64,000 nucleotides of DNA. Origin: Oceaniferula marina (lineage in GTDB: Bacteria > Verrucomicrobiota > Verrucomicrobiia > Verrucomicrobiales > Akkermansiaceae). The notes under the pieces were generated by a model that made no database searches, was not told the origin of the DNA, and saw only the letters and a program-made list of their open reading frames with translations. The stretch is taken from assembly GCF_013391475.1 (NCBI RefSeq), contig NZ_JACBAZ010000001.1:248001-312000 (forward strand), in the 5' to 3' direction. Positions 1-64,000 of this stretch are shown here, piece after piece. Both the position numbers and the translations under genes were made by a program. Each line of letters starts with the position of its first letter. The stretch's first letter is position 1.

Positions 1-1
1 A

Positions 2-84
2 ACCCTGAAGGGGATGGCGCGCCGCCCGCAACGGCAGCCGATTCCGCGATGCTCCATCGGCTGCCGTTGCTGCGGGCTCAGGGT
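2..84. terminator. Long imperfect inverted repeat before the sugar operon
   Basis: Positions 24-42 pair with 56-77 (19-bp arm with a 3-nt bulge on the right side), and an outer 7-bp arm at 2-8 pairs with 78-84. A short T-rich stretch follows near 92-96. It is probably the terminator of a gene left of the window, but a dispersed palindromic repeat is also possible. The remaining bases up to 131 hold no clear Shine-Dalgarno sequence or promoter that I can name. Confidence 0.45.
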
Positions 85-131
85 ATAGCAGCTTTTACTG
101 ACAAATTTTTACACTATCATCGTCCATCAAT

Positions 132-1160
132 ATGCAAGTTCAGCTTCCCAGAATAATCTTCGGTTCCAGTGCGCTGGGCAATCTCTACGAACTTGTGCCT
201 GATGAGGTGAAGCGAGAGATTGTTCAAAATTGGGTGAATACCACCGATACGGCGTCATCCCGGTCGCCATATACCGTGATTGACTCTGCCGGTAAATACG
301 GTGCCGGGCTGGCTTTGAAAAATATTGGTCGTTTCCTCAAGGAGCTCTCAGTGGATCCAGGCCAGGTGGTCATCAGCAATAAGCTTGGCTGGAAAAGTGT
401 TCCGTTGACGACTTCAGAGCCAACTTTTGAGCCGGGAGCGTGGGTTGGACTGGAAAACGATGCCGTGCAAGCGATTAGCTACAATGGCATTCTGGAGTGT
501 TATGAGCAGGGGGATGAACTCCTTGGTGACTACAATGCCAAGCTTCTTTCGATTCATGATCCTGATGAGTATCTCGCCCAAGCGACGTCACCCGAGGAGG
601 CAGAATTGTATTATCGGGATATTCTGGATGGCTATCAGGCACTTGTCGAATTGCGTGAGGCCGGAAAAATTTTAGGCATTGGCGTCGGCTCGAAAGATTG
701 GCGTGTGATCAAGCGGCTGTTTGATGATGGAGTGCCTCTCGATTGGGTGATGTTGGCCAATAGCTTTACCTTGCTTACCCACCCTCAAGAGGTTATGGAA
801 TTCATGGAGCAGTTACATCAGGCGGATGTAAAAATCATCAACTCGGCGGTGTTTAATGCTGGATTTTTGATTGGCGGGAAGTGGTTTGATTACAAGATGG
901 TCACTCGTGAGGGAGAACCTGAACTATTCGAGTGGCGAGATCGGTTTACCGAGGTGTGTTCAACCCACGGGATTTCACCTGCCTTGGCCTGCTGCCAGTT
1001 TGCTCTTTCATTCCCAGGAGTTGTTTCACTGGCGTTGAATACAAGTCGGCCGACGCGTGTGCCGGAGAATGTTGCGCTTGCCCGCGGTAATGTATCGCCC
1101 GCATTTTGGCAGGAGCTCAGGGATAAACGATTATTGGATAGCGACTACCCCCATCTTTAA
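132..1160 (+). CDS. Aldo/keto reductase, probable L-fucose/D-threo-aldose 1-dehydrogenase
   Basis: A 342-aa cytosolic protein of the aldo/keto reductase superfamily. The N-terminal [11 protein letters not shown] resembles the G-x-LGNLY signature of D-threo-aldose/L-fucose 1-dehydrogenases. The expected tetrad can be placed at D51, Y56 (in SAGKYGAG), K84 (in ISNKLGW) and H142 (in SIHDPDEYL). Family members oxidise an aldose at C1 to its lactone with NAD(P)+. The next gene, 5 bp downstream, is a COG3618 lactonase, which fits a sugar-to-lactone-to-aldonate sequence. It is the first gene of a five-gene plus-strand operon ending at 7237. The family call is firm; the substrate (L-fucose, or a galactose-configured sugar) is inferred from neighbours. 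Confidence 0.82.
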
Positions 1161-1165
1161 ATTTC

Positions 1166-1993
1166 ATGAAAATTGACGCACATCACCACTTTTGGAAATA
1201 CGATCCCGTTGAATACGACTGGATTGATGACAGTATGTCTACAATTCGACGTAGCTTTTTACCTGATGACCTCAAGGCTGAGATTGACCAGGCTGGGATT
1301 GATGGCGTCGTGAGTGTCCAAGCGCGCCAAAGTCTGGAAGAAACGGACTGGCTGCTTGGGATGGCAGCTGAAAATGATTTTGTCAAAGGGGTCGTCGGGT
1401 GGTTGCCTCTGGCGGATGAGAGCATTGATACGATCCTTGACCGATATAAAGGCGCAAGCAAGCTCAAGGCTCTGCGTCACGTTGTGCAGGGGCTTCCTGC
1501 GGGGTTCTTCGACGATGATGACTTTAATCGTGGTATTCGCAGTTTGACCGCGCGAGGACTGGTCTATGATATTCTTATATTTGAAAACCAACTTGAAGAG
1601 GCGATTCGTTTTGTGGACCGTCATCCCAACCAGGTGTTTGTGCTCGATCACATCGCCAAACCTCAAATTAAAGACAAGCTTCTTCAACCATGGCAGGAAA
1701 ACATGCGTGAATTAGCCAAGCGCGAGAATGTCACCTGTAAGCTTTCCGGGATGGTGACCGAGGCTGATTTTAATGCTTGGACAGAGGAGCAAATGTTACC
1801 CTATTTGGAGTCAACCCTTGAGGCGTTTGGCCCTGACCGCTTGATGTTTGGGTCCGACTGGCCAGTGTGTCTTGTTGCCAGCAGATATCAGCAATGGGTT
1901 GATCTGATTCAACGATTTATCGATCCTCTTTCAACACAAGAACAGGCTTCCATCATGGGCGGTACAGCTGTTTCGTCCTATCAACTCGACTAA
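1166..1993 (+). CDS. COG3618 amidohydrolase, probable L-fuconolactonase
   Basis: A 275-aa TIM-barrel metal-dependent hydrolase. It opens with the hallmark [14 protein letters not shown], where D4-x-H6-x-H8 supplies metal or active-site ligands, and ends with the typical FGSDWPVC strand that carries the last active-site aspartate. Characterised COG3618 enzymes hydrolyse sugar lactones such as L-fucono-1,5-lactone or L-rhamnono-lactone. No signal peptide is visible, so it acts in the cytoplasm. It follows the aldo/keto reductase by 5 bp and precedes the zinc dehydrogenase by 24 bp, matching step two of oxidative deoxyhexose catabolism. Lactone specificity cannot be read from the sequence. Confidence 0.85.
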
Positions 1994-2017
1994 CTCATTT
2001 TCCAACTAATTCTTATT

Positions 2018-3037
2018 ATGAAAGCTATCAGCATCACTGAGCCGAACCAATCCGAGCTCGTAGACATACCAGCTCCGGCCGCACCTGGCGCCGGTGAAGT
2101 GCTTCTTAAAGTCCGCCAAGTGGGCTATTGTGGATCGGACCTGACGTCTTTCCGTGGCCTTAACCCGATGGTGAGTTATCCCCGTATCCCAGGACATGAA
2201 ATTGGAGCCACGATCGAACAACTGGGGGCGGATGTGCCTGAGCCATGGGTAAAAGGACAGAAGGTGCTGGTTTCTCCCTACACCAGCTGTGGCAAGTGCG
2301 CTGCATGTAAGGCCGGTCGGGTCAATACTTGTAAATCGAATCAGACCATGGGTGTTCAGCGTGACGGAGCGATGACCGAATATGTGGTGGTCCCTCACGA
2401 AAAGCTTTTTACCTCTGACAAACTAAGTCTCGAGGAAATGGCACTGGTGGAGCCGCTGACGGTTGGTTTCCATGCGGTGGCCCGCGGTGAGGTGACATCC
2501 GAGGACACTGTCGTTGTTTTTGGCTGTGGCGCAATTGGTCTTGGAGTGATTGCTGGTGCAGCCGCTCGCAATGCCAGAGTGGTTGCCGTTGATATCGATG
2601 ACGAAAAACTGGCTCTCGCCAAACGTTGCGGTGCAACAGACACGGTTAACTCAATGAATGAGGATCTGCACGAGCGCTTGCAGGAAATGACCGATGGAGA
2701 GGGGCCTAATGTCATGATTGAAGCGGTTGGCTTGCCTGCGACATTCAAAGCTTGTGTTGAAGAAGTATGTTTCGCGGGGCGCGTGGTTTACATTGGCTAT
2801 GCCAAGGCTGCCGTTGATTATGAAACCAAGTATTTTGTGATGAAGGAGCTCGATATCCGCGGATCACGCAATGCCATGCCCGAGGACTTTGACGCTGTCG
2901 TTCGTCACCTCGAAAGCGGAGTATTTCCGACTGATGCCGTGATTACCAAAACGGTCTCTTTGGAGGATGCCCCTGCGGCACTTGCTGCATGGAGTGAAAA
3001 CCCCGGTGAAATCACCAAAATCCACGTTAAATTTTAA
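2018..3037 (+). CDS. Zinc-dependent medium-chain alcohol dehydrogenase
   Basis: A 339-aa member of the sorbitol/threonine/L-galactonate dehydrogenase group. The catalytic zinc site is visible as C38 (YCGSD), H60 and E61 (PGHE). The structural zinc lobe is C91, C94, C97 and C105 ([16 protein letters not shown]). The Rossmann motif is FGCGAIGLG near residue 168. In this operon it most likely oxidises a hydroxyl of an aldonate or a keto-deoxy aldonate, by analogy with L-galactonate or 2-keto-3-deoxy-L-fuconate dehydrogenation. It sits between the lactonase and the UxaB-like reductase with short gaps (24 and 16 bp). The substrate is an inference. Confidence 0.82.
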
Positions 3038-3053
3038 CTTATAACAATCAGAT

Positions 3054-4505
3054 ATGAAACTTAACCGACAAACCGCTGCGAACCTGCCCGTTCGTCCTGA
3101 ACGTATTATTCAGTTTGGCGAAGGCAACTTTCTCCGTGCCTTTGTGGACTGGATCATCCAGCACATGAATGAGAAGCAGAACTTTGATGCTTCCGTGGCT
3201 GTGGTCCAGCCGATTGCCCAAGGGTTTGCCGATATGATTAATGATCAAGATGGTCTTTATCACGTGATCCTCGAAGGCATGAAGGATGGAGAACCTGTTC
3301 GTGAGAAGCAGTTGATCGATTGTATCAGCCGTTGCCTGAATCCTTACAGTGAATTTGAAGCTTACCAGCAACTGGTCGAAAGTCCTGATGTCCGTTTTGT
3401 GATTTCAAACACGACAGAGGCGGGGATTCAGTGGGCCGACGGCGAAACGCTTGATATGAAGCCTCAGCCGTCTTTCCCTGGTAAGATGACCGCTCTGCTT
3501 CACCAACGCTATCAGAAATTCGATGGGGCCAGTGATAAAGGGCTGATAGTTCTCTGCTGTGAGCTGATTGAGGACAATGGTGACCGACTCAAGGAGATGG
3601 TTCTGAAGCATGCAAAGAATTGGGGGTTTGCTGATGATTTTGTCGGTTGGCTAGAGAATAGTTGTGCCTTCTGTTCCACCTTGGTTGACCGAATTGTTCC
3701 TGGCTTTCCCCGTGATACGATCAAAGAGATCCAGGCTGAACTTGGCTATGAAGACAATCTAGTCGTTGTCGGGGAGCACTACCATAACTGGGTTGTGAAA
3801 GCGCCTGAGTGGGTGGCGAATGAGTTTCCTGCCGACAAAGCCGAGCTGAATGTTAGCTTTGTCAATGAAGAGCAGCAGCGCGAAATTCGTGACCAGAAAG
3901 TGCGGATTCTGAACGGCTCGCATACAGGTACTGTCGCTGTGGCTTACCTAAGTGGTTTGGATGCAGTGCGTGAAACCATGGAAGATGAAACGCTCGGTGC
4001 TTTTGTCAACGAGATGTGTGCCGAGGAAATAGTTCCAAACATTCCAGGCGATCAGGAGTATTTAACTCAGTTTTCCAAGAAAATCCTTGAGCGGTTCTAC
4101 AACCCGTTCATCCGTCATGAGTGGTTGACTATTTCGTTGAACTCAATGAGCAAATGGGAGACTCGTGTGCTTCCCAGCCTTCTGGATGCCGTAGAGAATA
4201 ACGGAACGCTGCCCAAGCGTATTACGCTTTCTTTAGCCGCGCTTATTGCCTTTTACCGTGGAGAACGTGGTGATCAAAGTTATGAGTGTAAAGATAATGC
4301 TGACATTCTCGAACTCTATGCGAAAGTGTGGGGCGAATATGACGGTTCGGCCGAAAGTCTTCAATCACTGGTTAGTACGGTGCTGGCCTACGAGGAAAAT
4401 TGGAAACGAGATTTAAATGAAATTCCAGGGCTTACCGATGCCGTGACGGGTCATCTTTCCAGCATCCTCGATCAAGGGATGTTAGCGACTCTGAAGACGC
4501 TCTAA
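3054..4505 (+). CDS. UxaB-like tagaturonate reductase (mannitol dehydrogenase family)
   Basis: A 483-aa polyol-specific long-chain dehydrogenase. The N-terminal [18 protein letters not shown] is the NAD(P)-binding segment typical of tagaturonate reductase (altronate oxidoreductase). The catalytic K-x4-N-x2-H signature is present as K282, N287 and H290 in [10 protein letters not shown]. The family interconverts a keto-uronate and an aldonate such as D-tagaturonate and D-altronate. The next gene encodes a UxaA-like dehydratase 26 bp downstream, the usual partner. Together they would pass an aldonate to a 2-keto-3-deoxy sugar acid. Whether the true substrate is a hexuronate or a 6-deoxy analogue is unclear. 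No kinase or aldolase lies within the window. Confidence 0.85.
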
Positions 4506-4531
4506 TTTGAGTCTACAAATTACTGATCACG

Positions 4532-7237
4532 ATGATGGCAACTCCACTCGAAGAAATTGCACGTTTTCCCATTGTCGGGGATAATGCAGCGATCGCCCTG
4601 AAGGACCTGAAACAGGGGACTTGTATTCAGAATGGTGAAGATGTGCTGGAGTTGCAACATGATGTGCTTACGGGGCATAGGTTTGCGTCAGAGGCCATTC
4701 CCAGAGGCTCTTACATCACATCATGGCACTATCCTTTTGGCAAAGCCGCATGTGATATCGAAGCTGGTGAATATCTCTGTAATGAGCATGTCTTGTTTCG
4801 ACTTTCACTGCAGGAGGATACCCGTTTTACTGCTCTTAAATTGCCGGCTGAGGCTAATTTCACAGATGACATTGATGCCTATAGCTTTGACGCTGGTGCC
4901 TGGGAAGCCCCGGCCGCCGTCGATGAATACCAGAACTCCGGATCATTTATGGGATACAACCGAGGGGCGCGAGGAACTGGAACGAGAAACCATTTGGTGA
5001 TTCTCGGGACTAGCGCTACGAACGCGCCATTGGTGGAGAAACTAGAGCATGCATTCAAAGATGGCATCGAGGGGTATGAGCATGTTGATGCCGTTGTCGG
5101 CTTGCGTCATACCGAGGGGGCTGAAACAAATTCTGTCGAGCGGGAGCGCACCTTGCGGACTTTGTCTGGCTTGATCAGTAATCCGAATGTAGGGGCTGTT
5201 CTTTCGATTGAAAGCGGTCTGGAAGGTGAACTGACTAACGAGGAGTTAGAGCAGTGGATGAGAGCGGACGGAATCCCAGTGGATGATATGGATATTGTGT
5301 GGATGAAATCCCACGAGACATTTACCCGTAATCTGGCGGCCGCCAGTAAACATGTCAAAAGCCTGCTGAAGCAGCTCAATGCGCATCAGCGGTCCGAGCG
5401 TCCGCTGAGCGAGCTGAGGATCGGTCTGCAGTGTGGAGCGTCAGATGCGTTTTCCGGCGTATGTGGAAATGTTCTATCAGGCTCGATTGCCCGGGAAGTG
5501 ATTCGTTACGGGGGGAGTGCGAACCTTACGGAAACACCCGAGCTTTCCGGAGCTGAGGATTACACCTTGTCATCGATCACGGAGCCTGAAATAGCCCCAC
5601 GTTTTTTATCGATGATGAGCCGCTTCAAGGAGCAGCTTGGCTGGCACGGAGGGAAGGTGGATAAAAATCCATCCGAGGGAAATCTGCTTGGTGGGTTGTA
5701 TAACATCACCTTGAAGTCGCTTGGTGCGGCAGTGAAACGCGACCCTGATATCCCGATCCGGCATTTGATTGAGTACTCTGAGCGTATGACCCAGCCCGGG
5801 TTCTACTTCATGGATGGCATGGGCGGTGACATCGCCAGTTATACCGGCCAGGCTGCCGCTGCCTGTAATATTATTCTATTTGTCACCGGTCGTGGGACGC
5901 CGACGAACTCATCGATCGTACCAACGGTCAAGATTGTCAATACCACGGAGCGGTACAAACTTATGGCGGATGATATTGATATCAATGCCGGTCAGTACCT
6001 AGACGGCAAATCCATGGAGAGCCTGACAAGTGAGGCGATGGATCAGGTTATTTCCATTGCATCCGGTCAAAAAACGCTGGGTGAAAAACGGAACCAGAAT
6101 ATCGATCTTCTCTGGCGTCAAAAATATTTTCAATCATCACCCGATCAAAAGGCTGAGTCTTATGCATCCCGATTCGATGGAGCCCCTGTTGCCTGTGATT
6201 TAAGCTCATATAAACCGATCGAGATCGTGTTTGATGGGATTCAAGGGCCAGATAGAGTCATGCCTAAAGAACGGATTGGTTTGATCATTCCGACTGTGGG
6301 CTGTTCGGTAGCTACTTCCGAGCAAGCTGTAGCAAAACTCAACAGTGGTCCACTAGTGCAGAAGGGGGCAATCGACCGTTTTGTGACACTGACCAACACC
6401 GAGGGCTGTGGCACCACGACTGGGGCCGAGGTGTTAAACTTTATCCTGAGTTACGCCAAACATGATATGGTTGACGCCTGTGCTTTTGTTTCGCTGGGCT
6501 GTGAAATGGTTTCGCCTGGATTTATCAAGTCGGCGATGCGGGGCGGTGATGTTAGTTTTCCCGAAATATCATCCAGTGCCATCGTCGCCGGTTATAATCC
6601 GGAAGATTACGGATGGTTGACCATTCAGGAATGTGGAGGCACCGAGGGAACGGTGGATTCCGTGGCTAACTGGTTTGAAAAAAAGTTGGCTGACCGGAAG
6701 GAGCCTATTCCAGCGAAGGGCTCGGGGCGGGATTTACGGATTGGTCTCACTTCGACAGGGCCGCTTTCTGATGAATCGGCTCAACGGCTTGCCGAGTTTG
6801 CTGCCAGTGTTCTCGCTGCGGGCGGAACGGTGATTATCCCGGCTCATTGCAGCCTTGTTCAGAACCCAACTTTTCAAGAGGCTTTATCTGTCCATCAGGC
6901 AGCACCCAGCCTGACGTTCGCCCAGGTTCCGGAGACGAGAGGGCTACATATCATGCAAAGTATTACCGAAAACCCAATCGAAACGGTGACTGGCCTGGGG
7001 GCTGCGACGGATGTGATTGCACATTACTCGGATGATGTGGCTTCTCCCGCACATAGTCTGGTGCCCACGCTCAACATCAGCAAAGACAAGGTGAACGATG
7101 ATTTTGACGCCGAGCTTTCCGAGGATTTGGCTAGCTTGATCGCGGAAGTCCTGTCGAATGATTATCAGCCAAAACAGAACCATCTGGCCAATAGTGGCAA
7201 TCAAATTCCCCGGGGGCCTCGTGCACACGCCATTTAA
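4532..7237 (+). CDS. UxaA-family altronate dehydratase, long two-part form
   Basis: A 901-aa protein, much longer than the roughly 500-aa UxaA. Residues 1-95 look like the SAF domain. Residues 140-540 form the main dehydratase body, with [42 protein letters not shown] and a [20 protein letters not shown] stretch. Residues 570-870 form a second UxaA-like segment with [27 protein letters not shown] and ECGGTEGT, so the iron-binding-type cysteines are split across both parts. The family dehydrates D-altronate, and relatives act on galactarate or L-fuconate. It is the last gene of the operon. Two adjacent ATG codons open it at 4532. The family is firm; the substrate and the role of the extra segment are not. 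Confidence 0.8.
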
Positions 7238-7263
7238 AAAAAAATGCCTTGTCCCCAAACTTT

Positions 7264-7290
7264 GGTGTAGACCCCTAATTTGGTGTAGAC
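7264..7290. repeat. Two direct copies of GGTGTAGAC beside the tRNA-like fragment
   Basis: GGTGTAGAC occurs at 7264-7272 and again at 7282-7290, each preceded by TT. An inverted GTCTACAC-containing copy lies at 7449-7457 on the other side of the tRNA-Lys fragment. Short repeats flanking an attachment core are what arm-type binding sites of tyrosine recombinases look like, but no recombinase gene is adjacent, so this reading is tentative. Confidence 0.4.
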
Positions 7291-7302
7291 TCGGATACTA
7301 AA

Positions 7303-7333
7303 AAGCGCCTTACTCGTTAAGAATAAGGCGCTT
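7303..7333 (-). terminator. Hairpin downstream of the tRNA-Lys 3' fragment
   Basis: A perfect 10-bp stem (7303-7312 with 7324-7333) and an 11-nt loop lie just beyond the CCA end of the tRNA-Lys fragment, in the same relative place as the terminator beyond the intact tRNA-Lys. A short T stretch follows on the minus strand. It may be the original tRNA terminator displaced by an insertion, and it could also end the plus-strand operon that stops at 7237. Confidence 0.55.
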
Positions 7334-7339
7334 AGAAAA

Positions 7340-7376
7340 ATGGTACGCAGACTGGGACTCGAACCCAGGACCAATT
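7340..7376 (-). repeat. Attachment-site-like 3' fragment of tRNA-Lys
   Basis: These 37 bp are identical to 61131-61167, which spans one base beyond the CCA end, the CCA end itself, the acceptor 3' strand, the T arm and part of the variable/anticodon-stem region of the intact tRNA-Lys. Orientation is the same. Identity stops abruptly after 7376, and nothing resembling the 5' half of the tRNA follows. This is the classic footprint of integration into a tRNA 3' end. The rest of 7238-7541 contains only the short repeats and the hairpin described separately. Confidence 0.8.
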
Positions 7377-7448
7377 TGATATTACATGCTCATTGTCAAT
7401 GACTTACATGGGTTGTTGCTGAGCATGTGTTAACTTGGAAATACTTAG

Positions 7449-7457
7449 AGTCTACAC
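7449..7457. repeat. Inverted copy of the GTGTAGACT repeat
   Basis: AGTCTACAC is the exact reverse complement of GTGTAGACT at 7283-7291. With the two direct copies to the left it places the repeat on both sides of the tRNA-Lys fragment. A chance match of nine bases cannot be excluded. Confidence 0.3.
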
Positions 7458-7541
7458 TTTTTCTCATAAATTAGGAATTCAGGCGTGGGATAGCTGCGGA
7501 GGTATCAATAGGAGTCCCATTTCTGAGCGGCCGATTATTCG

Positions 7542-8783
7542 CTATTGAGTGAAAGCTCTGATCATTTTGAGTGGGGCGTCTTCGAGCATTTTGCCCATGC
7601 CTTGGTTGTGGGCTGTAATGACGGCGACGAGATCGAGCTCGGGGAACATGAAGATAAACTGACCTCCAGCGCCTCGGCCGGCTTTGCAGATGTATTTTTT
7701 GCCATTCACTTCCGGGTGGGTCACCCACCAAAAGAACCCATAGTGGTTTTCACCATAGGCTTGGGCGAGGGGGCTTGTTGCGAGCTCAACGAAATCAGCG
7801 GGGATGAACTGCTGACCGTTCCATTTGCCGTTGTTGAGAACGAGTTGTCCGAATTTGATCATATCGCGTGAGCGGAAGCTTGAACCGGCAGCTGATTTCG
7901 GAAGTCCGGAAATGTCATCTTGCCAATGGTAGTTGGTGATGCCCATTTTTGCGAGAAATTCAGTTTGGATGAAGGCCTTGGCTGAACCGGGAACAACGGC
8001 ATCCAGAACCTGTATCGTGATGGCAGGGTCGGAGGCTTGGTATTTAAATGCTCGCGGTGCTGGGGGGATGGGTTTGCTGTGTTGGAGGTAAGCCTGGATT
8101 TGACCTTGCCCTTTGAGTCGGGCAGGGGTGGATCTAAGCAGTTTGATTTTTTCCTGAGATAGGCGGATTCCCGAGCGCATGGTCATGGCCTGCTCAAGGG
8201 TGATTTGATCCGCACCTTTGACCATCGTCGTCGGATCGGTTTGTTTGAGAAATTGAATGACCGGCGTGTTCAGGTCTTCCATGGTTAAATGTCCAAGTTG
8301 AATTGCACGGCCAAGGGCAAAGGCTGTGTAGGATTTGGTAATGGACATCTGGTAGTGAGGGTAGTTCTGTCGACCCCGACGGAAGTAGGACTCAAAGATT
8401 AGTTTGCCTTGATAGCTAATGAGGAAACTGTCTGTGTTGCCAATTTTAGGATCGGATGATTTTTTTGAGATTTGATTGGCGAACTGAAGAATGAGTTCTT
8501 TGTTGCCACCATCGGGACCGAGTCTTCCAGGTGTGATGCCGTCTTTGAGATCACGGGGTGAGGGCGTGATGAATGGATGGGGGAGATAGGGGATCTCTTT
8601 TTCCCGTGCATAGGAGACATCCTTGGCGTTGAGATCGGTGATTTCAGGGGCCAAGCCCGATGATGCTTCGCTGGGCGGACTCCCGTGGAGAGGTGAGAGA
8701 GCGAAAAGCAGAAGTGCGGAGACAAAAGGTTTCACGTTGGGTGACGGTTGAGATGACGGTGTTGTTAGTCGGCGGGGAATCAT
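7542..8783 (-). CDS. Secreted beta-lactamase-fold serine hydrolase
   Basis: A 413-aa protein of the class C beta-lactamase/penicillin-binding-like family (PF00144). The nucleophile motif is S147-I-T-K150. Start 8783 is chosen because its ATG overlaps the TGA of the upstream GH1 gene (ATGA), indicating translational coupling, and because it gives a plausible signal peptide (VKPFVSALLLFALSPLHG, residues 17-34). The frame stays open further upstream only as an extension inside the GH1 gene. Members include esterases, transacylases and peptidases. Placement behind a GH1 and a LacI regulator suggests an esterase that removes an acyl group from a carbohydrate, but this is inference; antibiotic hydrolysis is unlikely. 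Confidence 0.75.
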   Translation of the reverse strand: MIPRRLTTPSSQPSPNVKPFVSALLLFALSPLHGSPPSEASSGLAPEITDLNAKDVSYAREKEIPYLPHPFITPSPRDLKDGITPGRLGPDGGNKELILQFANQISKKSSDPKIGNTDSFLISYQGKLIFESYFRRGRQNYPHYQMSITKSYTAFALGRAIQLGHLTMEDLNTPVIQFLKQTDPTTMVKGADQITLEQAMTMRSGIRLSQEKIKLLRSTPARLKGQGQIQAYLQHSKPIPPAPRAFKYQASDPAITIQVLDAVVPGSAKAFIQTEFLAKMGITNYHWQDDISGLPKSAAGSSFRSRDMIKFGQLVLNNGKWNGQQFIPADFVELATSPLAQAYGENHYGFFWWVTHPEVNGKKYICKAGRGAGGQFIFMFPELDLVAVITAHNQGMGKMLEDAPLKMIRAFTQ

Positions 8784-10198
8784 GTGATGGATGGAGAGAA
8801 CAGATGCTTCCCATTGCTTTGAATAACTTTTTGATACCAAATTGCCGACTCCTTGGGGGTGCGTTTGAGCGTTTGGTAATCGACGTGTATCAGGCCAAAG
8901 CGTTCGCGGTAGCCTTGGGCCCATTCGAAATTGTCCATCAGGGACCAGTGGAAATATCCGGCAAGGGGGATGTTATCTTCGTGGGCTCGGCTATATTGGG
9001 CCAGGTAGCGGGTGAGGAAGTCTATGCGATGATGATCTTTGACGTTTCCTTCCGTATCCACCCAGTCCATCGAGGATAGTCCATTTTCAAAGACATAGAG
9101 TGGAAGCTGATACGCATCGTAGAAGAAGCGAGATGCCCAATAGAGCCCGGATGGGTGAACTGGCCAGCCGATCATGGTGCGGGGTTCTCCCGCCTGCTCA
9201 GGCAAGGCTTGCCAGCCTTTTTCGTTGTCAGCGGGTTCAACCACAATGCCGAAGTAATAGTTGTAGCCGAAAAAATCGAGAGGTTGGCAAATTTCCTCCA
9301 TGTCGGAAGCCGGGAATTGATCCAAAAAGCCAGGAAGGTGCTTTTCCAATATTTCCGGATAGCGGCCATGAATCATGGGGTCGGGCCACCAGGCGTTGTT
9401 CAGGTAGGTGGTGTGTTTGTCGCTGCCATCTTTCCATTCCGGATGAATGGTGGCTTTTCTTGCTGCTTCGATATGTGCTGGGTCGTGCTCGTCTGCAGGG
9501 ATTCCAATTTTGGTGGCAATGGCAATGCCTACCTTGGCATCTTTGACGAACTCTCTAATTTTTTTTGTCGCCCGGCCATGGGCAAGATTGACATGGTGTG
9601 CGGCTTGAAACACTTCTTCATGGGGGAGCGATACGCCCGGGGCATGGGTGCCATCAGAATATCCGAAACCGAGGAAAATTTGGGGCTCGTTAAAGGTAAT
9701 CCAGTCTTTGACCCGGTCTCCAAGACATTGGACAAGCGTTTCGGTATAACGGGTAAACCAGTCTGCAATATCGCGGTTGAGCCATCCACCTTTGAGCTGA
9801 AGGGCTTGGGGGAGGTCCCAGTGGTAGAGGGTTACATAGGGACGAATACCATTGGCGAGGAGTGCATCGACCAGTTGACTGTAGAAATCCAAGCCCGCTT
9901 GGTTGATTTCCCCCGTGCCATCAGGAAAAACCCGCGACCAGGAAATGGAAAAGCGGAATGCTTGGAGACCCATCTGGCTCATGAGCGCGATGTCATCGTG
10001 CCAGCGGTTGTAAAAATCACAGGCTTGTGAGGTGGTATCCCCATTGAGCACATTGCCTTCTTGGCGGCAAAAGACATCCCAAATGGAGGGGCCTCGCCCG
10101 TCTTGATTCCAGCCTCCTTCGATTTGGGCTGACGCGGTGGCGGCACCCCAGACAAACGCGTCTGGGAAAAAAGGGTCTTGAGTGTGTAAGTTTGGCAT
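8780..10198 (-). CDS. GH1 beta-glucosidase family enzyme
   Basis: A 472-aa glycoside hydrolase family 1 enzyme of usual length. The N-terminal signature FVWGAATASAQIEGGW is present. The acid/base is E171 in ITFNEP and the nucleophile is E371 in YVFENG. No signal peptide is visible, so it should act in the cytoplasm on imported oligosaccharides by a retaining mechanism. It lies 53 bp downstream of the lacI-type gene and overlaps the serine hydrolase by 4 bp. With the GH94 and GH144-like genes across the divergent promoter, sophorose or another beta-glucoside is a reasonable substrate; 6-phospho-beta-glucosidase activity is less likely because no PTS genes are near. Confidence 0.9.
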   Translation of the reverse strand: MPNLHTQDPFFPDAFVWGAATASAQIEGGWNQDGRGPSIWDVFCRQEGNVLNGDTTSQACDFYNRWHDDIALMSQMGLQAFRFSISWSRVFPDGTGEINQAGLDFYSQLVDALLANGIRPYVTLYHWDLPQALQLKGGWLNRDIADWFTRYTETLVQCLGDRVKDWITFNEPQIFLGFGYSDGTHAPGVSLPHEEVFQAAHHVNLAHGRATKKIREFVKDAKVGIAIATKIGIPADEHDPAHIEAARKATIHPEWKDGSDKHTTYLNNAWWPDPMIHGRYPEILEKHLPGFLDQFPASDMEEICQPLDFFGYNYYFGIVVEPADNEKGWQALPEQAGEPRTMIGWPVHPSGLYWASRFFYDAYQLPLYVFENGLSSMDWVDTEGNVKDHHRIDFLTRYLAQYSRAHEDNIPLAGYFHWSLMDNFEWAQGYRERFGLIHVDYQTLKRTPKESAIWYQKVIQSNGKHLFSPSIT

Positions 10199-10251
10199 GG
10201 ATGAAACAATGGAATCTGTAGCAGAGCTTTGTGGTGATGGAAGAAGGCCTG

Positions 10252-11316
10252 TTACTTGGGCGCTGGACCTGTCGAGGGGCGGGCGATGAGTTTGCCCTTG
10301 AAGATAGTGGTGGCTTCGTCCGGACTCATATCTTGTTTTTCGATCTGCTTGAGCAGGACCATCGCTGCATGTTCACCCATTTGTTCCAGTGGCTGGGTGA
10401 CCGTGGTGATGGCAGGTTCGGCTTCGGCTGCAATTTCATGGCCATCAATTCCAGCGATGCTGATTTCCTTTCCTGGCAGCATACCATAAGCGCGCACGGC
10501 TTCACAGGCTCCCAGAGCACTGTAGTCGTTGGCTGCAATGATAGCCGTGGGAGGGTTGGATAGGCTCAAGATACGGTGTGCGGCTTCTCTCCCGGCACCA
10601 TAACTGAATTCCCCTGATTGGAGCCAATCATTGTGCCATGGGAGTTTGAGCTGTTGCCGGATGGTATGAAAAGCATTCGATCGCTCCGTGGCATCGACGA
10701 TTTGTTCCGGGCCTTCAATGAAGCCTATTTTTTGGTGTCCCAGTTTAGCGAGGTGGTTAACGAGGAGTTCCATGGCGTGGTAATTATCCAGATCAACCCA
10801 TGGTACTTGGCCGTTTGTTGCTCGTCCGCCAATGACAAGAATGGAAGTAGCAGCCTTGCTGAAGCTGGAAATGAATTCGGCTTGATTGGATGGTGGCGCG
10901 AAGGCGAGCATGCCTTCCACGCGCCGCTGGTCGATTAAGCGAGAGAGTCGCCTCCCGTCTGCAAATTCTTCTGATCCGGTGTCAAAGATGACAGAGCGGT
11001 AGCCCGCATCTTCTAGATAACCATGAGCGCCTTTGAACAAGTGGGCGAAATAGCGGCTTCCCATTAGATTACTAACATCTACGGCGACGCCGATTAAGCG
11101 GGAACGACCTGAGGCAAAATTACCCGCTAAAGCGTTGTATTCGTAGCCTAGTTTTTTGGCCGCAGCCATTACCTTCTCTTTCGTGCTCTTCCTCACATTG
11201 ACCGACCCCGTGAAGACTCGTGAGATCGTCATTTTGGACAAGCCTGTCTCTGCAGCGAGGTCGGTCATAGTTGAGTGCTCGTTTTGTTTGCGTGATTTTT
11301 TTGTTTTTTGGCTCAT
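10252..11316 (-). CDS. LacI-family transcriptional regulator
   Basis: A 354-aa LacI/GalR-type repressor counted from the ATG at 11316; the open frame runs to 11394 but that stretch is low-complexity and lacks domain features. The helix-turn-helix is MTDLAAETGLSKMTISRVF followed by the hinge helix (KVMAAAKKLGYEYNALA). The periplasmic-binding-protein-like sensor domain starts around residue 60. The gene is divergent from the sulfatase/GPH/GH94 operon and is first in its own operon with GH1. Palindromic operator-like sites lie just upstream (11382-11393, 11415-11428) and before the divergent operon (11529-11542), so it probably controls both directions and itself. Its inducer is unknown. Confidence 0.9.
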   Translation of the reverse strand: MSQKTKKSRKQNEHSTMTDLAAETGLSKMTISRVFTGSVNVRKSTKEKVMAAAKKLGYEYNALAGNFASGRSRLIGVAVDVSNLMGSRYFAHLFKGAHGYLEDAGYRSVIFDTGSEEFADGRRLSRLIDQRRVEGMLAFAPPSNQAEFISSFSKAATSILVIGGRATNGQVPWVDLDNYHAMELLVNHLAKLGHQKIGFIEGPEQIVDATERSNAFHTIRQQLKLPWHNDWLQSGEFSYGAGREAAHRILSLSNPPTAIIAANDYSALGACEAVRAYGMLPGKEISIAGIDGHEIAAEAEPAITTVTQPLEQMGEHAAMVLLKQIEKQDMSPDEATTIFKGKLIARPSTGPAPK

Positions 11317-11381
11317 GGGTGATGAGATCGGTTGAAGTTTGGTTCGCCTGTCAGGCGCGATTTGTAGCGATGGCGAATGAG

Positions 11382-11393
11382 TGTTATGTAACA
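11382..11393. promoter_or_regulatory. Palindrome TGTTATGTAACA upstream of lacI
   Basis: TGTTA and TAACA arms with a 2-bp spacer, 66 bp upstream of the regulator's start. It resembles the 14-bp operator found elsewhere in the window but has a shorter spacer, so it may be a half-site variant or coincidental. Confidence 0.4.
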
Positions 11394-11414
11394 TATCCTA
11401 CAAAACAAGCCTAT

Positions 11415-11428
11415 TGTTACTAATATCA
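11415..11428. promoter_or_regulatory. Operator-like site in the lacI/sulfatase divergent region
   Basis: TGTTACTAATATCA, whose reverse complement TGATATTAGTAACA fits the recurring consensus TGATAnnRGTAACA exactly. It lies about 100 bp upstream of the regulator start. The whole 11317-11605 interval is the shared promoter region; I see no gene in it. Confidence 0.6.
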
Positions 11429-11528
11429 TTCATTCCGTGTAACTTAATGGATTGTTTGGCGCTATTGACGATGTTATCGAATTATTTTGATGCCATGTGG
11501 ATTGTTTGCTTGCCATAAGATTCATTTT

Positions 11529-11542
11529 TGATAACGGTAACA
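11529..11542. promoter_or_regulatory. Operator-like site before the sulfatase/GPH/GH94 operon
   Basis: TGATAACGGTAACA fits the recurring consensus exactly and lies 64 bp upstream of the sulfatase start at 11606. A weak promoter candidate, TTGCTT at 11506-11511 with a 17-bp spacer to TGATAA at 11529-11534, would put the site on the -10 element, a position suited to repression. The promoter part is tentative. Confidence 0.6.
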
Positions 11543-11605
11543 TTACCGAGCGGGGGCATGTGCTGCTTATCGCTTCCTCGAGTCTTTAAAGTGTATCCCG
11601 TATCA

Positions 11606-13246
11606 ATGAAAGCGTTAGTCGTAAAACGATTCTTAAGGATTCTTGTTGCGGGGTGTAGTTTTGTCCTGTTGAGTCCACAGGTTGCTGTGGCAAAGGTCAT
11701 GCCGAACATTTTGTTTATCTTTTCCGACGACCATGCAGTGCGTACAATTTCTGCTTACGCTGGGAAAAATGGAATCAATCAGACGCCGAATATTGATCGT
11801 ATTGCCAATGAGGGGGCTGTTTTCACACGAAGCTTCTGTGGTAATTCCATCTGTCAACCGAGTCGGGCATCTATTCTGACCGGAAAGCACAGTCACAAGA
11901 ATGGTGTGCTGAGCAATGGCTCAAGGTGGGATAACCAGCAACAGATATTTACGCGTCTATTAAGTGCGGGTGGATATCAGACCGCGATGATTGGGAAGTG
12001 GCATATGCACCCTACGCCCTCAACGGAGTTTGACTACCACTGCACACTCACTGGGAATGGTGGGCAAGGGCGTTATTATAATCCTGAGTTTATCAATCAT
12101 GATGGGAAAACGGAAACTGTCATGGGTTACTCAACAGACGTGATTACGTCGAAGTCGATTGCGTGGCTCGAAGGTCGAGATAAGTCAAAACCCTTTATGC
12201 TGATGACTCAGTTTAAATCTCCCCACACCAATGTCATGCCGGCGTTACGCCATCTGGACAAGTATAAGGACGTGACCTTCCCAGCTCCTGCAAGTTACCA
12301 CTCGGATAACAAGGGGCGGATCGATTACCTTGACCACACTTGGATGAAGATGCACGGTATGAAAGCTCCGGATGTTTTAAAGACAGGACCAGCCAAAGGG
12401 ACGTATTCGCTTGCCGTAGAAAACAAGGCTTCTCAGCGAACCCGGAAGAATCACAAAACGTCAAATTTGCCTAAGTACTATTCTTACATGACGCCCAAGC
12501 AGTTGGATGCCTGGCATGCCCATTACGATCCGATCAATGCTGAATACGGTCGTCGTTTAGCTGCTGGTATGGTAAGCGAGGAGGAACAGGCTGAGTTTCC
12601 CTATCAGCGGTATCTCAAGGATTACCTGCGTTGTGTGCATGCGGTGGATGAAAATGTGGGCCGATTACTCAAGTATCTCGATGACAAAGGGCTCACGGAA
12701 AACACGATCGTTATTTACAGTTCGGATCAAGGGTTCTTTTTGGGGGAGAATGGCTGGACCGATAAACGCCTCATGGATGAGGTCACGATGCAGATGCCAT
12801 TTATCATTCGCTGGCCGAAGGTGATCAAGGCAAGTCAGAGGATTGATTCCATGATTCAGAACATCGACTACGCACCGACGTTCCTCGAAATTGCCGGATT
12901 GAAGGTTCCGAAAGACATCCAAGGTCGTTCGCTGTTGCCGATATTGAAAGGAAAGACACCATCTGACTGGAGGACGTCACTTTACTACAGTTACCATCAA
13001 GCGGGTGCTTACAATTTACCCAGGATCGAAGGGGTGCGCGGCGAGCGTTACAAGCTGATCCGCTACTACGATCACCCGAAACTCAAACTGGGCGAACAGT
13101 GGGAGTTGTTTGATCTTGAAAACGACCCGGCCGAACAGAATTCTCTAGCCAAGGACCCTGAATACGCCGAGGTGATACAAACAATGCGTAAAGAGCTGAA
13201 GACTCTTCGTGAACAATACGGTGTGGAGGGCGTATCCAATCAATAA
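11606..13246 (+). CDS. Secreted type I sulfatase
   Basis: A 546-aa exported sulfatase counted from ATG 11606, which yields a signal peptide (VVKRFLRILVAGCSFVLLSP followed by an A-x-A site). The N-terminal metal site is NILFIFSDDHA and the formylglycine motif is C83-Q-P-S-R with ASILTGKHSH after it, so it is the cysteine type that needs maturation by FGE or anSME. It belongs to the same subgroup as the sulfatase at 43989 (SDDHA and NSIC-x-PSR). It heads a six-gene operon; the GPH symporter follows after 3 bp. It hydrolyses a carbohydrate sulfate ester in the periplasm or outside. The substrate is not readable from sequence. Confidence 0.9.
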   Translation: MKALVVKRFLRILVAGCSFVLLSPQVAVAKVMPNILFIFSDDHAVRTISAYAGKNGINQTPNIDRIANEGAVFTRSFCGNSICQPSRASILTGKHSHKNGVLSNGSRWDNQQQIFTRLLSAGGYQTAMIGKWHMHPTPSTEFDYHCTLTGNGGQGRYYNPEFINHDGKTETVMGYSTDVITSKSIAWLEGRDKSKPFMLMTQFKSPHTNVMPALRHLDKYKDVTFPAPASYHSDNKGRIDYLDHTWMKMHGMKAPDVLKTGPAKGTYSLAVENKASQRTRKNHKTSNLPKYYSYMTPKQLDAWHAHYDPINAEYGRRLAAGMVSEEEQAEFPYQRYLKDYLRCVHAVDENVGRLLKYLDDKGLTENTIVIYSSDQGFFLGENGWTDKRLMDEVTMQMPFIIRWPKVIKASQRIDSMIQNIDYAPTFLEIAGLKVPKDIQGRSLLPILKGKTPSDWRTSLYYSYHQAGAYNLPRIEGVRGERYKLIRYYDHPKLKLGEQWELFDLENDPAEQNSLAKDPEYAEVIQTMRKELKTLREQYGVEGVSNQ

Positions 13247-13249
13247 TCG

Positions 13250-15007
13250 ATGAAGCATATACCACGACATCCAGTCTCAGCGACTGATCGAATATCCAAC
13301 CAGCAGTTGGTTGCCTATGGCCTGGGGGGACTGATCCCGATTGCCTTGTTTAATATTGCAGGGCAGTTGATGGGGTTGATTGGCAACATCGGTCTAGGCC
13401 TGAGTGCATTCTGGTTAGGTGTGGTGCTGATTATTCCACGCTTGTGGGATGCTGTTTCAGATCCCGTGATGGGGCACTTTTCCGATAACATTCGGACCCG
13501 GTGGGGGAGACGTCGTCCCTTTTTGCTGATGGGTGGAATTGCCGTGGCTCTGAGTTTTGTGCTCATGTGGTGGGTTCCCAAAGGCCCGGCTATCGAGGCG
13601 TGGTTTGGTAGTGAAGCTGCCTATGAATGGTTTCAGTTAGGTTACATTCTTGTCTTCCTGCTGATCTTCTTTACGGCATGCACTATTTTTGAAATTCCAC
13701 ATGGCGCGCTGGGTATGGAGATGTCAAAAGACCCGCATGAACGAACCCGGCTTTTTGGGGCCAAAAGCTTTTGGGGCAACCTTTTTGCCATGGGCACCCC
13801 CTGGCTTTTTGCCCTAGCCAATCTTGATTTCTTCAAAGGCACGGGAGGTAATGAGGCGGATGGGATGCGTTGGGTATCCATGCTCATTGCCGTGGTGCTA
13901 ATCCCTCTGTCAATCTGGTGGTTTGTGGTTTGCAAGGAGCCTGGTTTTGAGCGGGTTCAAAAGCAAAAGAAGGAGGGGTTTTGGCATAACATGAAAGTGG
14001 CGGTAAAAAACCAGACCTTTCGCCGTCTTGTGGTCATCATTTTTGCTCTGGCGATGGGGTTTAATTTTGTTGGCTTGCTCAACTACTACATCACCATCTT
14101 CTATCTCTATGGTGGGGATAAAGCTGCGGCGGGCCCCCTGTTGGGGATCAACGGCACAATCTGGGCTGTTACCGGCTTGCTGGCAGTTTTTCCTCTTAAT
14201 TGGGTTGGACGGAGTCTGGGAAAAAAGTGGACGCTGGCCTTGGCGATTGGACTCATGAGCCTGGCCCAGCTTTCGAAAATCGTCTGTTATAACCCAAGCT
14301 CACCGTATCTTGTCATTATTCCAACTGTTCTGCTTTCCGCCGGCATGCTGATGTTTTTTACCATGGGATCATCCATGCTGGGTGATATCTGTGATGAGGA
14401 TGATTTGGCAACGGGAACCCGATCTGAAGGCAGTTATTATTCCGTCTACTGGTGGTTCATCAAACTCGGCACGGCTTTTGCCAGTTTTGTGACTGGCTCG
14501 CTGATTGTTCTCTCCCAGTTTGATGAGAAGCAAACCAAAGGGGTGGATGAACTGGAGGGGGCAGTCAAAAAGGCCCAGGAGCAATTTGAAAAAGAGAATC
14601 GGGAGTCGGCAAGCGGGCAACTCGAGCAAGCGAAGAAGATCTCATCTGAACTGATCGCTCATTTTTCAGAAAAGGGGGATGCGTTCCCGCACAGCCGGGA
14701 TCATTACGACCTTCTTATCGAACAGACACAATCCGTCAACCATCAGCTTGACCATATGCTAGGGAGCCAAACCGAGGATCCGGTTTCCGCAGCATCCTTT
14801 GTCGGACTGACCGATCAGATCGAGCCGATCACGCAGCAGACGCCGACCGCTTTGCTGAGGCTTCGCATCTTTGAAATTGGCTTGCCGCTGGTGCTATGCG
14901 TGGTGTCATTTTGGCTGCTTCGCTTTTATCCGTTGACAGACAAGAGATCCTACGAAGTCAAACATTTGCTCGAAGAACGAAATAAACTGGGAGAGGAGGA
15001 AGAATGA
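13250..15007 (+). CDS. GPH-family sugar:cation symporter with coiled-coil insert
   Basis: A 585-aa MFS/GPH (glycoside-pentoside-hexuronide) symporter. Twelve hydrophobic segments can be traced. The family signature PRLWDAVSDPVMGHFSDN and the basic loop RTRWGRRRPF occur near residues 63-90. It is longer than the roughly 450-500 aa usual for the family: residues about 424-540, before the last membrane segment, are a charged, glutamine/glutamate-rich, likely coiled-coil region (for example VKKAQEQFEKENRES). It overlaps the next gene by 4 bp (ATGA) and starts 3 bp after the sulfatase. It likely imports the oligosaccharides that the GH94 and GH1 enzymes process. Confidence 0.88.
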   Translation: MKHIPRHPVSATDRISNQQLVAYGLGGLIPIALFNIAGQLMGLIGNIGLGLSAFWLGVVLIIPRLWDAVSDPVMGHFSDNIRTRWGRRRPFLLMGGIAVALSFVLMWWVPKGPAIEAWFGSEAAYEWFQLGYILVFLLIFFTACTIFEIPHGALGMEMSKDPHERTRLFGAKSFWGNLFAMGTPWLFALANLDFFKGTGGNEADGMRWVSMLIAVVLIPLSIWWFVVCKEPGFERVQKQKKEGFWHNMKVAVKNQTFRRLVVIIFALAMGFNFVGLLNYYITIFYLYGGDKAAAGPLLGINGTIWAVTGLLAVFPLNWVGRSLGKKWTLALAIGLMSLAQLSKIVCYNPSSPYLVIIPTVLLSAGMLMFFTMGSSMLGDICDEDDLATGTRSEGSYYSVYWWFIKLGTAFASFVTGSLIVLSQFDEKQTKGVDELEGAVKKAQEQFEKENRESASGQLEQAKKISSELIAHFSEKGDAFPHSRDHYDLLIEQTQSVNHQLDHMLGSQTEDPVSAASFVGLTDQIEPITQQTPTALLRLRIFEIGLPLVLCVVSFWLLRFYPLTDKRSYEVKHLLEERNKLGEEEE

Positions 15008-16362
15008 AAAAATCGTTATTGATGGTTCCATTATTAGCAGGATTAGCAGGAGTAAGCGGACTTTCTGCTTGTAAGAAAGTTGAAAAAAACGAGGAAGTGA
15101 CAGTCGCGCAAGCCTCTGCTTCTTCTGATGCTGTATCGGCGGAAGATGATGCTTTTCTCGCCGACCTCGAACGCCGATGTTATCGCTATTTCGAAGAAAC
15201 GGCAGATCCTGATACTGGCTTGATTGCTGACCGCTGGAAAGCCGATGGCTCGGATACCTGGGACACGGCGGGTATCGCGGCCACTGGGTTTGGCCTTACG
15301 GGTCATGCCATTGCCGTCAAACGTGGCTGGATCACCAAGGATGAAGGGATTGCCCGTTCTAGGAAAGTCCTGCTCTTTATGCGCGACAAGGTGGAGCATA
15401 AACGTGGTTTTTACTATCAGTTCATCAACCGAAGCACGGGAGAACGTGAGCCGAACTCTCCGGCATCGACGATTGATAATGCGCTCTTTGTTGTAGGTGC
15501 TCTGACGACTGCGGAGGCATTCCCTGATAGTGATATTCCAGCCATTGCCAATGAGATCTATAACCGAATGGACTGGGCATGGATGTTGGATGGAAATGAG
15601 TTTCTTCAGCATGGCTGGAAGCCTGAAGAGGGGTTTCTCAAAGCCGAGTGGAAAACCTATTGTGAGCACATGGTGCTTCTCTTGTTAGCCGTGGGAGCGG
15701 AAAAGAACCCCATTCCACCCGCATGCTGGGATGTCTGGGAGCGTGGTCCATTACTTGAATTTCAAGGTGAGAAATTTGCCCATTACCCACCGCTCTTTAT
15801 TCATCAATACTCACAGGCGTATTTTGATTTTCAAAATTACAAAGACAAACACCTCGATTACTGGAGGAATTCCCAACTTGCGACCTTGGCTCAAATCGAT
15901 TACATGAAACGCTTGGCCGAAGCTTATCCGGACCAAATGGGCCACTACAGTGATGATTTGTGGGGTCTGACCGCTTCCGACGGCCCGGATGGTTACAAGG
16001 ACTGGGGGGCTCCCTACAAAGATCCTCGCTTGCGGCCGTGGCGTGGGGTTGACGGCACACTCGTACCTTCCGCGCCAGGCGGGTCGTTGGCGATTTGTCC
16101 GGAGCCGTCGATTCACACGCTGAAAGTCCAAAAAGATCGCTTCGGCGATCAAGTTTACGGCCGTTACGGCTTTGCCAACGCTCATAACCCACGGACGGGC
16201 TGGGTCAGTGAATATTGCCTCGCCATCGATACCGGAATCACCTTGTTGATGGCGGAAAACACACGATCCGGATACGTCTGGAACACCTTTATGAAGCACC
16301 CTGCGGCGGTTCGTGCCTTTGAACGCGCTGGTTTCAAAAACATTCAAAAACCAAACAAATAA
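15004..16362 (+). CDS. GH144-like (PF10091) glucanase lipoprotein
   Basis: A 452-aa lipoprotein with signal MKKSLLMVPLLAGLAGVSG and lipobox LSAC (C23). The mature part matches the 'glycoamylase' PF10091 fold, an (alpha/alpha)6 barrel: it contains YFEETADPDTGLIADRW, DTWDTAGIAATGFG and a C-terminal YGRYGFANAHNPRTGWVSEY. PF10091 includes GH144 endo-beta-1,2-glucanase. The start overlaps the symporter stop, and its own TAA overlaps the next ATG by one base, so translation is coupled. With a GH94 gene of 1,2-beta-oligoglucan phosphorylase length directly downstream, beta-1,2-glucan is a sensible substrate. The family is seen; the substrate is inferred. Confidence 0.75.
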   Translation: MKKSLLMVPLLAGLAGVSGLSACKKVEKNEEVTVAQASASSDAVSAEDDAFLADLERRCYRYFEETADPDTGLIADRWKADGSDTWDTAGIAATGFGLTGHAIAVKRGWITKDEGIARSRKVLLFMRDKVEHKRGFYYQFINRSTGEREPNSPASTIDNALFVVGALTTAEAFPDSDIPAIANEIYNRMDWAWMLDGNEFLQHGWKPEEGFLKAEWKTYCEHMVLLLLAVGAEKNPIPPACWDVWERGPLLEFQGEKFAHYPPLFIHQYSQAYFDFQNYKDKHLDYWRNSQLATLAQIDYMKRLAEAYPDQMGHYSDDLWGLTASDGPDGYKDWGAPYKDPRLRPWRGVDGTLVPSAPGGSLAICPEPSIHTLKVQKDRFGDQVYGRYGFANAHNPRTGWVSEYCLAIDTGITLLMAENTRSGYVWNTFMKHPAAVRAFERAGFKNIQKPNK

Positions 16363-19300
16363 TGACTCAATCTGTCTTAGAGATCAAACGAGACTGCCAG
16401 ACCTCGACAACACTAGCGAAACACGAGCAGTTGCTTGCTCATACATTGGGTGACCCATCAGGTCTTCATTTTCAGTTTCTTTCTGGTGGTCGATTGCATG
16501 CGGTCCGCTATGGTGCGGAGTTTTTACTGAACCTGATGCTGGGCTGTCCATTGTCAGGGAGCTTGCAACGGCTCTATGTCGAGTTGGATACCGCTGGGCA
16601 ACGGCGTGTCGTCACCGTGATGGGGCCCGGATCCCAGGCCGAGTTTGCGATGGATGCCAGCCGGGCTCAATGGCGGGTTGTCGACGGTGATACGACGATT
16701 GTGACCACACTTAGAATCCATGATTCGGGTAAGGGCTGGGATTTGATTGTGGCCGTTGACAATCAGGCGGACGCTCCGATTACTTGGCGGGCGTTTCATG
16801 GTCTGGATGTCGGGTTGTCCCATGTTGGGGCCTTGAGGATCAATGAGGCCTATGCCAGCCAGTATCTCGACCATCGTGCGCTTGATCATGCCGATTATGG
16901 CAAGGTGGTGGCGAGCCGTCAAAACCTCGAAGTGGACGGGAAACATCCGGTGATGCTTCAGGCTTGCTTGAGCGGATGCGCAGAACTCGCCACTGATGGG
17001 CGGGATGTTTTTGGCGGACCGCTCGAACGGTCTAACCTGTTGCCCCTGCGCATGCGCGAGGGCTCACAACGTATGCCCGGGGTCAAACAAGGTGAAATGT
17101 CTTATGTCGCTATGCTCTCGGATGATCTTTCGGCTGCTGCGGGAGCTCGTTCAAGCTGTCAATTTGTGGGCGTCTTGATTGAAGATCACCAAGAACCTAC
17201 GTCGGATGAAACTTTGCACCATCTCGATCAAGTGTGCTCTGCCGATGGCGCAGATCGACCGGTCGAGGCCGTGTTTTCCAGAAGTCAGCGATCCCTGTTT
17301 GATGCACCGAACGTGGTCCACGGAGTGGACATGCTGGACGATGAGCTGAAGGTGTTTTATCCGGATGCGTGGAGCCTTGAGGAACGTTCGCCAGAGGGGA
17401 CATTGTGGTCATTCTTCACGGGTGATGATGCAAGGCATGTTGTGACCCTCGCCAAGGAATCATTGATGGGCCGGCCTCATGGCACGATTTTACGTTCCGG
17501 AGCTGGTGATTTCCCCGCACCGGAACAATTATCCAGCACCTGCTTCGCTGCGGGGATCTTTCATTCGTTACTGAGTGCCGGACACGTATCGTTTAACCGT
17601 ATGCTTAGTTTCCCCCGTGAGGCCTGTGGCCTGATGACGGCGTCGGGGCAGCGTATCTGGATGGCCAATGATCAAGAGGGCGAAACCAAATGGTCTCTCC
17701 TGGGGGCTCCTTCTGTGTTTGAAATGGGAATGACCATGGCCCGTTGGATTTACGTTTTGCCGGAACGAACCGTGGAGGTTGTTTCCTACGTGGATGATGA
17801 GAAAAGTGAGTGTGGCTTGGATATCAGGGTGATTTCCGGAGCCGATACTGAGTTCCTCATTACCAGTGGCTTGATTGGTGGTATTGCCGAATACGATGCC
17901 CCCGCGCAACTGGATATCGACACCAGCCGTGCGTTGGTTCGATTAACTTCCGCTCCTGATAGTATGTGGCGACAACTTGATACCGAGTCATCCTTTGTTC
18001 TGCAGGCTGAAGACCCGGAATCAGTCGCCGATATTTCAGGCGCTGAAGCGCTTGGCGGAAGTAGCTCGCATGCGATGCTCGTGGTGCAAACAAAGTCCGT
18101 GAATAGCGCACGCTTCACCATGAGGGCCGAGTTGGGGGTAACGGATGGTTTTGATGGTGAACGTTGGACGCAAATGGCGAGTGCCCTGAAGTTTAAAGGG
18201 GATACGCCTGAGGTTGAACGCCTGAATAACATTGTTCCTTGGTTCGTACACAACGGTATGATCCACTTTACTGTTCCCCACGGGATTGAACAATACAACG
18301 GAGGCGCTTGGGGGAGTCGGGATGTGACGCAGGGATCTGTGGAATTGCTCCTGTCCTTTGGTCGATATACCAGCTGCCGGCGTGTCCTCATTGATGTGTA
18401 TCGTCACCAATACGCAGAGGGGCACCACTGGCCGCAGTGGTTTATGTTGGAACCATTTGGCGAGATCATGCAGTCCCATAGCCACGGTGACATTCCGATG
18501 TGGCCGATCAAGTCACTCTGCGACTATCTTGAAATAACTTCCGACTTCGCCATTTTTGACGAACCCGTGCCATGGACCAACCCCGATGGAAGTCAGTCGA
18601 GTCAAGTCACGACCTTCAAAGACCACGTCCAGAAAAATCTCACTTGGTTGCGTGAGCACTGCGTGCCAGGTACCGCATTGATCAGTTATGGAGACGGCGA
18701 CTGGAATGACTCCCTGCAACCTGCAAAAGCGGAACTCAAGGAGAATCTTGTCAGTTCATGGTCGGTCGCTTTGTGTTACCAGACGGTCAGCCGTCTAGCA
18801 GAAGTCTCACGCCAGAGCGGCATCTCCTTCGATGGCCTGGATGGCTTCGCCGATGCAATCCGCCGCGACTTTCATGATCGTTTGATCATTGATGGGACTG
18901 TCTGCGGTTTTTACCTCTTTGATGGTCATGGGCATGGGCAGGGGACACCACTTCTCCACCCACAGGACGACCAGACTGGGATTCATTACCGACTTCTTCC
19001 CATGACACGTTCCATGATTGGTGGGCTTTTCACTGCGGATGAAGCAGAACATCACAACCGCTTGATCGAAGAACATCTGCTGGCTGCGGATGGAGCCCGT
19101 TTGATGGATCGGCCACCCCGGTACAAGGGGGGGCAGAATGATATGTTCCAACGCGCGGAAACGAGCCCCTGCTTTTCCCGTGAAATTGGAATTTTCTACA
19201 CCCACGCGCACTTGCGCTATATCGAGGCGATGGCCCGTCTGGGTAAAGCGGATGAGATGTGGACGGCCATAGGGAAAGTCAACCCGGCCGGGATTGGCGA

Positions 19301-19775
19301 TTCCGTGCCTAATGCCTTGCCTCGTCAAGCCAATGCTTACTTCTCGAGCTCCGACGCTGCGGTGGCCACCCGCTATGAAGCGGATGAAAACTACGCGTCT
19401 ATCAAGTCGGGAGATATTCCCGTCGAAGGAGGATGGCGCATCTATTCCAGCGGTCCGGGAATCTTTCTTCAGGTTGTCATGAGCTGTATGGTCGGGATCC
19501 GTCGCCGTTATGATCACGTCGAGATCGACCCGGTGCTCCCCCGTTGTCTGGACGGACTTGAAGTCGTGGCCCCATGGGGTGACAGATCGTTGAATATCAC
19601 CTTCAAGATCAAAGGTAATGTGAGCGGACCCGAATCGGTGAAGCTGAATGGCTCGCTACTCGAGCCAGTGGGGAGAACGGAAAACCCATACCGCAAGGGA
19701 GGCTGGGTGATTGATGGTAAGAGCTTTGACGCTCTTTTTCAAGAAGAAGGTAACGAACTCGAAATCCAACTTTAA
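16362..19775 (+). CDS. GH94-type phosphorylase, 1,2-beta-oligoglucan phosphorylase-like
   Basis: An 1137-aa cytosolic protein without signal peptide. The central catalytic motif YGDGDWND carries the GH94 general-acid aspartate (D780 in DWND), and a glycine-rich GHGHGQGTPLL segment and the late IYSSGPGIFLQ segment are also family-like. The length is close to the 1,2-beta-oligoglucan phosphorylase branch (Listeria Lin1839, about 1090 aa) rather than cellobiose phosphorylase (about 800 aa). The enzyme would phosphorolyse beta-1,2-glucooligosaccharides to alpha-glucose 1-phosphate. Its place between a GH144-like gene and a GPH symporter supports this. Cyclic-glucan-synthase-like or other GH94 specificities remain possible. 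Confidence 0.75.
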   Translation: MTQSVLEIKRDCQTSTTLAKHEQLLAHTLGDPSGLHFQFLSGGRLHAVRYGAEFLLNLMLGCPLSGSLQRLYVELDTAGQRRVVTVMGPGSQAEFAMDASRAQWRVVDGDTTIVTTLRIHDSGKGWDLIVAVDNQADAPITWRAFHGLDVGLSHVGALRINEAYASQYLDHRALDHADYGKVVASRQNLEVDGKHPVMLQACLSGCAELATDGRDVFGGPLERSNLLPLRMREGSQRMPGVKQGEMSYVAMLSDDLSAAAGARSSCQFVGVLIEDHQEPTSDETLHHLDQVCSADGADRPVEAVFSRSQRSLFDAPNVVHGVDMLDDELKVFYPDAWSLEERSPEGTLWSFFTGDDARHVVTLAKESLMGRPHGTILRSGAGDFPAPEQLSSTCFAAGIFHSLLSAGHVSFNRMLSFPREACGLMTASGQRIWMANDQEGETKWSLLGAPSVFEMGMTMARWIYVLPERTVEVVSYVDDEKSECGLDIRVISGADTEFLITSGLIGGIAEYDAPAQLDIDTSRALVRLTSAPDSMWRQLDTESSFVLQAEDPESVADISGAEALGGSSSHAMLVVQTKSVNSARFTMRAELGVTDGFDGERWTQMASALKFKGDTPEVERLNNIVPWFVHNGMIHFTVPHGIEQYNGGAWGSRDVTQGSVELLLSFGRYTSCRRVLIDVYRHQYAEGHHWPQWFMLEPFGEIMQSHSHGDIPMWPIKSLCDYLEITSDFAIFDEPVPWTNPDGSQSSQVTTFKDHVQKNLTWLREHCVPGTALISYGDGDWNDSLQPAKAELKENLVSSWSVALCYQTVSRLAEVSRQSGISFDGLDGFADAIRRDFHDRLIIDGTVCGFYLFDGHGHGQGTPLLHPQDDQTGIHYRLLPMTRSMIGGLFTADEAEHHNRLIEEHLLAADGARLMDRPPRYKGGQNDMFQRAETSPCFSREIGIFYTHAHLRYIEAMARLGKADEMWTAIGKVNPAGIGDSVPNALPRQANAYFSSSDAAVATRYEADENYASIKSGDIPVEGGWRIYSSGPGIFLQVVMSCMVGIRRRYDHVEIDPVLPRCLDGLEVVAPWGDRSLNITFKIKGNVSGPESVKLNGSLLEPVGRTENPYRKGGWVIDGKSFDALFQEEGNELEIQL

Positions 19776-19778
19776 ACT

Positions 19779-20846
19779 ATGAAAAATACAATAATTGCGG
19801 TGTTTTCCGCTATGATGATACTTCCCGTTTTTGGTGAAGTCGTTGTGAGTGTCAATGAGGGAGAAAGTGCCCGCGAAATGATTCAGAAATCGATTGATTC
19901 TCTACCCAAAGAAGGTGGCTCCATCTTTATTCCTGCGGGTCGTTACGAACTTGACGGTATGGTGCATATCAATCGCTCAAACGTCACACTACGCGGAGAA
20001 ACGGGGACCTTGTTGGTACTCGGTGATGCCGTCAAACAGCCGAATATTCTCATAGGTAGCGATGCCGCACATCCAGATCCTAAGAAGAAGATTAAACATA
20101 TCACGATTGCCAACCTTGAGTTAGACGGGAATAAAGACAGGCAGGATAGTGAATACCATCCGACCAAACCATGGCTCCGGAATAACACGATCGATATCCG
20201 TGGCGTCGATGACTTGCGGGTTGAAAATGTGGACTGCCATCACGCTCGGAGCGGGGGGATCGTTGCCAGCTGGGGGTGTGAGCGGATCTGGATCCGTGGA
20301 TCATCGTTCCACCATAACTTTTTCGATGGCATCGCCCTCTACACGAGTGACGGCATCATGGTGTCGGATTTCTACTGTTATGAAAATAAATCAGCTGGAC
20401 TCAGTTTGGACAACAAGCTGAAGAATGTCACCTTCACCAACGGTCATATTTATAAAAACAATGATTGTGCCATCTTTGCCCGGGACTGCACGGCGGTGAA
20501 TTTTCGTAATCTAAACATCCACGACAATGGCGAACATGGTGCTTTTTTAGCCCATCAAGTTTACCCGGAGGGGCATAAGAAGGAAAATCAAATCGTGCCC
20601 GACAGCGGAATGCACGATTGTTCATTTACGTCCTGTTCCTTTACCAACAACGGCGGCCATGGAGTGTGTTTTTCTTCCTCCTCGAAGATGTCCAGTGGGA
20701 ATAGCATTATCGGATGCCTTTTCAGCCATAACAAGGAGTCGGCCGTGAGCAATGTGGAAGAGGGCTTTCTGGTGCAATCTGGAAACATCGAGCAGAAGAA
20801 AGGGGACTATCGCCCAATCAAAAAAACACCAGCGAAAGGGCAATAA
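19779..20846 (+). CDS. Secreted right-handed beta-helix protein
   Basis: A 355-aa protein with a signal peptide (NTIIAVFSAMMILPVFG). From residue 40 it shows the repeating pattern of pectate-lyase-like parallel beta-helices, for example GGSIFIPAGRYELDG, ITIANLELDGN, LRVENVDCHHARSGGI and FRNLNIHDNGEHG. Many polysaccharide lyases, epimerases and glycosidases share this fold. I see no family-specific catalytic motif, so the activity stays open. It follows the GH94 gene by 3 bp and belongs to the same operon, so action on the same glycan is likely. Confidence 0.75.
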   Translation: MKNTIIAVFSAMMILPVFGEVVVSVNEGESAREMIQKSIDSLPKEGGSIFIPAGRYELDGMVHINRSNVTLRGETGTLLVLGDAVKQPNILIGSDAAHPDPKKKIKHITIANLELDGNKDRQDSEYHPTKPWLRNNTIDIRGVDDLRVENVDCHHARSGGIVASWGCERIWIRGSSFHHNFFDGIALYTSDGIMVSDFYCYENKSAGLSLDNKLKNVTFTNGHIYKNNDCAIFARDCTAVNFRNLNIHDNGEHGAFLAHQVYPEGHKKENQIVPDSGMHDCSFTSCSFTNNGGHGVCFSSSSKMSSGNSIIGCLFSHNKESAVSNVEEGFLVQSGNIEQKKGDYRPIKKTPAKGQ

Positions 20847-20915
20847 CTGCAAAAAGTGGCATTCCTCACTGCCACCCTTACGAAATCGATTCAGACCAAT
20901 ACCTATAAGATCAAG

Positions 20916-23084
20916 ATGAGCATTCCAATCAAACTCGCTCTGCTTCTAGCCGCGTCATCACAGGCTTTGGCTCTCACTTTGCCGACCGTCTTTACCGACC
21001 ATATGGTTCTCCAACGTGGTCAGAAGGTTCCTGTGTGGGGGACGGCAGATCCCGGTGTCGGGGTGACGGTTTCTTTTGCCGGGCAAATCGCATCAGGTAC
21101 ATCAGATTCCCAGGGGAAATGGCGAGTTGATCTTGCTCCGTTGAAGGCGAACAAACAGCCTGGTGAGCTCATCGTAAAATCCGCTGGAGAGCAGACTGTG
21201 ATCAAGGATGTGCTGGTTGGAGAAGTCTGGTTTTGCTCCGGCCAGTCGAATATGCAGTGGTCCATGCGGCAGAGTGGTAACCCGGATGCGGCGATCGCTG
21301 CTGCCAATTTCCCTCTCATCCGACTCTACAAGACCCCACTTGTGCCGTCGAATACACCATTGGACCAAATCAATGCAAGCTGGCAGGTTTGCAGCCCTCA
21401 AACGGTTGAGCACTTCTCAGCGGTCGGTTATTACTTCGGAAGAAAACTTCACCAGGAGCTTGATGTGCCTGTGGGGCTTCTTCTCAGTGCTTGGGGGGGG
21501 ACAAGGATTGAACCATGGACCCCACCTTGTGGTTTTGAAGGGATCGACGCTGTTGCTGATATCCATGAGATGGTTAAAAGAACCCTGCCAGATTCACCGG
21601 AGTATCAAAAAAACATGCAAACGTATCTCAAGGATTTAGATGCGTGGCGTGACCAGGCAGGGGAGTCCTTGTCTCGTCAAGTAGCGGTAACAGAACCTCC
21701 CAAGTTTCCCAAAGAGCTGATACTCGGTGGCAATCACCAGACGGCAACGAAGCTATACAACGGCATGATCCATGCGCATGTTCCGTTCGCCATCAAAGGG
21801 GCAATTTGGTACCAAGGTGAATCCAACTACCGTGAAGGCGCACTCTATACGGAAAAAACCAAGGCCCTCGTCCGTGGTTGGCGAAAACTTTGGGGCTACG
21901 ACTTCCCTTACTATTTTGTCCAGATTGCACCATACAAGTATGGAAATGACGCTCCGGAAAAACTCGCGGAGTTCTGGGAAGCTCAGGCGAATATCGTCAA
22001 GACGGTTCCCAGAACGGGAATGACCGTCGTCAGTGACTACACCACGCTCAATGATATCCACCCTCCGAATAAGTTGATTCCGGGCACGCGACTCGCGCGT
22101 TTGGCTCTTGCCCACGATTACGGTAAGGATGTTGTCTCCACAGGACCGGTATTCCAGAAAATGATCGTGCAGGGGAGTTCTTTGAAACTCTTGTTTGATG
22201 CTGCCAAAGGTTTGAAAACCCGTGATGGCAAAACACCGGACTGGTTTGAGCTTGCAGGCGAAGATGGTGAATACCATAAAGCCGTCGCTCAGATCCAGGG
22301 TGAGGCGGTGATCGTTAAATCCGTTGAAGTTGCCAAACCCTTGGCTGTCAGGTTTGCCTGGCACAAGCTGGCCACTCCCAATTTAGTCAATGAAGCTGGC
22401 ATCCCCTGCGCCACATTCCGCGCCGGTAAACTTCCCATCCCGCCCAACTCGGCCTCCGCCCATGTTCCCGAAGCCAAAGAATACCGCGTGATCTATCAGA
22501 TTGATCTTCCGAAAGATGCCAACTACGCCAAAGGGGGAGCCCAATACCAGATCGATAACAGCACCAAGGATAAGTCTCCTTTTCAGAGAGTTGCCTACTA
22601 TCTCGAGCTCGAGAGCCGCGATGGGAAAAAACAATACGTGTTTGCTTCGATGAACAAATTCACCGATGATTTGAAAAAACTGGGCATCCCGACAGCCTCC
22701 AGTGGCGCCCGTTTTATGCAGAAAGTGTCCGGGTTAACGATCCGGACCAACGTTCGTGGTTTAACTCCCTGCACGAATTCCGACGGCGGAAATATCGAGT
22801 TTTGGCCAGGTAATTATGGCCCTGCCAATACCACAAAAATCCCAGGAGCCAGTGACAAATTATACGACTTCGGCGACCAGTCGAACTCCCAAATTCCAGG
22901 ATACGGATCCATGCAGATTCACCACTGGAAAATGAAGCAAACCGCCTTTGCTCTGAATCACTGGGGGAATAACGGCATGCTCGATGTGGGTATTGGTAAT
23001 GCCAGTGTGAACAATACGGATTGGACCTTTTCCGCCAATGGTGGACAATATAAAACGATCCGGCTCACCGTCATGGTGAAGTAA
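20916..23084 (+). CDS. Secreted sialate O-acetylesterase-type SGNH esterase
   Basis: A 722-aa exported esterase. The ATG at 20916 is preferred over a GTG at 20856 because it directly starts the signal peptide (IPIKLALLLAASSQALA). Catalytic blocks: WFCSGQSNMQWSM carries the serine, SAWGGTRIEPW the oxyanion glycine, WYQGESNYREG the third block and NDIHPPNK the histidine. After residue ~540 a beta-rich domain follows (YRVIYQIDLP through NTDWTFSANGG), seen in planctomycete and verrucomicrobial homologues. It would remove O-acetyl groups from glycans. A run of eight G at 21493-21500 lies within the coding sequence. It is the last gene of the operon. Confidence 0.87.
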   Translation: MSIPIKLALLLAASSQALALTLPTVFTDHMVLQRGQKVPVWGTADPGVGVTVSFAGQIASGTSDSQGKWRVDLAPLKANKQPGELIVKSAGEQTVIKDVLVGEVWFCSGQSNMQWSMRQSGNPDAAIAAANFPLIRLYKTPLVPSNTPLDQINASWQVCSPQTVEHFSAVGYYFGRKLHQELDVPVGLLLSAWGGTRIEPWTPPCGFEGIDAVADIHEMVKRTLPDSPEYQKNMQTYLKDLDAWRDQAGESLSRQVAVTEPPKFPKELILGGNHQTATKLYNGMIHAHVPFAIKGAIWYQGESNYREGALYTEKTKALVRGWRKLWGYDFPYYFVQIAPYKYGNDAPEKLAEFWEAQANIVKTVPRTGMTVVSDYTTLNDIHPPNKLIPGTRLARLALAHDYGKDVVSTGPVFQKMIVQGSSLKLLFDAAKGLKTRDGKTPDWFELAGEDGEYHKAVAQIQGEAVIVKSVEVAKPLAVRFAWHKLATPNLVNEAGIPCATFRAGKLPIPPNSASAHVPEAKEYRVIYQIDLPKDANYAKGGAQYQIDNSTKDKSPFQRVAYYLELESRDGKKQYVFASMNKFTDDLKKLGIPTASSGARFMQKVSGLTIRTNVRGLTPCTNSDGGNIEFWPGNYGPANTTKIPGASDKLYDFGDQSNSQIPGYGSMQIHHWKMKQTAFALNHWGNNGMLDVGIGNASVNNTDWTFSANGGQYKTIRLTVMVK

Positions 23085-23140
23085 GTGATGAAGCTGTCAA
23101 TAAAGGCCAATACGGTGGTTTTAGCCCAGTAAAGTTAGCC

Positions 23141-23178
23141 CTCAGAAAAGGAGTGCTTTGTGAAGCGCCCCTTTTGAG
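23141..23178 (+). terminator. Imperfect hairpin after the acetylesterase
   Basis: A long imperfect stem pairs AAAAGG and GCTT on the left with AAGC and CCTTTT on the right around a short loop, 57 bp beyond the stop codon. There is no strong T tract, so termination is only possible. The rest of 23085-23373 holds only this and the next hairpin. Confidence 0.4.
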
Positions 23179-23288
23179 TAAATGGCTTGTTGCCTCTCTT
23201 GAATAACAATCTTCAACAGCATAGCTTACTGTGGAGCTGAAACGTTCCGTTTGGAATGAGTCCGTTTAAAAGATGCATGGGAACTAAA

Positions 23289-23316
23289 AAACGGGAGAGC
23301 CGGAGCCCTCCCGTTT
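23289..23316 (-). terminator. Rho-independent terminator of the LamG/PEP-CTERM gene
   Basis: A 9-bp perfect stem (AAACGGGAG at 23289-23297 with its complement at 23308-23316) and a 10-nt loop, followed on the minus strand by a T run. It lies 57 bp beyond the stop of the minus-strand gene ending at 23374. Confidence 0.75.
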
Positions 23317-23373
23317 GATTAAACACACAAATGAAAATGATGAGTTCCTGCGTTGCAGGGACTTTTGTCTTTC

Positions 23374-24141
23374 TTAGCCTTTACGGCGACGCAAGATGAG
23401 TGCGAGGCCTCCAAGTCCGAGAAGGGCTGTAGTGGAAGGCTCGGGGACCGCATTGACGGTGAGAGCTGCAACAGGATCATCATCTGCTTCAAAGGTGAAC
23501 ATGCGGATGTTGTCGATGTCGCCTGTAAACGGATTTACCCCGCCACTCGCAACTGCCAAGTGACCATTATTGGCTTGATCAAAAACAGGAGCTTTATCTT
23601 GCGCAACCGGGCTTCCGATCGGCTGGCCGTCGATGTAAAAGGCAGACACTCCATCATCTCGGATTACAGCAAGATTTACCCACTCATTTGCCACTGCTGC
23701 AGCACCTCCCCCCCCAATGAATGAAACATTCTGATAACCTGCCATCCAATTTCCATCATTACGCAAATAAAACTCAAGTGCGCCAGTTAAGGTTCCGGTT
23801 CGAAAAACTTCAGCGATATTCGTACCAGCACCTTGGGTGAGATTACTCGTGCGCACCCACAACTCGACAGCAAAATTATCGGTCGCGAATCCAGAGAAGT
23901 CTGCTCCCCAGTTAAAATCAGCATCAAACGAAGTGTAGGTGCCAGATACCGGGGAAGGGTTCGTGGTATTTGCTGTCGGAGATCCGCCTCTTCCCGTGAA
24001 ATGAGATGATCCAACAGAATCTTGAGGTATGCCAGACTCAAGGGTCCCTGTCTCACCCAGTTCATAGAGGTGCGTTTCTGTAATAGCGGCCTGGGTCATA
24101 GTCGTGGCGCCTGCCGTGAGTAATAAAAATAATTTTTTCAT
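23374..24141 (-). CDS. LamG-like PEP-CTERM surface protein
   Basis: A 255-aa exported protein. ATG 24141 starts a clear signal peptide (KKLFLLLTAGATTMTQA); the frame continues to 24207 without features. The middle resembles a concanavalin A-like LamG domain (FAVELWVRTSN, WVNLAVIRDDGVSAFYIDGQ, GDIDNIRMF), typically a carbohydrate-binding or adhesive fold. The C-terminus is a PEP-CTERM tail: VPEPST, a hydrophobic LLGLGGLALIL stretch, then RRRKG. Such proteins are sorted by an exosortase to the cell surface. An operator-like site lies about 80 bp upstream (24218-24231), so it has its own promoter rather than relying on the GH95 transcript. Confidence 0.85.
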   Translation of the reverse strand: MKKLFLLLTAGATTMTQAAITETHLYELGETGTLESGIPQDSVGSSHFTGRGGSPTANTTNPSPVSGTYTSFDADFNWGADFSGFATDNFAVELWVRTSNLTQGAGTNIAEVFRTGTLTGALEFYLRNDGNWMAGYQNVSFIGGGGAAAVANEWVNLAVIRDDGVSAFYIDGQPIGSPVAQDKAPVFDQANNGHLAVASGGVNPFTGDIDNIRMFTFEADDDPVAALTVNAVPEPSTTALLGLGGLALILRRRKG

Positions 24142-24217
24142 AATCGTTGTTGTTGGTTTTTGAGATGTGGTTCTGCAGATCGCTTTTTGAGAAATAGAAT
24201 AATACACCCAAGAGTTA

Positions 24218-24231
24218 TGTGATAGGTAACA
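24218..24231. promoter_or_regulatory. Operator-like site upstream of the LamG/PEP-CTERM gene
   Basis: TGTGATAGGTAACA keeps the GGTAACA half of the recurring operator; the other half is imperfect (or TGATA with a 2-bp shorter spacer). It lies 77 bp upstream of the start at 24141, in the 184-bp gap to GH95. Confidence 0.5.
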
Positions 24232-24325
24232 TTTTGTAGGAGGGGGGCAAGATTAAAGTTTCATTTTTTTATCATGCGAAATGAAGTTTCCTGGTTTTAC
24301 GAGGGGTCGATAAAGGTAATGTTTA

Positions 24326-27319
24326 CTATGCTTCATCTTGAATAGTTACCATTAACATAGTTTGTGTTTTGGAGGGGATGTCGATGTGGAGTTCTTTTTG
24401 TGAATGGGTTTTGATGGGTTTGCCGTTGAGGGTAGCGGATTTGATCTCGCGTGGGAGAATCACCCTGAGTGTTTGTGCTTTGGAGGCCTCGATGGTAGCC
24501 TGAACGTTCGCTCCTCCTTTGGACCAAATAAGTTGATTGAGAGAGATACCGCCGCGGGCACGCATCCCTCGCACGGTGCCAGTTGGCCATTCCTTGGGCA
24601 GGGCAGGCATGAGTTTGAGGACGCCGGGGCGGGAACTGAAGAGCATTTCTTGCACGGCGGAGACAAAACCCATGTTGGACTCGATCTGGAAGATCGGGCC
24701 TTGGCTCATGGTGACAGGGCCACCGCGCCAGTCATTGTGGGTCGTTAATAAGTTTTCTAACACACAGGCTTGGGCGAGCCATTTCAAACACTGGTAGGCC
24801 TTGGCTCCCTCACCGCCGCGGGCGTAGAGGTTGGCACTGTGCATGAGTGACCAACCGGTGTGATGCTCGAGCCCAGCTTCCAGGCGTCGATTGACGATGT
24901 TGACAAAGGCGTCGAAGAGTTCCGGTGAGCTGTCCTCCTTGTTGATTTCCATGCCCGGCATAAGCGAGTAGGCGTGGGTCATGTGGCGATGCGCGGGATT
25001 GTCGAATAGATCGGGGTGAAGCCATTCTTTGGCCGCTCCTTCGGCGTTGATTGCGTAGGGGCGGAGTTTTTTGCACATGGCTTTCCATGTGGGTAACTCC
25101 TCGGTGTAGACGCCTGCGATCTCGGCACCTGTGACCAAGTTGGTCAGCATCTCGCGGATGGCGGCATATTCCCAAGTCGAATTCATTTGTGTGGCGAGGT
25201 GGCGACCTCCAATGCGCTCGCCGTCTCGGGCGAAGGGGCCGTTTTCAGGGGAGTTGCTTGGTATGATGTCGTAATAGCCATCTTTATTGAGCACGAGATA
25301 ATCCTCATAGAAATGAGCGGCCTCGCGCATGAGGGGGAGCGCACGCTCGGTGAGGAAGGTAGCGTCATCGGTGAACTGGTAATAATCCCAATAGTGCTGC
25401 GCTACCCATGCGTTGATGCCTGGTAGGTGAATGAGGTGGGGGCTGTTTATTTTAACAATACCATCCTCTTTTCCGCAGGGGATGGGGTTCAGGTAGATCC
25501 CGCGAGTGCCGTAGAGGCGTTTGGCATTGATGCGTGCTCCTGGCAGCAGGGCGTCGAAGAGATCGAAGAATGGCAGCATCTGCTCTGCCATATTGCCGTC
25601 CATGATATGCCAGTGAATCATGGGCATATTGATGTTCATGAGGTGGATCGCCCACATCGGTGTATAGTCGGCGTTCCACAGTCCGGTGAGGTGGACGGGG
25701 TCGCCTCCGGCGCGGCTGCCCACCACGTTTAAATAACGTCCCATCGCCCAAAGGCGTTCAGTGAGGGCAAGAGGAAGGTCGCCTTGATAGGCGCGGGCGA
25801 GCAGGGCCTCGTTGGGCAGTTGCCGCTCACTTGCGGTGGCGTTGAGATCGACCGTCGCCGATGAAAACAGGGCTTGGTGGGCTAGAACGTGTTTGGTGAG
25901 GAAGTCTTGATAGGTTCCGCTGAGGGCTTCGAGCTCGTTGTCCAGACGGTCAAAAGCATCGCTGGCATCCGCATAATGAAAGGTTTTAACTGCCAGTAAA
26001 GCGTGGCTTGCTCCTGACAGCTTCAGTCGGCCGTCCTGGTTGTTTAATGTTCCATCGTGCGTGATGACGCGTGCAACGGCTCCGAAGTCCTTGAGCGCGG
26101 ACGGGGTGCCCGGGTTGCTTGCCTTGTAATGAATAAAGTCACCACTGGCCGTTGTTTGTGCCTTGAAGCGTGCAGGGTTTCCGATGCCGCGCGCCGTTTC
26201 CGGGGCGTGCAGGCCCAGGCTTAGTGCTGCCTGAAGTTTTCCTGGGTGATCACATTTCAATTGGATAAAAAGAATGTCCTTCTGATTGTTGGCCCGGGAT
26301 ACGAAGGTCCGGCGCTCAAAGCGGGCCCCATCGGATTTCCATGTTACGGCGGCTTCGGCTTTGTTCATGTCGACGGATCGACGGTAGTCTGAGTAATCGA
26401 CTTTAGGAGAGGTGATGTGGACATCGCCGATCATCAGAGGGCTTCCATTAGATGCTTTGTAGTCGCTTTGTTTGATTGCTTCGTAGTAAATTTGTCCAGC
26501 CTTGGTGAAGGCTCCATTCGGTTTGTAATCTTTACTGGTGAGCAGGGATCGAAGGTGCTTCAACTTGCCACTGACGTTGGGTAGGTTGGTGGGGCTGCGC
26601 TTCATCCACCAGTGGTTGGCGTGCATCATCATCACACGTTCATCTTCAACTCCACCGTAGACCATGGCTCCAAGCTCACCACTTCCGACGGGGTAGGCGT
26701 CACGCCAGTGATCTTTGAAATTCATCCCCTTGAGCTCATGGTGTTTCCAGTCCGCCGGTTTTGTGCTGGAGAGTTGATACGGCAGGGGGGATTGTGTCGG
26801 AACTGTTGAGCTCGGCTCGATCGGGCTTAGCTCCTTGAGCGGGCGAAGAATGATACGTTTTACATTGATCGGTGCCCACTGGTCTCGGTGTGGGCTGATC
26901 GTCAGCGAGTGCCGTCCCTTCTGCAGTGTGAAAGATCCAAGCTGCAGGGTCTGGTATTGGTCGTAGCCACCGGTGGATTGGGTGACGACCGCTTGTCGTT
27001 GATCTCCGACAACGAGGTCGAATCGGCTGCGGGGTGAGTCTTGGGCGATTTCGGCCTCGAGCGAAAAACGTGCATCATGATTGGTTTTGAATTTCCACGA
27101 TACCCATGATTGGGGGGATACCCAATAGGCGATGTTGTTTCCGTGCGGGCTCTTGGCCACGCCGGTTTTTTTCTCGTCGGGGTTGTGGATGCTTGCACTG
27201 TCTGCGATGAGGTTGAGCATTCCGTTATCTGCCTGACGAATGGTTTGCGCTTGGGTGGGTGTTAATAGGCCGGCTACCAATAGGCTGAGTAGCATGAAGT
27301 GTTTTTTCTTGTTGGTCAT
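24326..27319 (-). CDS. GH95 alpha-L-fucosidase family enzyme
   Basis: A 997-aa exported enzyme with signal peptide (HFMLLSLLVAGLLTPTQAQ). Residues about 25-155 look like a beta-sandwich carbohydrate-binding module (WVSWKFKTNHDARFSLEAE and following). GH95 features start at about residue 195: WRDAYPVGSGELGAMVYGG and MMMHANHWWMKRSPTNLP, then TGLWNADYTPMWAIHLMNIN and PSNSPENGP in the catalytic barrel. GH95 contains inverting alpha-1,2-L-fucosidases and alpha-L-galactosidases. It lies 106 bp downstream of a sulfatase on the same strand and probably shares its transcript. A fucosidase beside sulfatases supports a fucose-containing sulfated glycan and fits the fucose-type operon at 132-7237. Confidence 0.9.
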   Translation of the reverse strand: MTNKKKHFMLLSLLVAGLLTPTQAQTIRQADNGMLNLIADSASIHNPDEKKTGVAKSPHGNNIAYWVSPQSWVSWKFKTNHDARFSLEAEIAQDSPRSRFDLVVGDQRQAVVTQSTGGYDQYQTLQLGSFTLQKGRHSLTISPHRDQWAPINVKRIILRPLKELSPIEPSSTVPTQSPLPYQLSSTKPADWKHHELKGMNFKDHWRDAYPVGSGELGAMVYGGVEDERVMMMHANHWWMKRSPTNLPNVSGKLKHLRSLLTSKDYKPNGAFTKAGQIYYEAIKQSDYKASNGSPLMIGDVHITSPKVDYSDYRRSVDMNKAEAAVTWKSDGARFERRTFVSRANNQKDILFIQLKCDHPGKLQAALSLGLHAPETARGIGNPARFKAQTTASGDFIHYKASNPGTPSALKDFGAVARVITHDGTLNNQDGRLKLSGASHALLAVKTFHYADASDAFDRLDNELEALSGTYQDFLTKHVLAHQALFSSATVDLNATASERQLPNEALLARAYQGDLPLALTERLWAMGRYLNVVGSRAGGDPVHLTGLWNADYTPMWAIHLMNINMPMIHWHIMDGNMAEQMLPFFDLFDALLPGARINAKRLYGTRGIYLNPIPCGKEDGIVKINSPHLIHLPGINAWVAQHYWDYYQFTDDATFLTERALPLMREAAHFYEDYLVLNKDGYYDIIPSNSPENGPFARDGERIGGRHLATQMNSTWEYAAIREMLTNLVTGAEIAGVYTEELPTWKAMCKKLRPYAINAEGAAKEWLHPDLFDNPAHRHMTHAYSLMPGMEINKEDSSPELFDAFVNIVNRRLEAGLEHHTGWSLMHSANLYARGGEGAKAYQCLKWLAQACVLENLLTTHNDWRGGPVTMSQGPIFQIESNMGFVSAVQEMLFSSRPGVLKLMPALPKEWPTGTVRGMRARGGISLNQLIWSKGGANVQATIEASKAQTLRVILPREIKSATLNGKPIKTHSQKELHIDIPSKTQTMLMVTIQDEA

Positions 27320-27425
27320 GGTCTTGATCTTGGTGAGGCGCTCTTGTTGGGGATTAGAGGGCGCAGAGGGGTTCTCGGTAAAGGGTGGGCTGGGTAAAGG
27401 GTGGGTGAAATTTGTCTGTGTTTGA

Positions 27426-29006
27426 TTACTTGTTCAGATCCTTGTCGTCAGGCTTGAGTTCGTCTTGGGATTGATTCCAGAGGCGGTATGGGTCATCGAG
27501 GCGGCGCATTTCCGAAAGCAGCAAGGCTTCCATTTCTGCAAGTTTGGCTGCGTGTTGCGGCTGCTCTGCGAGATCGGTCAAATGGTTGTTCTTTTTACCG
27601 TGTTCGGGGAGGAACTCATGGGGGTTTTCTTTGAGGTTGAAGAGTTGGGTCTCGCGCACCTTGCCATCCATGGTGTCGTATTTGATCAATTTCCAGTCGC
27701 CCTTCTTGACAGCACGGATACCAGGCTTAGTCCCGCCGCAATACACTCCAAAAAGGGTCTCGCGAACGACGTCTTTTTTGCCTGTTAGCACGGGCTTCAG
27801 GCTTCTGCCTTCAACGGAGTCAGGCGTGGCTACTCCAGCGAGGCCGCAGAGTGTCGGCAGAACATCGAGAAGATAGGCGTTCCCTTGGACGCGTGTTCCG
27901 GGCTGGATTCCAGGGCCTTTGACGATGAACGGCACGCGCCACGTATGTTCATACAGGTTTTGTTTCCCCTGTAGTCCGTGGCGGCCAATGGCCATGCCAT
28001 GGTCAGCGGTGTATATGATGTAGGTATTGTCCAGTTCTCCCATCGCCTCGAGCTTTTTCAAGACCCGAGCAATTTGCCTGTCGATATTTTCGTTGCAGGC
28101 AAACTCGCGGCCCAGTTCATTGCGAATGGTGAGGGGGTCTCGACGTTCCCATACGCCCGACACCTGAACCTCGTCACGCAAGTGCGGGTGCCCATGAGGG
28201 AAGGGATGTGCTTCAAGGTGATTGACGGGCAACTTCGGTTGTCTCGGGTTGGCAGGAGGGAGGCTGTTTTTGTCTCGATGGTTGGTGGCTCCGTATTTAG
28301 CGATCAATTCGGGCGTGCCGTCGCGGGTATCATGGGGGTGGGAAAACCCGAAGTAGATCAGGAAGGGGGCTTTGTTCTGCTTCTTTTCCCTCTCGTTAAG
28401 GTAGTCCATCACTTGGTCGCCATGCCAAGCGCTTCCACTTTCGGCGGTTCCTCCTCGTTTGGTTGCGTCGCGGACGACTTGAAATTTTCGGTTGGCCGCC
28501 GCGTAGCTGTTGCCTTTTTTACACGTACGCATCGTATCGTAGTTCGCACGGTTAAAAACGGCGGCCATGACATTTTCCTCAATGTCATCCGGGCAATGTT
28601 TACCTTTCTGCGAATTGGGCAGGTGCCAAAGTGTGCGACCGGTCATAATCATATGGCGTGATGGTGTACACACCGCTCCACTGAATGAACCCATGTGGTA
28701 GGCCCCATCAAAAACCATGCCCTCCGCTGCGAGTCGGTCGATTGCAGGAGTGTCTTGGATGGATTCAGGATTGTAAATTTTCAAATCAAAGGGGGATTGG
28801 TCATCGACGAGGATAAAAAGGATGTTTGGGCGATCCTTGGTAAAATTCTCGGCTGAAACGGTCAAGACGGTTGTTCCCGACAGCAGGACGAGGGACAGGG
28901 TCGTCAATCCTTTTCGTATCGATGTGTGCGCGAACTGATGGCATGGGAGAGATTTTAATCTCTGGAATACACGAAGAGGTAATCTCTGTTTAGTGTTCAT
29001 CGTCAT
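27426..29006 (-). CDS. Secreted type I sulfatase
   Basis: A 526-aa sulfatase with a rather long N-terminus before the hydrophobic signal segment (LTTLSLVLLSGTTVLTVSA, ending near residue 52). The metal site is NILFILVDDQ and the formylglycine motif is C113-T-P-S-R. The subgroup features VDDQSPFD and MTGRTLWHLPN differ from the SDDHA type at 11606 and 43989, so it probably has another position or sugar specificity. ATG codons at 29006 and 29000 are both possible starts. An operator-like site lies 38 bp upstream. GH95 follows on the same strand. Confidence 0.88.
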   Translation of the reverse strand: MTMNTKQRLPLRVFQRLKSLPCHQFAHTSIRKGLTTLSLVLLSGTTVLTVSAENFTKDRPNILFILVDDQSPFDLKIYNPESIQDTPAIDRLAAEGMVFDGAYHMGSFSGAVCTPSRHMIMTGRTLWHLPNSQKGKHCPDDIEENVMAAVFNRANYDTMRTCKKGNSYAAANRKFQVVRDATKRGGTAESGSAWHGDQVMDYLNEREKKQNKAPFLIYFGFSHPHDTRDGTPELIAKYGATNHRDKNSLPPANPRQPKLPVNHLEAHPFPHGHPHLRDEVQVSGVWERRDPLTIRNELGREFACNENIDRQIARVLKKLEAMGELDNTYIIYTADHGMAIGRHGLQGKQNLYEHTWRVPFIVKGPGIQPGTRVQGNAYLLDVLPTLCGLAGVATPDSVEGRSLKPVLTGKKDVVRETLFGVYCGGTKPGIRAVKKGDWKLIKYDTMDGKVRETQLFNLKENPHEFLPEHGKKNNHLTDLAEQPQHAAKLAEMEALLLSEMRRLDDPYRLWNQSQDELKPDDKDLNK

Positions 29007-29043
29007 GTGGGTATGCTTGTTCTGGCCCTACGTCAACAAGAAA

Positions 29044-29057
29044 TGTTATCAGTAACG
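29044..29057. promoter_or_regulatory. Operator-like site upstream of the sulfatase/GH95 operon
   Basis: TGTTATCAGTAACG is one base from a perfect TGTTA-N4-TAACA palindrome and lies 38 bp upstream of the minus-strand sulfatase start. It sits in the 29007-29650 divergent region. Confidence 0.6.
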
Positions 29058-29282
29058 CTATTTCGACTTTTCTTGTGACAGGCGGTTGAAAAGATCATCA
29101 TCCGGTCGCCGTATCCATCGAAGCCGACGACTTGGAGATTTTAATCTGTCAGAATACACGACACCTCCATTGTTAATCATTTAGAAAAGGTGATTCCGAT
29201 GATTCGAGCCTCTCTCCCCTTGGGTGGGGACGGCGAGTTGATGACGATTTTTTCATTTTCCACTTGTGAATCTGCTTAAATT

Positions 29283-29296
29283 AGTTACTGGTAACA
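29283..29296. promoter_or_regulatory. Operator-like site before the small arm-domain-like gene
   Basis: AGTTACTGGTAACA contains the symmetric GTTAC-TG-GTAAC core and the GGTAACA half of the recurring operator. It lies 24 bp upstream of ATG 29320 and could serve both that gene and the plus-strand sulfatase operon at 29651. Confidence 0.55.
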
Positions 29297-29319
29297 AAGT
29301 CGTCGTTACCCTTGATGGG

Positions 29320-29565
29320 ATGAATGTGATGAGGAATGAGAGACAGAGAAGGCCTAGCCTGGTGATTCGAGCCAATCGTGAAAACCCAAACCATCATCTT
29401 TGGAATAACCAGGGGGTGTGGTGGTGTAATATGACGGTTCACTTTTGTGATGGGACATCGGAGCGGCATCGGTTTTCATTAAAGACCCGGGATATGGAGC
29501 AGGCTCGAGCGAGACGTGATCGGATATTCGAAGATATTGAGAAGCTCTCCTATGAGTTGAAATAA
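29320..29565 (+). CDS. Small protein resembling an integrase arm-type DNA-binding domain
   Basis: An 81-aa protein from ATG 29320; a GTG at 29266 would place the operator-like site inside the gene, so I prefer the later start. The core GVWWCNMTVHFCDGTSERHR followed by FSLKTRDMEQARARRDRIF matches the pattern of arm-type DNA-binding domains at the N-terminus of tyrosine recombinases (G-x-WW strand, a DG turn, F-x-LKT, then a basic helix). No catalytic domain follows before the sulfatase at 29651. It may be a remnant of a lost integrase or a free-standing small DNA-binding protein. I cannot name a function. Confidence 0.55.
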   Translation: MNVMRNERQRRPSLVIRANRENPNHHLWNNQGVWWCNMTVHFCDGTSERHRFSLKTRDMEQARARRDRIFEDIEKLSYELK

Positions 29566-29650
29566 GATGACATTTGCTGCGATAAGCCATTGAAGACTTT
29601 ATACGAATCGACAAGATAAACAGAATATTATAGTTAGATAGCTAAGGACC

Positions 29651-31045
29651 ATGAACCTAATACTTCCAATCCATCATGCCAATCTCAGGCGATCTGCCCT
29701 GTGTGTAGTCTCCTTGTTGTTCTCTGGCCTATGCAGCGTGTGGGGGGATGAAAAGGCGCCCAATATTGTGATCATTCTGGCCGATGACATGGGTTACGCG
29801 GATGTGGGCTTTAACGGCTGCAAGGACATTCCGACACCGCATTTGGATGCTCTGGCTGATTCCGGAGTCCGGTTTGTCCAAGGTTATGTTTCTGCTTCGG
29901 TTTGCGGGCCGTCACGGGCAGGTCTCTTAACGGGGCGGTATCAACAGCGCTTCGGTTGTGGAGAAAACGCTCCCGAAGAAGGGTGGCCGGATCATCCGCG
30001 TTGCCGCGATGCGGGGGTTCCCCGCTCAGAACAACTACTCAGCGAACTGCTCAAGCCCGCGGGTTATCGTACGGGGGTGATCGGGAAGTGGCACCTAGGT
30101 CTGGATGAACCGCTCAGGCCAAACAGCCGTGGGTTTGATTATTTTTATGGCTTTCTCAACGGTTCTCATTCGTTTACGCATGCTCATAAAAAGTGGGGGA
30201 AACACCCTGAATTGTGGCCGATCTACCGGAACCGTGAACCGTTGGATTACCGAGGGTATTTGACGGATACCTTCACGGATGAGAGTGTGCACTTTATCGA
30301 ACGAAATAAAGAACGTCCGTTTTTTCTTTATGTGACTTATAATGCGGTGCACTCCCCGTGGCAGGCTCCTGCCAATGTCGCTGACAAGGTTCGGCACATT
30401 GCCGATAAAAACCGCCGTGTGTATGCCGGGATGTTGGTTTCTCTGGACGATGGTGTGGGCCGGATTATCAAGTCGCTCAAGGATCAGGGGGTTTATCAGA
30501 ACACTGTGGTTGTTTTTCTTAGTGACAATGGAGCCCCTAAAAGCTCGTCGGCGAGTAGTGCCCCCTTGCGTGGATTCAAAGGGGATACCTATGAAGGTGG
30601 GACCAGAGTGCCCTTTGTCATGTCCTGGCCTGCTAAAATCCAAGCAGGTACTGTTTATGCACACCCAGTCAGCTCCCTTGATTTGGTCCCGACCATGGTT
30701 CAGCTAGCAGGTGCGAAGCCGGCAAAGAAGAGATTGGACGGCGTGGACCTCATGCCTTTCATTCTTGGTGAAAAGCGAGATCGTCCACATGAGGTGATGT
30801 TTTTCCGTCGAGATGACGATTATGCGATCCGTCAGCAGGATTGGAAACTGCTCTGGAACAACGGGGCACCTTCCGGCACCAGAAAAGTCGAGTTGTTTAA
30901 TCTCGCAGATGATCCGAATGAAACAACGGATTTGATCAGTCAATATCCTGAAAAAGCTAAAAAGCTTCAAAAACAGTTCGATGCCTGGGATGGTAAGTTG
31001 CCCGATAATGCATGGTGGGGTGGCCCTAAAAACCGAAAACGCTAA
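29651..31045 (+). CDS. Secreted type I sulfatase
   Basis: A 464-aa sulfatase with signal peptide (SALCVVSLLFSGLCSVWG). A Shine-Dalgarno AAGGA stands just before the ATG. The metal site is NIVIILADDMGYADVG, the formylglycine motif is C85-G-P-S-R, and GKWHLG follows, a set typical of arylsulfatase A-like and N-acetylgalactosamine-sulfatase-like enzymes. It heads a five-gene operon ending at 36595. A frameshifted copy of its segment from about 30069 to 30260 is found at 55136-55329, evidence of recombination within the cluster. Substrate unknown. Confidence 0.9.
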   Translation: MNLILPIHHANLRRSALCVVSLLFSGLCSVWGDEKAPNIVIILADDMGYADVGFNGCKDIPTPHLDALADSGVRFVQGYVSASVCGPSRAGLLTGRYQQRFGCGENAPEEGWPDHPRCRDAGVPRSEQLLSELLKPAGYRTGVIGKWHLGLDEPLRPNSRGFDYFYGFLNGSHSFTHAHKKWGKHPELWPIYRNREPLDYRGYLTDTFTDESVHFIERNKERPFFLYVTYNAVHSPWQAPANVADKVRHIADKNRRVYAGMLVSLDDGVGRIIKSLKDQGVYQNTVVVFLSDNGAPKSSSASSAPLRGFKGDTYEGGTRVPFVMSWPAKIQAGTVYAHPVSSLDLVPTMVQLAGAKPAKKRLDGVDLMPFILGEKRDRPHEVMFFRRDDDYAIRQQDWKLLWNNGAPSGTRKVELFNLADDPNETTDLISQYPEKAKKLQKQFDAWDGKLPDNAWWGGPKNRKR

Positions 31046-31067
31046 TCCTTATACAATACAGCAAGCG

Positions 31068-32561
31068 ATGAACATTCAATCGACTCTTGGCTGCCTGATG
31101 GCTTGGCTTGTGTTAGTCGCGTCTTCCATGGCCTCTGACAAGCCAAACATCATTTTTATCCTGATCGATGACCTCGGTAAGGAATGGCTCAGTTGCTATG
31201 GTGGTGAAGGTATCAAGACGCCCGCCATCGATGAGCTTGCCAAGGAAGGCATTCGCTTTAATAACGCTTACTCGATGCCGCAGTGCACGCCAAGTCGGGC
31301 TTGTTTTCTGACCGGACAGTATCCTTTTAGAAATGGCTGGGCAAACCACTGGGACGCCCCACGATGGGGAGTGGGGTACTTTGATTGGGAGAAAAACCCA
31401 TCGATCGGGCGGACGTTGAAATCCGCTGGATACGCCACCGCTGCAGCTGGCAAATGGCAGCTCAACGATTTTCGTGTTCATCCCGATGCCATGGTGAAAC
31501 ACGGCTTTGACGAGTATTGCATGTGGACCGGAGCCGAAGGGTCGAAGGTGCCGGGACATACGCATAAAAGCGCCCAACGCTACTGGGACCCCTACATCCA
31601 TACCAAGGAGGGCAGCAAAACCTATCCAGGGAAATTTGGACCGGATATCTACAACGATTTCATTCTGAACTTCATCACGGAAAACAAAGACAAGCCGTTT
31701 TTTATCTACTACCCGATGGCACTGACACACGGGCCGTTGGTACACACCCCTCTGGCTCCCGACGCGAAGTCGAAATTGGAAAAGCACGTCGCCATGGTCG
31801 AATACACCGATTTCCTGCTTGGTAAGATTGTTAAGAAACTTGATGAGCTTCAAATTCGTAAAAACACCCTTGTTATTTGGACTTGTGACAACGGAACTTC
31901 CGGATCGATTTCCAACAAACGAGAAAGCCGCTTGGTCAAAGGAGGTAAAGCCAAAACGACAGAGAATGGGGTGAATACACCGTTCATCGTCAGTTGTCCT
32001 GGGCTGGTTCCTCAAGGTAAAGTCAGCGATGCCTTGGTCGATTTCACTGACATGCACAAGACCTTCGCCGACCTGGCGGGGGTAAAACAGGAGCCAGGTT
32101 ATGCATACGATGGCTACTCTATGATGGATGTCTTTCTCGGAAAAAAAGAGAACTCGGCACGTCCGTGGATTCTGGGTATGGGGTGTCACCCCGCCAAGCT
32201 AACCGATCAAGGGGTGGAGACCACACACCTGTTCCGCGATCGTGTGATCAGAGAGAAACGATTCAAACTCTTTGTCGGGCCCGACCGCAAACCGGTCAAA
32301 GTCGTCGATGTCATCAACGACCCCGATGAACAGATCAACCTGCTCAACAACCCGGAATACAAGGAGGTGTGCGACCGACTCATCGCCGTCATTCCAACAT
32401 TACCCAAAGTCGACAATGACCCGCAGTATCGCCCCATTCCATCTGAAGACTGGGAGGCAAAGTCCAAGGCGAAAAGCCAGCTGCATAAAAAGGGACATCC
32501 GGATTACGTTTCAGGTCCTAAAAAGGAGCGAAACCGGAAGAAGAACAAAGCGAACAATTAG
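31068..32561 (+). CDS. Secreted type I sulfatase
   Basis: A 497-aa sulfatase counted from ATG 31068, which begins a signal peptide (STLGCLMAWLVLVASSMAS); the open frame starting at 30981 overlaps the previous gene and has no signal. The metal site is NIIFILIDDLGKEW and the formylglycine motif is C73-T-P-S-R-ACFLTGQYPFRNG. The DLGKEWLSCYGGEG variant separates it from the other sulfatases here. The C-terminus is lysine-rich. It lies 22 bp after the preceding sulfatase and 25 bp before an esterase gene. Confidence 0.88.
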   Translation: MNIQSTLGCLMAWLVLVASSMASDKPNIIFILIDDLGKEWLSCYGGEGIKTPAIDELAKEGIRFNNAYSMPQCTPSRACFLTGQYPFRNGWANHWDAPRWGVGYFDWEKNPSIGRTLKSAGYATAAAGKWQLNDFRVHPDAMVKHGFDEYCMWTGAEGSKVPGHTHKSAQRYWDPYIHTKEGSKTYPGKFGPDIYNDFILNFITENKDKPFFIYYPMALTHGPLVHTPLAPDAKSKLEKHVAMVEYTDFLLGKIVKKLDELQIRKNTLVIWTCDNGTSGSISNKRESRLVKGGKAKTTENGVNTPFIVSCPGLVPQGKVSDALVDFTDMHKTFADLAGVKQEPGYAYDGYSMMDVFLGKKENSARPWILGMGCHPAKLTDQGVETTHLFRDRVIREKRFKLFVGPDRKPVKVVDVINDPDEQINLLNNPEYKEVCDRLIAVIPTLPKVDNDPQYRPIPSEDWEAKSKAKSQLHKKGHPDYVSGPKKERNRKKNKANN

Positions 32562-32586
32562 CCCTAAAACCTAATCTCACAGTAGA

Positions 32587-33414
32587 ATGAAAAAATTAAT
32601 CAAACCCATGTTACTTGTCACGATATTGTGTGCCTGTGCCGGTGACGTGCGAGCCGATGGCGTTACTTACAAAGAACAAAAAGACATCGCGTACCGGACA
32701 GGGGCGAAAGATGCTTACGCGAAGGAGCGTTGCGTTCTGGATATCTATCACCCTGAGAAGGCCGAAAAAGGATTTACCACGGTTGTCTGGTTTCACGGCG
32801 GCGGGATACAGGGCGGCGAGAAATTTATTCCCGCGTCATTGAAGCAGAAAGGCATCGCCGTGGTTGCTCCCAACTACCGATTGCACCCTAAAGTCAAAGC
32901 TCCGGTATACATTCAAGATGCCGCGGCTGCGGTAGCCTGGGTATTTGAAAATATTGAGCGCTTCGGTGGTGATCGTTCCAAGATCTTTGTTTCCGGACAA
33001 TCGGCCGGCGGCTATCTGACATCGATGGTGGGCATGGATAAACGATGGTTGAAGGCTCACGGTATTGACGCGAATGATATCGCTGGTTTGATCCCGTTTA
33101 GTGGTCACACCATTACCCACTTTACCGTCCGCAAAGAACGCGGCATTAGCGGCAAACAACCAGTGATTGACGATCTCGCTCCGCTCTATCACGTACGAAA
33201 AGACGCACCACCCTTGTTGCTGATTACCGGTGATCGCGAGTTGGAGTTGTTAGGCCGTCATGAGGAAAATGCCTATATGATGCGCATGATGCGTGTGGTG
33301 GGCCATCAAGATACTCGCATTTTCGAGCTCGACGGTTATGGTCACGGAATAGCGGAAGCTGCATTTCCGCTGTTACTCAAAGAAATCAAGCGCGTCATCA
33401 AGCGGCAAAAGTAA
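32587..33414 (+). CDS. Secreted alpha/beta-hydrolase esterase
   Basis: A 275-aa protein of the hormone-sensitive-lipase/carboxylesterase type. HGGG (residues 70-73) forms the oxyanion hole, GQSAGG holds nucleophile S139, and ITGDRE and GYGHG near the end supply the acid and the histidine. The N-terminus is a signal peptide (KKLIKPMLLVTILCACAGD) with a cysteine-containing end that could act as a lipobox. It lies inside a sulfatase operon, so it probably removes acetyl or other acyl groups from the same glycan. The substrate is inferred from context only. Confidence 0.82.
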   Translation: MKKLIKPMLLVTILCACAGDVRADGVTYKEQKDIAYRTGAKDAYAKERCVLDIYHPEKAEKGFTTVVWFHGGGIQGGEKFIPASLKQKGIAVVAPNYRLHPKVKAPVYIQDAAAAVAWVFENIERFGGDRSKIFVSGQSAGGYLTSMVGMDKRWLKAHGIDANDIAGLIPFSGHTITHFTVRKERGISGKQPVIDDLAPLYHVRKDAPPLLLITGDRELELLGRHEENAYMMRMMRVVGHQDTRIFELDGYGHGIAEAAFPLLLKEIKRVIKRQK

Positions 33415-33442
33415 TCCATAAAATTCCTATTTTGATAATTCT

Positions 33443-34792
33443 ATGATCCGTTTCTTCATCATACCGATTGTCTGTCTGCTGAGCCAAGTATGGGCCAGTG
33501 AGGGCAGGAAGCCCAATATCATCCTCATCGTTGCCGATGACTTGGGCTATGCCGATGTGGGTTATCACGGCTGCAAGGATATTCCGACCCCTCACATCGA
33601 TTCGATTGCGCACCGTGGTGTTCAGTTTACCCATGGCTATGCCAATGCCGCGGTCTGTAGTCCTACCCGTGCCGCGATGCTGACCGGCCGGTATCAACAC
33701 AGGTTTGGGTGTGAGTATCACATCGGGCAGTTCAGGCGCTCACCTGAGCTGAAAATCGGACTTCCTCTTGAAGAGAAAACGATCGCGGAACGGTTGAAGC
33801 CGCTGGGTTATGCTACGGCGATGTTTGGCAAGTGGCATCTGGGAGGAGAGGTTTTGCAGGATAGATCCATTATGCCGAGTTCACGTGGGTTTGATGAGTT
33901 CTTTGGCATTTTGGAAGGGGCGTCACTCTACGATGATGTTAAGAACAGGGAGCGTAAATATCGTCGGGGATATGAATTGGTCGACGGGGAACCTGAATAT
34001 CTAACGGATGCATTTGGGCGTGAGGCGGTTTCCTTTATCAAACGCCATCAAGACAAACCGTTTTTCCTCTACCTGCCATTTACGGCTCCGCATGCGCCTC
34101 GTCAGATCAAGCCAGAGCACATGGAAAAGTTCAAACATATCAACCCGTTGATTCGTCGTGAACTGGTGGGGATGGTTTACTCGCTTGATCAGAACATTGG
34201 CAGGGTGTTGTCGACGGTTCAAGAGGTGGGGATTGAAGATAACACCTTGGTGATTTTTCTCAGTGATAACGGAGGGAAACCCAATGATAATGGCTCGCTG
34301 AATCATCCATTGCGCGGGCAGAAGACGCAGTATTATGAGGGTGGAATCCATGTGCCTTTTTGTATGATGTGGCCGGGTAAGATCGAAAGGGAGACAAAGT
34401 ATCACAACCCAGTGATTGGCATGGATTTGTTTCCGACAATCCTCAAGCTTGCCGGGGGAGAAATCAAACCGGACTGGGATATCCATGGAACCGACTTGAT
34501 GCCTTATCTGACCGGTAAAAATGAAGGGCGACCCCACGAGACAATATTCTGGAAATCAAACAAACACTATGCGGTTCGTCACAAAGACTGGAAATTAGTT
34601 AAACAGGGGGCACAAATGGAATTGTTCAACCTCGCTGAGGATCTTTCTGAATCAAACGATTTGGCGAATAAACATCCTGAGCTCGTCCAACAGCTCCTGA
34701 AAAAATATCATGCATGGGACAGTCAAAATATCCCGCCGAGTTTTGGACATCACCCATCCATCGGTGAGAAAATCGAACGTGTCCCACGATAA
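33443..34792 (+). CDS. Secreted type I sulfatase
   Basis: A 449-aa sulfatase with a short signal peptide (IRFFIIPIVCLLSQVWA). The metal site is NIILIVADDLGYADVG and the formylglycine motif is C72-S-P-T-R, followed by AAMLTGRYQHRFGCE and GKWHLGG. It is close in type to the sulfatase at 29651 (GCKDIPTPH is shared) but clearly diverged. It is fourth in the 29651-36595 operon. Confidence 0.9.
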   Translation: MIRFFIIPIVCLLSQVWASEGRKPNIILIVADDLGYADVGYHGCKDIPTPHIDSIAHRGVQFTHGYANAAVCSPTRAAMLTGRYQHRFGCEYHIGQFRRSPELKIGLPLEEKTIAERLKPLGYATAMFGKWHLGGEVLQDRSIMPSSRGFDEFFGILEGASLYDDVKNRERKYRRGYELVDGEPEYLTDAFGREAVSFIKRHQDKPFFLYLPFTAPHAPRQIKPEHMEKFKHINPLIRRELVGMVYSLDQNIGRVLSTVQEVGIEDNTLVIFLSDNGGKPNDNGSLNHPLRGQKTQYYEGGIHVPFCMMWPGKIERETKYHNPVIGMDLFPTILKLAGGEIKPDWDIHGTDLMPYLTGKNEGRPHETIFWKSNKHYAVRHKDWKLVKQGAQMELFNLAEDLSESNDLANKHPELVQQLLKKYHAWDSQNIPPSFGHHPSIGEKIERVPR

Positions 34793-34816
34793 TGAATCAT
34801 AATTAAAGCAAAGAAT

Positions 34817-36595
34817 ATGATGAAATCATTCACTCAGAAAAGCCTGCGTCAGTTGGGGTTACTTACTGTTGGTGTATATATGTCGGCAGCTCCCTGGAAC
34901 ACATTACGTGCGGATTCAGATCGCCAATTTCTTGGAGAGCTAATGAAGGACACTTGGTCATGTCTCGACGCGATGCGTCACCCGAAGACCGGATTGCCCT
35001 GTGACACCCAGAAACATGAAGGATCGACGAATACCACCAATATTGGCCTCTATCTCGCTAGTCTCTGTGTGGCTAAGGAACTAGACTACGTGACGCCCGA
35101 GGATGGCCGCAATCGCGTGGAGAAAATCCTGACATCGCTCGAGTCCTACAATCGCATGCATGGCTTCATGCCCAACTTCATTGAAGTCGACCTCAGTGCC
35201 TCCGAATCCAAAGGCGTGATGGCGGTGTCCGATTTTAACAAATTGGCAACTGGCTTGATCATGGCGCGCCAGACCTGGCCTGCATTGGATAAACGCATCA
35301 GTCGCTTTCTGGATAAGATCGAGTGGAGCAGGCTCTACGATGCCAAGACAGGGCTAGTAGGCTGGGGCTATGATTTTGATAACGATCGTTGTGCCGGTTG
35401 GGGCCGCCTTTGGCTGACAGCAGACACACGGTCGGCTGCCTTTATGATGGTTGCCACAGGGGCAGCACCACCTGAAATTTGGAAGAGGATGGATCGACAG
35501 CACATTCAAACACCATATGGAACCATTTGCCGTGGCTACGGATTGGGGGGGCTGTTTCTCCACGCCATGGATGGAATTTTTCTTCCTGAAACCTACACCG
35601 AGGTTGGTGAGTCGGCCGGCAACCTCGCATGGCAGCAAATTCAGTTTGCACGCAAGAAGGCTTACCCGCTTTGGGGGTGGTCGAACTGCTATAAGCCAGA
35701 TGACGGTTACACCGAAGGTGGCTATCTATCGGAACATGTCGTTACTCCGCACTGTGTCGCTTTGATGATTGAGTATTACCCCAAACATGTCACCGCCAAC
35801 TTGCGTAAAATGACAAAGCTCGGTGGCACGGTTCCTCCCAAAGGCTATGAGGGAAAAAAATGGGGGCTTAGGGATTCCTACAACATGCAGACCAAACGCT
35901 GGGACCATCGCTACCTCTCTCTTGATCAAGGCATGCTCTTTCTCAGTTTGGCGAACTATCTGCATGATGGGGTCGCCCGCAGTATCTACGGTCGTGACCC
36001 CCAGGTAAAGCAGGGGCTCAAGCTCTTGAACCCCTACATGCAAACCAATCCCACTCTAGCCGACCGCTGGCAACAACGGGACGCAAAATTTGGAAAACAG
36101 AAACCTCACACACAACCAGCATCGAAACCTGCCGTGCATCACGTGCCGTTATCAGCAGCCAAGTCGAATAACCCGAAGGTGCTGACCGTTCACAAGCAGG
36201 GTGGGGAGGCCGCCCTGATCAAACTCGATCGCCGGGAGAAGGAGGTTGATTGCAAAGTGACCATTAAGTTTCCTGCGCTCGACCTGCAGCGTCTGGACAA
36301 GGTCGAGCTCGATCTCTCCGTTCTGGATTCCTCACCCGGGCCTATTGGAGCACTTCGCCTGCTGGTTACCGACCGTTTTGGCCAGCAACGCTACGCCCAC
36401 TTCGAGCTTTCCAAGGATCAATCAACCTACACCATCCCCGCCAAAGACCTCTGGGGGATATGGATCGATGGCGCCAAGGTTGATACGATCCAGCTCCAGT
36501 TCTGGAGTAATGCCTGGTTCTATACCACCAAGCGCTGGCAGGCGCAGAGGAGCAGCCTGTTGCTCAAATCCATCCGCTTTCATTGCCAATTGTAG
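34817..36595 (+). CDS. GH144-like (alpha/alpha)6-barrel protein with beta-sandwich tail
   Basis: A 592-aa exported protein; two ATGs (34817, 34820) are possible starts and the signal segment is QLGLLTVGVYMSAAPW. Residues 35-410 show the PF10091/DUF3131-type barrel pattern: HPKTGLPCD, NTTNIGLYLASLCVAKELDY, GWGYDFDNDR and a late YLSLDQGMLFLSLANYLHDG. Residues ~450-592 look like a beta-sandwich carbohydrate-binding region (VELDLSVLDSSPGPIGALRL and following). It is distant from the GH144-like lipoprotein at 15004. Glucanase activity is possible but unproven. It ends the sulfatase operon. Confidence 0.62.
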   Translation: MMKSFTQKSLRQLGLLTVGVYMSAAPWNTLRADSDRQFLGELMKDTWSCLDAMRHPKTGLPCDTQKHEGSTNTTNIGLYLASLCVAKELDYVTPEDGRNRVEKILTSLESYNRMHGFMPNFIEVDLSASESKGVMAVSDFNKLATGLIMARQTWPALDKRISRFLDKIEWSRLYDAKTGLVGWGYDFDNDRCAGWGRLWLTADTRSAAFMMVATGAAPPEIWKRMDRQHIQTPYGTICRGYGLGGLFLHAMDGIFLPETYTEVGESAGNLAWQQIQFARKKAYPLWGWSNCYKPDDGYTEGGYLSEHVVTPHCVALMIEYYPKHVTANLRKMTKLGGTVPPKGYEGKKWGLRDSYNMQTKRWDHRYLSLDQGMLFLSLANYLHDGVARSIYGRDPQVKQGLKLLNPYMQTNPTLADRWQQRDAKFGKQKPHTQPASKPAVHHVPLSAAKSNNPKVLTVHKQGGEAALIKLDRREKEVDCKVTIKFPALDLQRLDKVELDLSVLDSSPGPIGALRLLVTDRFGQQRYAHFELSKDQSTYTIPAKDLWGIWIDGAKVDTIQLQFWSNAWFYTTKRWQAQRSSLLLKSIRFHCQL

Positions 36596-36752
36596 TTCGC
36601 GATTGCCGGAAATTATCTTTGTTTGCTCATTATGGGACCCACCCACCGGAATCGAGAGGCATTCGCTTGCGATCGGGTTTGACCGATACAGGGCGGGGAA
36701 GGCATTGGAACTTTTTTTGATTTGCAGGATGATTTTTTTCTTGTCGTTGGCA

Positions 36753-36761
36753 GGGGGGGGG
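36753..36761. repeat. Run of nine G directly beside an operator-like site
   Basis: Nine consecutive G end exactly where the operator-like site 36762-36775 begins, about 90 bp upstream of a PEP-CTERM gene. Such runs are prone to slippage; here a length change would alter promoter geometry rather than reading frame. Confidence 0.7.
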
Positions 36762-36775
36762 TGGTATCGGTAACA
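36762..36775. promoter_or_regulatory. Operator-like site upstream of a PEP-CTERM gene
   Basis: TGGTATCGGTAACA matches the recurring operator with one mismatch and has a CG centre typical of LacI-family sites. It lies 77 bp upstream of ATG 36852, in the 36596-36851 gap, which otherwise holds only the G run. Confidence 0.6.
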
Positions 36776-36851
36776 CGGTGCAGGGCAGAAGAGAGGTGGT
36801 ATGCGCCCGCCTCTGTGGCTTTGTGAAATCCAATACAAAAAGCAAAACCCA

Positions 36852-37673
36852 ATGAAAACGAATAAGTTCAATAAGCTTGTTAGCATTCGCCAATGCGTTG
36901 CTGCTTCAATTCTTGCCTCTTCAAGCCTTGCTGGTGCCGCGACGATCACCTGGACTGGTGCCGGTAACGGGATAAGCCTTTTCGAGACCAACAACTGGGA
37001 CAACCCTGGTGGAGTCATCTCTGTTAGCAACTTTAAAGACGTGCCCGTTCCCCACGATTTTGTGATTAATGACGGTGCCGCTACGGTGGGCGGCACAGGT
37101 GGTGTAAGCGGCACGCTGGATCTCGACGGAACAGGTACGATCACGGTAAGCGCCGGGGCTTTCAAACTCGGTGCCGGGGCAATCATTAAAGACGGTTCAG
37201 CGACTTTTGCGAATACAACTGGATCGAACTCCCAGCTCCAAGGAGTGTTTGATAACGTCGATGCTTACAGCGGCTGGGGCACGGGTCTGATCGGAGGCTT
37301 GGCTCTCACCAACGGCTCCACATTCGATACAGGCTGGTTTTTTTCAGGCTCTGCAGTAACCTCCAGCCTGGACGCCGGTTCCATCCTGACCATCCGAGAA
37401 GACGCCTCAGGCTCCTATGGCAGCAATATCGTTGATTTTCTGGATACCAATTCCATGATTGTATATAGCAATGTGAACCGTACGATCGCCGAGGTCACAT
37501 CCGAGCATCTGCCGAACTTTACAGTTAATGGCGCACCCGCAGTTGTGGGGAGCAATATCAATATCTACACAAACGGCAGTGGACTTACCACGGTACAGGC
37601 CATTCCGGAACCTTCATCCCTTGCCCTGCTCGGTCTCGGCGGAATCGCTCTCATTCTTCGCCGTCGCAAGTAG
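36852..37673 (+). CDS. PEP-CTERM surface protein
   Basis: A 273-aa exported protein from ATG 36852; a frame extension to 36801 would precede the signal and overlap the promoter. The signal peptide (SIRQCVAASILASSSLAGA) is nearly identical to that of the gene at 38892. The body is a low-complexity, glycine/threonine-rich beta-strand repeat of the autotransporter-passenger kind (GTLDLDGTGTITVSAGAF). It ends with IPEPSS, a hydrophobic stretch and RRRK, the exosortase sorting signal. No enzymatic motif is seen; likely a surface or matrix protein. Confidence 0.83.
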   Translation: MKTNKFNKLVSIRQCVAASILASSSLAGAATITWTGAGNGISLFETNNWDNPGGVISVSNFKDVPVPHDFVINDGAATVGGTGGVSGTLDLDGTGTITVSAGAFKLGAGAIIKDGSATFANTTGSNSQLQGVFDNVDAYSGWGTGLIGGLALTNGSTFDTGWFFSGSAVTSSLDAGSILTIREDASGSYGSNIVDFLDTNSMIVYSNVNRTIAEVTSEHLPNFTVNGAPAVVGSNINIYTNGSGLTTVQAIPEPSSLALLGLGGIALILRRRK

Positions 37674-37707
37674 GTGGAGGAAGGCGCGTCTTTTTCACCC
37701 CATGACA

Positions 37708-37765
37708 AGCACTCCGAACACCTCCCTCAAAAAGCAAATTCCTAGCAGTTAGCTTTCGGAGTGCT
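37708..37765. repeat. Inverted repeat between two PEP-CTERM genes
   Basis: AGCACTCCGAA at 37708-37718 is the exact complement of TTCGGAGTGCT at 37755-37765, separated by 36 nt. The gap 37674-37959 between the two convergent genes contains no gene. The wide spacer argues against a simple terminator; it may be a dispersed repeat. Confidence 0.4.
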
Positions 37766-37959
37766 GCGGCACGACGCAGCTTTTATGCTCTGTCACGCAG
37801 CCATGATTCCCATTTAGAATCCTCGGTGTGAATCTTGCAAAGGGGCATATCCTGCGGTTTTCACCGCGTGCGTCAAGCCGCACCTACCACAAAGCTTCGT
37901 CAAGCCAGAGCACTCCATATCAAGCCCCTCAAAACCATGAAAGGGTAAGGTTGATCGGC

Positions 37960-38586
37960 TTACTTCCTTCGGCGCAGGGTGAGCGTTAGTCCGCCGAGCG
38001 CGAGCAGCATTGCCGAGCTTGGTTCAGGGATGGCGATCACGCCGAGCGTTCCTGTGGTGTAGAGCTTGGATGTATCAAACTCGAGCCCCTCATCGAGAGC
38101 TGTGCCAGTGATGTTGATGGCATCGAATTCGCCGCCAGCAATGGTCCAGTTTTCGAAGATCAAGAAGCTGTCTCCGTCGGCTGCTGTGTATCCAAGATCA
38201 AGATCTAATGTGCCGCCGTTGATCGTCAGTGCGTTGGATGCATCACCATCGACCACGTCGAACAGGCCAGCACCAAACTGAGCCACGGAACGCGGCTTTT
38301 TATTGAAACCACTATTTTGAATAAAGGCACCGCCTTCGCCAGTGTCACCACCGCTTGTGCTGTACGTAAAACCTCTGCTCACCGTTGCCCAGGGCCACGT
38401 GTTGACACCAGTAGCCGTGATGATGTCGCCCTCGAAATTGACCTTCACGTTGGCTCCATCCAAGTAGTATTCCAGAGTTCCGCTTTGGTTGGCATAATGC
38501 GAAGGTTCGCTATTCAGGGTTCCGTTTGTGATGATTGCCGCCTGGTCTCCACCTACTGTGAGACCTGCAGCAGTGTATGGAGGATA
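37960..38586 (-). pseudogene. 5'-truncated PEP-CTERM protein gene
   Basis: An open frame ends in a normal PEP-CTERM tail (AIPEPSSAMLLALGG then LTLTLRRRK) and has a beta-helix-like body (ALTINGGTLDLDLGY). Going upstream it stays open past a TTG at 38463 to a stop codon at 38587-38589, without any ATG or signal peptide. The 5' part of the gene, including the export signal, is therefore missing. It is probably a deletion remnant; a downstream TTG start would give a 167-aa protein that could not be exported. Confidence 0.7.
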
Positions 38587-38819
38587 TTACTCGTTGGAAT
38601 GAGCAGGGGTATTCGTATTACATTGAATTTGAAAGCCATTGGCTTCTATTCAGAATAAGAGTCACATTGTTGTTCAGTGATATGGGGATGAGTAGGTTTT
38701 GATAAGCATTCAAAATGACGATGAAAGTCTTATAAATCGAGGTTTTTCGCTTAGGAAGGTTCTGATAATAAACAGCATTAATCATTTTTGTATTTTTTTC
38801 TTGATTGGGTGGGATTGCA

Positions 38820-38833
38820 TGTTATCAGTAACA
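38820..38833. promoter_or_regulatory. Perfect palindromic operator-like site
   Basis: TGTTATCAGTAACA has perfect 5-bp arms around a 4-bp centre and is the most symmetric site in the window. It lies 59 bp upstream of the PEP-CTERM gene at 38892. The rest of 38587-38891 is AT-rich and shows no gene. Confidence 0.65.
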
Positions 38834-38891
38834 TATCGACCGGACGTTCATTCACTTTTCGGTCCCAAAACACATTAAATCAAAAGATAAT

Positions 38892-39665
38892 ATGATGAAA
38901 ATGAACATGAAAAATAAGCCGGTTTGCATCAGTCAATGCGTTGCTGCTGCAATTCTTGCCTCTTCAAGCCTTGCTGGTGCCGCTTTGTCTGTCACCCCGA
39001 TTACCAATGGTGATTTTGAAACCGATCTCGGTTCGACTGTTGGCTCAGGCATTGCTAATTTTACCCAATCTGCTAGCGATTGGTTTGAGAAAAACGGTAC
39101 CACCAAGGGGGATGCTCTACAGTGGGATGTTGGCAATGCAACCATCCCGGACAGTGCGAATGGTGAGGTATGGGGTTTACTTAACGTTTCCACAATAGCG
39201 CAGACCCCTGCGAGCTCTCCCGGTGCTTTTTATCAAGCTATTGGTACCAATGAAGCTAATTTCGACGTTTATGTGTCCCTAGACCTTGGTATTCGTGATA
39301 ATCTTCCTTTCACTACTGTGAATGTGAATCTCTGGTCGGGCAATGTGACTGGTGCGGATGGATCGTCGCTGTCGGGGTTGGGCGCAACACTGCTGGACAC
39401 CGTCACGATCGACGACTCGATCTTTAGTTCTGGTGGCACTGTCCCGGAAACTGTGACTTTATCGAATTTGAATCTGAATACGGGCACCTCCGGTGTTGCT
39501 GGTCAAACGCTGTGGCTGGAGCTTGCTGCCGTCAATCCAGGAGGTATTGATCCCAGCAACCAAGCGCTGGTTGATAACGTGTCGGTGTCTGCGATTCCAG
39601 AACCTTCATCCACTGCGCTACTTGGACTTGGAGGTCTGGCTCTCATTCTTCGCCGTCGCAAGTAG
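38892..39665 (+). CDS. PEP-CTERM surface protein
   Basis: A 257-aa exported protein whose signal region (ISQCVAAAILASSSLAGAA) and C-terminal tail are nearly the same at DNA level as in the gene at 36852, while the middle is unrelated. The body (ITNGDFETDLGSTVGSG, then FDVYVSLDLGIRDN and ALVDNVSVSAIPEPSS) is the beta-sandwich type often found in PEP-CTERM proteins. The exosortase tail ends in RRRK. Start: ATGATG at 38892; the second ATG is also possible. A strong terminator follows. Confidence 0.85.
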   Translation: MMKMNMKNKPVCISQCVAAAILASSSLAGAALSVTPITNGDFETDLGSTVGSGIANFTQSASDWFEKNGTTKGDALQWDVGNATIPDSANGEVWGLLNVSTIAQTPASSPGAFYQAIGTNEANFDVYVSLDLGIRDNLPFTTVNVNLWSGNVTGADGSSLSGLGATLLDTVTIDDSIFSSGGTVPETVTLSNLNLNTGTSGVAGQTLWLELAAVNPGGIDPSNQALVDNVSVSAIPEPSSTALLGLGGLALILRRRK

Positions 39666-43955
<4,290 letters not shown>

Positions 43956-43988
43956 AAAGGAAAGAAATGATGAAAGATATAAGCGCGT

Positions 43989-45452
43989 ATGAGCTCAACT
44001 AAAAAGCATATTGCATGCTTGGGCCTGCTTTTGATTGGGGTGAACACGGCTTTTACCAGCGATAGTCGCCCGAATATTCTGTGGCTCTTTTCCGACGACC
44101 ACGCATTTCAGGCGATCGGGGCCTACGGCGGACGACTTCAGTCGTCCAACCTGACGCCTAACCTCGATTCCATCGCCCGCGAAGGGATGCGCTTCGACAA
44201 GTGCTACGTGGGCAACTCCATCTGCGCCCCTAGTCGCGCCACGCTGCTGACGGGCAAGCACAGCCACTTGAACGGAAAAATTGATAACCTCGGTCCGTTC
44301 AACCATGATCAGCAGCAATTCCAGAAAATTCTCCGTCAGAACGGATATCAGACGGCGATGATCGGTAAAATCCACCTGCACGGCAAGATGCAGGGGTTTG
44401 ATTACTGGGAAGTGCTACCGGGTCAGGGACGCTATGAGAATCCGATATTCATCTCTGAATCGGGCAAAAAAACATACGAAGGCCACTCGACCGATGTGAT
44501 CACCGATCGGGCGCTCCAATGGCTTAAAACCGGCCGTGATGAAACGAAGCCGTTCATGGCGATGGTTCACTACAAAGCGCCGCATCGCAACTGGATCCCT
44601 GCCGAACGGTTCCGTAAGAAATTTGAGACCATGAGTTTCCCTGAGCCGGACACTCTTTTTGATGACTACAAAGGCCGTGGTACCGCAGCGCGCAAACAGG
44701 ATCTGTCTATTGCGAAAACTATGACGATGGGTCATGACTTTAAGGTAGACCGTTGGGCGTATCGAAAAAAGGAACTGCTTGAATCCGGACTGATCGGCAA
44801 AGAGCTGGTACGTGCCAAATACCAAGCCTACATGCGCGATTATCTCGCCTGTATTGCAGGGGTTGATGAAAATGTAGGACGGTTATTAGATTACCTGAAG
44901 GAGAGCGGACTGGATAAAAACACCGTCGTCATGTACTCGGCGGACCAGGGCTTCTATCTGGGCGAACACGGCTGGTTCGATAAACGCTTTATGTACGAGG
45001 AATCGTTCCGCACCCCGCTGCTGGCCAAATGGCCGGACGTCATTCAGCCCGGATCCGTCAACACCGATCTGGTTCAGAATATCGACTTTGCCGAGACCTT
45101 CCTTGACCTCGCCGGCATCGGGGCGCCCGCCGATATGCAGGGCGAGAGCATCGTCCCCCTGCTCAAAGGCAATACTCCTGCCGACTGGCGTGACAGCCTC
45201 TATTACCACTATTACGAATATCCCGGCTGCCATAGCGTCCGCCGTCACGAGGGCGTAGCGACCCAACGTTATAAACTAATCCGCTTCTACGGGCAGGATG
45301 TACCGAACGCCGAGGAGTGGGAGCTGTACGATTTGGAGCGCGACCCGCGCGAAATGAAAAACGAGTATAATAATCCCGAGTACAAAGCAGTAATGCAAAC
45401 AATGAAAAAAAAGCTCACCGCACTGATTAAAGAATACAAAGTGCCCCAGTAA
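43989..45452 (+). CDS. Secreted type I sulfatase
   Basis: A 487-aa sulfatase with signal peptide ([20 protein letters not shown]). The metal site is [20 protein letters not shown] and the formylglycine motif is C79[14 protein letters not shown]. It is the same subgroup as the sulfatase at 11606 but comes from a clearly different sequence background, with more GC-rich codon choice like the rest of 39780-55084. It lies between the GH2 and the double GH3 gene. Confidence 0.9.
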
Positions 45453-45497
45453 AACCGACCAATGGTGAGCAGCAACAAAACAAAATAACTTTATTCT

Positions 45498-48400
45498 ATG
45501 CTTATAAAAAAAATAGGATGTTTCATCTTGGCGACAACGCTAGTGACCTGTTCACAGGCAATGGACAACAACGTGGCCGATACGATCAGCGACGAAAAAG
45601 CAGAGCAGTTGGCGGATTCTATCCTGGCACAGCTTACGCTCAAAGACAAAATCCGGCTCTGTCATGGTAGCGGAACGTTTACCCTAGGCGCTATCCCGCG
45701 CGTCGGCATTACGAAAGAGTTTAAGATGAGCGACAACTCCAGCACGGTCCGCCCGGATGTGGAGCGTCTCAGCTGGAAAAACGGGAATGAAACCGCAACC
45801 GCCTTCCCCTCCCTGTCCGCACTGGGGGCAACGTGGGATCGCGAGCTGGTCTATCAATTTGGCGATGCACTGGGCAAGGAGGCGCGTGCCCGTGGTATGG
45901 ATATGCAGCTTGGGCCGGGCGTAAACATCCACCGCACGCCCGTCTGCGGACGGAACTGGGAATATTTCGGGGAAGATCCGGCACACGCAGCCAAATTGGT
46001 TGTGCCGTATGTGAAAGCTGTTCAGAAAAATGGCGTCGCGAGTACGGTTAAGCACTTTGTAGCGAACAACCAGGAGCTGGCACGTCACTCCTGTAGCTCC
46101 GATCCGGACGAACGCACCCTGCGCGAGATTTATCTGCCGGCGTTTAAAGCGGCTATTTGTGAAGGCGGCTCGCTCGCCATCATGAACGGCTACAATAAGT
46201 TCCGCGGCGAAAAAGCCAGCCACAGCGACTACCTGAACAACAAAATCCTCAAGGGCGAATGGGGATTCAAAGGGCTCGTTGTATCTGACTGGGGTGGATT
46301 GACCGACACGCTGGGAGGCGCGCTGGGCGGCACCGATATCGAAATGAGCATGGGCGCGAATATTCGCCACTTCAAACAACCGCTGCTCGATGCAGTCAAA
46401 AACGGCTCGGTTCCTGAAGAAATCCTCGACGACAAAGTGAAGCGCATCCTCTATGTCATGGCGAAAACACAGTTTATCGGAAATGACGGCACCCGCGAAA
46501 AAGGTGCGTTGGAAACCCCGGAACACACCGAACTGGCTCGCGTCGTTGCCGAACAGGCCGTCACCCTGCTGAAAAACGACAAGAACGTTCTGCCGTTAAA
46601 GAGCGATGCGATTAAAAACCTGCTGGTAATCGGCGACAACGCCATCCGCAAACACTGCCCGGGCGGCGGAAGCGCGACGGCCAACCCAAAATATGAAGTC
46701 AGCCCGCTGGAAGGAATCAAAAATCGGGTCGGAAGCGGAGTGGATGTACAGTTCCGTAATGTAAAAGACAGCGACGGCAACATCGCACAGATTCCTGACG
46801 TATGGATCAAAACACTGGATCCGAATTCAAAACGCATAGGTCTGGGTCAGCCAGCATTCAAAGCTGAATACTTCAACAACACCAATCTGGCAGGAACGCC
46901 GGTGCATGTCCGCTACGACAAAGAGATCAACCTCAAAGGCGGTAAAGCATCGTTCCCACAAGGGGTCAGAAAAGATAATATTTCCGTGCGCTGGACGGCA
47001 AAAATCAGCCCGGTACAGAGTGGCGACTACACCTTTGGCGCAATGGTCGATGACGGGGTTCGCATCTTTATCAACAATCAGCCGATTGTGCAAAAATGGC
47101 AGGCAGGCGGAACGCGTCTACTCAAAGGCGAAAGCATTCGTCTGGAAAAAGGCAAAGAGTACGACCTGCGCGTCGAATATCTTGAATATACCGGCGCGGC
47201 CGTTTGCGAGTTCGGCATGATCGAAGAGGCTGTGTACGACTTCACTCAGCTAGCGAAAGAAGCCGCGGCAGCCGATGCGGTCATCTACTTCACCGGCAAC
47301 CAGCACTACGGCTCTAAGAATGTCGAAACGGAGGCTGTAGACCGTAAAACTATGAACCTGCTGAAGTGCGACAATCAGGCTATTGAGGAAGTACTAAAGG
47401 CAAAGCCGGAAACCGTCATTGTCAACCTGAGCGGTGCGGCAGTGGAAATGCCTTGGATTGATCAGGCTGCCACGCTGGTGCAGTACTATTTCAGCGGACA
47501 GGAAGGCGGCAACGCCATCGCCAATGTGTTGTTCGGCAACGTCAATCCGTCCGGCAAACTCACCTTCACCATGCCGAAAAAACTGTCCGACTCACCGGCG
47601 CACGCACTGAACGACTACAACGACAAAGCGGTGGAATATAAAGAAGGCGTCTTCGTGGGCTACCGTTGGTACGATGCCAAAAAGATTGATCCACTCTTCC
47701 CGTTCGGGCACGGCCTGAGCTACACCACCTTTAAAGTCGGCAAACCACAACTATCCAAATCGTCGATCAAAGAAGGCGCGCCGGTCACGGTTAAAGTTAA
47801 TGTGACCAACACCGGCAAAGTGGCTGGCGCAGAAGTGGTTCAGCTCTACATCGCCGCACCGAAAAGCGATATCGAACGCCCCATTCGCGAGCTGAAAGAT
47901 TTCGGGAAAGTGTTCCTCCAGCCGGGCGAAACCCAAGCCGTAACCATGCAGATTGAATGGCAGGATCTGGCCTACTGGGACATGGAGCGCAGCCACTGGA
48001 ACGTGGTTCCCGGCGCTTATCAAATTGAAATCGGCACATCGTCACGCGACATCAAACACCGCGCAACGCTGTCCGCCGGAAAAACGACGACCGCTGAAGT
48101 GTCCGATAAAGACGCCATGGATTTGGCTAACCAGATTCTCAAACAGCTGACACTGGAAGAAAAAGTATCGCTGACCCACGGTAGCGGCACCTTTACGGTC
48201 ACCAATATTCCGCGTGTCGGCATCACGCACGAATTCACCATGAGCGATAACTCCAGCACCGTGGCCACGGACATCGAACGCAACAGTTTTCGCGGAACTC
48301 CGGTGGGGAACAAGCAGACGGCAACGGCGTTCCCATCCATGTCCGCACTGGGTGCGACGTGGGATCGTGACCTGGCCCACCGACTTGCGGGCGCACTCGG

Positions 48401-50594
48401 TCGAGAGGGACGGTTCCGAGGGAAAAGCATGCAGTTGGGGCCGGGCGCAAATATTCACCGCACTCCGCTCTGCGGGCGGAACTGGGAATACTTCGGCGAA
48501 GATCCGGCGCATTCCGCCAAAATGGTGGTTCCGTATGTAAAAGGTATTCAGGCAGAAAATGTAGCCGCTACGGTCAAACACTATGTCGGCAACAATTCAG
48601 AATGGGGCCGCATGGGTGTTGATGTGGATCTCGACGAACGAACCTTGCGCGAAATTTATCTTCCCGCCTTCGAAGCCGCCGTTAAAGAAGGTGGCGCGCT
48701 AGCGATGATGAGCGGGTTTAACAAGGTGAATGGCGAATATTGCAGTCACAGCGACTACCTCAACAACCAGATTTTGAAAAAAGAATGGGGCTTCAAGGGG
48801 CTCGTTGTCACCGACTGGGGCGGCGTGCACGGGACGGTCGCAGGGGCGCTCGGCGGTACGGATCTTGAAATGGCTGCGGGAGCGGGCATCCGCTTCTTTA
48901 AACAGCCACTACTCGACGCCGTTAAAAATGGAACGGTTCCGGAATCGGTCGTCGACGACAAAGCGCGTCGTGTTCTCTATGTCATGGCGAAAACCAAATT
49001 TATCGGCAACCACACCGATCGTGAACCGGGTATCTATGAAACGCCGGGGCATACGGCTATCGCCCTTAAAGTGGCCGAAGAATCAGTCACGCTGCTCAAG
49101 AACGAGAACCATATTCTGCCGTTAAATCCCGATGCGATGAAAACCGTGCTGGTCCTCGGCGACAACGCGATTCACAAACACTGCTCAGGGGGCGGAAGCG
49201 CGCGGGCACGACCGAAATATGAAATCAGCCCGCTGGAAGGAATTAAGAATCTGCTCGGCGATGGCGTTGAGGTCAAATTCCGCAATGTCCAAGGCGCGGA
49301 AGATCAGGTCAAGCAGATCCCGGAAACCTGGATCCGCACACTGGACCCGACGGCCAATCGGACCGGACTGGGACAGCCCGCCTTCAAGGTTGAATATTTC
49401 AACAATACGGAGCTCTCAGGAGCACCCGTTCACGTCGGTTACGACAAAAATATCCAGTTCAACAAAGACAAAACACCGGTTCCAGAAGGCGTGCGGCGCA
49501 AGAATATGTCGATTCGCTGGACCGCAACCATCAGTCCGAACCAGAGCGGCGAGTATCTCCTCGGCGCAGCGATCGACGACGGCGTCCGCATTTTCGTGAA
49601 CAATAAACTCGTGGCTGAGAACTGGAAAGCTGGCGGACGGCGTATCGTCAAAGGCGCCATCTATCTGGATAAAAACAAGGAATATGAGCTGCGCGTGGAG
49701 TACCTCGAATTTGCCGGAGCCGCGATTTGTGAGTTCGGCATGATCCAAGATGCCGTGCGCGATTTCAGTGCCCTAGCCACCGAAGCAGCAAATGCCGACG
49801 CCGTCATCTACTTCACCGGAAACAACCACATTTATGTCACCCCCGTGATTGAGAGTGAAGGATGTGACCGTAAAAGCATGGATCTGCACAAGCATGACGA
49901 TCAGGCGATTGCCACGGTGCTGAAAGCTCGACCCGATATGGTCATCGTCAACCTCAGCGGATCGCCAGTCGCTATGCCATGGATCGACCAGGCCAAGGCA
50001 TTGGTTCAGTATTACTTCAGCGGGCAGGAAGGCGGCAACGCCATCGCCAACGTACTCTTCGGCAAAGTGAATCCGTCTGGAAAACTGACGTTTACCATCC
50101 CGAAAAAACTGTCCGATTCTCCCGCACATGCACTGGATGATTACAATGACAAGTACATGAAATACAAAGAGGGTGTCTTCGTGGGCTATCGCTGGTTTGA
50201 TGCCAAAAACATCGAGCCACAATTCCCGTTCGGACACGGACTGAGCTACACCACCTTCAAGGTCGAGAAACCGAACCTCTCCCGCGAACAAGGAAACGTG
50301 ATAGTGAAAGCTTCTGTAACCAACACCGGCAAAGTCGCCGGAGCGGAAGTCGTTCAGCTTTACGTTGCGCCGCCAAAAGGCGAAGTCGAGCGCCCAGTGC
50401 GCGAGTTGAAAGATTTCGGCAAAGTGTTCCTGCAACCGGGCGAAACCAAAACCGTCGAAATGCAGCTCACAGAACGCGATTTCTCCTACTGGGACATAGC
50501 AACTCGCGACTGGAAAGCCACCCGTGGAACCTACCGCATCGAGATCGGCACTTCCTCGCGCAACATCAAGCAAACGCGCACCTTTAAATATTAA
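45498..50594 (+). CDS. Tandem double GH3 glycosidase (GH3-PA14 x 2)
   Basis: A 1698-aa exported protein with signal (GCFILATTLVTCSQAM). Two full GH3 units follow head to tail: unit 1 about residues 27-865, unit 2 about 870-1698. Each has the barrel nucleophile (D264 in VVSDWGG; D1106 in VVTDWGG), a PA14 domain inserted in the second GH3 domain (~448-574 and ~1290-1416), the acid/base region E-x-E/T-x-x-DR (ETEAVDR; ESEGCDR) and a fibronectin III-like end. No signal or start lies at the junction (TTTAEVSDKDAM). Both units look active. GH3 enzymes of this build are retaining beta-glucosidases or beta-xylosidases. A single GH3 is normally 750-900 aa, so the fusion is unusual. Confidence 0.9.
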   Translation: MLIKKIGCFILATTLVTCSQAMDNNVADTISDEKAEQLADSILAQLTLKDKIRLCHGSGTFTLGAIPRVGITKEFKMSDNSSTVRPDVERLSWKNGNETATAFPSLSALGATWDRELVYQFGDALGKEARARGMDMQLGPGVNIHRTPVCGRNWEYFGEDPAHAAKLVVPYVKAVQKNGVASTVKHFVANNQELARHSCSSDPDERTLREIYLPAFKAAICEGGSLAIMNGYNKFRGEKASHSDYLNNKILKGEWGFKGLVVSDWGGLTDTLGGALGGTDIEMSMGANIRHFKQPLLDAVKNGSVPEEILDDKVKRILYVMAKTQFIGNDGTREKGALETPEHTELARVVAEQAVTLLKNDKNVLPLKSDAIKNLLVIGDNAIRKHCPGGGSATANPKYEVSPLEGIKNRVGSGVDVQFRNVKDSDGNIAQIPDVWIKTLDPNSKRIGLGQPAFKAEYFNNTNLAGTPVHVRYDKEINLKGGKASFPQGVRKDNISVRWTAKISPVQSGDYTFGAMVDDGVRIFINNQPIVQKWQAGGTRLLKGESIRLEKGKEYDLRVEYLEYTGAAVCEFGMIEEAVYDFTQLAKEAAAADAVIYFTGNQHYGSKNVETEAVDRKTMNLLKCDNQAIEEVLKAKPETVIVNLSGAAVEMPWIDQAATLVQYYFSGQEGGNAIANVLFGNVNPSGKLTFTMPKKLSDSPAHALNDYNDKAVEYKEGVFVGYRWYDAKKIDPLFPFGHGLSYTTFKVGKPQLSKSSIKEGAPVTVKVNVTNTGKVAGAEVVQLYIAAPKSDIERPIRELKDFGKVFLQPGETQAVTMQIEWQDLAYWDMERSHWNVVPGAYQIEIGTSSRDIKHRATLSAGKTTTAEVSDKDAMDLANQILKQLTLEEKVSLTHGSGTFTVTNIPRVGITHEFTMSDNSSTVATDIERNSFRGTPVGNKQTATAFPSMSALGATWDRDLAHRLAGALGREGRFRGKSMQLGPGANIHRTPLCGRNWEYFGEDPAHSAKMVVPYVKGIQAENVAATVKHYVGNNSEWGRMGVDVDLDERTLREIYLPAFEAAVKEGGALAMMSGFNKVNGEYCSHSDYLNNQILKKEWGFKGLVVTDWGGVHGTVAGALGGTDLEMAAGAGIRFFKQPLLDAVKNGTVPESVVDDKARRVLYVMAKTKFIGNHTDREPGIYETPGHTAIALKVAEESVTLLKNENHILPLNPDAMKTVLVLGDNAIHKHCSGGGSARARPKYEISPLEGIKNLLGDGVEVKFRNVQGAEDQVKQIPETWIRTLDPTANRTGLGQPAFKVEYFNNTELSGAPVHVGYDKNIQFNKDKTPVPEGVRRKNMSIRWTATISPNQSGEYLLGAAIDDGVRIFVNNKLVAENWKAGGRRIVKGAIYLDKNKEYELRVEYLEFAGAAICEFGMIQDAVRDFSALATEAANADAVIYFTGNNHIYVTPVIESEGCDRKSMDLHKHDDQAIATVLKARPDMVIVNLSGSPVAMPWIDQAKALVQYYFSGQEGGNAIANVLFGKVNPSGKLTFTIPKKLSDSPAHALDDYNDKYMKYKEGVFVGYRWFDAKNIEPQFPFGHGLSYTTFKVEKPNLSREQGNVIVKASVTNTGKVAGAEVVQLYVAPPKGEVERPVRELKDFGKVFLQPGETKTVEMQLTERDFSYWDIATRDWKATRGTYRIEIGTSSRNIKQTRTFKY

Positions 50595-50610
50595 AAATAA
50601 TCTCCTGCTC

Positions 50611-50642
50611 AATCGCCCTAAAGGCCACGCTGTAGGGCGATT
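50611..50642 (+). terminator. Hairpin after the double GH3 gene
   Basis: A 10-bp stem (AATCGCCCTA with its complement at 50633-50642) and a 12-nt loop, 16 bp beyond the stop codon. There is no T run. An almost identical hairpin follows the next gene (55101-55132), so it belongs to a duplicated segment. Confidence 0.5.
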
Positions 50643-50674
50643 GGGCAAACCCTTAAACTGCGAAAAGAGGTACT

Positions 50675-53600
50675 ATGTTGAACAAAAGCGCAATGATACT
50701 GGCCGGGCTTTGCCTGGCTGGAGCTAGTGTGGCCACCGAAACGAGACCACCCAATGTTATTTTTATTTATGGTGATGATGTCGGTTACGGTGATGTCGGC
50801 GTATATGGCTCCGAAAAAATACCCACGCCGAATATCGACCGACTGGCCAAAGCGGGCATACAATTCCTCGATGGACACTGCACCGCGGCAACATGCACGC
50901 CATCGCGCTTTTCGATGCTGACCGGCCTGTATGGGTTTCGACAGGGAGTCGGCATTCTACCACCGGATGCCCCGCTCTGTATTCCCACCAACATCCTGAC
51001 GCTGCCGAAAATGTTCAAAAAGGCAGGATACGATACAGCAGTCATCGGGAAATGGCACTTAGGACTCGGTCAACAAGGAGTGAAAACCGACTGGAATGCA
51101 GCGGTCAAGCCTGGCCCCCTTGAGATCGGCTTTGATTACTCGTTCCTGCTACCGTCAACCAACGACCGAGTGCCCTGTGTTTACCTTGAAAATCATCATG
51201 TAGTGAATCTGGACCCGAATGATCCACTGTATGTGACGCATGAACCAGTGGCACCTGCTGGTTTTACGGGAACCGTCTATCCGGACGGACGCAAAAATCC
51301 GGAAGCGCAGACCTACTATGCAGCGGATCATCAGCACAGCTGTTCGGTCATCAACGGTATCGGACGCATCGGCTATCAGTGGGGCGGGAAGTCCGCGCTC
51401 TGGAACGATGAAACCATGGCGGATGAATTTGTTAATCAGGCGAAAAAGTACATTGCCGCTAAAAAAGATAAGCCGTTCTTCCTCTATTTCGCCTCGCAGG
51501 ATATCCATGTGCCGCGCGCGCCTCACCCCCGGTTTCAGGGAAAAACATCCCTCGGCAAGCGTGGCGACGCCATGGTGCAGTTTGACTGGGTAACTGGCGA
51601 GATCGTGAAAACGCTTGAAGAACACGGGCTGCGCGAGAATACGATCATCATTTTCTCATCCGATAACGGGCCGGTTTACGACGACGGCTATAAGGATGGA
51701 TCCACGGTTCGCCAATCATCACAAGAGGGAGACCACGGTCACGACGGATCAGGCCCCTACCGAGGCGGCAAATATCAGATCTATGAAGGCGGCACCCGAG
51801 TCCCCTTTATCATCAGCTGGCCTGCGAAAATCAAACCGGGCACCTCGAATGCACTGGTCAATCAAATCGATTTTATCGCATCGTTTGCCGATCTGCTCGA
51901 GGTTGAATTAAAACCAAACGAAGCGGTGGATAGCCGCAACATGCTCAAGGCATTTCTCGGAGACGATCCAATCGGCTTGCCGTTCATGCCCGAGGAGTCC
52001 TTCAGAACCTTAGGACTGAGGCGCGGACCGTGGAAATATGTGACCGGTCATCAGGAGGAGCTCTACAATCTTGAATCGGATATCGGCGAAGCCAACAATG
52101 TGATCGCGCAATATCCGGAAATGGCCTCAATCATGCGTCACACGCTTGGGCGCATCCGGAAAGAGGGACGGATACGTAAGCTTCCTGGCGACATTGAGCT
52201 GCCTGAATATGCTGCCTCAACGGAAGAATCTCACAATCCGGTTGAGCACGCATTCGACGGAAACGAAGCGACGCGCTGGGCCGCAACAGACCGTAAGGCC
52301 GGACACTGGTTGAGAGTTGATTATAAAAAACCGACCGCAGTCTCAGGCGTGCAGATCGTATGGGAACACAGCGATAAAAAATACGGATATATCGTGGAAG
52401 GTTCTGACGACGCTACATCGTGGGAAACACTGGCAGAAGGATATGCCGACACCCATGGCTCAAAACATAACGTCTCTGCCGAAAAGCGCTATTACCGAGT
52501 TAGAACAACCACCGAAGGCCCCTACATTTGGCCAAGTATCCGAAAACTCAATTTCGCAACCGAGCACGCCGAACAGACGGTTGCGGGCGAAGTGTCTGAC
52601 GAACAGGCCATGAAGCTTGCGAACGAAGTGCTCGGCAAACTGACACTGGAAGAAAAGATATCGCTCTGCCACGGCAGCGGAACCTTTACGATCACTAATA
52701 TCCCGCGCGTCGGGATTGAGCGTGAGTTCACGATGGTCGACAACTCCAGCACCGTGGTCGGCGATGTGGCGCGTATGAAATGGGGGACCACCGAGGAAGG
52801 CAAAAAGCAGACCGCCACCGCCTTCCCTTCCCTCTCCGCTGCAGGTGCGACTTGGGACCGTGAGCTGGTTCGGCAATTCGCGGATGCGCTGGGCAAAGAG
52901 GCACGCTTCCGCGGCAAGGATATGCAGCTCGGGCCAGGTGTGAATATTCACCGCACACCGCTCTGCGGCCGCAACTGGGAATACTTCGGCGAAGATCCGG
53001 CCCATGCCGCCAAAATGGTCGTGCCTTACGTTAAAGGGCTACAGCAAAACCATGTCGCTGCGACCGTGAAGCACTTTGCGGCGAACAACTCGGAATGGAA
53101 CCGTTATCGAGTCGACTCGGATCCGGACGAACGCACCCTGCGCGAAATCTACTTCCCCGCCTTCGAGGCCGCCGTCAAAGAAGGCGGCGTACTGGCCGTG
53201 ATGAGCGGCTACAATAAAGTACGCGGTGAATGGTGCAGTCATAGCGACTACCTGAACAACCAGATTCTCAAAAAAGAGTGGGGATTCAAAGGATTAGTGG
53301 TAACCGACTGGGACGGCCTGCACAGCACGATGAAAGGGGCACTCGGCGGCACGGATCTTGAAATGAACATGGGCGCTAATATCCGCTACTTCAAAAAACC
53401 GCTGCTCGAGGCAGTGAAGAACGGAACCATCCCGCAGGCAGTGCTCGACGACAAAGTCCGGCGCGTGCTGTATGTGATGGCGAAAACCAAGTTTATCGGC
53501 ACCCACACCGACCGCGAAAAAGGCGCGTATGAAACACCGGAACACACCGCCATCGCGCGCAAGATCGCTCAGGACGCGATCACCCTACTCAAGAACGAGG

Positions 53601-55084
53601 ATGACGTACTGCCGCTGAACCGCGAGGCAGTAAAAAGCGTTCTCGTCATCGGCGACAATGCCATCCGCAAACAGTGCCCCGGCTGGCACAGCGGTCGCGC
53701 CAACCCTAAACATGAAGTCACCCCGCTCGAAGGAATAAAAGAGCTTCTCGGCGACAACGTGCAGGTGACATTCCGCAACGTAAAAAGCGCGGGCGATCAA
53801 ATTAAACAGCTCCCGGAAACCTGGATTCTAACACAGGATCCGAACTCCAAGCGCGTCGGGTTCGGACAGCCGGCATTTAAAGTTGAATATTTCAACAACA
53901 CCGAACTCACGGGTGCGCCGGTTCATACCGCATACGACAAGCACATCGATTTCAACAAGCGCAAAAAACGGCTCCCGGAAGGGGTGCGCCAAAACAACAT
54001 CTCCATCCGCTGGACCGCAACCATCAGCCCGGATCAGAGCGGAGAATACGTACTCGGCGCCAAAATCGACGACGGGGTGCGCATTTTTGTAGACGGCCAG
54101 CTGGTCGCTGACAACTGGCGGCCCGGTGCAAAACGGATTGCCAAAGGAACGATTCAGCTGGAAAAAGACAAGGAGTATGCCCTGCGCGTGGAATACCTCG
54201 AAATTGCCGGCGACGCGCTCTGCGAGTTTGGGCTGATCGAATCTGCCCAGAGTCTTACCGCGCTGGTTGCGGAAGCGACGCAGTCCGATGCCGTGATCTA
54301 CTTCACCGGAAACAACCACGACATGAGCCAGCCGGTCTGTGAAGGCGAAACGGTCGACCGCAAAAGCATGGCACTCTACCCGCATGACGACCGCGCGATT
54401 GCCGCGCTGCTGAAAGCCAAACCGGATGCCGTTATCGTCAACCTCAGCGGGGTCGCGGTCGCGATGCCGTGGATCGATGAGGCCAAGGCGCTGGTTCAGT
54501 ATTACTTCAGCGGACAGGAAGGCGGCAACGCCATCGCCGACGTGCTCTTCGGTAACGTCAATCCGTCCGGCAAGCTGACGTTTACCATGCCGAAAAAGCT
54601 GTCCGATTCTCCGGCACATGCACTGGATGATTACAATGACAAGTATATGAAATACAAAGAGGGTGTCTTCGTGGGCTACCGCTGGTTTGATGCCAAAAAC
54701 ATCGAGCCACAATTCCCGTTCGGACACGGACTGAGCTACACCACCTTCAAGGTCGGAAAACCGAAACTCTCCCGAGAAAAAGGAAAAGTGATAGTGAAAG
54801 CTTCTGTAACCAACACCGGCAAAGTCGCCGGAGCGGAAGTCGTTCAGCTTTACGTTGCGCCGCCAAAAGGCGAAGTCGAGCGCCCTGTGCGCGAGCTGAA
54901 AGATTTCGGCAAAGTGTTCCTGCAGCCCGGCGAAACCAAAACCGTCGAAATGCAGCTCACAGAACGCGATTTCTCCTACTGGGACATAGCAACTCACGAC
55001 TGGAAAGCCACCCGTGGAACCTACCGCATCGAGATCGGCTCTTCCTCGCGCGACATCAAGCAAACGCGCACCTTTAAATATTAA
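50675..55084 (+). CDS. Sulfatase - F5/8C - GH3 fusion enzyme
   Basis: A 1469-aa exported protein in one open frame (signal KSAMILAGLCLAGASVA). Residues ~25-505: complete type I sulfatase with NVIFIYGDDVGYGDVG and formylglycine motif C74-T-P-S-R. Residues ~507-630: F5/8 type C domain (ATRWAATDRKAGHWLRVDYK, then GYIVEGSDDA). Residues ~638-1469: GH3 with nucleophile D878 (VVTDWDG), inserted PA14 domain (~1062-1188), acid/base region EGETVDR and fibronectin III-like end. It would cleave a sulfate ester and a glycosidic bond of the same glycan. The last ~500 bp are nearly identical to the end of the double GH3 gene. The 80-bp gap before it suggests one operon. Confidence 0.9.
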   Translation: MLNKSAMILAGLCLAGASVATETRPPNVIFIYGDDVGYGDVGVYGSEKIPTPNIDRLAKAGIQFLDGHCTAATCTPSRFSMLTGLYGFRQGVGILPPDAPLCIPTNILTLPKMFKKAGYDTAVIGKWHLGLGQQGVKTDWNAAVKPGPLEIGFDYSFLLPSTNDRVPCVYLENHHVVNLDPNDPLYVTHEPVAPAGFTGTVYPDGRKNPEAQTYYAADHQHSCSVINGIGRIGYQWGGKSALWNDETMADEFVNQAKKYIAAKKDKPFFLYFASQDIHVPRAPHPRFQGKTSLGKRGDAMVQFDWVTGEIVKTLEEHGLRENTIIIFSSDNGPVYDDGYKDGSTVRQSSQEGDHGHDGSGPYRGGKYQIYEGGTRVPFIISWPAKIKPGTSNALVNQIDFIASFADLLEVELKPNEAVDSRNMLKAFLGDDPIGLPFMPEESFRTLGLRRGPWKYVTGHQEELYNLESDIGEANNVIAQYPEMASIMRHTLGRIRKEGRIRKLPGDIELPEYAASTEESHNPVEHAFDGNEATRWAATDRKAGHWLRVDYKKPTAVSGVQIVWEHSDKKYGYIVEGSDDATSWETLAEGYADTHGSKHNVSAEKRYYRVRTTTEGPYIWPSIRKLNFATEHAEQTVAGEVSDEQAMKLANEVLGKLTLEEKISLCHGSGTFTITNIPRVGIEREFTMVDNSSTVVGDVARMKWGTTEEGKKQTATAFPSLSAAGATWDRELVRQFADALGKEARFRGKDMQLGPGVNIHRTPLCGRNWEYFGEDPAHAAKMVVPYVKGLQQNHVAATVKHFAANNSEWNRYRVDSDPDERTLREIYFPAFEAAVKEGGVLAVMSGYNKVRGEWCSHSDYLNNQILKKEWGFKGLVVTDWDGLHSTMKGALGGTDLEMNMGANIRYFKKPLLEAVKNGTIPQAVLDDKVRRVLYVMAKTKFIGTHTDREKGAYETPEHTAIARKIAQDAITLLKNEDDVLPLNREAVKSVLVIGDNAIRKQCPGWHSGRANPKHEVTPLEGIKELLGDNVQVTFRNVKSAGDQIKQLPETWILTQDPNSKRVGFGQPAFKVEYFNNTELTGAPVHTAYDKHIDFNKRKKRLPEGVRQNNISIRWTATISPDQSGEYVLGAKIDDGVRIFVDGQLVADNWRPGAKRIAKGTIQLEKDKEYALRVEYLEIAGDALCEFGLIESAQSLTALVAEATQSDAVIYFTGNNHDMSQPVCEGETVDRKSMALYPHDDRAIAALLKAKPDAVIVNLSGVAVAMPWIDEAKALVQYYFSGQEGGNAIADVLFGNVNPSGKLTFTMPKKLSDSPAHALDDYNDKYMKYKEGVFVGYRWFDAKNIEPQFPFGHGLSYTTFKVGKPKLSREKGKVIVKASVTNTGKVAGAEVVQLYVAPPKGEVERPVRELKDFGKVFLQPGETKTVEMQLTERDFSYWDIATHDWKATRGTYRIEIGSSSRDIKQTRTFKY

Positions 55085-55100
55085 AAATAATCTCCTGCTA

Positions 55101-55132
55101 AATCGCCCTAAAGGCCACACTTTAGGGCGATT
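55101..55132 (+). terminator. Hairpin after the sulfatase-GH3 fusion
   Basis: A 12-bp stem (55101-55112 with 55121-55132) and an 8-nt loop, the counterpart of the hairpin at 50611-50642 at an offset of 4490 bp. Homology to the other copy ends at the hairpin's right edge, where the sulfatase fragment begins. Confidence 0.55.
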
Positions 55133-55135
55133 ACC

Positions 55136-55654
55136 ATACGGGAGTCATTGGGAAGTGGCACCTGGGTCTGGATGAACCGCTCAGGCCAAACAGCCGTGGG
55201 TTTGATTATTTTTTATGGCTTTCTCAACGGTGCTCATTCGTTTACGCATGCTCATAAAAAGTGGGGGAAGCACCCTGAATTGTGGCCGATCTGCCGGAAC
55301 CGTGAACCGTTGGATTACCGAGGGTATCGAGGGTATCGAGGGTATCGAGGTCACACGCCTGGGCGCATGGATACTGGTGCCATCGCTCTGACGGCGGCTC
55401 TTTCATCGATGCCTTACCTGCCAGACGAGGTCTATCGCTGTGCGATCGAAATGTACAAACGGGGGAATCTTCTTTGGGGGGCTTTTGGCTTTTACGATGC
55501 TTTCAACCCCTCCAGAAACTGGGTGGCAAATGCCTATCTTGGGATTGATGTAGGGCCAATTGCTCCCATGATCGAGAACCAACGGACGGGAATGTGCTGG
55601 GCGGTTTTCATGCGCGCTCCTGAAGTGAGAAAGCTGACCCGGCTTATTCAATAG
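55136..55654 (+). pseudogene. Chimeric pseudogene: sulfatase fragment joined to GH144-like C-terminus
   Basis: Bases 55136-55329 are a near-copy of about 30069-30260 in the sulfatase gene at 29651, with an extra T in a T run near 55209-55214 that shifts the frame. A tandem GAGGGTATC triplet (from about 55321) marks the joint. After it, 55350-55654 encodes the C-terminal part of a PF10091/GH144-like protein (WGAFGFYDAFNPSRNWVANA, then IDVGPIAPMIENQRTG) that is unlike either intact copy here. A 168-aa frame from 55148 runs through the joint, but no start signal or export signal makes it a real gene. It is debris of recombination. Confidence 0.82.
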
Positions 55655-55732
55655 CAGCTCTTGTAGCAGGATTGGAACATGTGAGCTCATAGGTTATTAC
55701 GACTGAAAAAAAAGATAGCTTTTTTCTTGCGA

Positions 55733-55746
55733 TGTTACCTATATCA
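55733..55746. promoter_or_regulatory. Operator-like site upstream of a PEP-CTERM gene
   Basis: TGTTACCTATATCA; the reverse complement TGATATAGGTAACA fits the recurring consensus exactly. It lies 89 bp upstream of ATG 55835. Confidence 0.6.
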
Positions 55747-55834
55747 TATAAATGAAATCTTATTGGATAGTTGTAATGCGAAATGTTATCGCACTGATGC
55801 AACGTCCACCTCATCCAGCCCAATATACAACACC

Positions 55835-56491
55835 ATGAAACCAACATCGACATTAACTCTTGTTGCCCTGTTTGCAGGTGCATCAGTGACTCAAGCTGCG
55901 ACAACTCTTATTGCAGGGGATACAGGAGACGGCAATTTTGAAGCGTCAGCTTCTGGCTCAGCACTTGATGCGAGTGGTCACTGGGTCCAAAATGGAAGCA
56001 ATCCAATCATTCAGGAGGCCGTATGGGCAGCAGAAACAGGTGATAAGGGGGCGTGGATCAGAGGTTGGGTCGCCAATCTCGACGGTAACTTTCATCAAGA
56101 TGAAACAGTTTCTGCAGGTGGGCAGTATGTTTTGGATGCCGGATTCAAATTGGAAAGCAACTTCAAATCCAACGGAGGTACGGTTGGAATGGCGCTCATA
56201 TGGCTTGATGGAACAGCTACCGAGATTTCACGTGTGACTGTTGATGTGTCGTCTCTCGCCAGCGACAGTAACTGGCACCACTATGATACATCAACGGTTA
56301 CCGCTCCGGCAGGAACCCTTCAGGCACGCGCCTTCTTTTATTACGCAACAGATGACAATATTGAAAATGGATCCCAGGCTTCGGCCTTTGTTGATAATGT
56401 CTCACTGGTAGCCGTTCCCGAACCATCGTCCGCGGCATTGCTCGGGCTCGGTGGCGCAGCCCTACTTATGCGCCGACGCAAATCATTTTAG
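55835..56491 (+). CDS. PEP-CTERM surface protein
   Basis: A 218-aa exported protein from ATG 55835, which starts a clear signal (KPTSTLTLVALFAGASVTQA); the frame upstream to 55727 overlaps the operator region. The body is a single beta-sandwich-like domain (DGNFEASASGSALDASGHWV, then ASAFVDNVSLVAVPEPSS), of the kind seen in PEP-CTERM and carbohydrate-binding proteins. The tail VPEPSS, hydrophobic LLGLGGAALLM and RRRKSF is the exosortase signal. A terminator follows at 56533. Confidence 0.83.
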   Translation: MKPTSTLTLVALFAGASVTQAATTLIAGDTGDGNFEASASGSALDASGHWVQNGSNPIIQEAVWAAETGDKGAWIRGWVANLDGNFHQDETVSAGGQYVLDAGFKLESNFKSNGGTVGMALIWLDGTATEISRVTVDVSSLASDSNWHHYDTSTVTAPAGTLQARAFFYYATDDNIENGSQASAFVDNVSLVAVPEPSSAALLGLGGAALLMRRRKSF

Positions 56492-56532
56492 TTCTCCTGA
56501 ACCAAATATCAGGATAAATATTGCTTATCAAC

Positions 56533-56562
56533 CAGTCCCTGTCACCGGGGGCTGTTTTTTTT
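56533..56562 (+). terminator. Rho-independent terminator
   Basis: A 7-bp stem (56533-56539 with 56548-56554, one G-T pair) followed directly by eight T. It ends the PEP-CTERM transcript. Between here and 56741 the only feature I see is the promoter/operator described next. Confidence 0.8.
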
Positions 56563-56679
56563 GAAATGCAGCAAGCTCAAGGAGCGTTTTCATCATACAA
56601 TGATGTTTTTTTTCAGCTTACGTGCAATCCGGGCTCGAAGGATGCCACCCATCCAGGGCAAGATTGTTGAAATTAAATA

Positions 56680-56733
56680 TTGCCATCTGACGCTCTGGCG
56701 ATACATTGTGATGACTAAATGATACCGTTAACA
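56680..56733 (+). promoter_or_regulatory. Promoter and operator-like site of the pilin-like gene
   Basis: A possible promoter is TTGCCA (56680-56685), a 16-bp spacer and TACATT (56702-56707). The operator-like site TGATACCGTTAACA (56720-56733) follows, about where transcription would start and 9 bp before the GTG start codon at 56742. The operator match has one deviation in the right half (GTTAACA instead of GGTAACA). Confidence 0.45.
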
Positions 56734-56741
56734 TTAACGCT

Positions 56742-59700
56742 GTGAAAATTTCAACTGCCGTCATCCAGATTCGCCAACGTCCCGTTCAACGGGGAGGCTT
56801 TGCTCTGGTGGCTACGATGTCGGTGATGGTAATCTTGTTGATGGTAGCGCTCTCCATGTTGAGCCTGTCGACCATTACACTGCGTGAGTCCGGGCAGGAT
56901 GAACAAGTGCAGGTGGCCCGAGCCAATGCTCGCTTGGCTTTGATGCATGCCATTGGGGAGCTGCAGCTCACCATGGGCCCTGATCAGAGGGTGTCAGCCG
57001 AAGGGGCAATGACGGGAGAAGCCGGTCATGGTAAGTCGCATTGGGTGGGGGCCTGGAGTTCGGAGGATGAGGATGGGGACGATGAGCCTGATGGAACATT
57101 TGAAGGTTGGTTGGTTTCTAGGGCCTTAGGGGGGGAAGTTTCCTACGAGAGCATCCAGTCGAATGCTCCGACAGGCGATCAAACATGGGTGCGTCTGGTG
57201 GGTGCAGGTTCCGCGAATACGAAGGTCGATACCAAAAGCGAAGTGCTTGTCGAACGGGTGCGAGTGATGGGAAGAGAATCAGGGATGGCCGGTTCGCGCC
57301 TTGCAGGTCACTATGCATGGTGGGTCGGCGATGAGGGGGTCAAAGCCAGGGTGGATATGCAAAATATCCAGCAAGATGCTAATCTGGCTTCGCAGGGGAC
57401 GCAGCGATCTTCAATCGAGGTCATCCCGGGTTTTGAATCCGTGGATAGCACGGGGCATGAAATCCGCAAGATGGTGACCACCGGTACCGCAGGTAAATTG
57501 AGAGGTGCCTCCGTTCAAGCATTGAAGGATCATTTCCACAGCATGACGGTGCACTCGTTGGCATTGCAGACGGACACGAGACAGGGGGGACTAAAAACGG
57601 ATTTGTCTTTGCTTTTTGAAATGACGGATGAAGATTTCGAGGCCATTGATCCCGCCAATTACGCGCCCTACGTCAATGCACAAACACCGGTCAGTGATGC
57701 AAAAGAAATACCCAAAGGACTCTTGTTTTATGATCAGGGAATACATGGACCTACGATAGACCTGCTCCGTAATCATTATCGTCAGTATAAAACAATCAGG
57801 GGAGATGGTGCGTCTCCCATGAAAGTGGCCCATGCCAGCTTCCCTAATAAAACCGAGTTTGGCCAGGGAATGTGGCGTCGTACGGCCTGTATTCATGCTT
57901 GGCACTGGGGCTTACATACCGATCCTAATACGAGCAAAAGAATCAAACCCGTTTGGTGGGGATCTGGAGATTTTCCAGTGACGCGTTTATTGAAAGGCAA
58001 TGTCACTCCTTATCTAAACCGTGTGATGATGTATTTCAGTGTGCAGGCGGTGCCTCTTGCTGATGCTACACCTGATGATTTTAGTGATGATACATACAAT
58101 CTGCACTTGAAGCTGCAGCCAATTCTTTATGTGCACAACCCTTACAATGTCAGAATGCGTGTGGACGGTATGCGCTATCTGAAGAATATTTCTGAAGCGC
58201 AGCTGTGGATTCGTAAAAATCGAAGTTGGCCAGAGAAGATTGATTTCGGATCTTTGTTGGATGCCAATGATGAAGCCAAGCCTATTACCAGCGGCGATCG
58301 CAATGGTGAAGCTCAGTTTGTGGTCGACCATGCTGTGGATTTTGCTCCAGGCGAGATGAAAATCTTTGTGCCAAGCCGCCAGCAGAGTTGGGGAACTGCG
58401 ATGAAAATGAAAGAGCTCGGGGATGCCTTTCAGCCTGATGAAATGGCACTCACCGTCGATCTGACCTACGTAACGGGAAATGGGGGTGGGCCGACAGCTG
58501 CCATTTCACAGATCCCTTCGGGCTCTCAGCTCCAGATATCACTGCGGTGGGGGGCATACGCCAAGGAAGATTTTGAACTCTATGAACATGCACGGGGCGG
58601 ATACAATACAGTGTGGAGCGGTTTGTCGCAGTGGCGCCCACAGTATTCGACGGGGGCGTTGACCACGAACGGTTGGAGTGATGCTTGGAACGCTCCTTCC
58701 CACCATGTCGAAGACCTGATGACGATCACTCCCGTTGTTGTTGATGACCGGTTTGTGAAGCCAGCAAAGTTTGATCGCTACGAGACGACCCCAAATGGAA
58801 ACAGGTCGGTAGCTACGGTTGTGGGCCCATCTTCTTTCGTGATGGGCAACCCGCTGAGCTCTTCGGATTCGAATGTGCTGGGGGTGATTTCGAATTGCAA
58901 CAGGATTCCAGGGGCTGGGATGTACTCGAATATTACCCATTCTCACATGGATTACGGGCAAGTAGGCTACCCGTATTTTCAAAATGCATTTATCGATAAC
59001 TACGGAACATGGGGGAGCAACAATGGAGCGGCAGGCGAGCGTTACTCGACCGTGCTGGAAGTCCCGACCGCCCCGGTTTTTTCTCTGGGAGCGCTTCAAC
59101 ACGCAAACATCGCGGTAGAAGGATACCAGCCGGGTTTGGCGATAGGAAATTCATTGCCGAACTTGACCATGAGAGATCACACAAAAATAGTAGAACCCGT
59201 CTTTGGTCAGCAAAATTACGATTTGTCCTATATGACCAACAGAGCCCTCTGGGATGCTTACTTTTTTTCATCCATCACACCCCGGCCTGAAGACGCGTCA
59301 TATGCTTCGCTAACCCTCGCCCCGATCAAGGATATTGAACGTGTTGTTTCAGAATTTGTTTCAGGGAAAAAGCCTTTGGGGAATAGCCGCATGCGCTTGA
59401 TTACTGATCAATCGCAGGGGGCGAAGAGAGAACAAGAATTGAAGCATTTTCAGATGAGCGCCGCGCACCTTGGAGTTGCGGGTGGTTTCAACGTAAATTC
59501 CACATCAGTGGAAGCTTGGAGCGCGTTTTTGTCAGGTTATCGGGATGCCACCCTTCGTACTGCGAGTGGGGTCGATAAAAATGATGAGGTGAGTGCTTTT
59601 CCCCGTATGACCTTGTCGGTGGATAAAGGGGGGCAAGATCCTGTAGCTGATAACGAAAGGGCGTGGACGGGTTTTTCACAGCTAAGTGATACACAGGTCG

Positions 59701-60260
59701 AGGAACTGGCCAAGGAGATCGTAACTCAACTACAAAGCAGGGCGAAACTTCGTAAGGGGGAAGCTGCTGTCACCCCATGTTTGACCATGGGGCAGTTTGT
59801 CAACCGGATGTTGACTGGTAATGACGAGGTAAAACAACGAGGTATTCTTCAGGCGGCTATTGAGGTGAGTGGCCTCAATGAGACCATGGACAACTATGGT
59901 ACCTATGATTGCTCCCTTTACGGCTCACAGCCTGAGCAACACGCATACCTTGGAGATGGAAAAAATACGGGTATCTCGGCGGCTAGTTCGTCACCTTCCT
60001 ATGTCTTGCAGGGCGACATACTTCAAGCTCTTGGCGCTTCCATGACCGTTCGGTCAGACACCTTTATTATTCGGAGTTACGGTGACGCGGTTGATGCCAA
60101 TGGAGAAGTGACGGCCCGTGCTTGGTGCGAGGCTATCGTTCAGCGAGTTCCTGAACCTGTGATTGCAGATACCGATGATGTTTGGCAGCCTGCCGATCAA
60201 ACGTTTGGGCGGCGGATGAAAATTGTATCATTCCGATGGCTCAGCAAGGAAGAGGTTTAA
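56742..60260 (+). CDS. Large pilin-like protein, Verru_Chthon cassette protein A type
   Basis: An 1172-aa protein starting with GTG. Near the N-terminus is a prepilin-like segment: RGGFALVATMSVMVILLMVA, then LSMLSLSTITLRES, so a short basic leader, a G-F cleavage-like site and a long hydrophobic helix. The rest is one large extracellular part without motifs I can name. Size, N-terminus and host fit 'Verru_Chthon cassette protein A', known from Verrucomicrobia and Chthoniobacter, which usually occurs with smaller pilin-like partners B, C and D. These partners are not here; only an unknown secreted protein follows after 23 bp. It likely forms or decorates a type II/IV pilus-like surface structure. 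Confidence 0.72.
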   Translation: MKISTAVIQIRQRPVQRGGFALVATMSVMVILLMVALSMLSLSTITLRESGQDEQVQVARANARLALMHAIGELQLTMGPDQRVSAEGAMTGEAGHGKSHWVGAWSSEDEDGDDEPDGTFEGWLVSRALGGEVSYESIQSNAPTGDQTWVRLVGAGSANTKVDTKSEVLVERVRVMGRESGMAGSRLAGHYAWWVGDEGVKARVDMQNIQQDANLASQGTQRSSIEVIPGFESVDSTGHEIRKMVTTGTAGKLRGASVQALKDHFHSMTVHSLALQTDTRQGGLKTDLSLLFEMTDEDFEAIDPANYAPYVNAQTPVSDAKEIPKGLLFYDQGIHGPTIDLLRNHYRQYKTIRGDGASPMKVAHASFPNKTEFGQGMWRRTACIHAWHWGLHTDPNTSKRIKPVWWGSGDFPVTRLLKGNVTPYLNRVMMYFSVQAVPLADATPDDFSDDTYNLHLKLQPILYVHNPYNVRMRVDGMRYLKNISEAQLWIRKNRSWPEKIDFGSLLDANDEAKPITSGDRNGEAQFVVDHAVDFAPGEMKIFVPSRQQSWGTAMKMKELGDAFQPDEMALTVDLTYVTGNGGGPTAAISQIPSGSQLQISLRWGAYAKEDFELYEHARGGYNTVWSGLSQWRPQYSTGALTTNGWSDAWNAPSHHVEDLMTITPVVVDDRFVKPAKFDRYETTPNGNRSVATVVGPSSFVMGNPLSSSDSNVLGVISNCNRIPGAGMYSNITHSHMDYGQVGYPYFQNAFIDNYGTWGSNNGAAGERYSTVLEVPTAPVFSLGALQHANIAVEGYQPGLAIGNSLPNLTMRDHTKIVEPVFGQQNYDLSYMTNRALWDAYFFSSITPRPEDASYASLTLAPIKDIERVVSEFVSGKKPLGNSRMRLITDQSQGAKREQELKHFQMSAAHLGVAGGFNVNSTSVEAWSAFLSGYRDATLRTASGVDKNDEVSAFPRMTLSVDKGGQDPVADNERAWTGFSQLSDTQVEELAKEIVTQLQSRAKLRKGEAAVTPCLTMGQFVNRMLTGNDEVKQRGILQAAIEVSGLNETMDNYGTYDCSLYGSQPEQHAYLGDGKNTGISAASSSPSYVLQGDILQALGASMTVRSDTFIIRSYGDAVDANGEVTARAWCEAIVQRVPEPVIADTDDVWQPADQTFGRRMKIVSFRWLSKEEV

Positions 60261-60283
60261 AGGTAATTTAGAAAGAGAGTTGT

Positions 60284-61000
60284 ATGCACTATAGGTATTT
60301 ATTTGTCGTACTGTTTACGATTTTGCTGGATTCTGGGATGGCCAAAGGGAAACAAGTGGATATCCAGTTCAGGACCTTTTCTGTTTCGGGAGACCTCAAG
60401 GGGATTCATTATTACACGGACAATGGTTCTGTCGAAATAGAAGTACCTAGTGGTAAGCGGTCGGCTCCGTTCAAGTACAGAGGGGAGAGGGAAATGATTT
60501 TTTTCAGAAAGCGTGATCAAGTTTCCGGTCAAGAAATTGTCCCTCTCGCCAAGGTAATGCTGCAGGGAAATCTTCGGAACCCCCTGCTTGTTTTTATTCG
60601 CCAAGGTAAGGACGGGGAGTCAGATTTACCCTACAGTCTTAAAGTGCTAGAAGACGATCCTCGTGATTTTACTGATGGGACAGTGAAGCTGATGAATCTT
60701 ACAAACAAACCATTGCACATTGAGTTAGGTCAGGGCAGGGAGATAGATCGGGTGCTGAAACCATATCAGATTCTAAGTTATCGTTTACCTGAAGGCTTCA
60801 AGGGAAACCTGCCGCTGAAAATTTCGATGCGTTACGGTAAGCGTATGGAGCCTCTGATACGCTCCAGAGTTTTTCCAAGCATCCATGCGAGGGATATCTA
60901 TTTTATATGGCCTAACCAAAGGAAAGGTGCGGGGAATAAAGTCAAAATTGCCACCTTGCGTGAACGAGGTGATACCGCTGGGGTGAGATTGGACCTCTAG
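60284..61000 (+). CDS. Secreted protein of unknown function
   Basis: A 238-aa protein with an N-terminal signal-like segment (HYRYLFVVLFTILLDSGMA). It is basic and beta-rich, without cysteine pairs or a family motif I recognise. It begins 23 bp after the pilin-like gene and has a weak Shine-Dalgarno (GAAAGAGAG), so it is probably cotranscribed with it. Similar two-gene arrangements behind Verru_Chthon A genes would suggest a dedicated partner, but I cannot confirm that. It is the last gene before tRNA-Lys. Confidence 0.65.
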   Translation: MHYRYLFVVLFTILLDSGMAKGKQVDIQFRTFSVSGDLKGIHYYTDNGSVEIEVPSGKRSAPFKYRGEREMIFFRKRDQVSGQEIVPLAKVMLQGNLRNPLLVFIRQGKDGESDLPYSLKVLEDDPRDFTDGTVKLMNLTNKPLHIELGQGREIDRVLKPYQILSYRLPEGFKGNLPLKISMRYGKRMEPLIRSRVFPSIHARDIYFIWPNQRKGAGNKVKIATLRERGDTAGVRLDL

Positions 61001-61094
61001 TCAGGCCAGCCTCAATGATGCGCGGGGGCATTTGGAAGCAACTTTCAGTCTGCCTAATTATGTGTTGGCAAGTGAGCCATATCCCCAAAACGGA

Positions 61095-61128
61095 GCAAGC
61101 CCTTGAGTGTTGATACTCAAGGGCTTGC
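61095..61128 (-). terminator. Strong hairpin terminator of tRNA-Lys
   Basis: A perfect 14-bp stem (61095-61108 with 61115-61128) and a 6-nt loop, four bases from the tRNA 3' end, with a TTTT stretch following on the minus strand. It may also terminate plus-strand transcription from the unknown gene ending at 61000. Confidence 0.8.
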
Positions 61129-61130
61129 AT

Positions 61131-61167
61131 ATGGTACGCAGACTGGGACTCGAACCCAGGACCAATT
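61131..61167 (-). repeat. Right copy of the tRNA-Lys direct repeat
   Basis: The 37 bp are identical to 7340-7376 and lie inside the 3' half of the intact tRNA-Lys gene. This is the copy that keeps the tRNA whole, as is usual for integration into a tRNA 3' end. Confidence 0.8.
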
Positions 61168-61207
61168 GGTTAAAAGCCAACTGCTCTACCAACTGAGCTA
61201 TCTGCGC
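61132..61207 (-). tRNA. tRNA-Lys (anticodon TTT)
   Basis: 76 nt with encoded CCA. The cloverleaf is complete: acceptor GCGCAGA with TCTGCGT, D arm GCTCAGTTGGTAGAGC, anticodon loop CTTTTAA giving TTT, T arm with loop TTCGAGT. The first acceptor pair is G1-U72, a wobble instead of the usual G-C; the isolated fragment at 7340 has the same base. A hairpin terminator follows. Confidence 0.95.
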
Positions 61208-61354
61208 TTTGGTTGGATTTGGTGTCGTTCGGCTGTTTGAGCCGCGCGGCGGCGGCAAAATACATTTTTTTCTCAGGATGGCAAGATACTTTTTACCTTT
61301 TTTCGCATTTTTTTGATGCCATAAAATGCCTCTGTGTCTTGTCGCTGGATCAAG

Positions 61355-62611
61355 CTAGAAAGGAGGAAGCTCCTGGGCATCATTCTCGATTACAGCAAGG
61401 CCTTCAATCTCAATGAGCCAGCCCGGTCGGCAGACCGGCGCTGTGACAATTTCGAAGGGAAGTTCTGGGAATCTACGTGCAATTTCCGGCCGCACGACAA
61501 CTTCGTCCGCAGGGTCTCGCAAATAGACAATGAACACTTGCATGTCGTCCAGCGTGGCGTCGGCCTCGAGGAGCAGGGCCTCGATGTTTTCCAGTGTTCG
61601 TTCAAGTTGGCGATGGATGTCCCCGCGGTGCAAGGTGACGCCTTGGTCATCAATGCTCGCTGTGCCTGAAATGAAGATCTGGGTACGATCCCGGTAATCA
61701 ATGGCTGTCGCGCGCTCAAAGGCAACGCCATACACGTGTGTTGGGCTGAGGTGCTTGAGTGCGTGGAGATAGCGAATTTGCTCTGGTTTTAGCCCCCCAA
61801 TTGCGTATGCATCCAGCAAGGTGTTGGTTGGTGCATCCGTATAGCCCCCCTCAATTCCTGTGCTTGCAATGTAGTGGGTGTCTGCAGACAGGCCTTCAGC
61901 TTCAAATACTTCGTTGCGGGCATCCACCATCCCGGCATAATTATTGTCTACATTCTGAACAAAAAACCAGGTCCTCACCACATGGTCGGCCAGTGTCATT
62001 TGCTCGGACTTGAGAAAATCTCCATATTTTTTGAAGATCCCTTGAGTTTGGGCGTGAGAATCCACAGATTCCGGAGAAGTGATACCTGTGCTCCAATGGT
62101 GAGTGAGGTCTTTTCTTTTCAGACTCAGGGTCCGGTTGTTGTAGGATTTAGAAAGCTTTTCTCCCGGAATACGGAGGTGGGATGCCCAAAGGGTGACTTT
62201 TGACGGGGGCGCTGGAACTTGACGAACCCAGGAAATGGCACAGTTCTGGTTTGGCACATCGGGGTCGGAAAAGCTTTGGCCTCTGAGTGCGGCTTCCTGA
62301 TTAATCAGGTCACTACAGAGAAATCGACGCCAGACGGCGGAATCCATCTCCAGGCCCATGGATTGAACGGCTTGTTCGTATGCCTCGCGGACCCATTTGA
62401 GTTGAATATCAAAATGGGCGTATTCGGTGGGGCGGATCATCCACTGGATCTCTTCCACTCCATCCTTGCCGCGGAAGCGCGAAAATTGGATAGCGACGGG
62501 CAGTGGTCGGTGGGAGTCCGGATTGGGCTCGCTAAGATTGTTTTTTAGGATCACGGGTGACATAGGTCTGTAGGTGACATTATTACGGATGTCGAGCCCT
62601 TGTCCTTGCAA
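61355..62611 (-). CDS. RidA-fold protein, FkbO/Hyg5 chorismatase-like
   Basis: A 418-aa cytosolic protein. The second half (VVRTWFFVQNVDNNYAGMVD, ARNEVFEAEGL, then TASIDDQGVTLHRGDIHRQL) has the RidA/YjgF-like layout seen in FkbO/Hyg5-type chorismatases and related two-domain proteins. The first half is less conserved. Chorismatase activity would need the family's glutamate and arginine residues, which I cannot verify. Starts at 62611 and 62563 (MSPVILKNNL) are both possible. It stands alone on the minus strand outside the tRNA repeat, next to ribF. The 61208-61354 gap to the tRNA contains no gene. Confidence 0.6.
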   Translation of the reverse strand: MQGQGLDIRNNVTYRPMSPVILKNNLSEPNPDSHRPLPVAIQFSRFRGKDGVEEIQWMIRPTEYAHFDIQLKWVREAYEQAVQSMGLEMDSAVWRRFLCSDLINQEAALRGQSFSDPDVPNQNCAISWVRQVPAPPSKVTLWASHLRIPGEKLSKSYNNRTLSLKRKDLTHHWSTGITSPESVDSHAQTQGIFKKYGDFLKSEQMTLADHVVRTWFFVQNVDNNYAGMVDARNEVFEAEGLSADTHYIASTGIEGGYTDAPTNTLLDAYAIGGLKPEQIRYLHALKHLSPTHVYGVAFERATAIDYRDRTQIFISGTASIDDQGVTLHRGDIHRQLERTLENIEALLLEADATLDDMQVFIVYLRDPADEVVVRPEIARRFPELPFEIVTAPVCRPGWLIEIEGLAVIENDAQELPPF

Positions 62612-62805
62612 AGAATTGACAGGCGGAACCGTGTTTGGATCTAGGGAGCCGAGTTTGGATCCAGATATCGTGTTCAGAATGAATCAAGCCATTGCGTCAC
62701 AGAGCCGTGACCACACGCCGGGATAGAAGTACAACGGGAAATGACAGCGCACTCAGCAGATATGAGGGCGCGCCTGCGGATGGATTAAAAATGGGAGTTC
62801 TCTGC
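62612..62805. other. Intergenic region without recognised features
   Basis: 194 bp between two minus-strand genes. I see no convincing open frame, hairpin or promoter here. Confidence 0.5.
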
Positions 62806-63015
62806 CTAGAGGTCTCGAATTTCTCTGAGGGCATTGAGTGCGGCAATCGCTTCATCTTGCCTCAGATTGACATGTTCCTGTGCTCCAGTGGCCGTACGTG
62901 CGCTGAGAGTGATGCTAATGTGTGGGTTCTCACCTTCATCGGCGCTGACACTGACAATTTGGTGCGGGTTGACGAGGTATGGCTTCCCATGGGCTAAAAA
63001 TTCAATCAGCTTCAT
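62806..63015 (-). CDS. Small conserved-looking protein of unknown function
   Basis: A 69-aa protein starting MKLIEFLAHGKPYLVNPHQI at ATG 63015; a longer frame to 63078 adds only unlikely residues. It is acidic and beta-then-alpha in pattern (ISITLSARTATG, then EAIAALNALREI). It has no motif I recognise. Its compact pattern and start suggest a real gene, but evidence is thin. The gap 63079-63224 before ribF is AT-rich and empty. Confidence 0.5.
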   Translation of the reverse strand: MKLIEFLAHGKPYLVNPHQIVSVSADEGENPHISITLSARTATGAQEHVNLRQDEAIAALNALREIRDL

Positions 63016-63224
63016 CGGTTTAAGGGGGTGGGGGGTTATGGGATCAACATGGAGGGGTATCCAAGCAGTCCAATACATATAGTAAATGAAATCTCAAATT
63101 TCAAAAGTAAGAAATTGAAAAAATAGACTGATTTGTCTCGATGCCCAGAATGAGGGAGAGAAGGAGTATTGAAACTTTGGATAGATTTTAATTTTTATTC
63201 TTTTCATTCTGTTATCTTGGGTTG

Positions 63225-64000
63225 ATGAAAGGGGGGAGCAAGGCCCCGTCGTATGACAAGCGCATGATACAGACCATCCACAGTTTAGAGGAGCTTCCTG
63301 CCATTTCAGACTCGGTTCATTTGGCTCTTGGAGTCTTCGATGGTGTTCATATCGGGCATCAGGCGGTGATTCAGCAGGTGGTAGAGTCAGCTCGCGCCCA
63401 GGGCGGGATTGCCGGGGTTTTGACCTTCGAACCGCATCCGATTCGGGTTTTAGCCCCGCAGAATGCTCCGCGACGCATTTTGGCGTCGATTCAGCACAAA
63501 GAAGATCTTTTGGCCGAACTGGGCGTGGAATTGCTTATCGTCATTCCCTTTACTGAGGCGTTTGCTGAATATGAGGCCGAAGAGTTTTTATTGGAATTGA
63601 AAAACGCGTGCGGCTCACTCAAGACCTTGAGTATGGGGGACGATTGGAAGTTTGGGCGTAAACGCCGGGGTGATGTGCAGTTACTCAAACACTTCGGTTT
63701 GGCGTATGGCGTTGAAGTCAAGACAGCGAGCCCGGTTAGGCTCGAAGGTGAGCGGGTAAGCAGCACCCGTATTCGACAGGCCATCCGGGATGGCAACCTC
63801 GACGCTGTTTCAGAGATGCTGGGTCGCGAATTCAGCGTTTGGGGCACCGTGATCGAGGGCAAGCAGTTGGGACGTTCGATAGGTTTTCCCACGGCCAACT
63901 TACGAGTTTATAACGAACAGCTACCGCCTGACGGCGTGTGGGTGGTTGATGTCACTCTGGATCAAGGGGAAATTGTGAGAGGGGCCGGGAATCTGGGGGT
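63225..64000 (+). CDS. ribF: Riboflavin kinase / FAD synthetase, 5' part
   Basis: The gene runs off the right edge; 258 codons are visible from ATG 63225 (ATG 63264 is an alternative start). The FMN adenylyltransferase domain shows GVFDGVHIGH near residue 38 and the later SSTRIRQAI. The riboflavin kinase domain begins with GRSIGFPTANLRV near residue 220. The enzyme makes FMN and FAD from riboflavin in the cytoplasm. This is a housekeeping gene, marking ordinary chromosome to the right of tRNA-Lys. Confidence 0.93.
   Translation, partial: MKGGSKAPSYDKRMIQTIHSLEELPAISDSVHLALGVFDGVHIGHQAVIQQVVESARAQGGIAGVLTFEPHPIRVLAPQNAPRRILASIQHKEDLLAELGVELLIVIPFTEAFAEYEAEEFLLELKNACGSLKTLSMGDDWKFGRKRRGDVQLLKHFGLAYGVEVKTASPVRLEGERVSSTRIRQAIRDGNLDAVSEMLGREFSVWGTVIEGKQLGRSIGFPTANLRVYNEQLPPDGVWVVDVTLDQGEIVRGAGNLG

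Follow-up and report, generated by a model that had tools for sequence, protein, structure and literature searches.

A predicted exported sulfatase-F5/8C-GH3 fusion protein of Oceaniferula marina that may desulfate and then cleave galactose-type residues

The closest characterised enzyme in design is P36 of Formosa agariphila, which joins an S1_25 sulfatase to a GH78 alpha-L-rhamnosidase in the ulvan pathway (PMC8511951, PMC8360166); there, the residue at the non-reducing end is desulfated and the same residue is then cleaved off by the glycosidase (PMC8511951). Sulfatase-glycosidase fusions also have precedent in the PVC superphylum: Porphyra-associated Planctomycetes reportedly often carry multi-domain sulfatases that include glycoside hydrolase domains, and these are uncharacterised (PMC4807772).

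The protein described here is encoded in a 64,000-nucleotide stretch of the Oceaniferula marina genome, hereafter the window. It resembles the Planctomycetes proteins in pairing sulfatase and glycoside hydrolase domains, and P36 in carrying a sulfatase and an exo-glycosidase in one chain, but P36 has a different sulfatase subfamily, a different GH family and a different sugar, rhamnose-3-sulfate. An earlier note on this DNA knew of no characterised enzyme with this exact domain order; likewise, no S1_15-F5/8C-GH3 protein is described as characterised in the literature searched, which lay outside most subscription journals, although related fusions have precedent in P36, in the Planctomycetes and in a second verrucomicrobial protein described below. 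The fusion is an unusual new domain combination of an established design, desulfate first and then cut, and it is likely to be functional. Our best explanation, to which we give a probability of about 0.55, is an exported bifunctional exo-enzyme that would carry out exo 6-O-desulfation and then remove the exposed galactose-type residue, encoded by a gene assembled in its own locus.

Domain architecture and genomic context

The gene is a single uninterrupted open reading frame on the forward strand (50675-55084, 1,469 residues, no internal stop), with a Shine-Dalgarno-like AGAGG upstream of its ATG. Pfam recognises Sulfatase at residues 26-409 (2.5e-57), F5_F8_type_C at 513-613 (2.2e-14; 54.1 bits, above the cut-off of 28.2), Glyco_hydro_3, the GH3 N domain, at 712-933 (1.9e-41), Glyco_hydro_3_C at 969-1355 (3.2e-52) with PA14 inserted at 1065-1180 (2.7e-22), and an Fn3-like domain at 1388-1458 (2.2e-28). 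That a sulfatase, an F5/8C domain and a GH3-PA14 enzyme share one polypeptide, as had been claimed from the open frame, is thus borne out. The gene is laid out as follows:

50675-50737, forward strand: predicted Sec (type I) signal peptide without a lipobox, residues 1-21, read by eye from the sequence
50744-52189, forward strand: S1 sulfatase of S1_15 type, residues 24-505, from domain search and sequence and fold comparison
52190-52558, forward strand: F5/8 type C (CBM32-like) domain, residues 506-628, from domain search
52559-55081, forward strand: GH3, with both N and C domains and a PA14 insertion (53867-54214), followed by the Fn3-like domain (54836-55048)
55082-55140, forward strand: 3' hairpin of the fusion gene, -21.7 kcal/mol, a near copy of the hairpin 3' of the GH3-GH3 gene

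Upstream lie the following features:

39666-43955, forward strand: GH2 LacZ-type beta-galactosidase with NPCBM and a C-terminal F5/8C domain
43989-45452, forward strand: S1 sulfatase carrying SGSH_C, which shares 47% identity with the sulfatase of the second verrucomicrobial fusion
45498-50594, forward strand: GH3-PA14-Fn3 twice in one 1,698-residue protein (GH3-1 and GH3-2), both with intact catalytic residues
50592-50650, forward strand: hairpin of -29.4 kcal/mol, at the end of the GH3-GH3 gene and ahead of the fusion gene

Among the products of the locus as a whole are GH95, GH2 and several sulfatases; genes further upstream specify an L-fuconolactonase-like protein, which scores below its cut-off, and catabolic functions of uronate type. 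Its target may be a sulfated, galactose-containing and probably fucosylated polysaccharide.

The sulfatase half

The formylglycine motif C74-T-P-S-R and the S1 metal and catalytic motifs GDD, GKWHLG and SDNG are all present in alignment. FGE-family proteins are encoded in the same genome, as are well over 100 sulfatase domains. Other composite proteins of this genome include two sulfatase domains in one 1,948-residue chain (C4, L066 736-6582) and a SASA-type esterase fused to a sulfatase (C2, L067 868-5478; 1,536 residues).

The solved structures closest in sequence are S1_15 enzymes, and a fold search with the predicted sulfatase model returned S1_15 chains at ranks 1-8 (6s20/BT3333, 9bas, 9bau, 9bav, 7oze/BT1624, 7p26/BT4631 and 7ozc/BT3109), the next match, S1_19, being weaker by about eight orders of magnitude in E-value. 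The structure models, built with window sequences alone as alignment, are both weak: that of the sulfatase and F5/8C domain has a mean pLDDT of 56 and is confident in its core only, so that the sequence result carries the weight of the placement, and that of the F5/8C domain and GH3 has a mean of 39.5; inter-domain geometry was read from neither. Sequence and fold comparison together indicate that the fusion sulfatase belongs with subfamily S1_15. Its described relatives, S1_15A and S1_15B of Pseudoalteromonas distincta U2A (PDB 9bas, 9bau/9bav; PMC12549532) and BT1624, BT3333, BT3109 and BT4631, are 42-46% identical to it in fold alignments and share the residues discussed next, but they are standalone enzymes.

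S1_15 enzymes are exo-acting on 6-sulfated Gal or GalNAc (PMC10154612; PMC12549532), and one source describes them as reading O3 and O4 through a His and an Asp/Arg dyad and calls their discrimination of galacto from gluco configuration absolute (PMC10154612). In the fusion, N-D164-R165-V-P and H221 fall in the same alignment columns as conserved residues of BT1624 and BT3333, giving the galacto-recognition triad D164/R165/H221; the assignment follows the DR and H columns, which are invariant, and not published residue numbers. The S1_15 placement together with the kept triad indicates Gal6S or GalNAc6S over glucose or xylose substrates, and the predicted specificity is for D-galacto-configured 6-sulfates. 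Of the sulfated glucosides, galactosides and xylosides that the earlier note had put forward as substrates to try, the galacto type is therefore the likely one, and the other two are unlikely for the sulfatase half.

In the Pseudoalteromonas enzymes a Trp-bearing helix sets whether monosaccharides or oligosaccharides gain access to the pocket (PMC12549532). Compared with BT3333 and BT1624 in alignment, the fusion sulfatase lacks about 17 residues of the cap loop that follows W-K-Y, and the same stretch is short in many of its Verrucomicrobiota relatives. The pocket may thus be open and fit oligosaccharide ends.

The GH3 half

The GH3 half resembles Kluyveromyces marxianus BglI (KmBglI, PDB 3abz) in its GH3 N and C domains, PA14 insert, Fn3-like tail and catalytic pair: D878, in TDW, and E1225 align with D225 and E590 of KmBglI, which we take to be its nucleophile and acid/base. 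The KH and GRN-EYF motifs are also intact, and with C74 they confirm that the key residues of both enzymes are in place, as first noticed from the translation. KmBglI differs in being a standalone beta-glucosidase with a canonical DGPNGIR, where the fusion has DNSSTVV. In GH3 beta-glucosidases, the Asp and Arg of the DGPxGxR motif are in contact with the sugar at subsite -1. The motif is absent from the fusion GH3, with its Arg lost there and in GH3-2 and kept in GH3-1 and most relatives, and an altered sugar specificity is therefore plausible. The NCBIfam equivalogs for GH3 exo-alpha-L-arabinopyranosidase, beta-glucosidase and beta-xylosidase score 502, 435 and 421 bits against cut-offs of 1300, 1300 and 1250, all far under, and we know of no characterised GH3 of the fusion's branch.

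The lost Arg, given that GH3-1 and most relatives keep it, could also mean that one half is a pseudoenzyme or a low-activity relic that acts as a binding module. We regard this as improbable, as the nucleophile, acid/base, KH and GRN/EYF motifs of the GH3 are intact, and so are the motif and triad of the sulfatase.

Origin of the modules

Each module of the fusion has relatives nearby or in the family. Its F5/8C domain shares 54% identity, across 121 residues, with the one at the C-terminus of the GH2 enzyme, the next in the genome reaching 33%; given this sharing, it may bind a galactose-type ligand. Its GH3 is 77% identical to GH3-2 and 68% to GH3-1; in the tree the three group with full support, fusion GH3 and GH3-2 being sisters at 96/93. 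Over the last ~500 coding nucleotides (50100-50650 compared with 54600-55140, 3' hairpins included) the fusion and GH3-2 are 93-98% identical, against 60-80% over the remainder, with four-fold-site differences dropping from about 0.4-0.7 to 0.00-0.24, and the near-identical tract extends into the 3' hairpin. This shared tract is best read as a recent conversion or duplication. The sulfatase is family-typical: its closest relative in the genome is 67% identical, and standalone homologues of about 62-69% identity, which end near residue 500, occur in congeners and other genera. The gene would have been built within the locus from a family-typical S1_15 gene, the F5/8C domain of the GH2 enzyme and GH3-2 of the neighbouring gene, presumably with locus parts moving into the fusion and not out of it.

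It had been suspected that a sequencing or assembly joint lay within 52150-52600. This region coincides with the domain borders, at which standalone sulfatase relatives end (about residue 500), the F5/8C domain spans 506-628 and GH3 begins at 629, and nothing in it points to a frameshift. An artefact of assembly or of mixed strains would suit a draft genome of 88 contigs, an exact architecture found nowhere else in the genomes searched and a 3' tract so close to the neighbouring gene; it is nonetheless very improbable, with the gene inside a 1.2-Mb contig and the identities to own-genome relatives (54%, 77% and 67% for the F5/8C, GH3 and sulfatase modules) too low for reads to be mis-joined. 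The fusion looks real and locally built.

Both halves may instead be active on different residues of one polysaccharide, or on different oligosaccharides; the fusion would then secure no more than their joint export, a 1:1 dosage and the use of one binding module by both. In the neighbouring protein GH3-2 has GH3-1 as its partner, so GH3 modules here swap partners; the F5/8C domain may simply have been re-used; and known GH3 activities, as in the NCBIfam matches, are mostly those of beta-glucosidases, xylosidases and arabinosidases. We consider this possible, though S1_15 and GH3 enzymes both typically act as exo-enzymes at non-reducing ends and the characterised precedent, P36, works consecutively on one residue.

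Distribution of the architecture

No second S1_15-F5/8C-GH3 architecture was found in 260 genomes of the family, queried with the GH3 half or with F5/8C-GH3, and the fusion is not conserved in congeners. Nor did the architecture turn up in overlapping samples at order (387 genomes), class (384) and phylum level (388), where scoring covered the top two or three candidates of each genome. A GH3 profile scan of a genome contig collection gave two remote Firmicutes loci only, which were uninformative, and a search of plasmid DNA gave short patches only. The possibility that the fusion is common and already characterised finds no backing in these genome samples or in the literature searched.

An analogous protein is found in another family of Verrucomicrobiota (genome G592, L062 2831-7408): its 1,525 residues comprise sulfatase (SGSH_C), CBM35/6, GH3, PA14 and Fn3 domains, in the same order of sulfatase, binding domain and GH3. 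Its sulfatase is of another subfamily, 47% identical to the product of 43989-45452 and not S1_15, and its CBM differs too; its GH3 sits far from that of the window in the tree. The different subfamily and the distance between the GH3 domains indicate that this fusion arose independently.

In two further genomes the pair occurs as separate genes. An unfused GH3, 73% identical (CBM 60%), has a sulfatase gene 12 bp upstream in G461, whose long open frame was rejected as a fusion, being separate adjacent genes; in G647 the sulfatase gene lies 68 bp upstream of the GH3. A sulfatase homologue lies near the GH3 in only about five of the 41 neighbourhoods examined, and a general association of the two genes was rejected as a rule. 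Large open frames in four other genomes (G053, G047, G024 and G040) combine a sulfatase with GHL15, with LamG or with no further recognised domain, and not with GH3. One of these, in G053 (L029 1918-6000), holds a pair of sulfatase domains and, after them, a GHL15 putative glycosidase, all in a single frame of at least 1,361 residues. Separately, a HAD-family hydrolase is fused to a GH3-PA14 enzyme in a 1,099-residue protein (G506, L064 779-4078).

Discussion

In the reading that we prefer, C74 would be matured to formylglycine and the S1_15-type sulfatase would strip the 6-O-sulfate from a non-reducing-end Gal6S or GalNAc6S. The F5/8C domain would tether the protein to the galactan-type chain to which the co-encoded GH2 beta-galactosidase also binds through its related domain. 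The GH3, acting as a retaining exo-hydrolase through D878 and E1225, would then release the terminal residue that has lost its sulfate. Such stepwise desulfation and glycoside cleavage had been proposed in the earlier note; it is the best-supported reading and has its precedent in P36, while the substrate, the order of the steps and the action of both halves on the same residue are, we infer, its probable details. We count in its favour the domain matches and catalytic residues, the S1_15 placement, the kinship of the F5/8C and GH3 modules with their neighbours, the GH95/GH2/sulfatase locus, the FGE proteins, the independent fusion, the adjacent genes of G461 and G647, and P36. Against it stand the fusion of GH3-2, sister of the fusion GH3, to another GH3, so that the partner of the fusion GH3 may be incidental; the small share of GH3 neighbourhoods with a sulfatase, so that the pairing is not general; the lack of conservation in congeners; the far sub-threshold NCBIfam scores, with no characterised GH3 of this branch known to us; and the replaced Arg, which makes the GH3 specificity uncertain. 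More tentatively, the GH3 could have had its -1 subsite rebuilt and be a beta-D-galactosidase or some comparable exo-hydrolase of galacto type. The chain would then be self-contained, first desulfating and then cleaving 6-sulfated galactans in exo fashion, and a product of module shuffling in its own locus.

The fusion offers a directly testable case in which a single protein would couple exo-desulfation to glycoside cleavage on sulfated glycans of galacto configuration, and a convergent sulfatase-CBM-GH3 fusion occurs elsewhere in the phylum. Its modules, traceable to relatives nearby or in the family, suggest that degradation loci may build such enzymes from their own parts.
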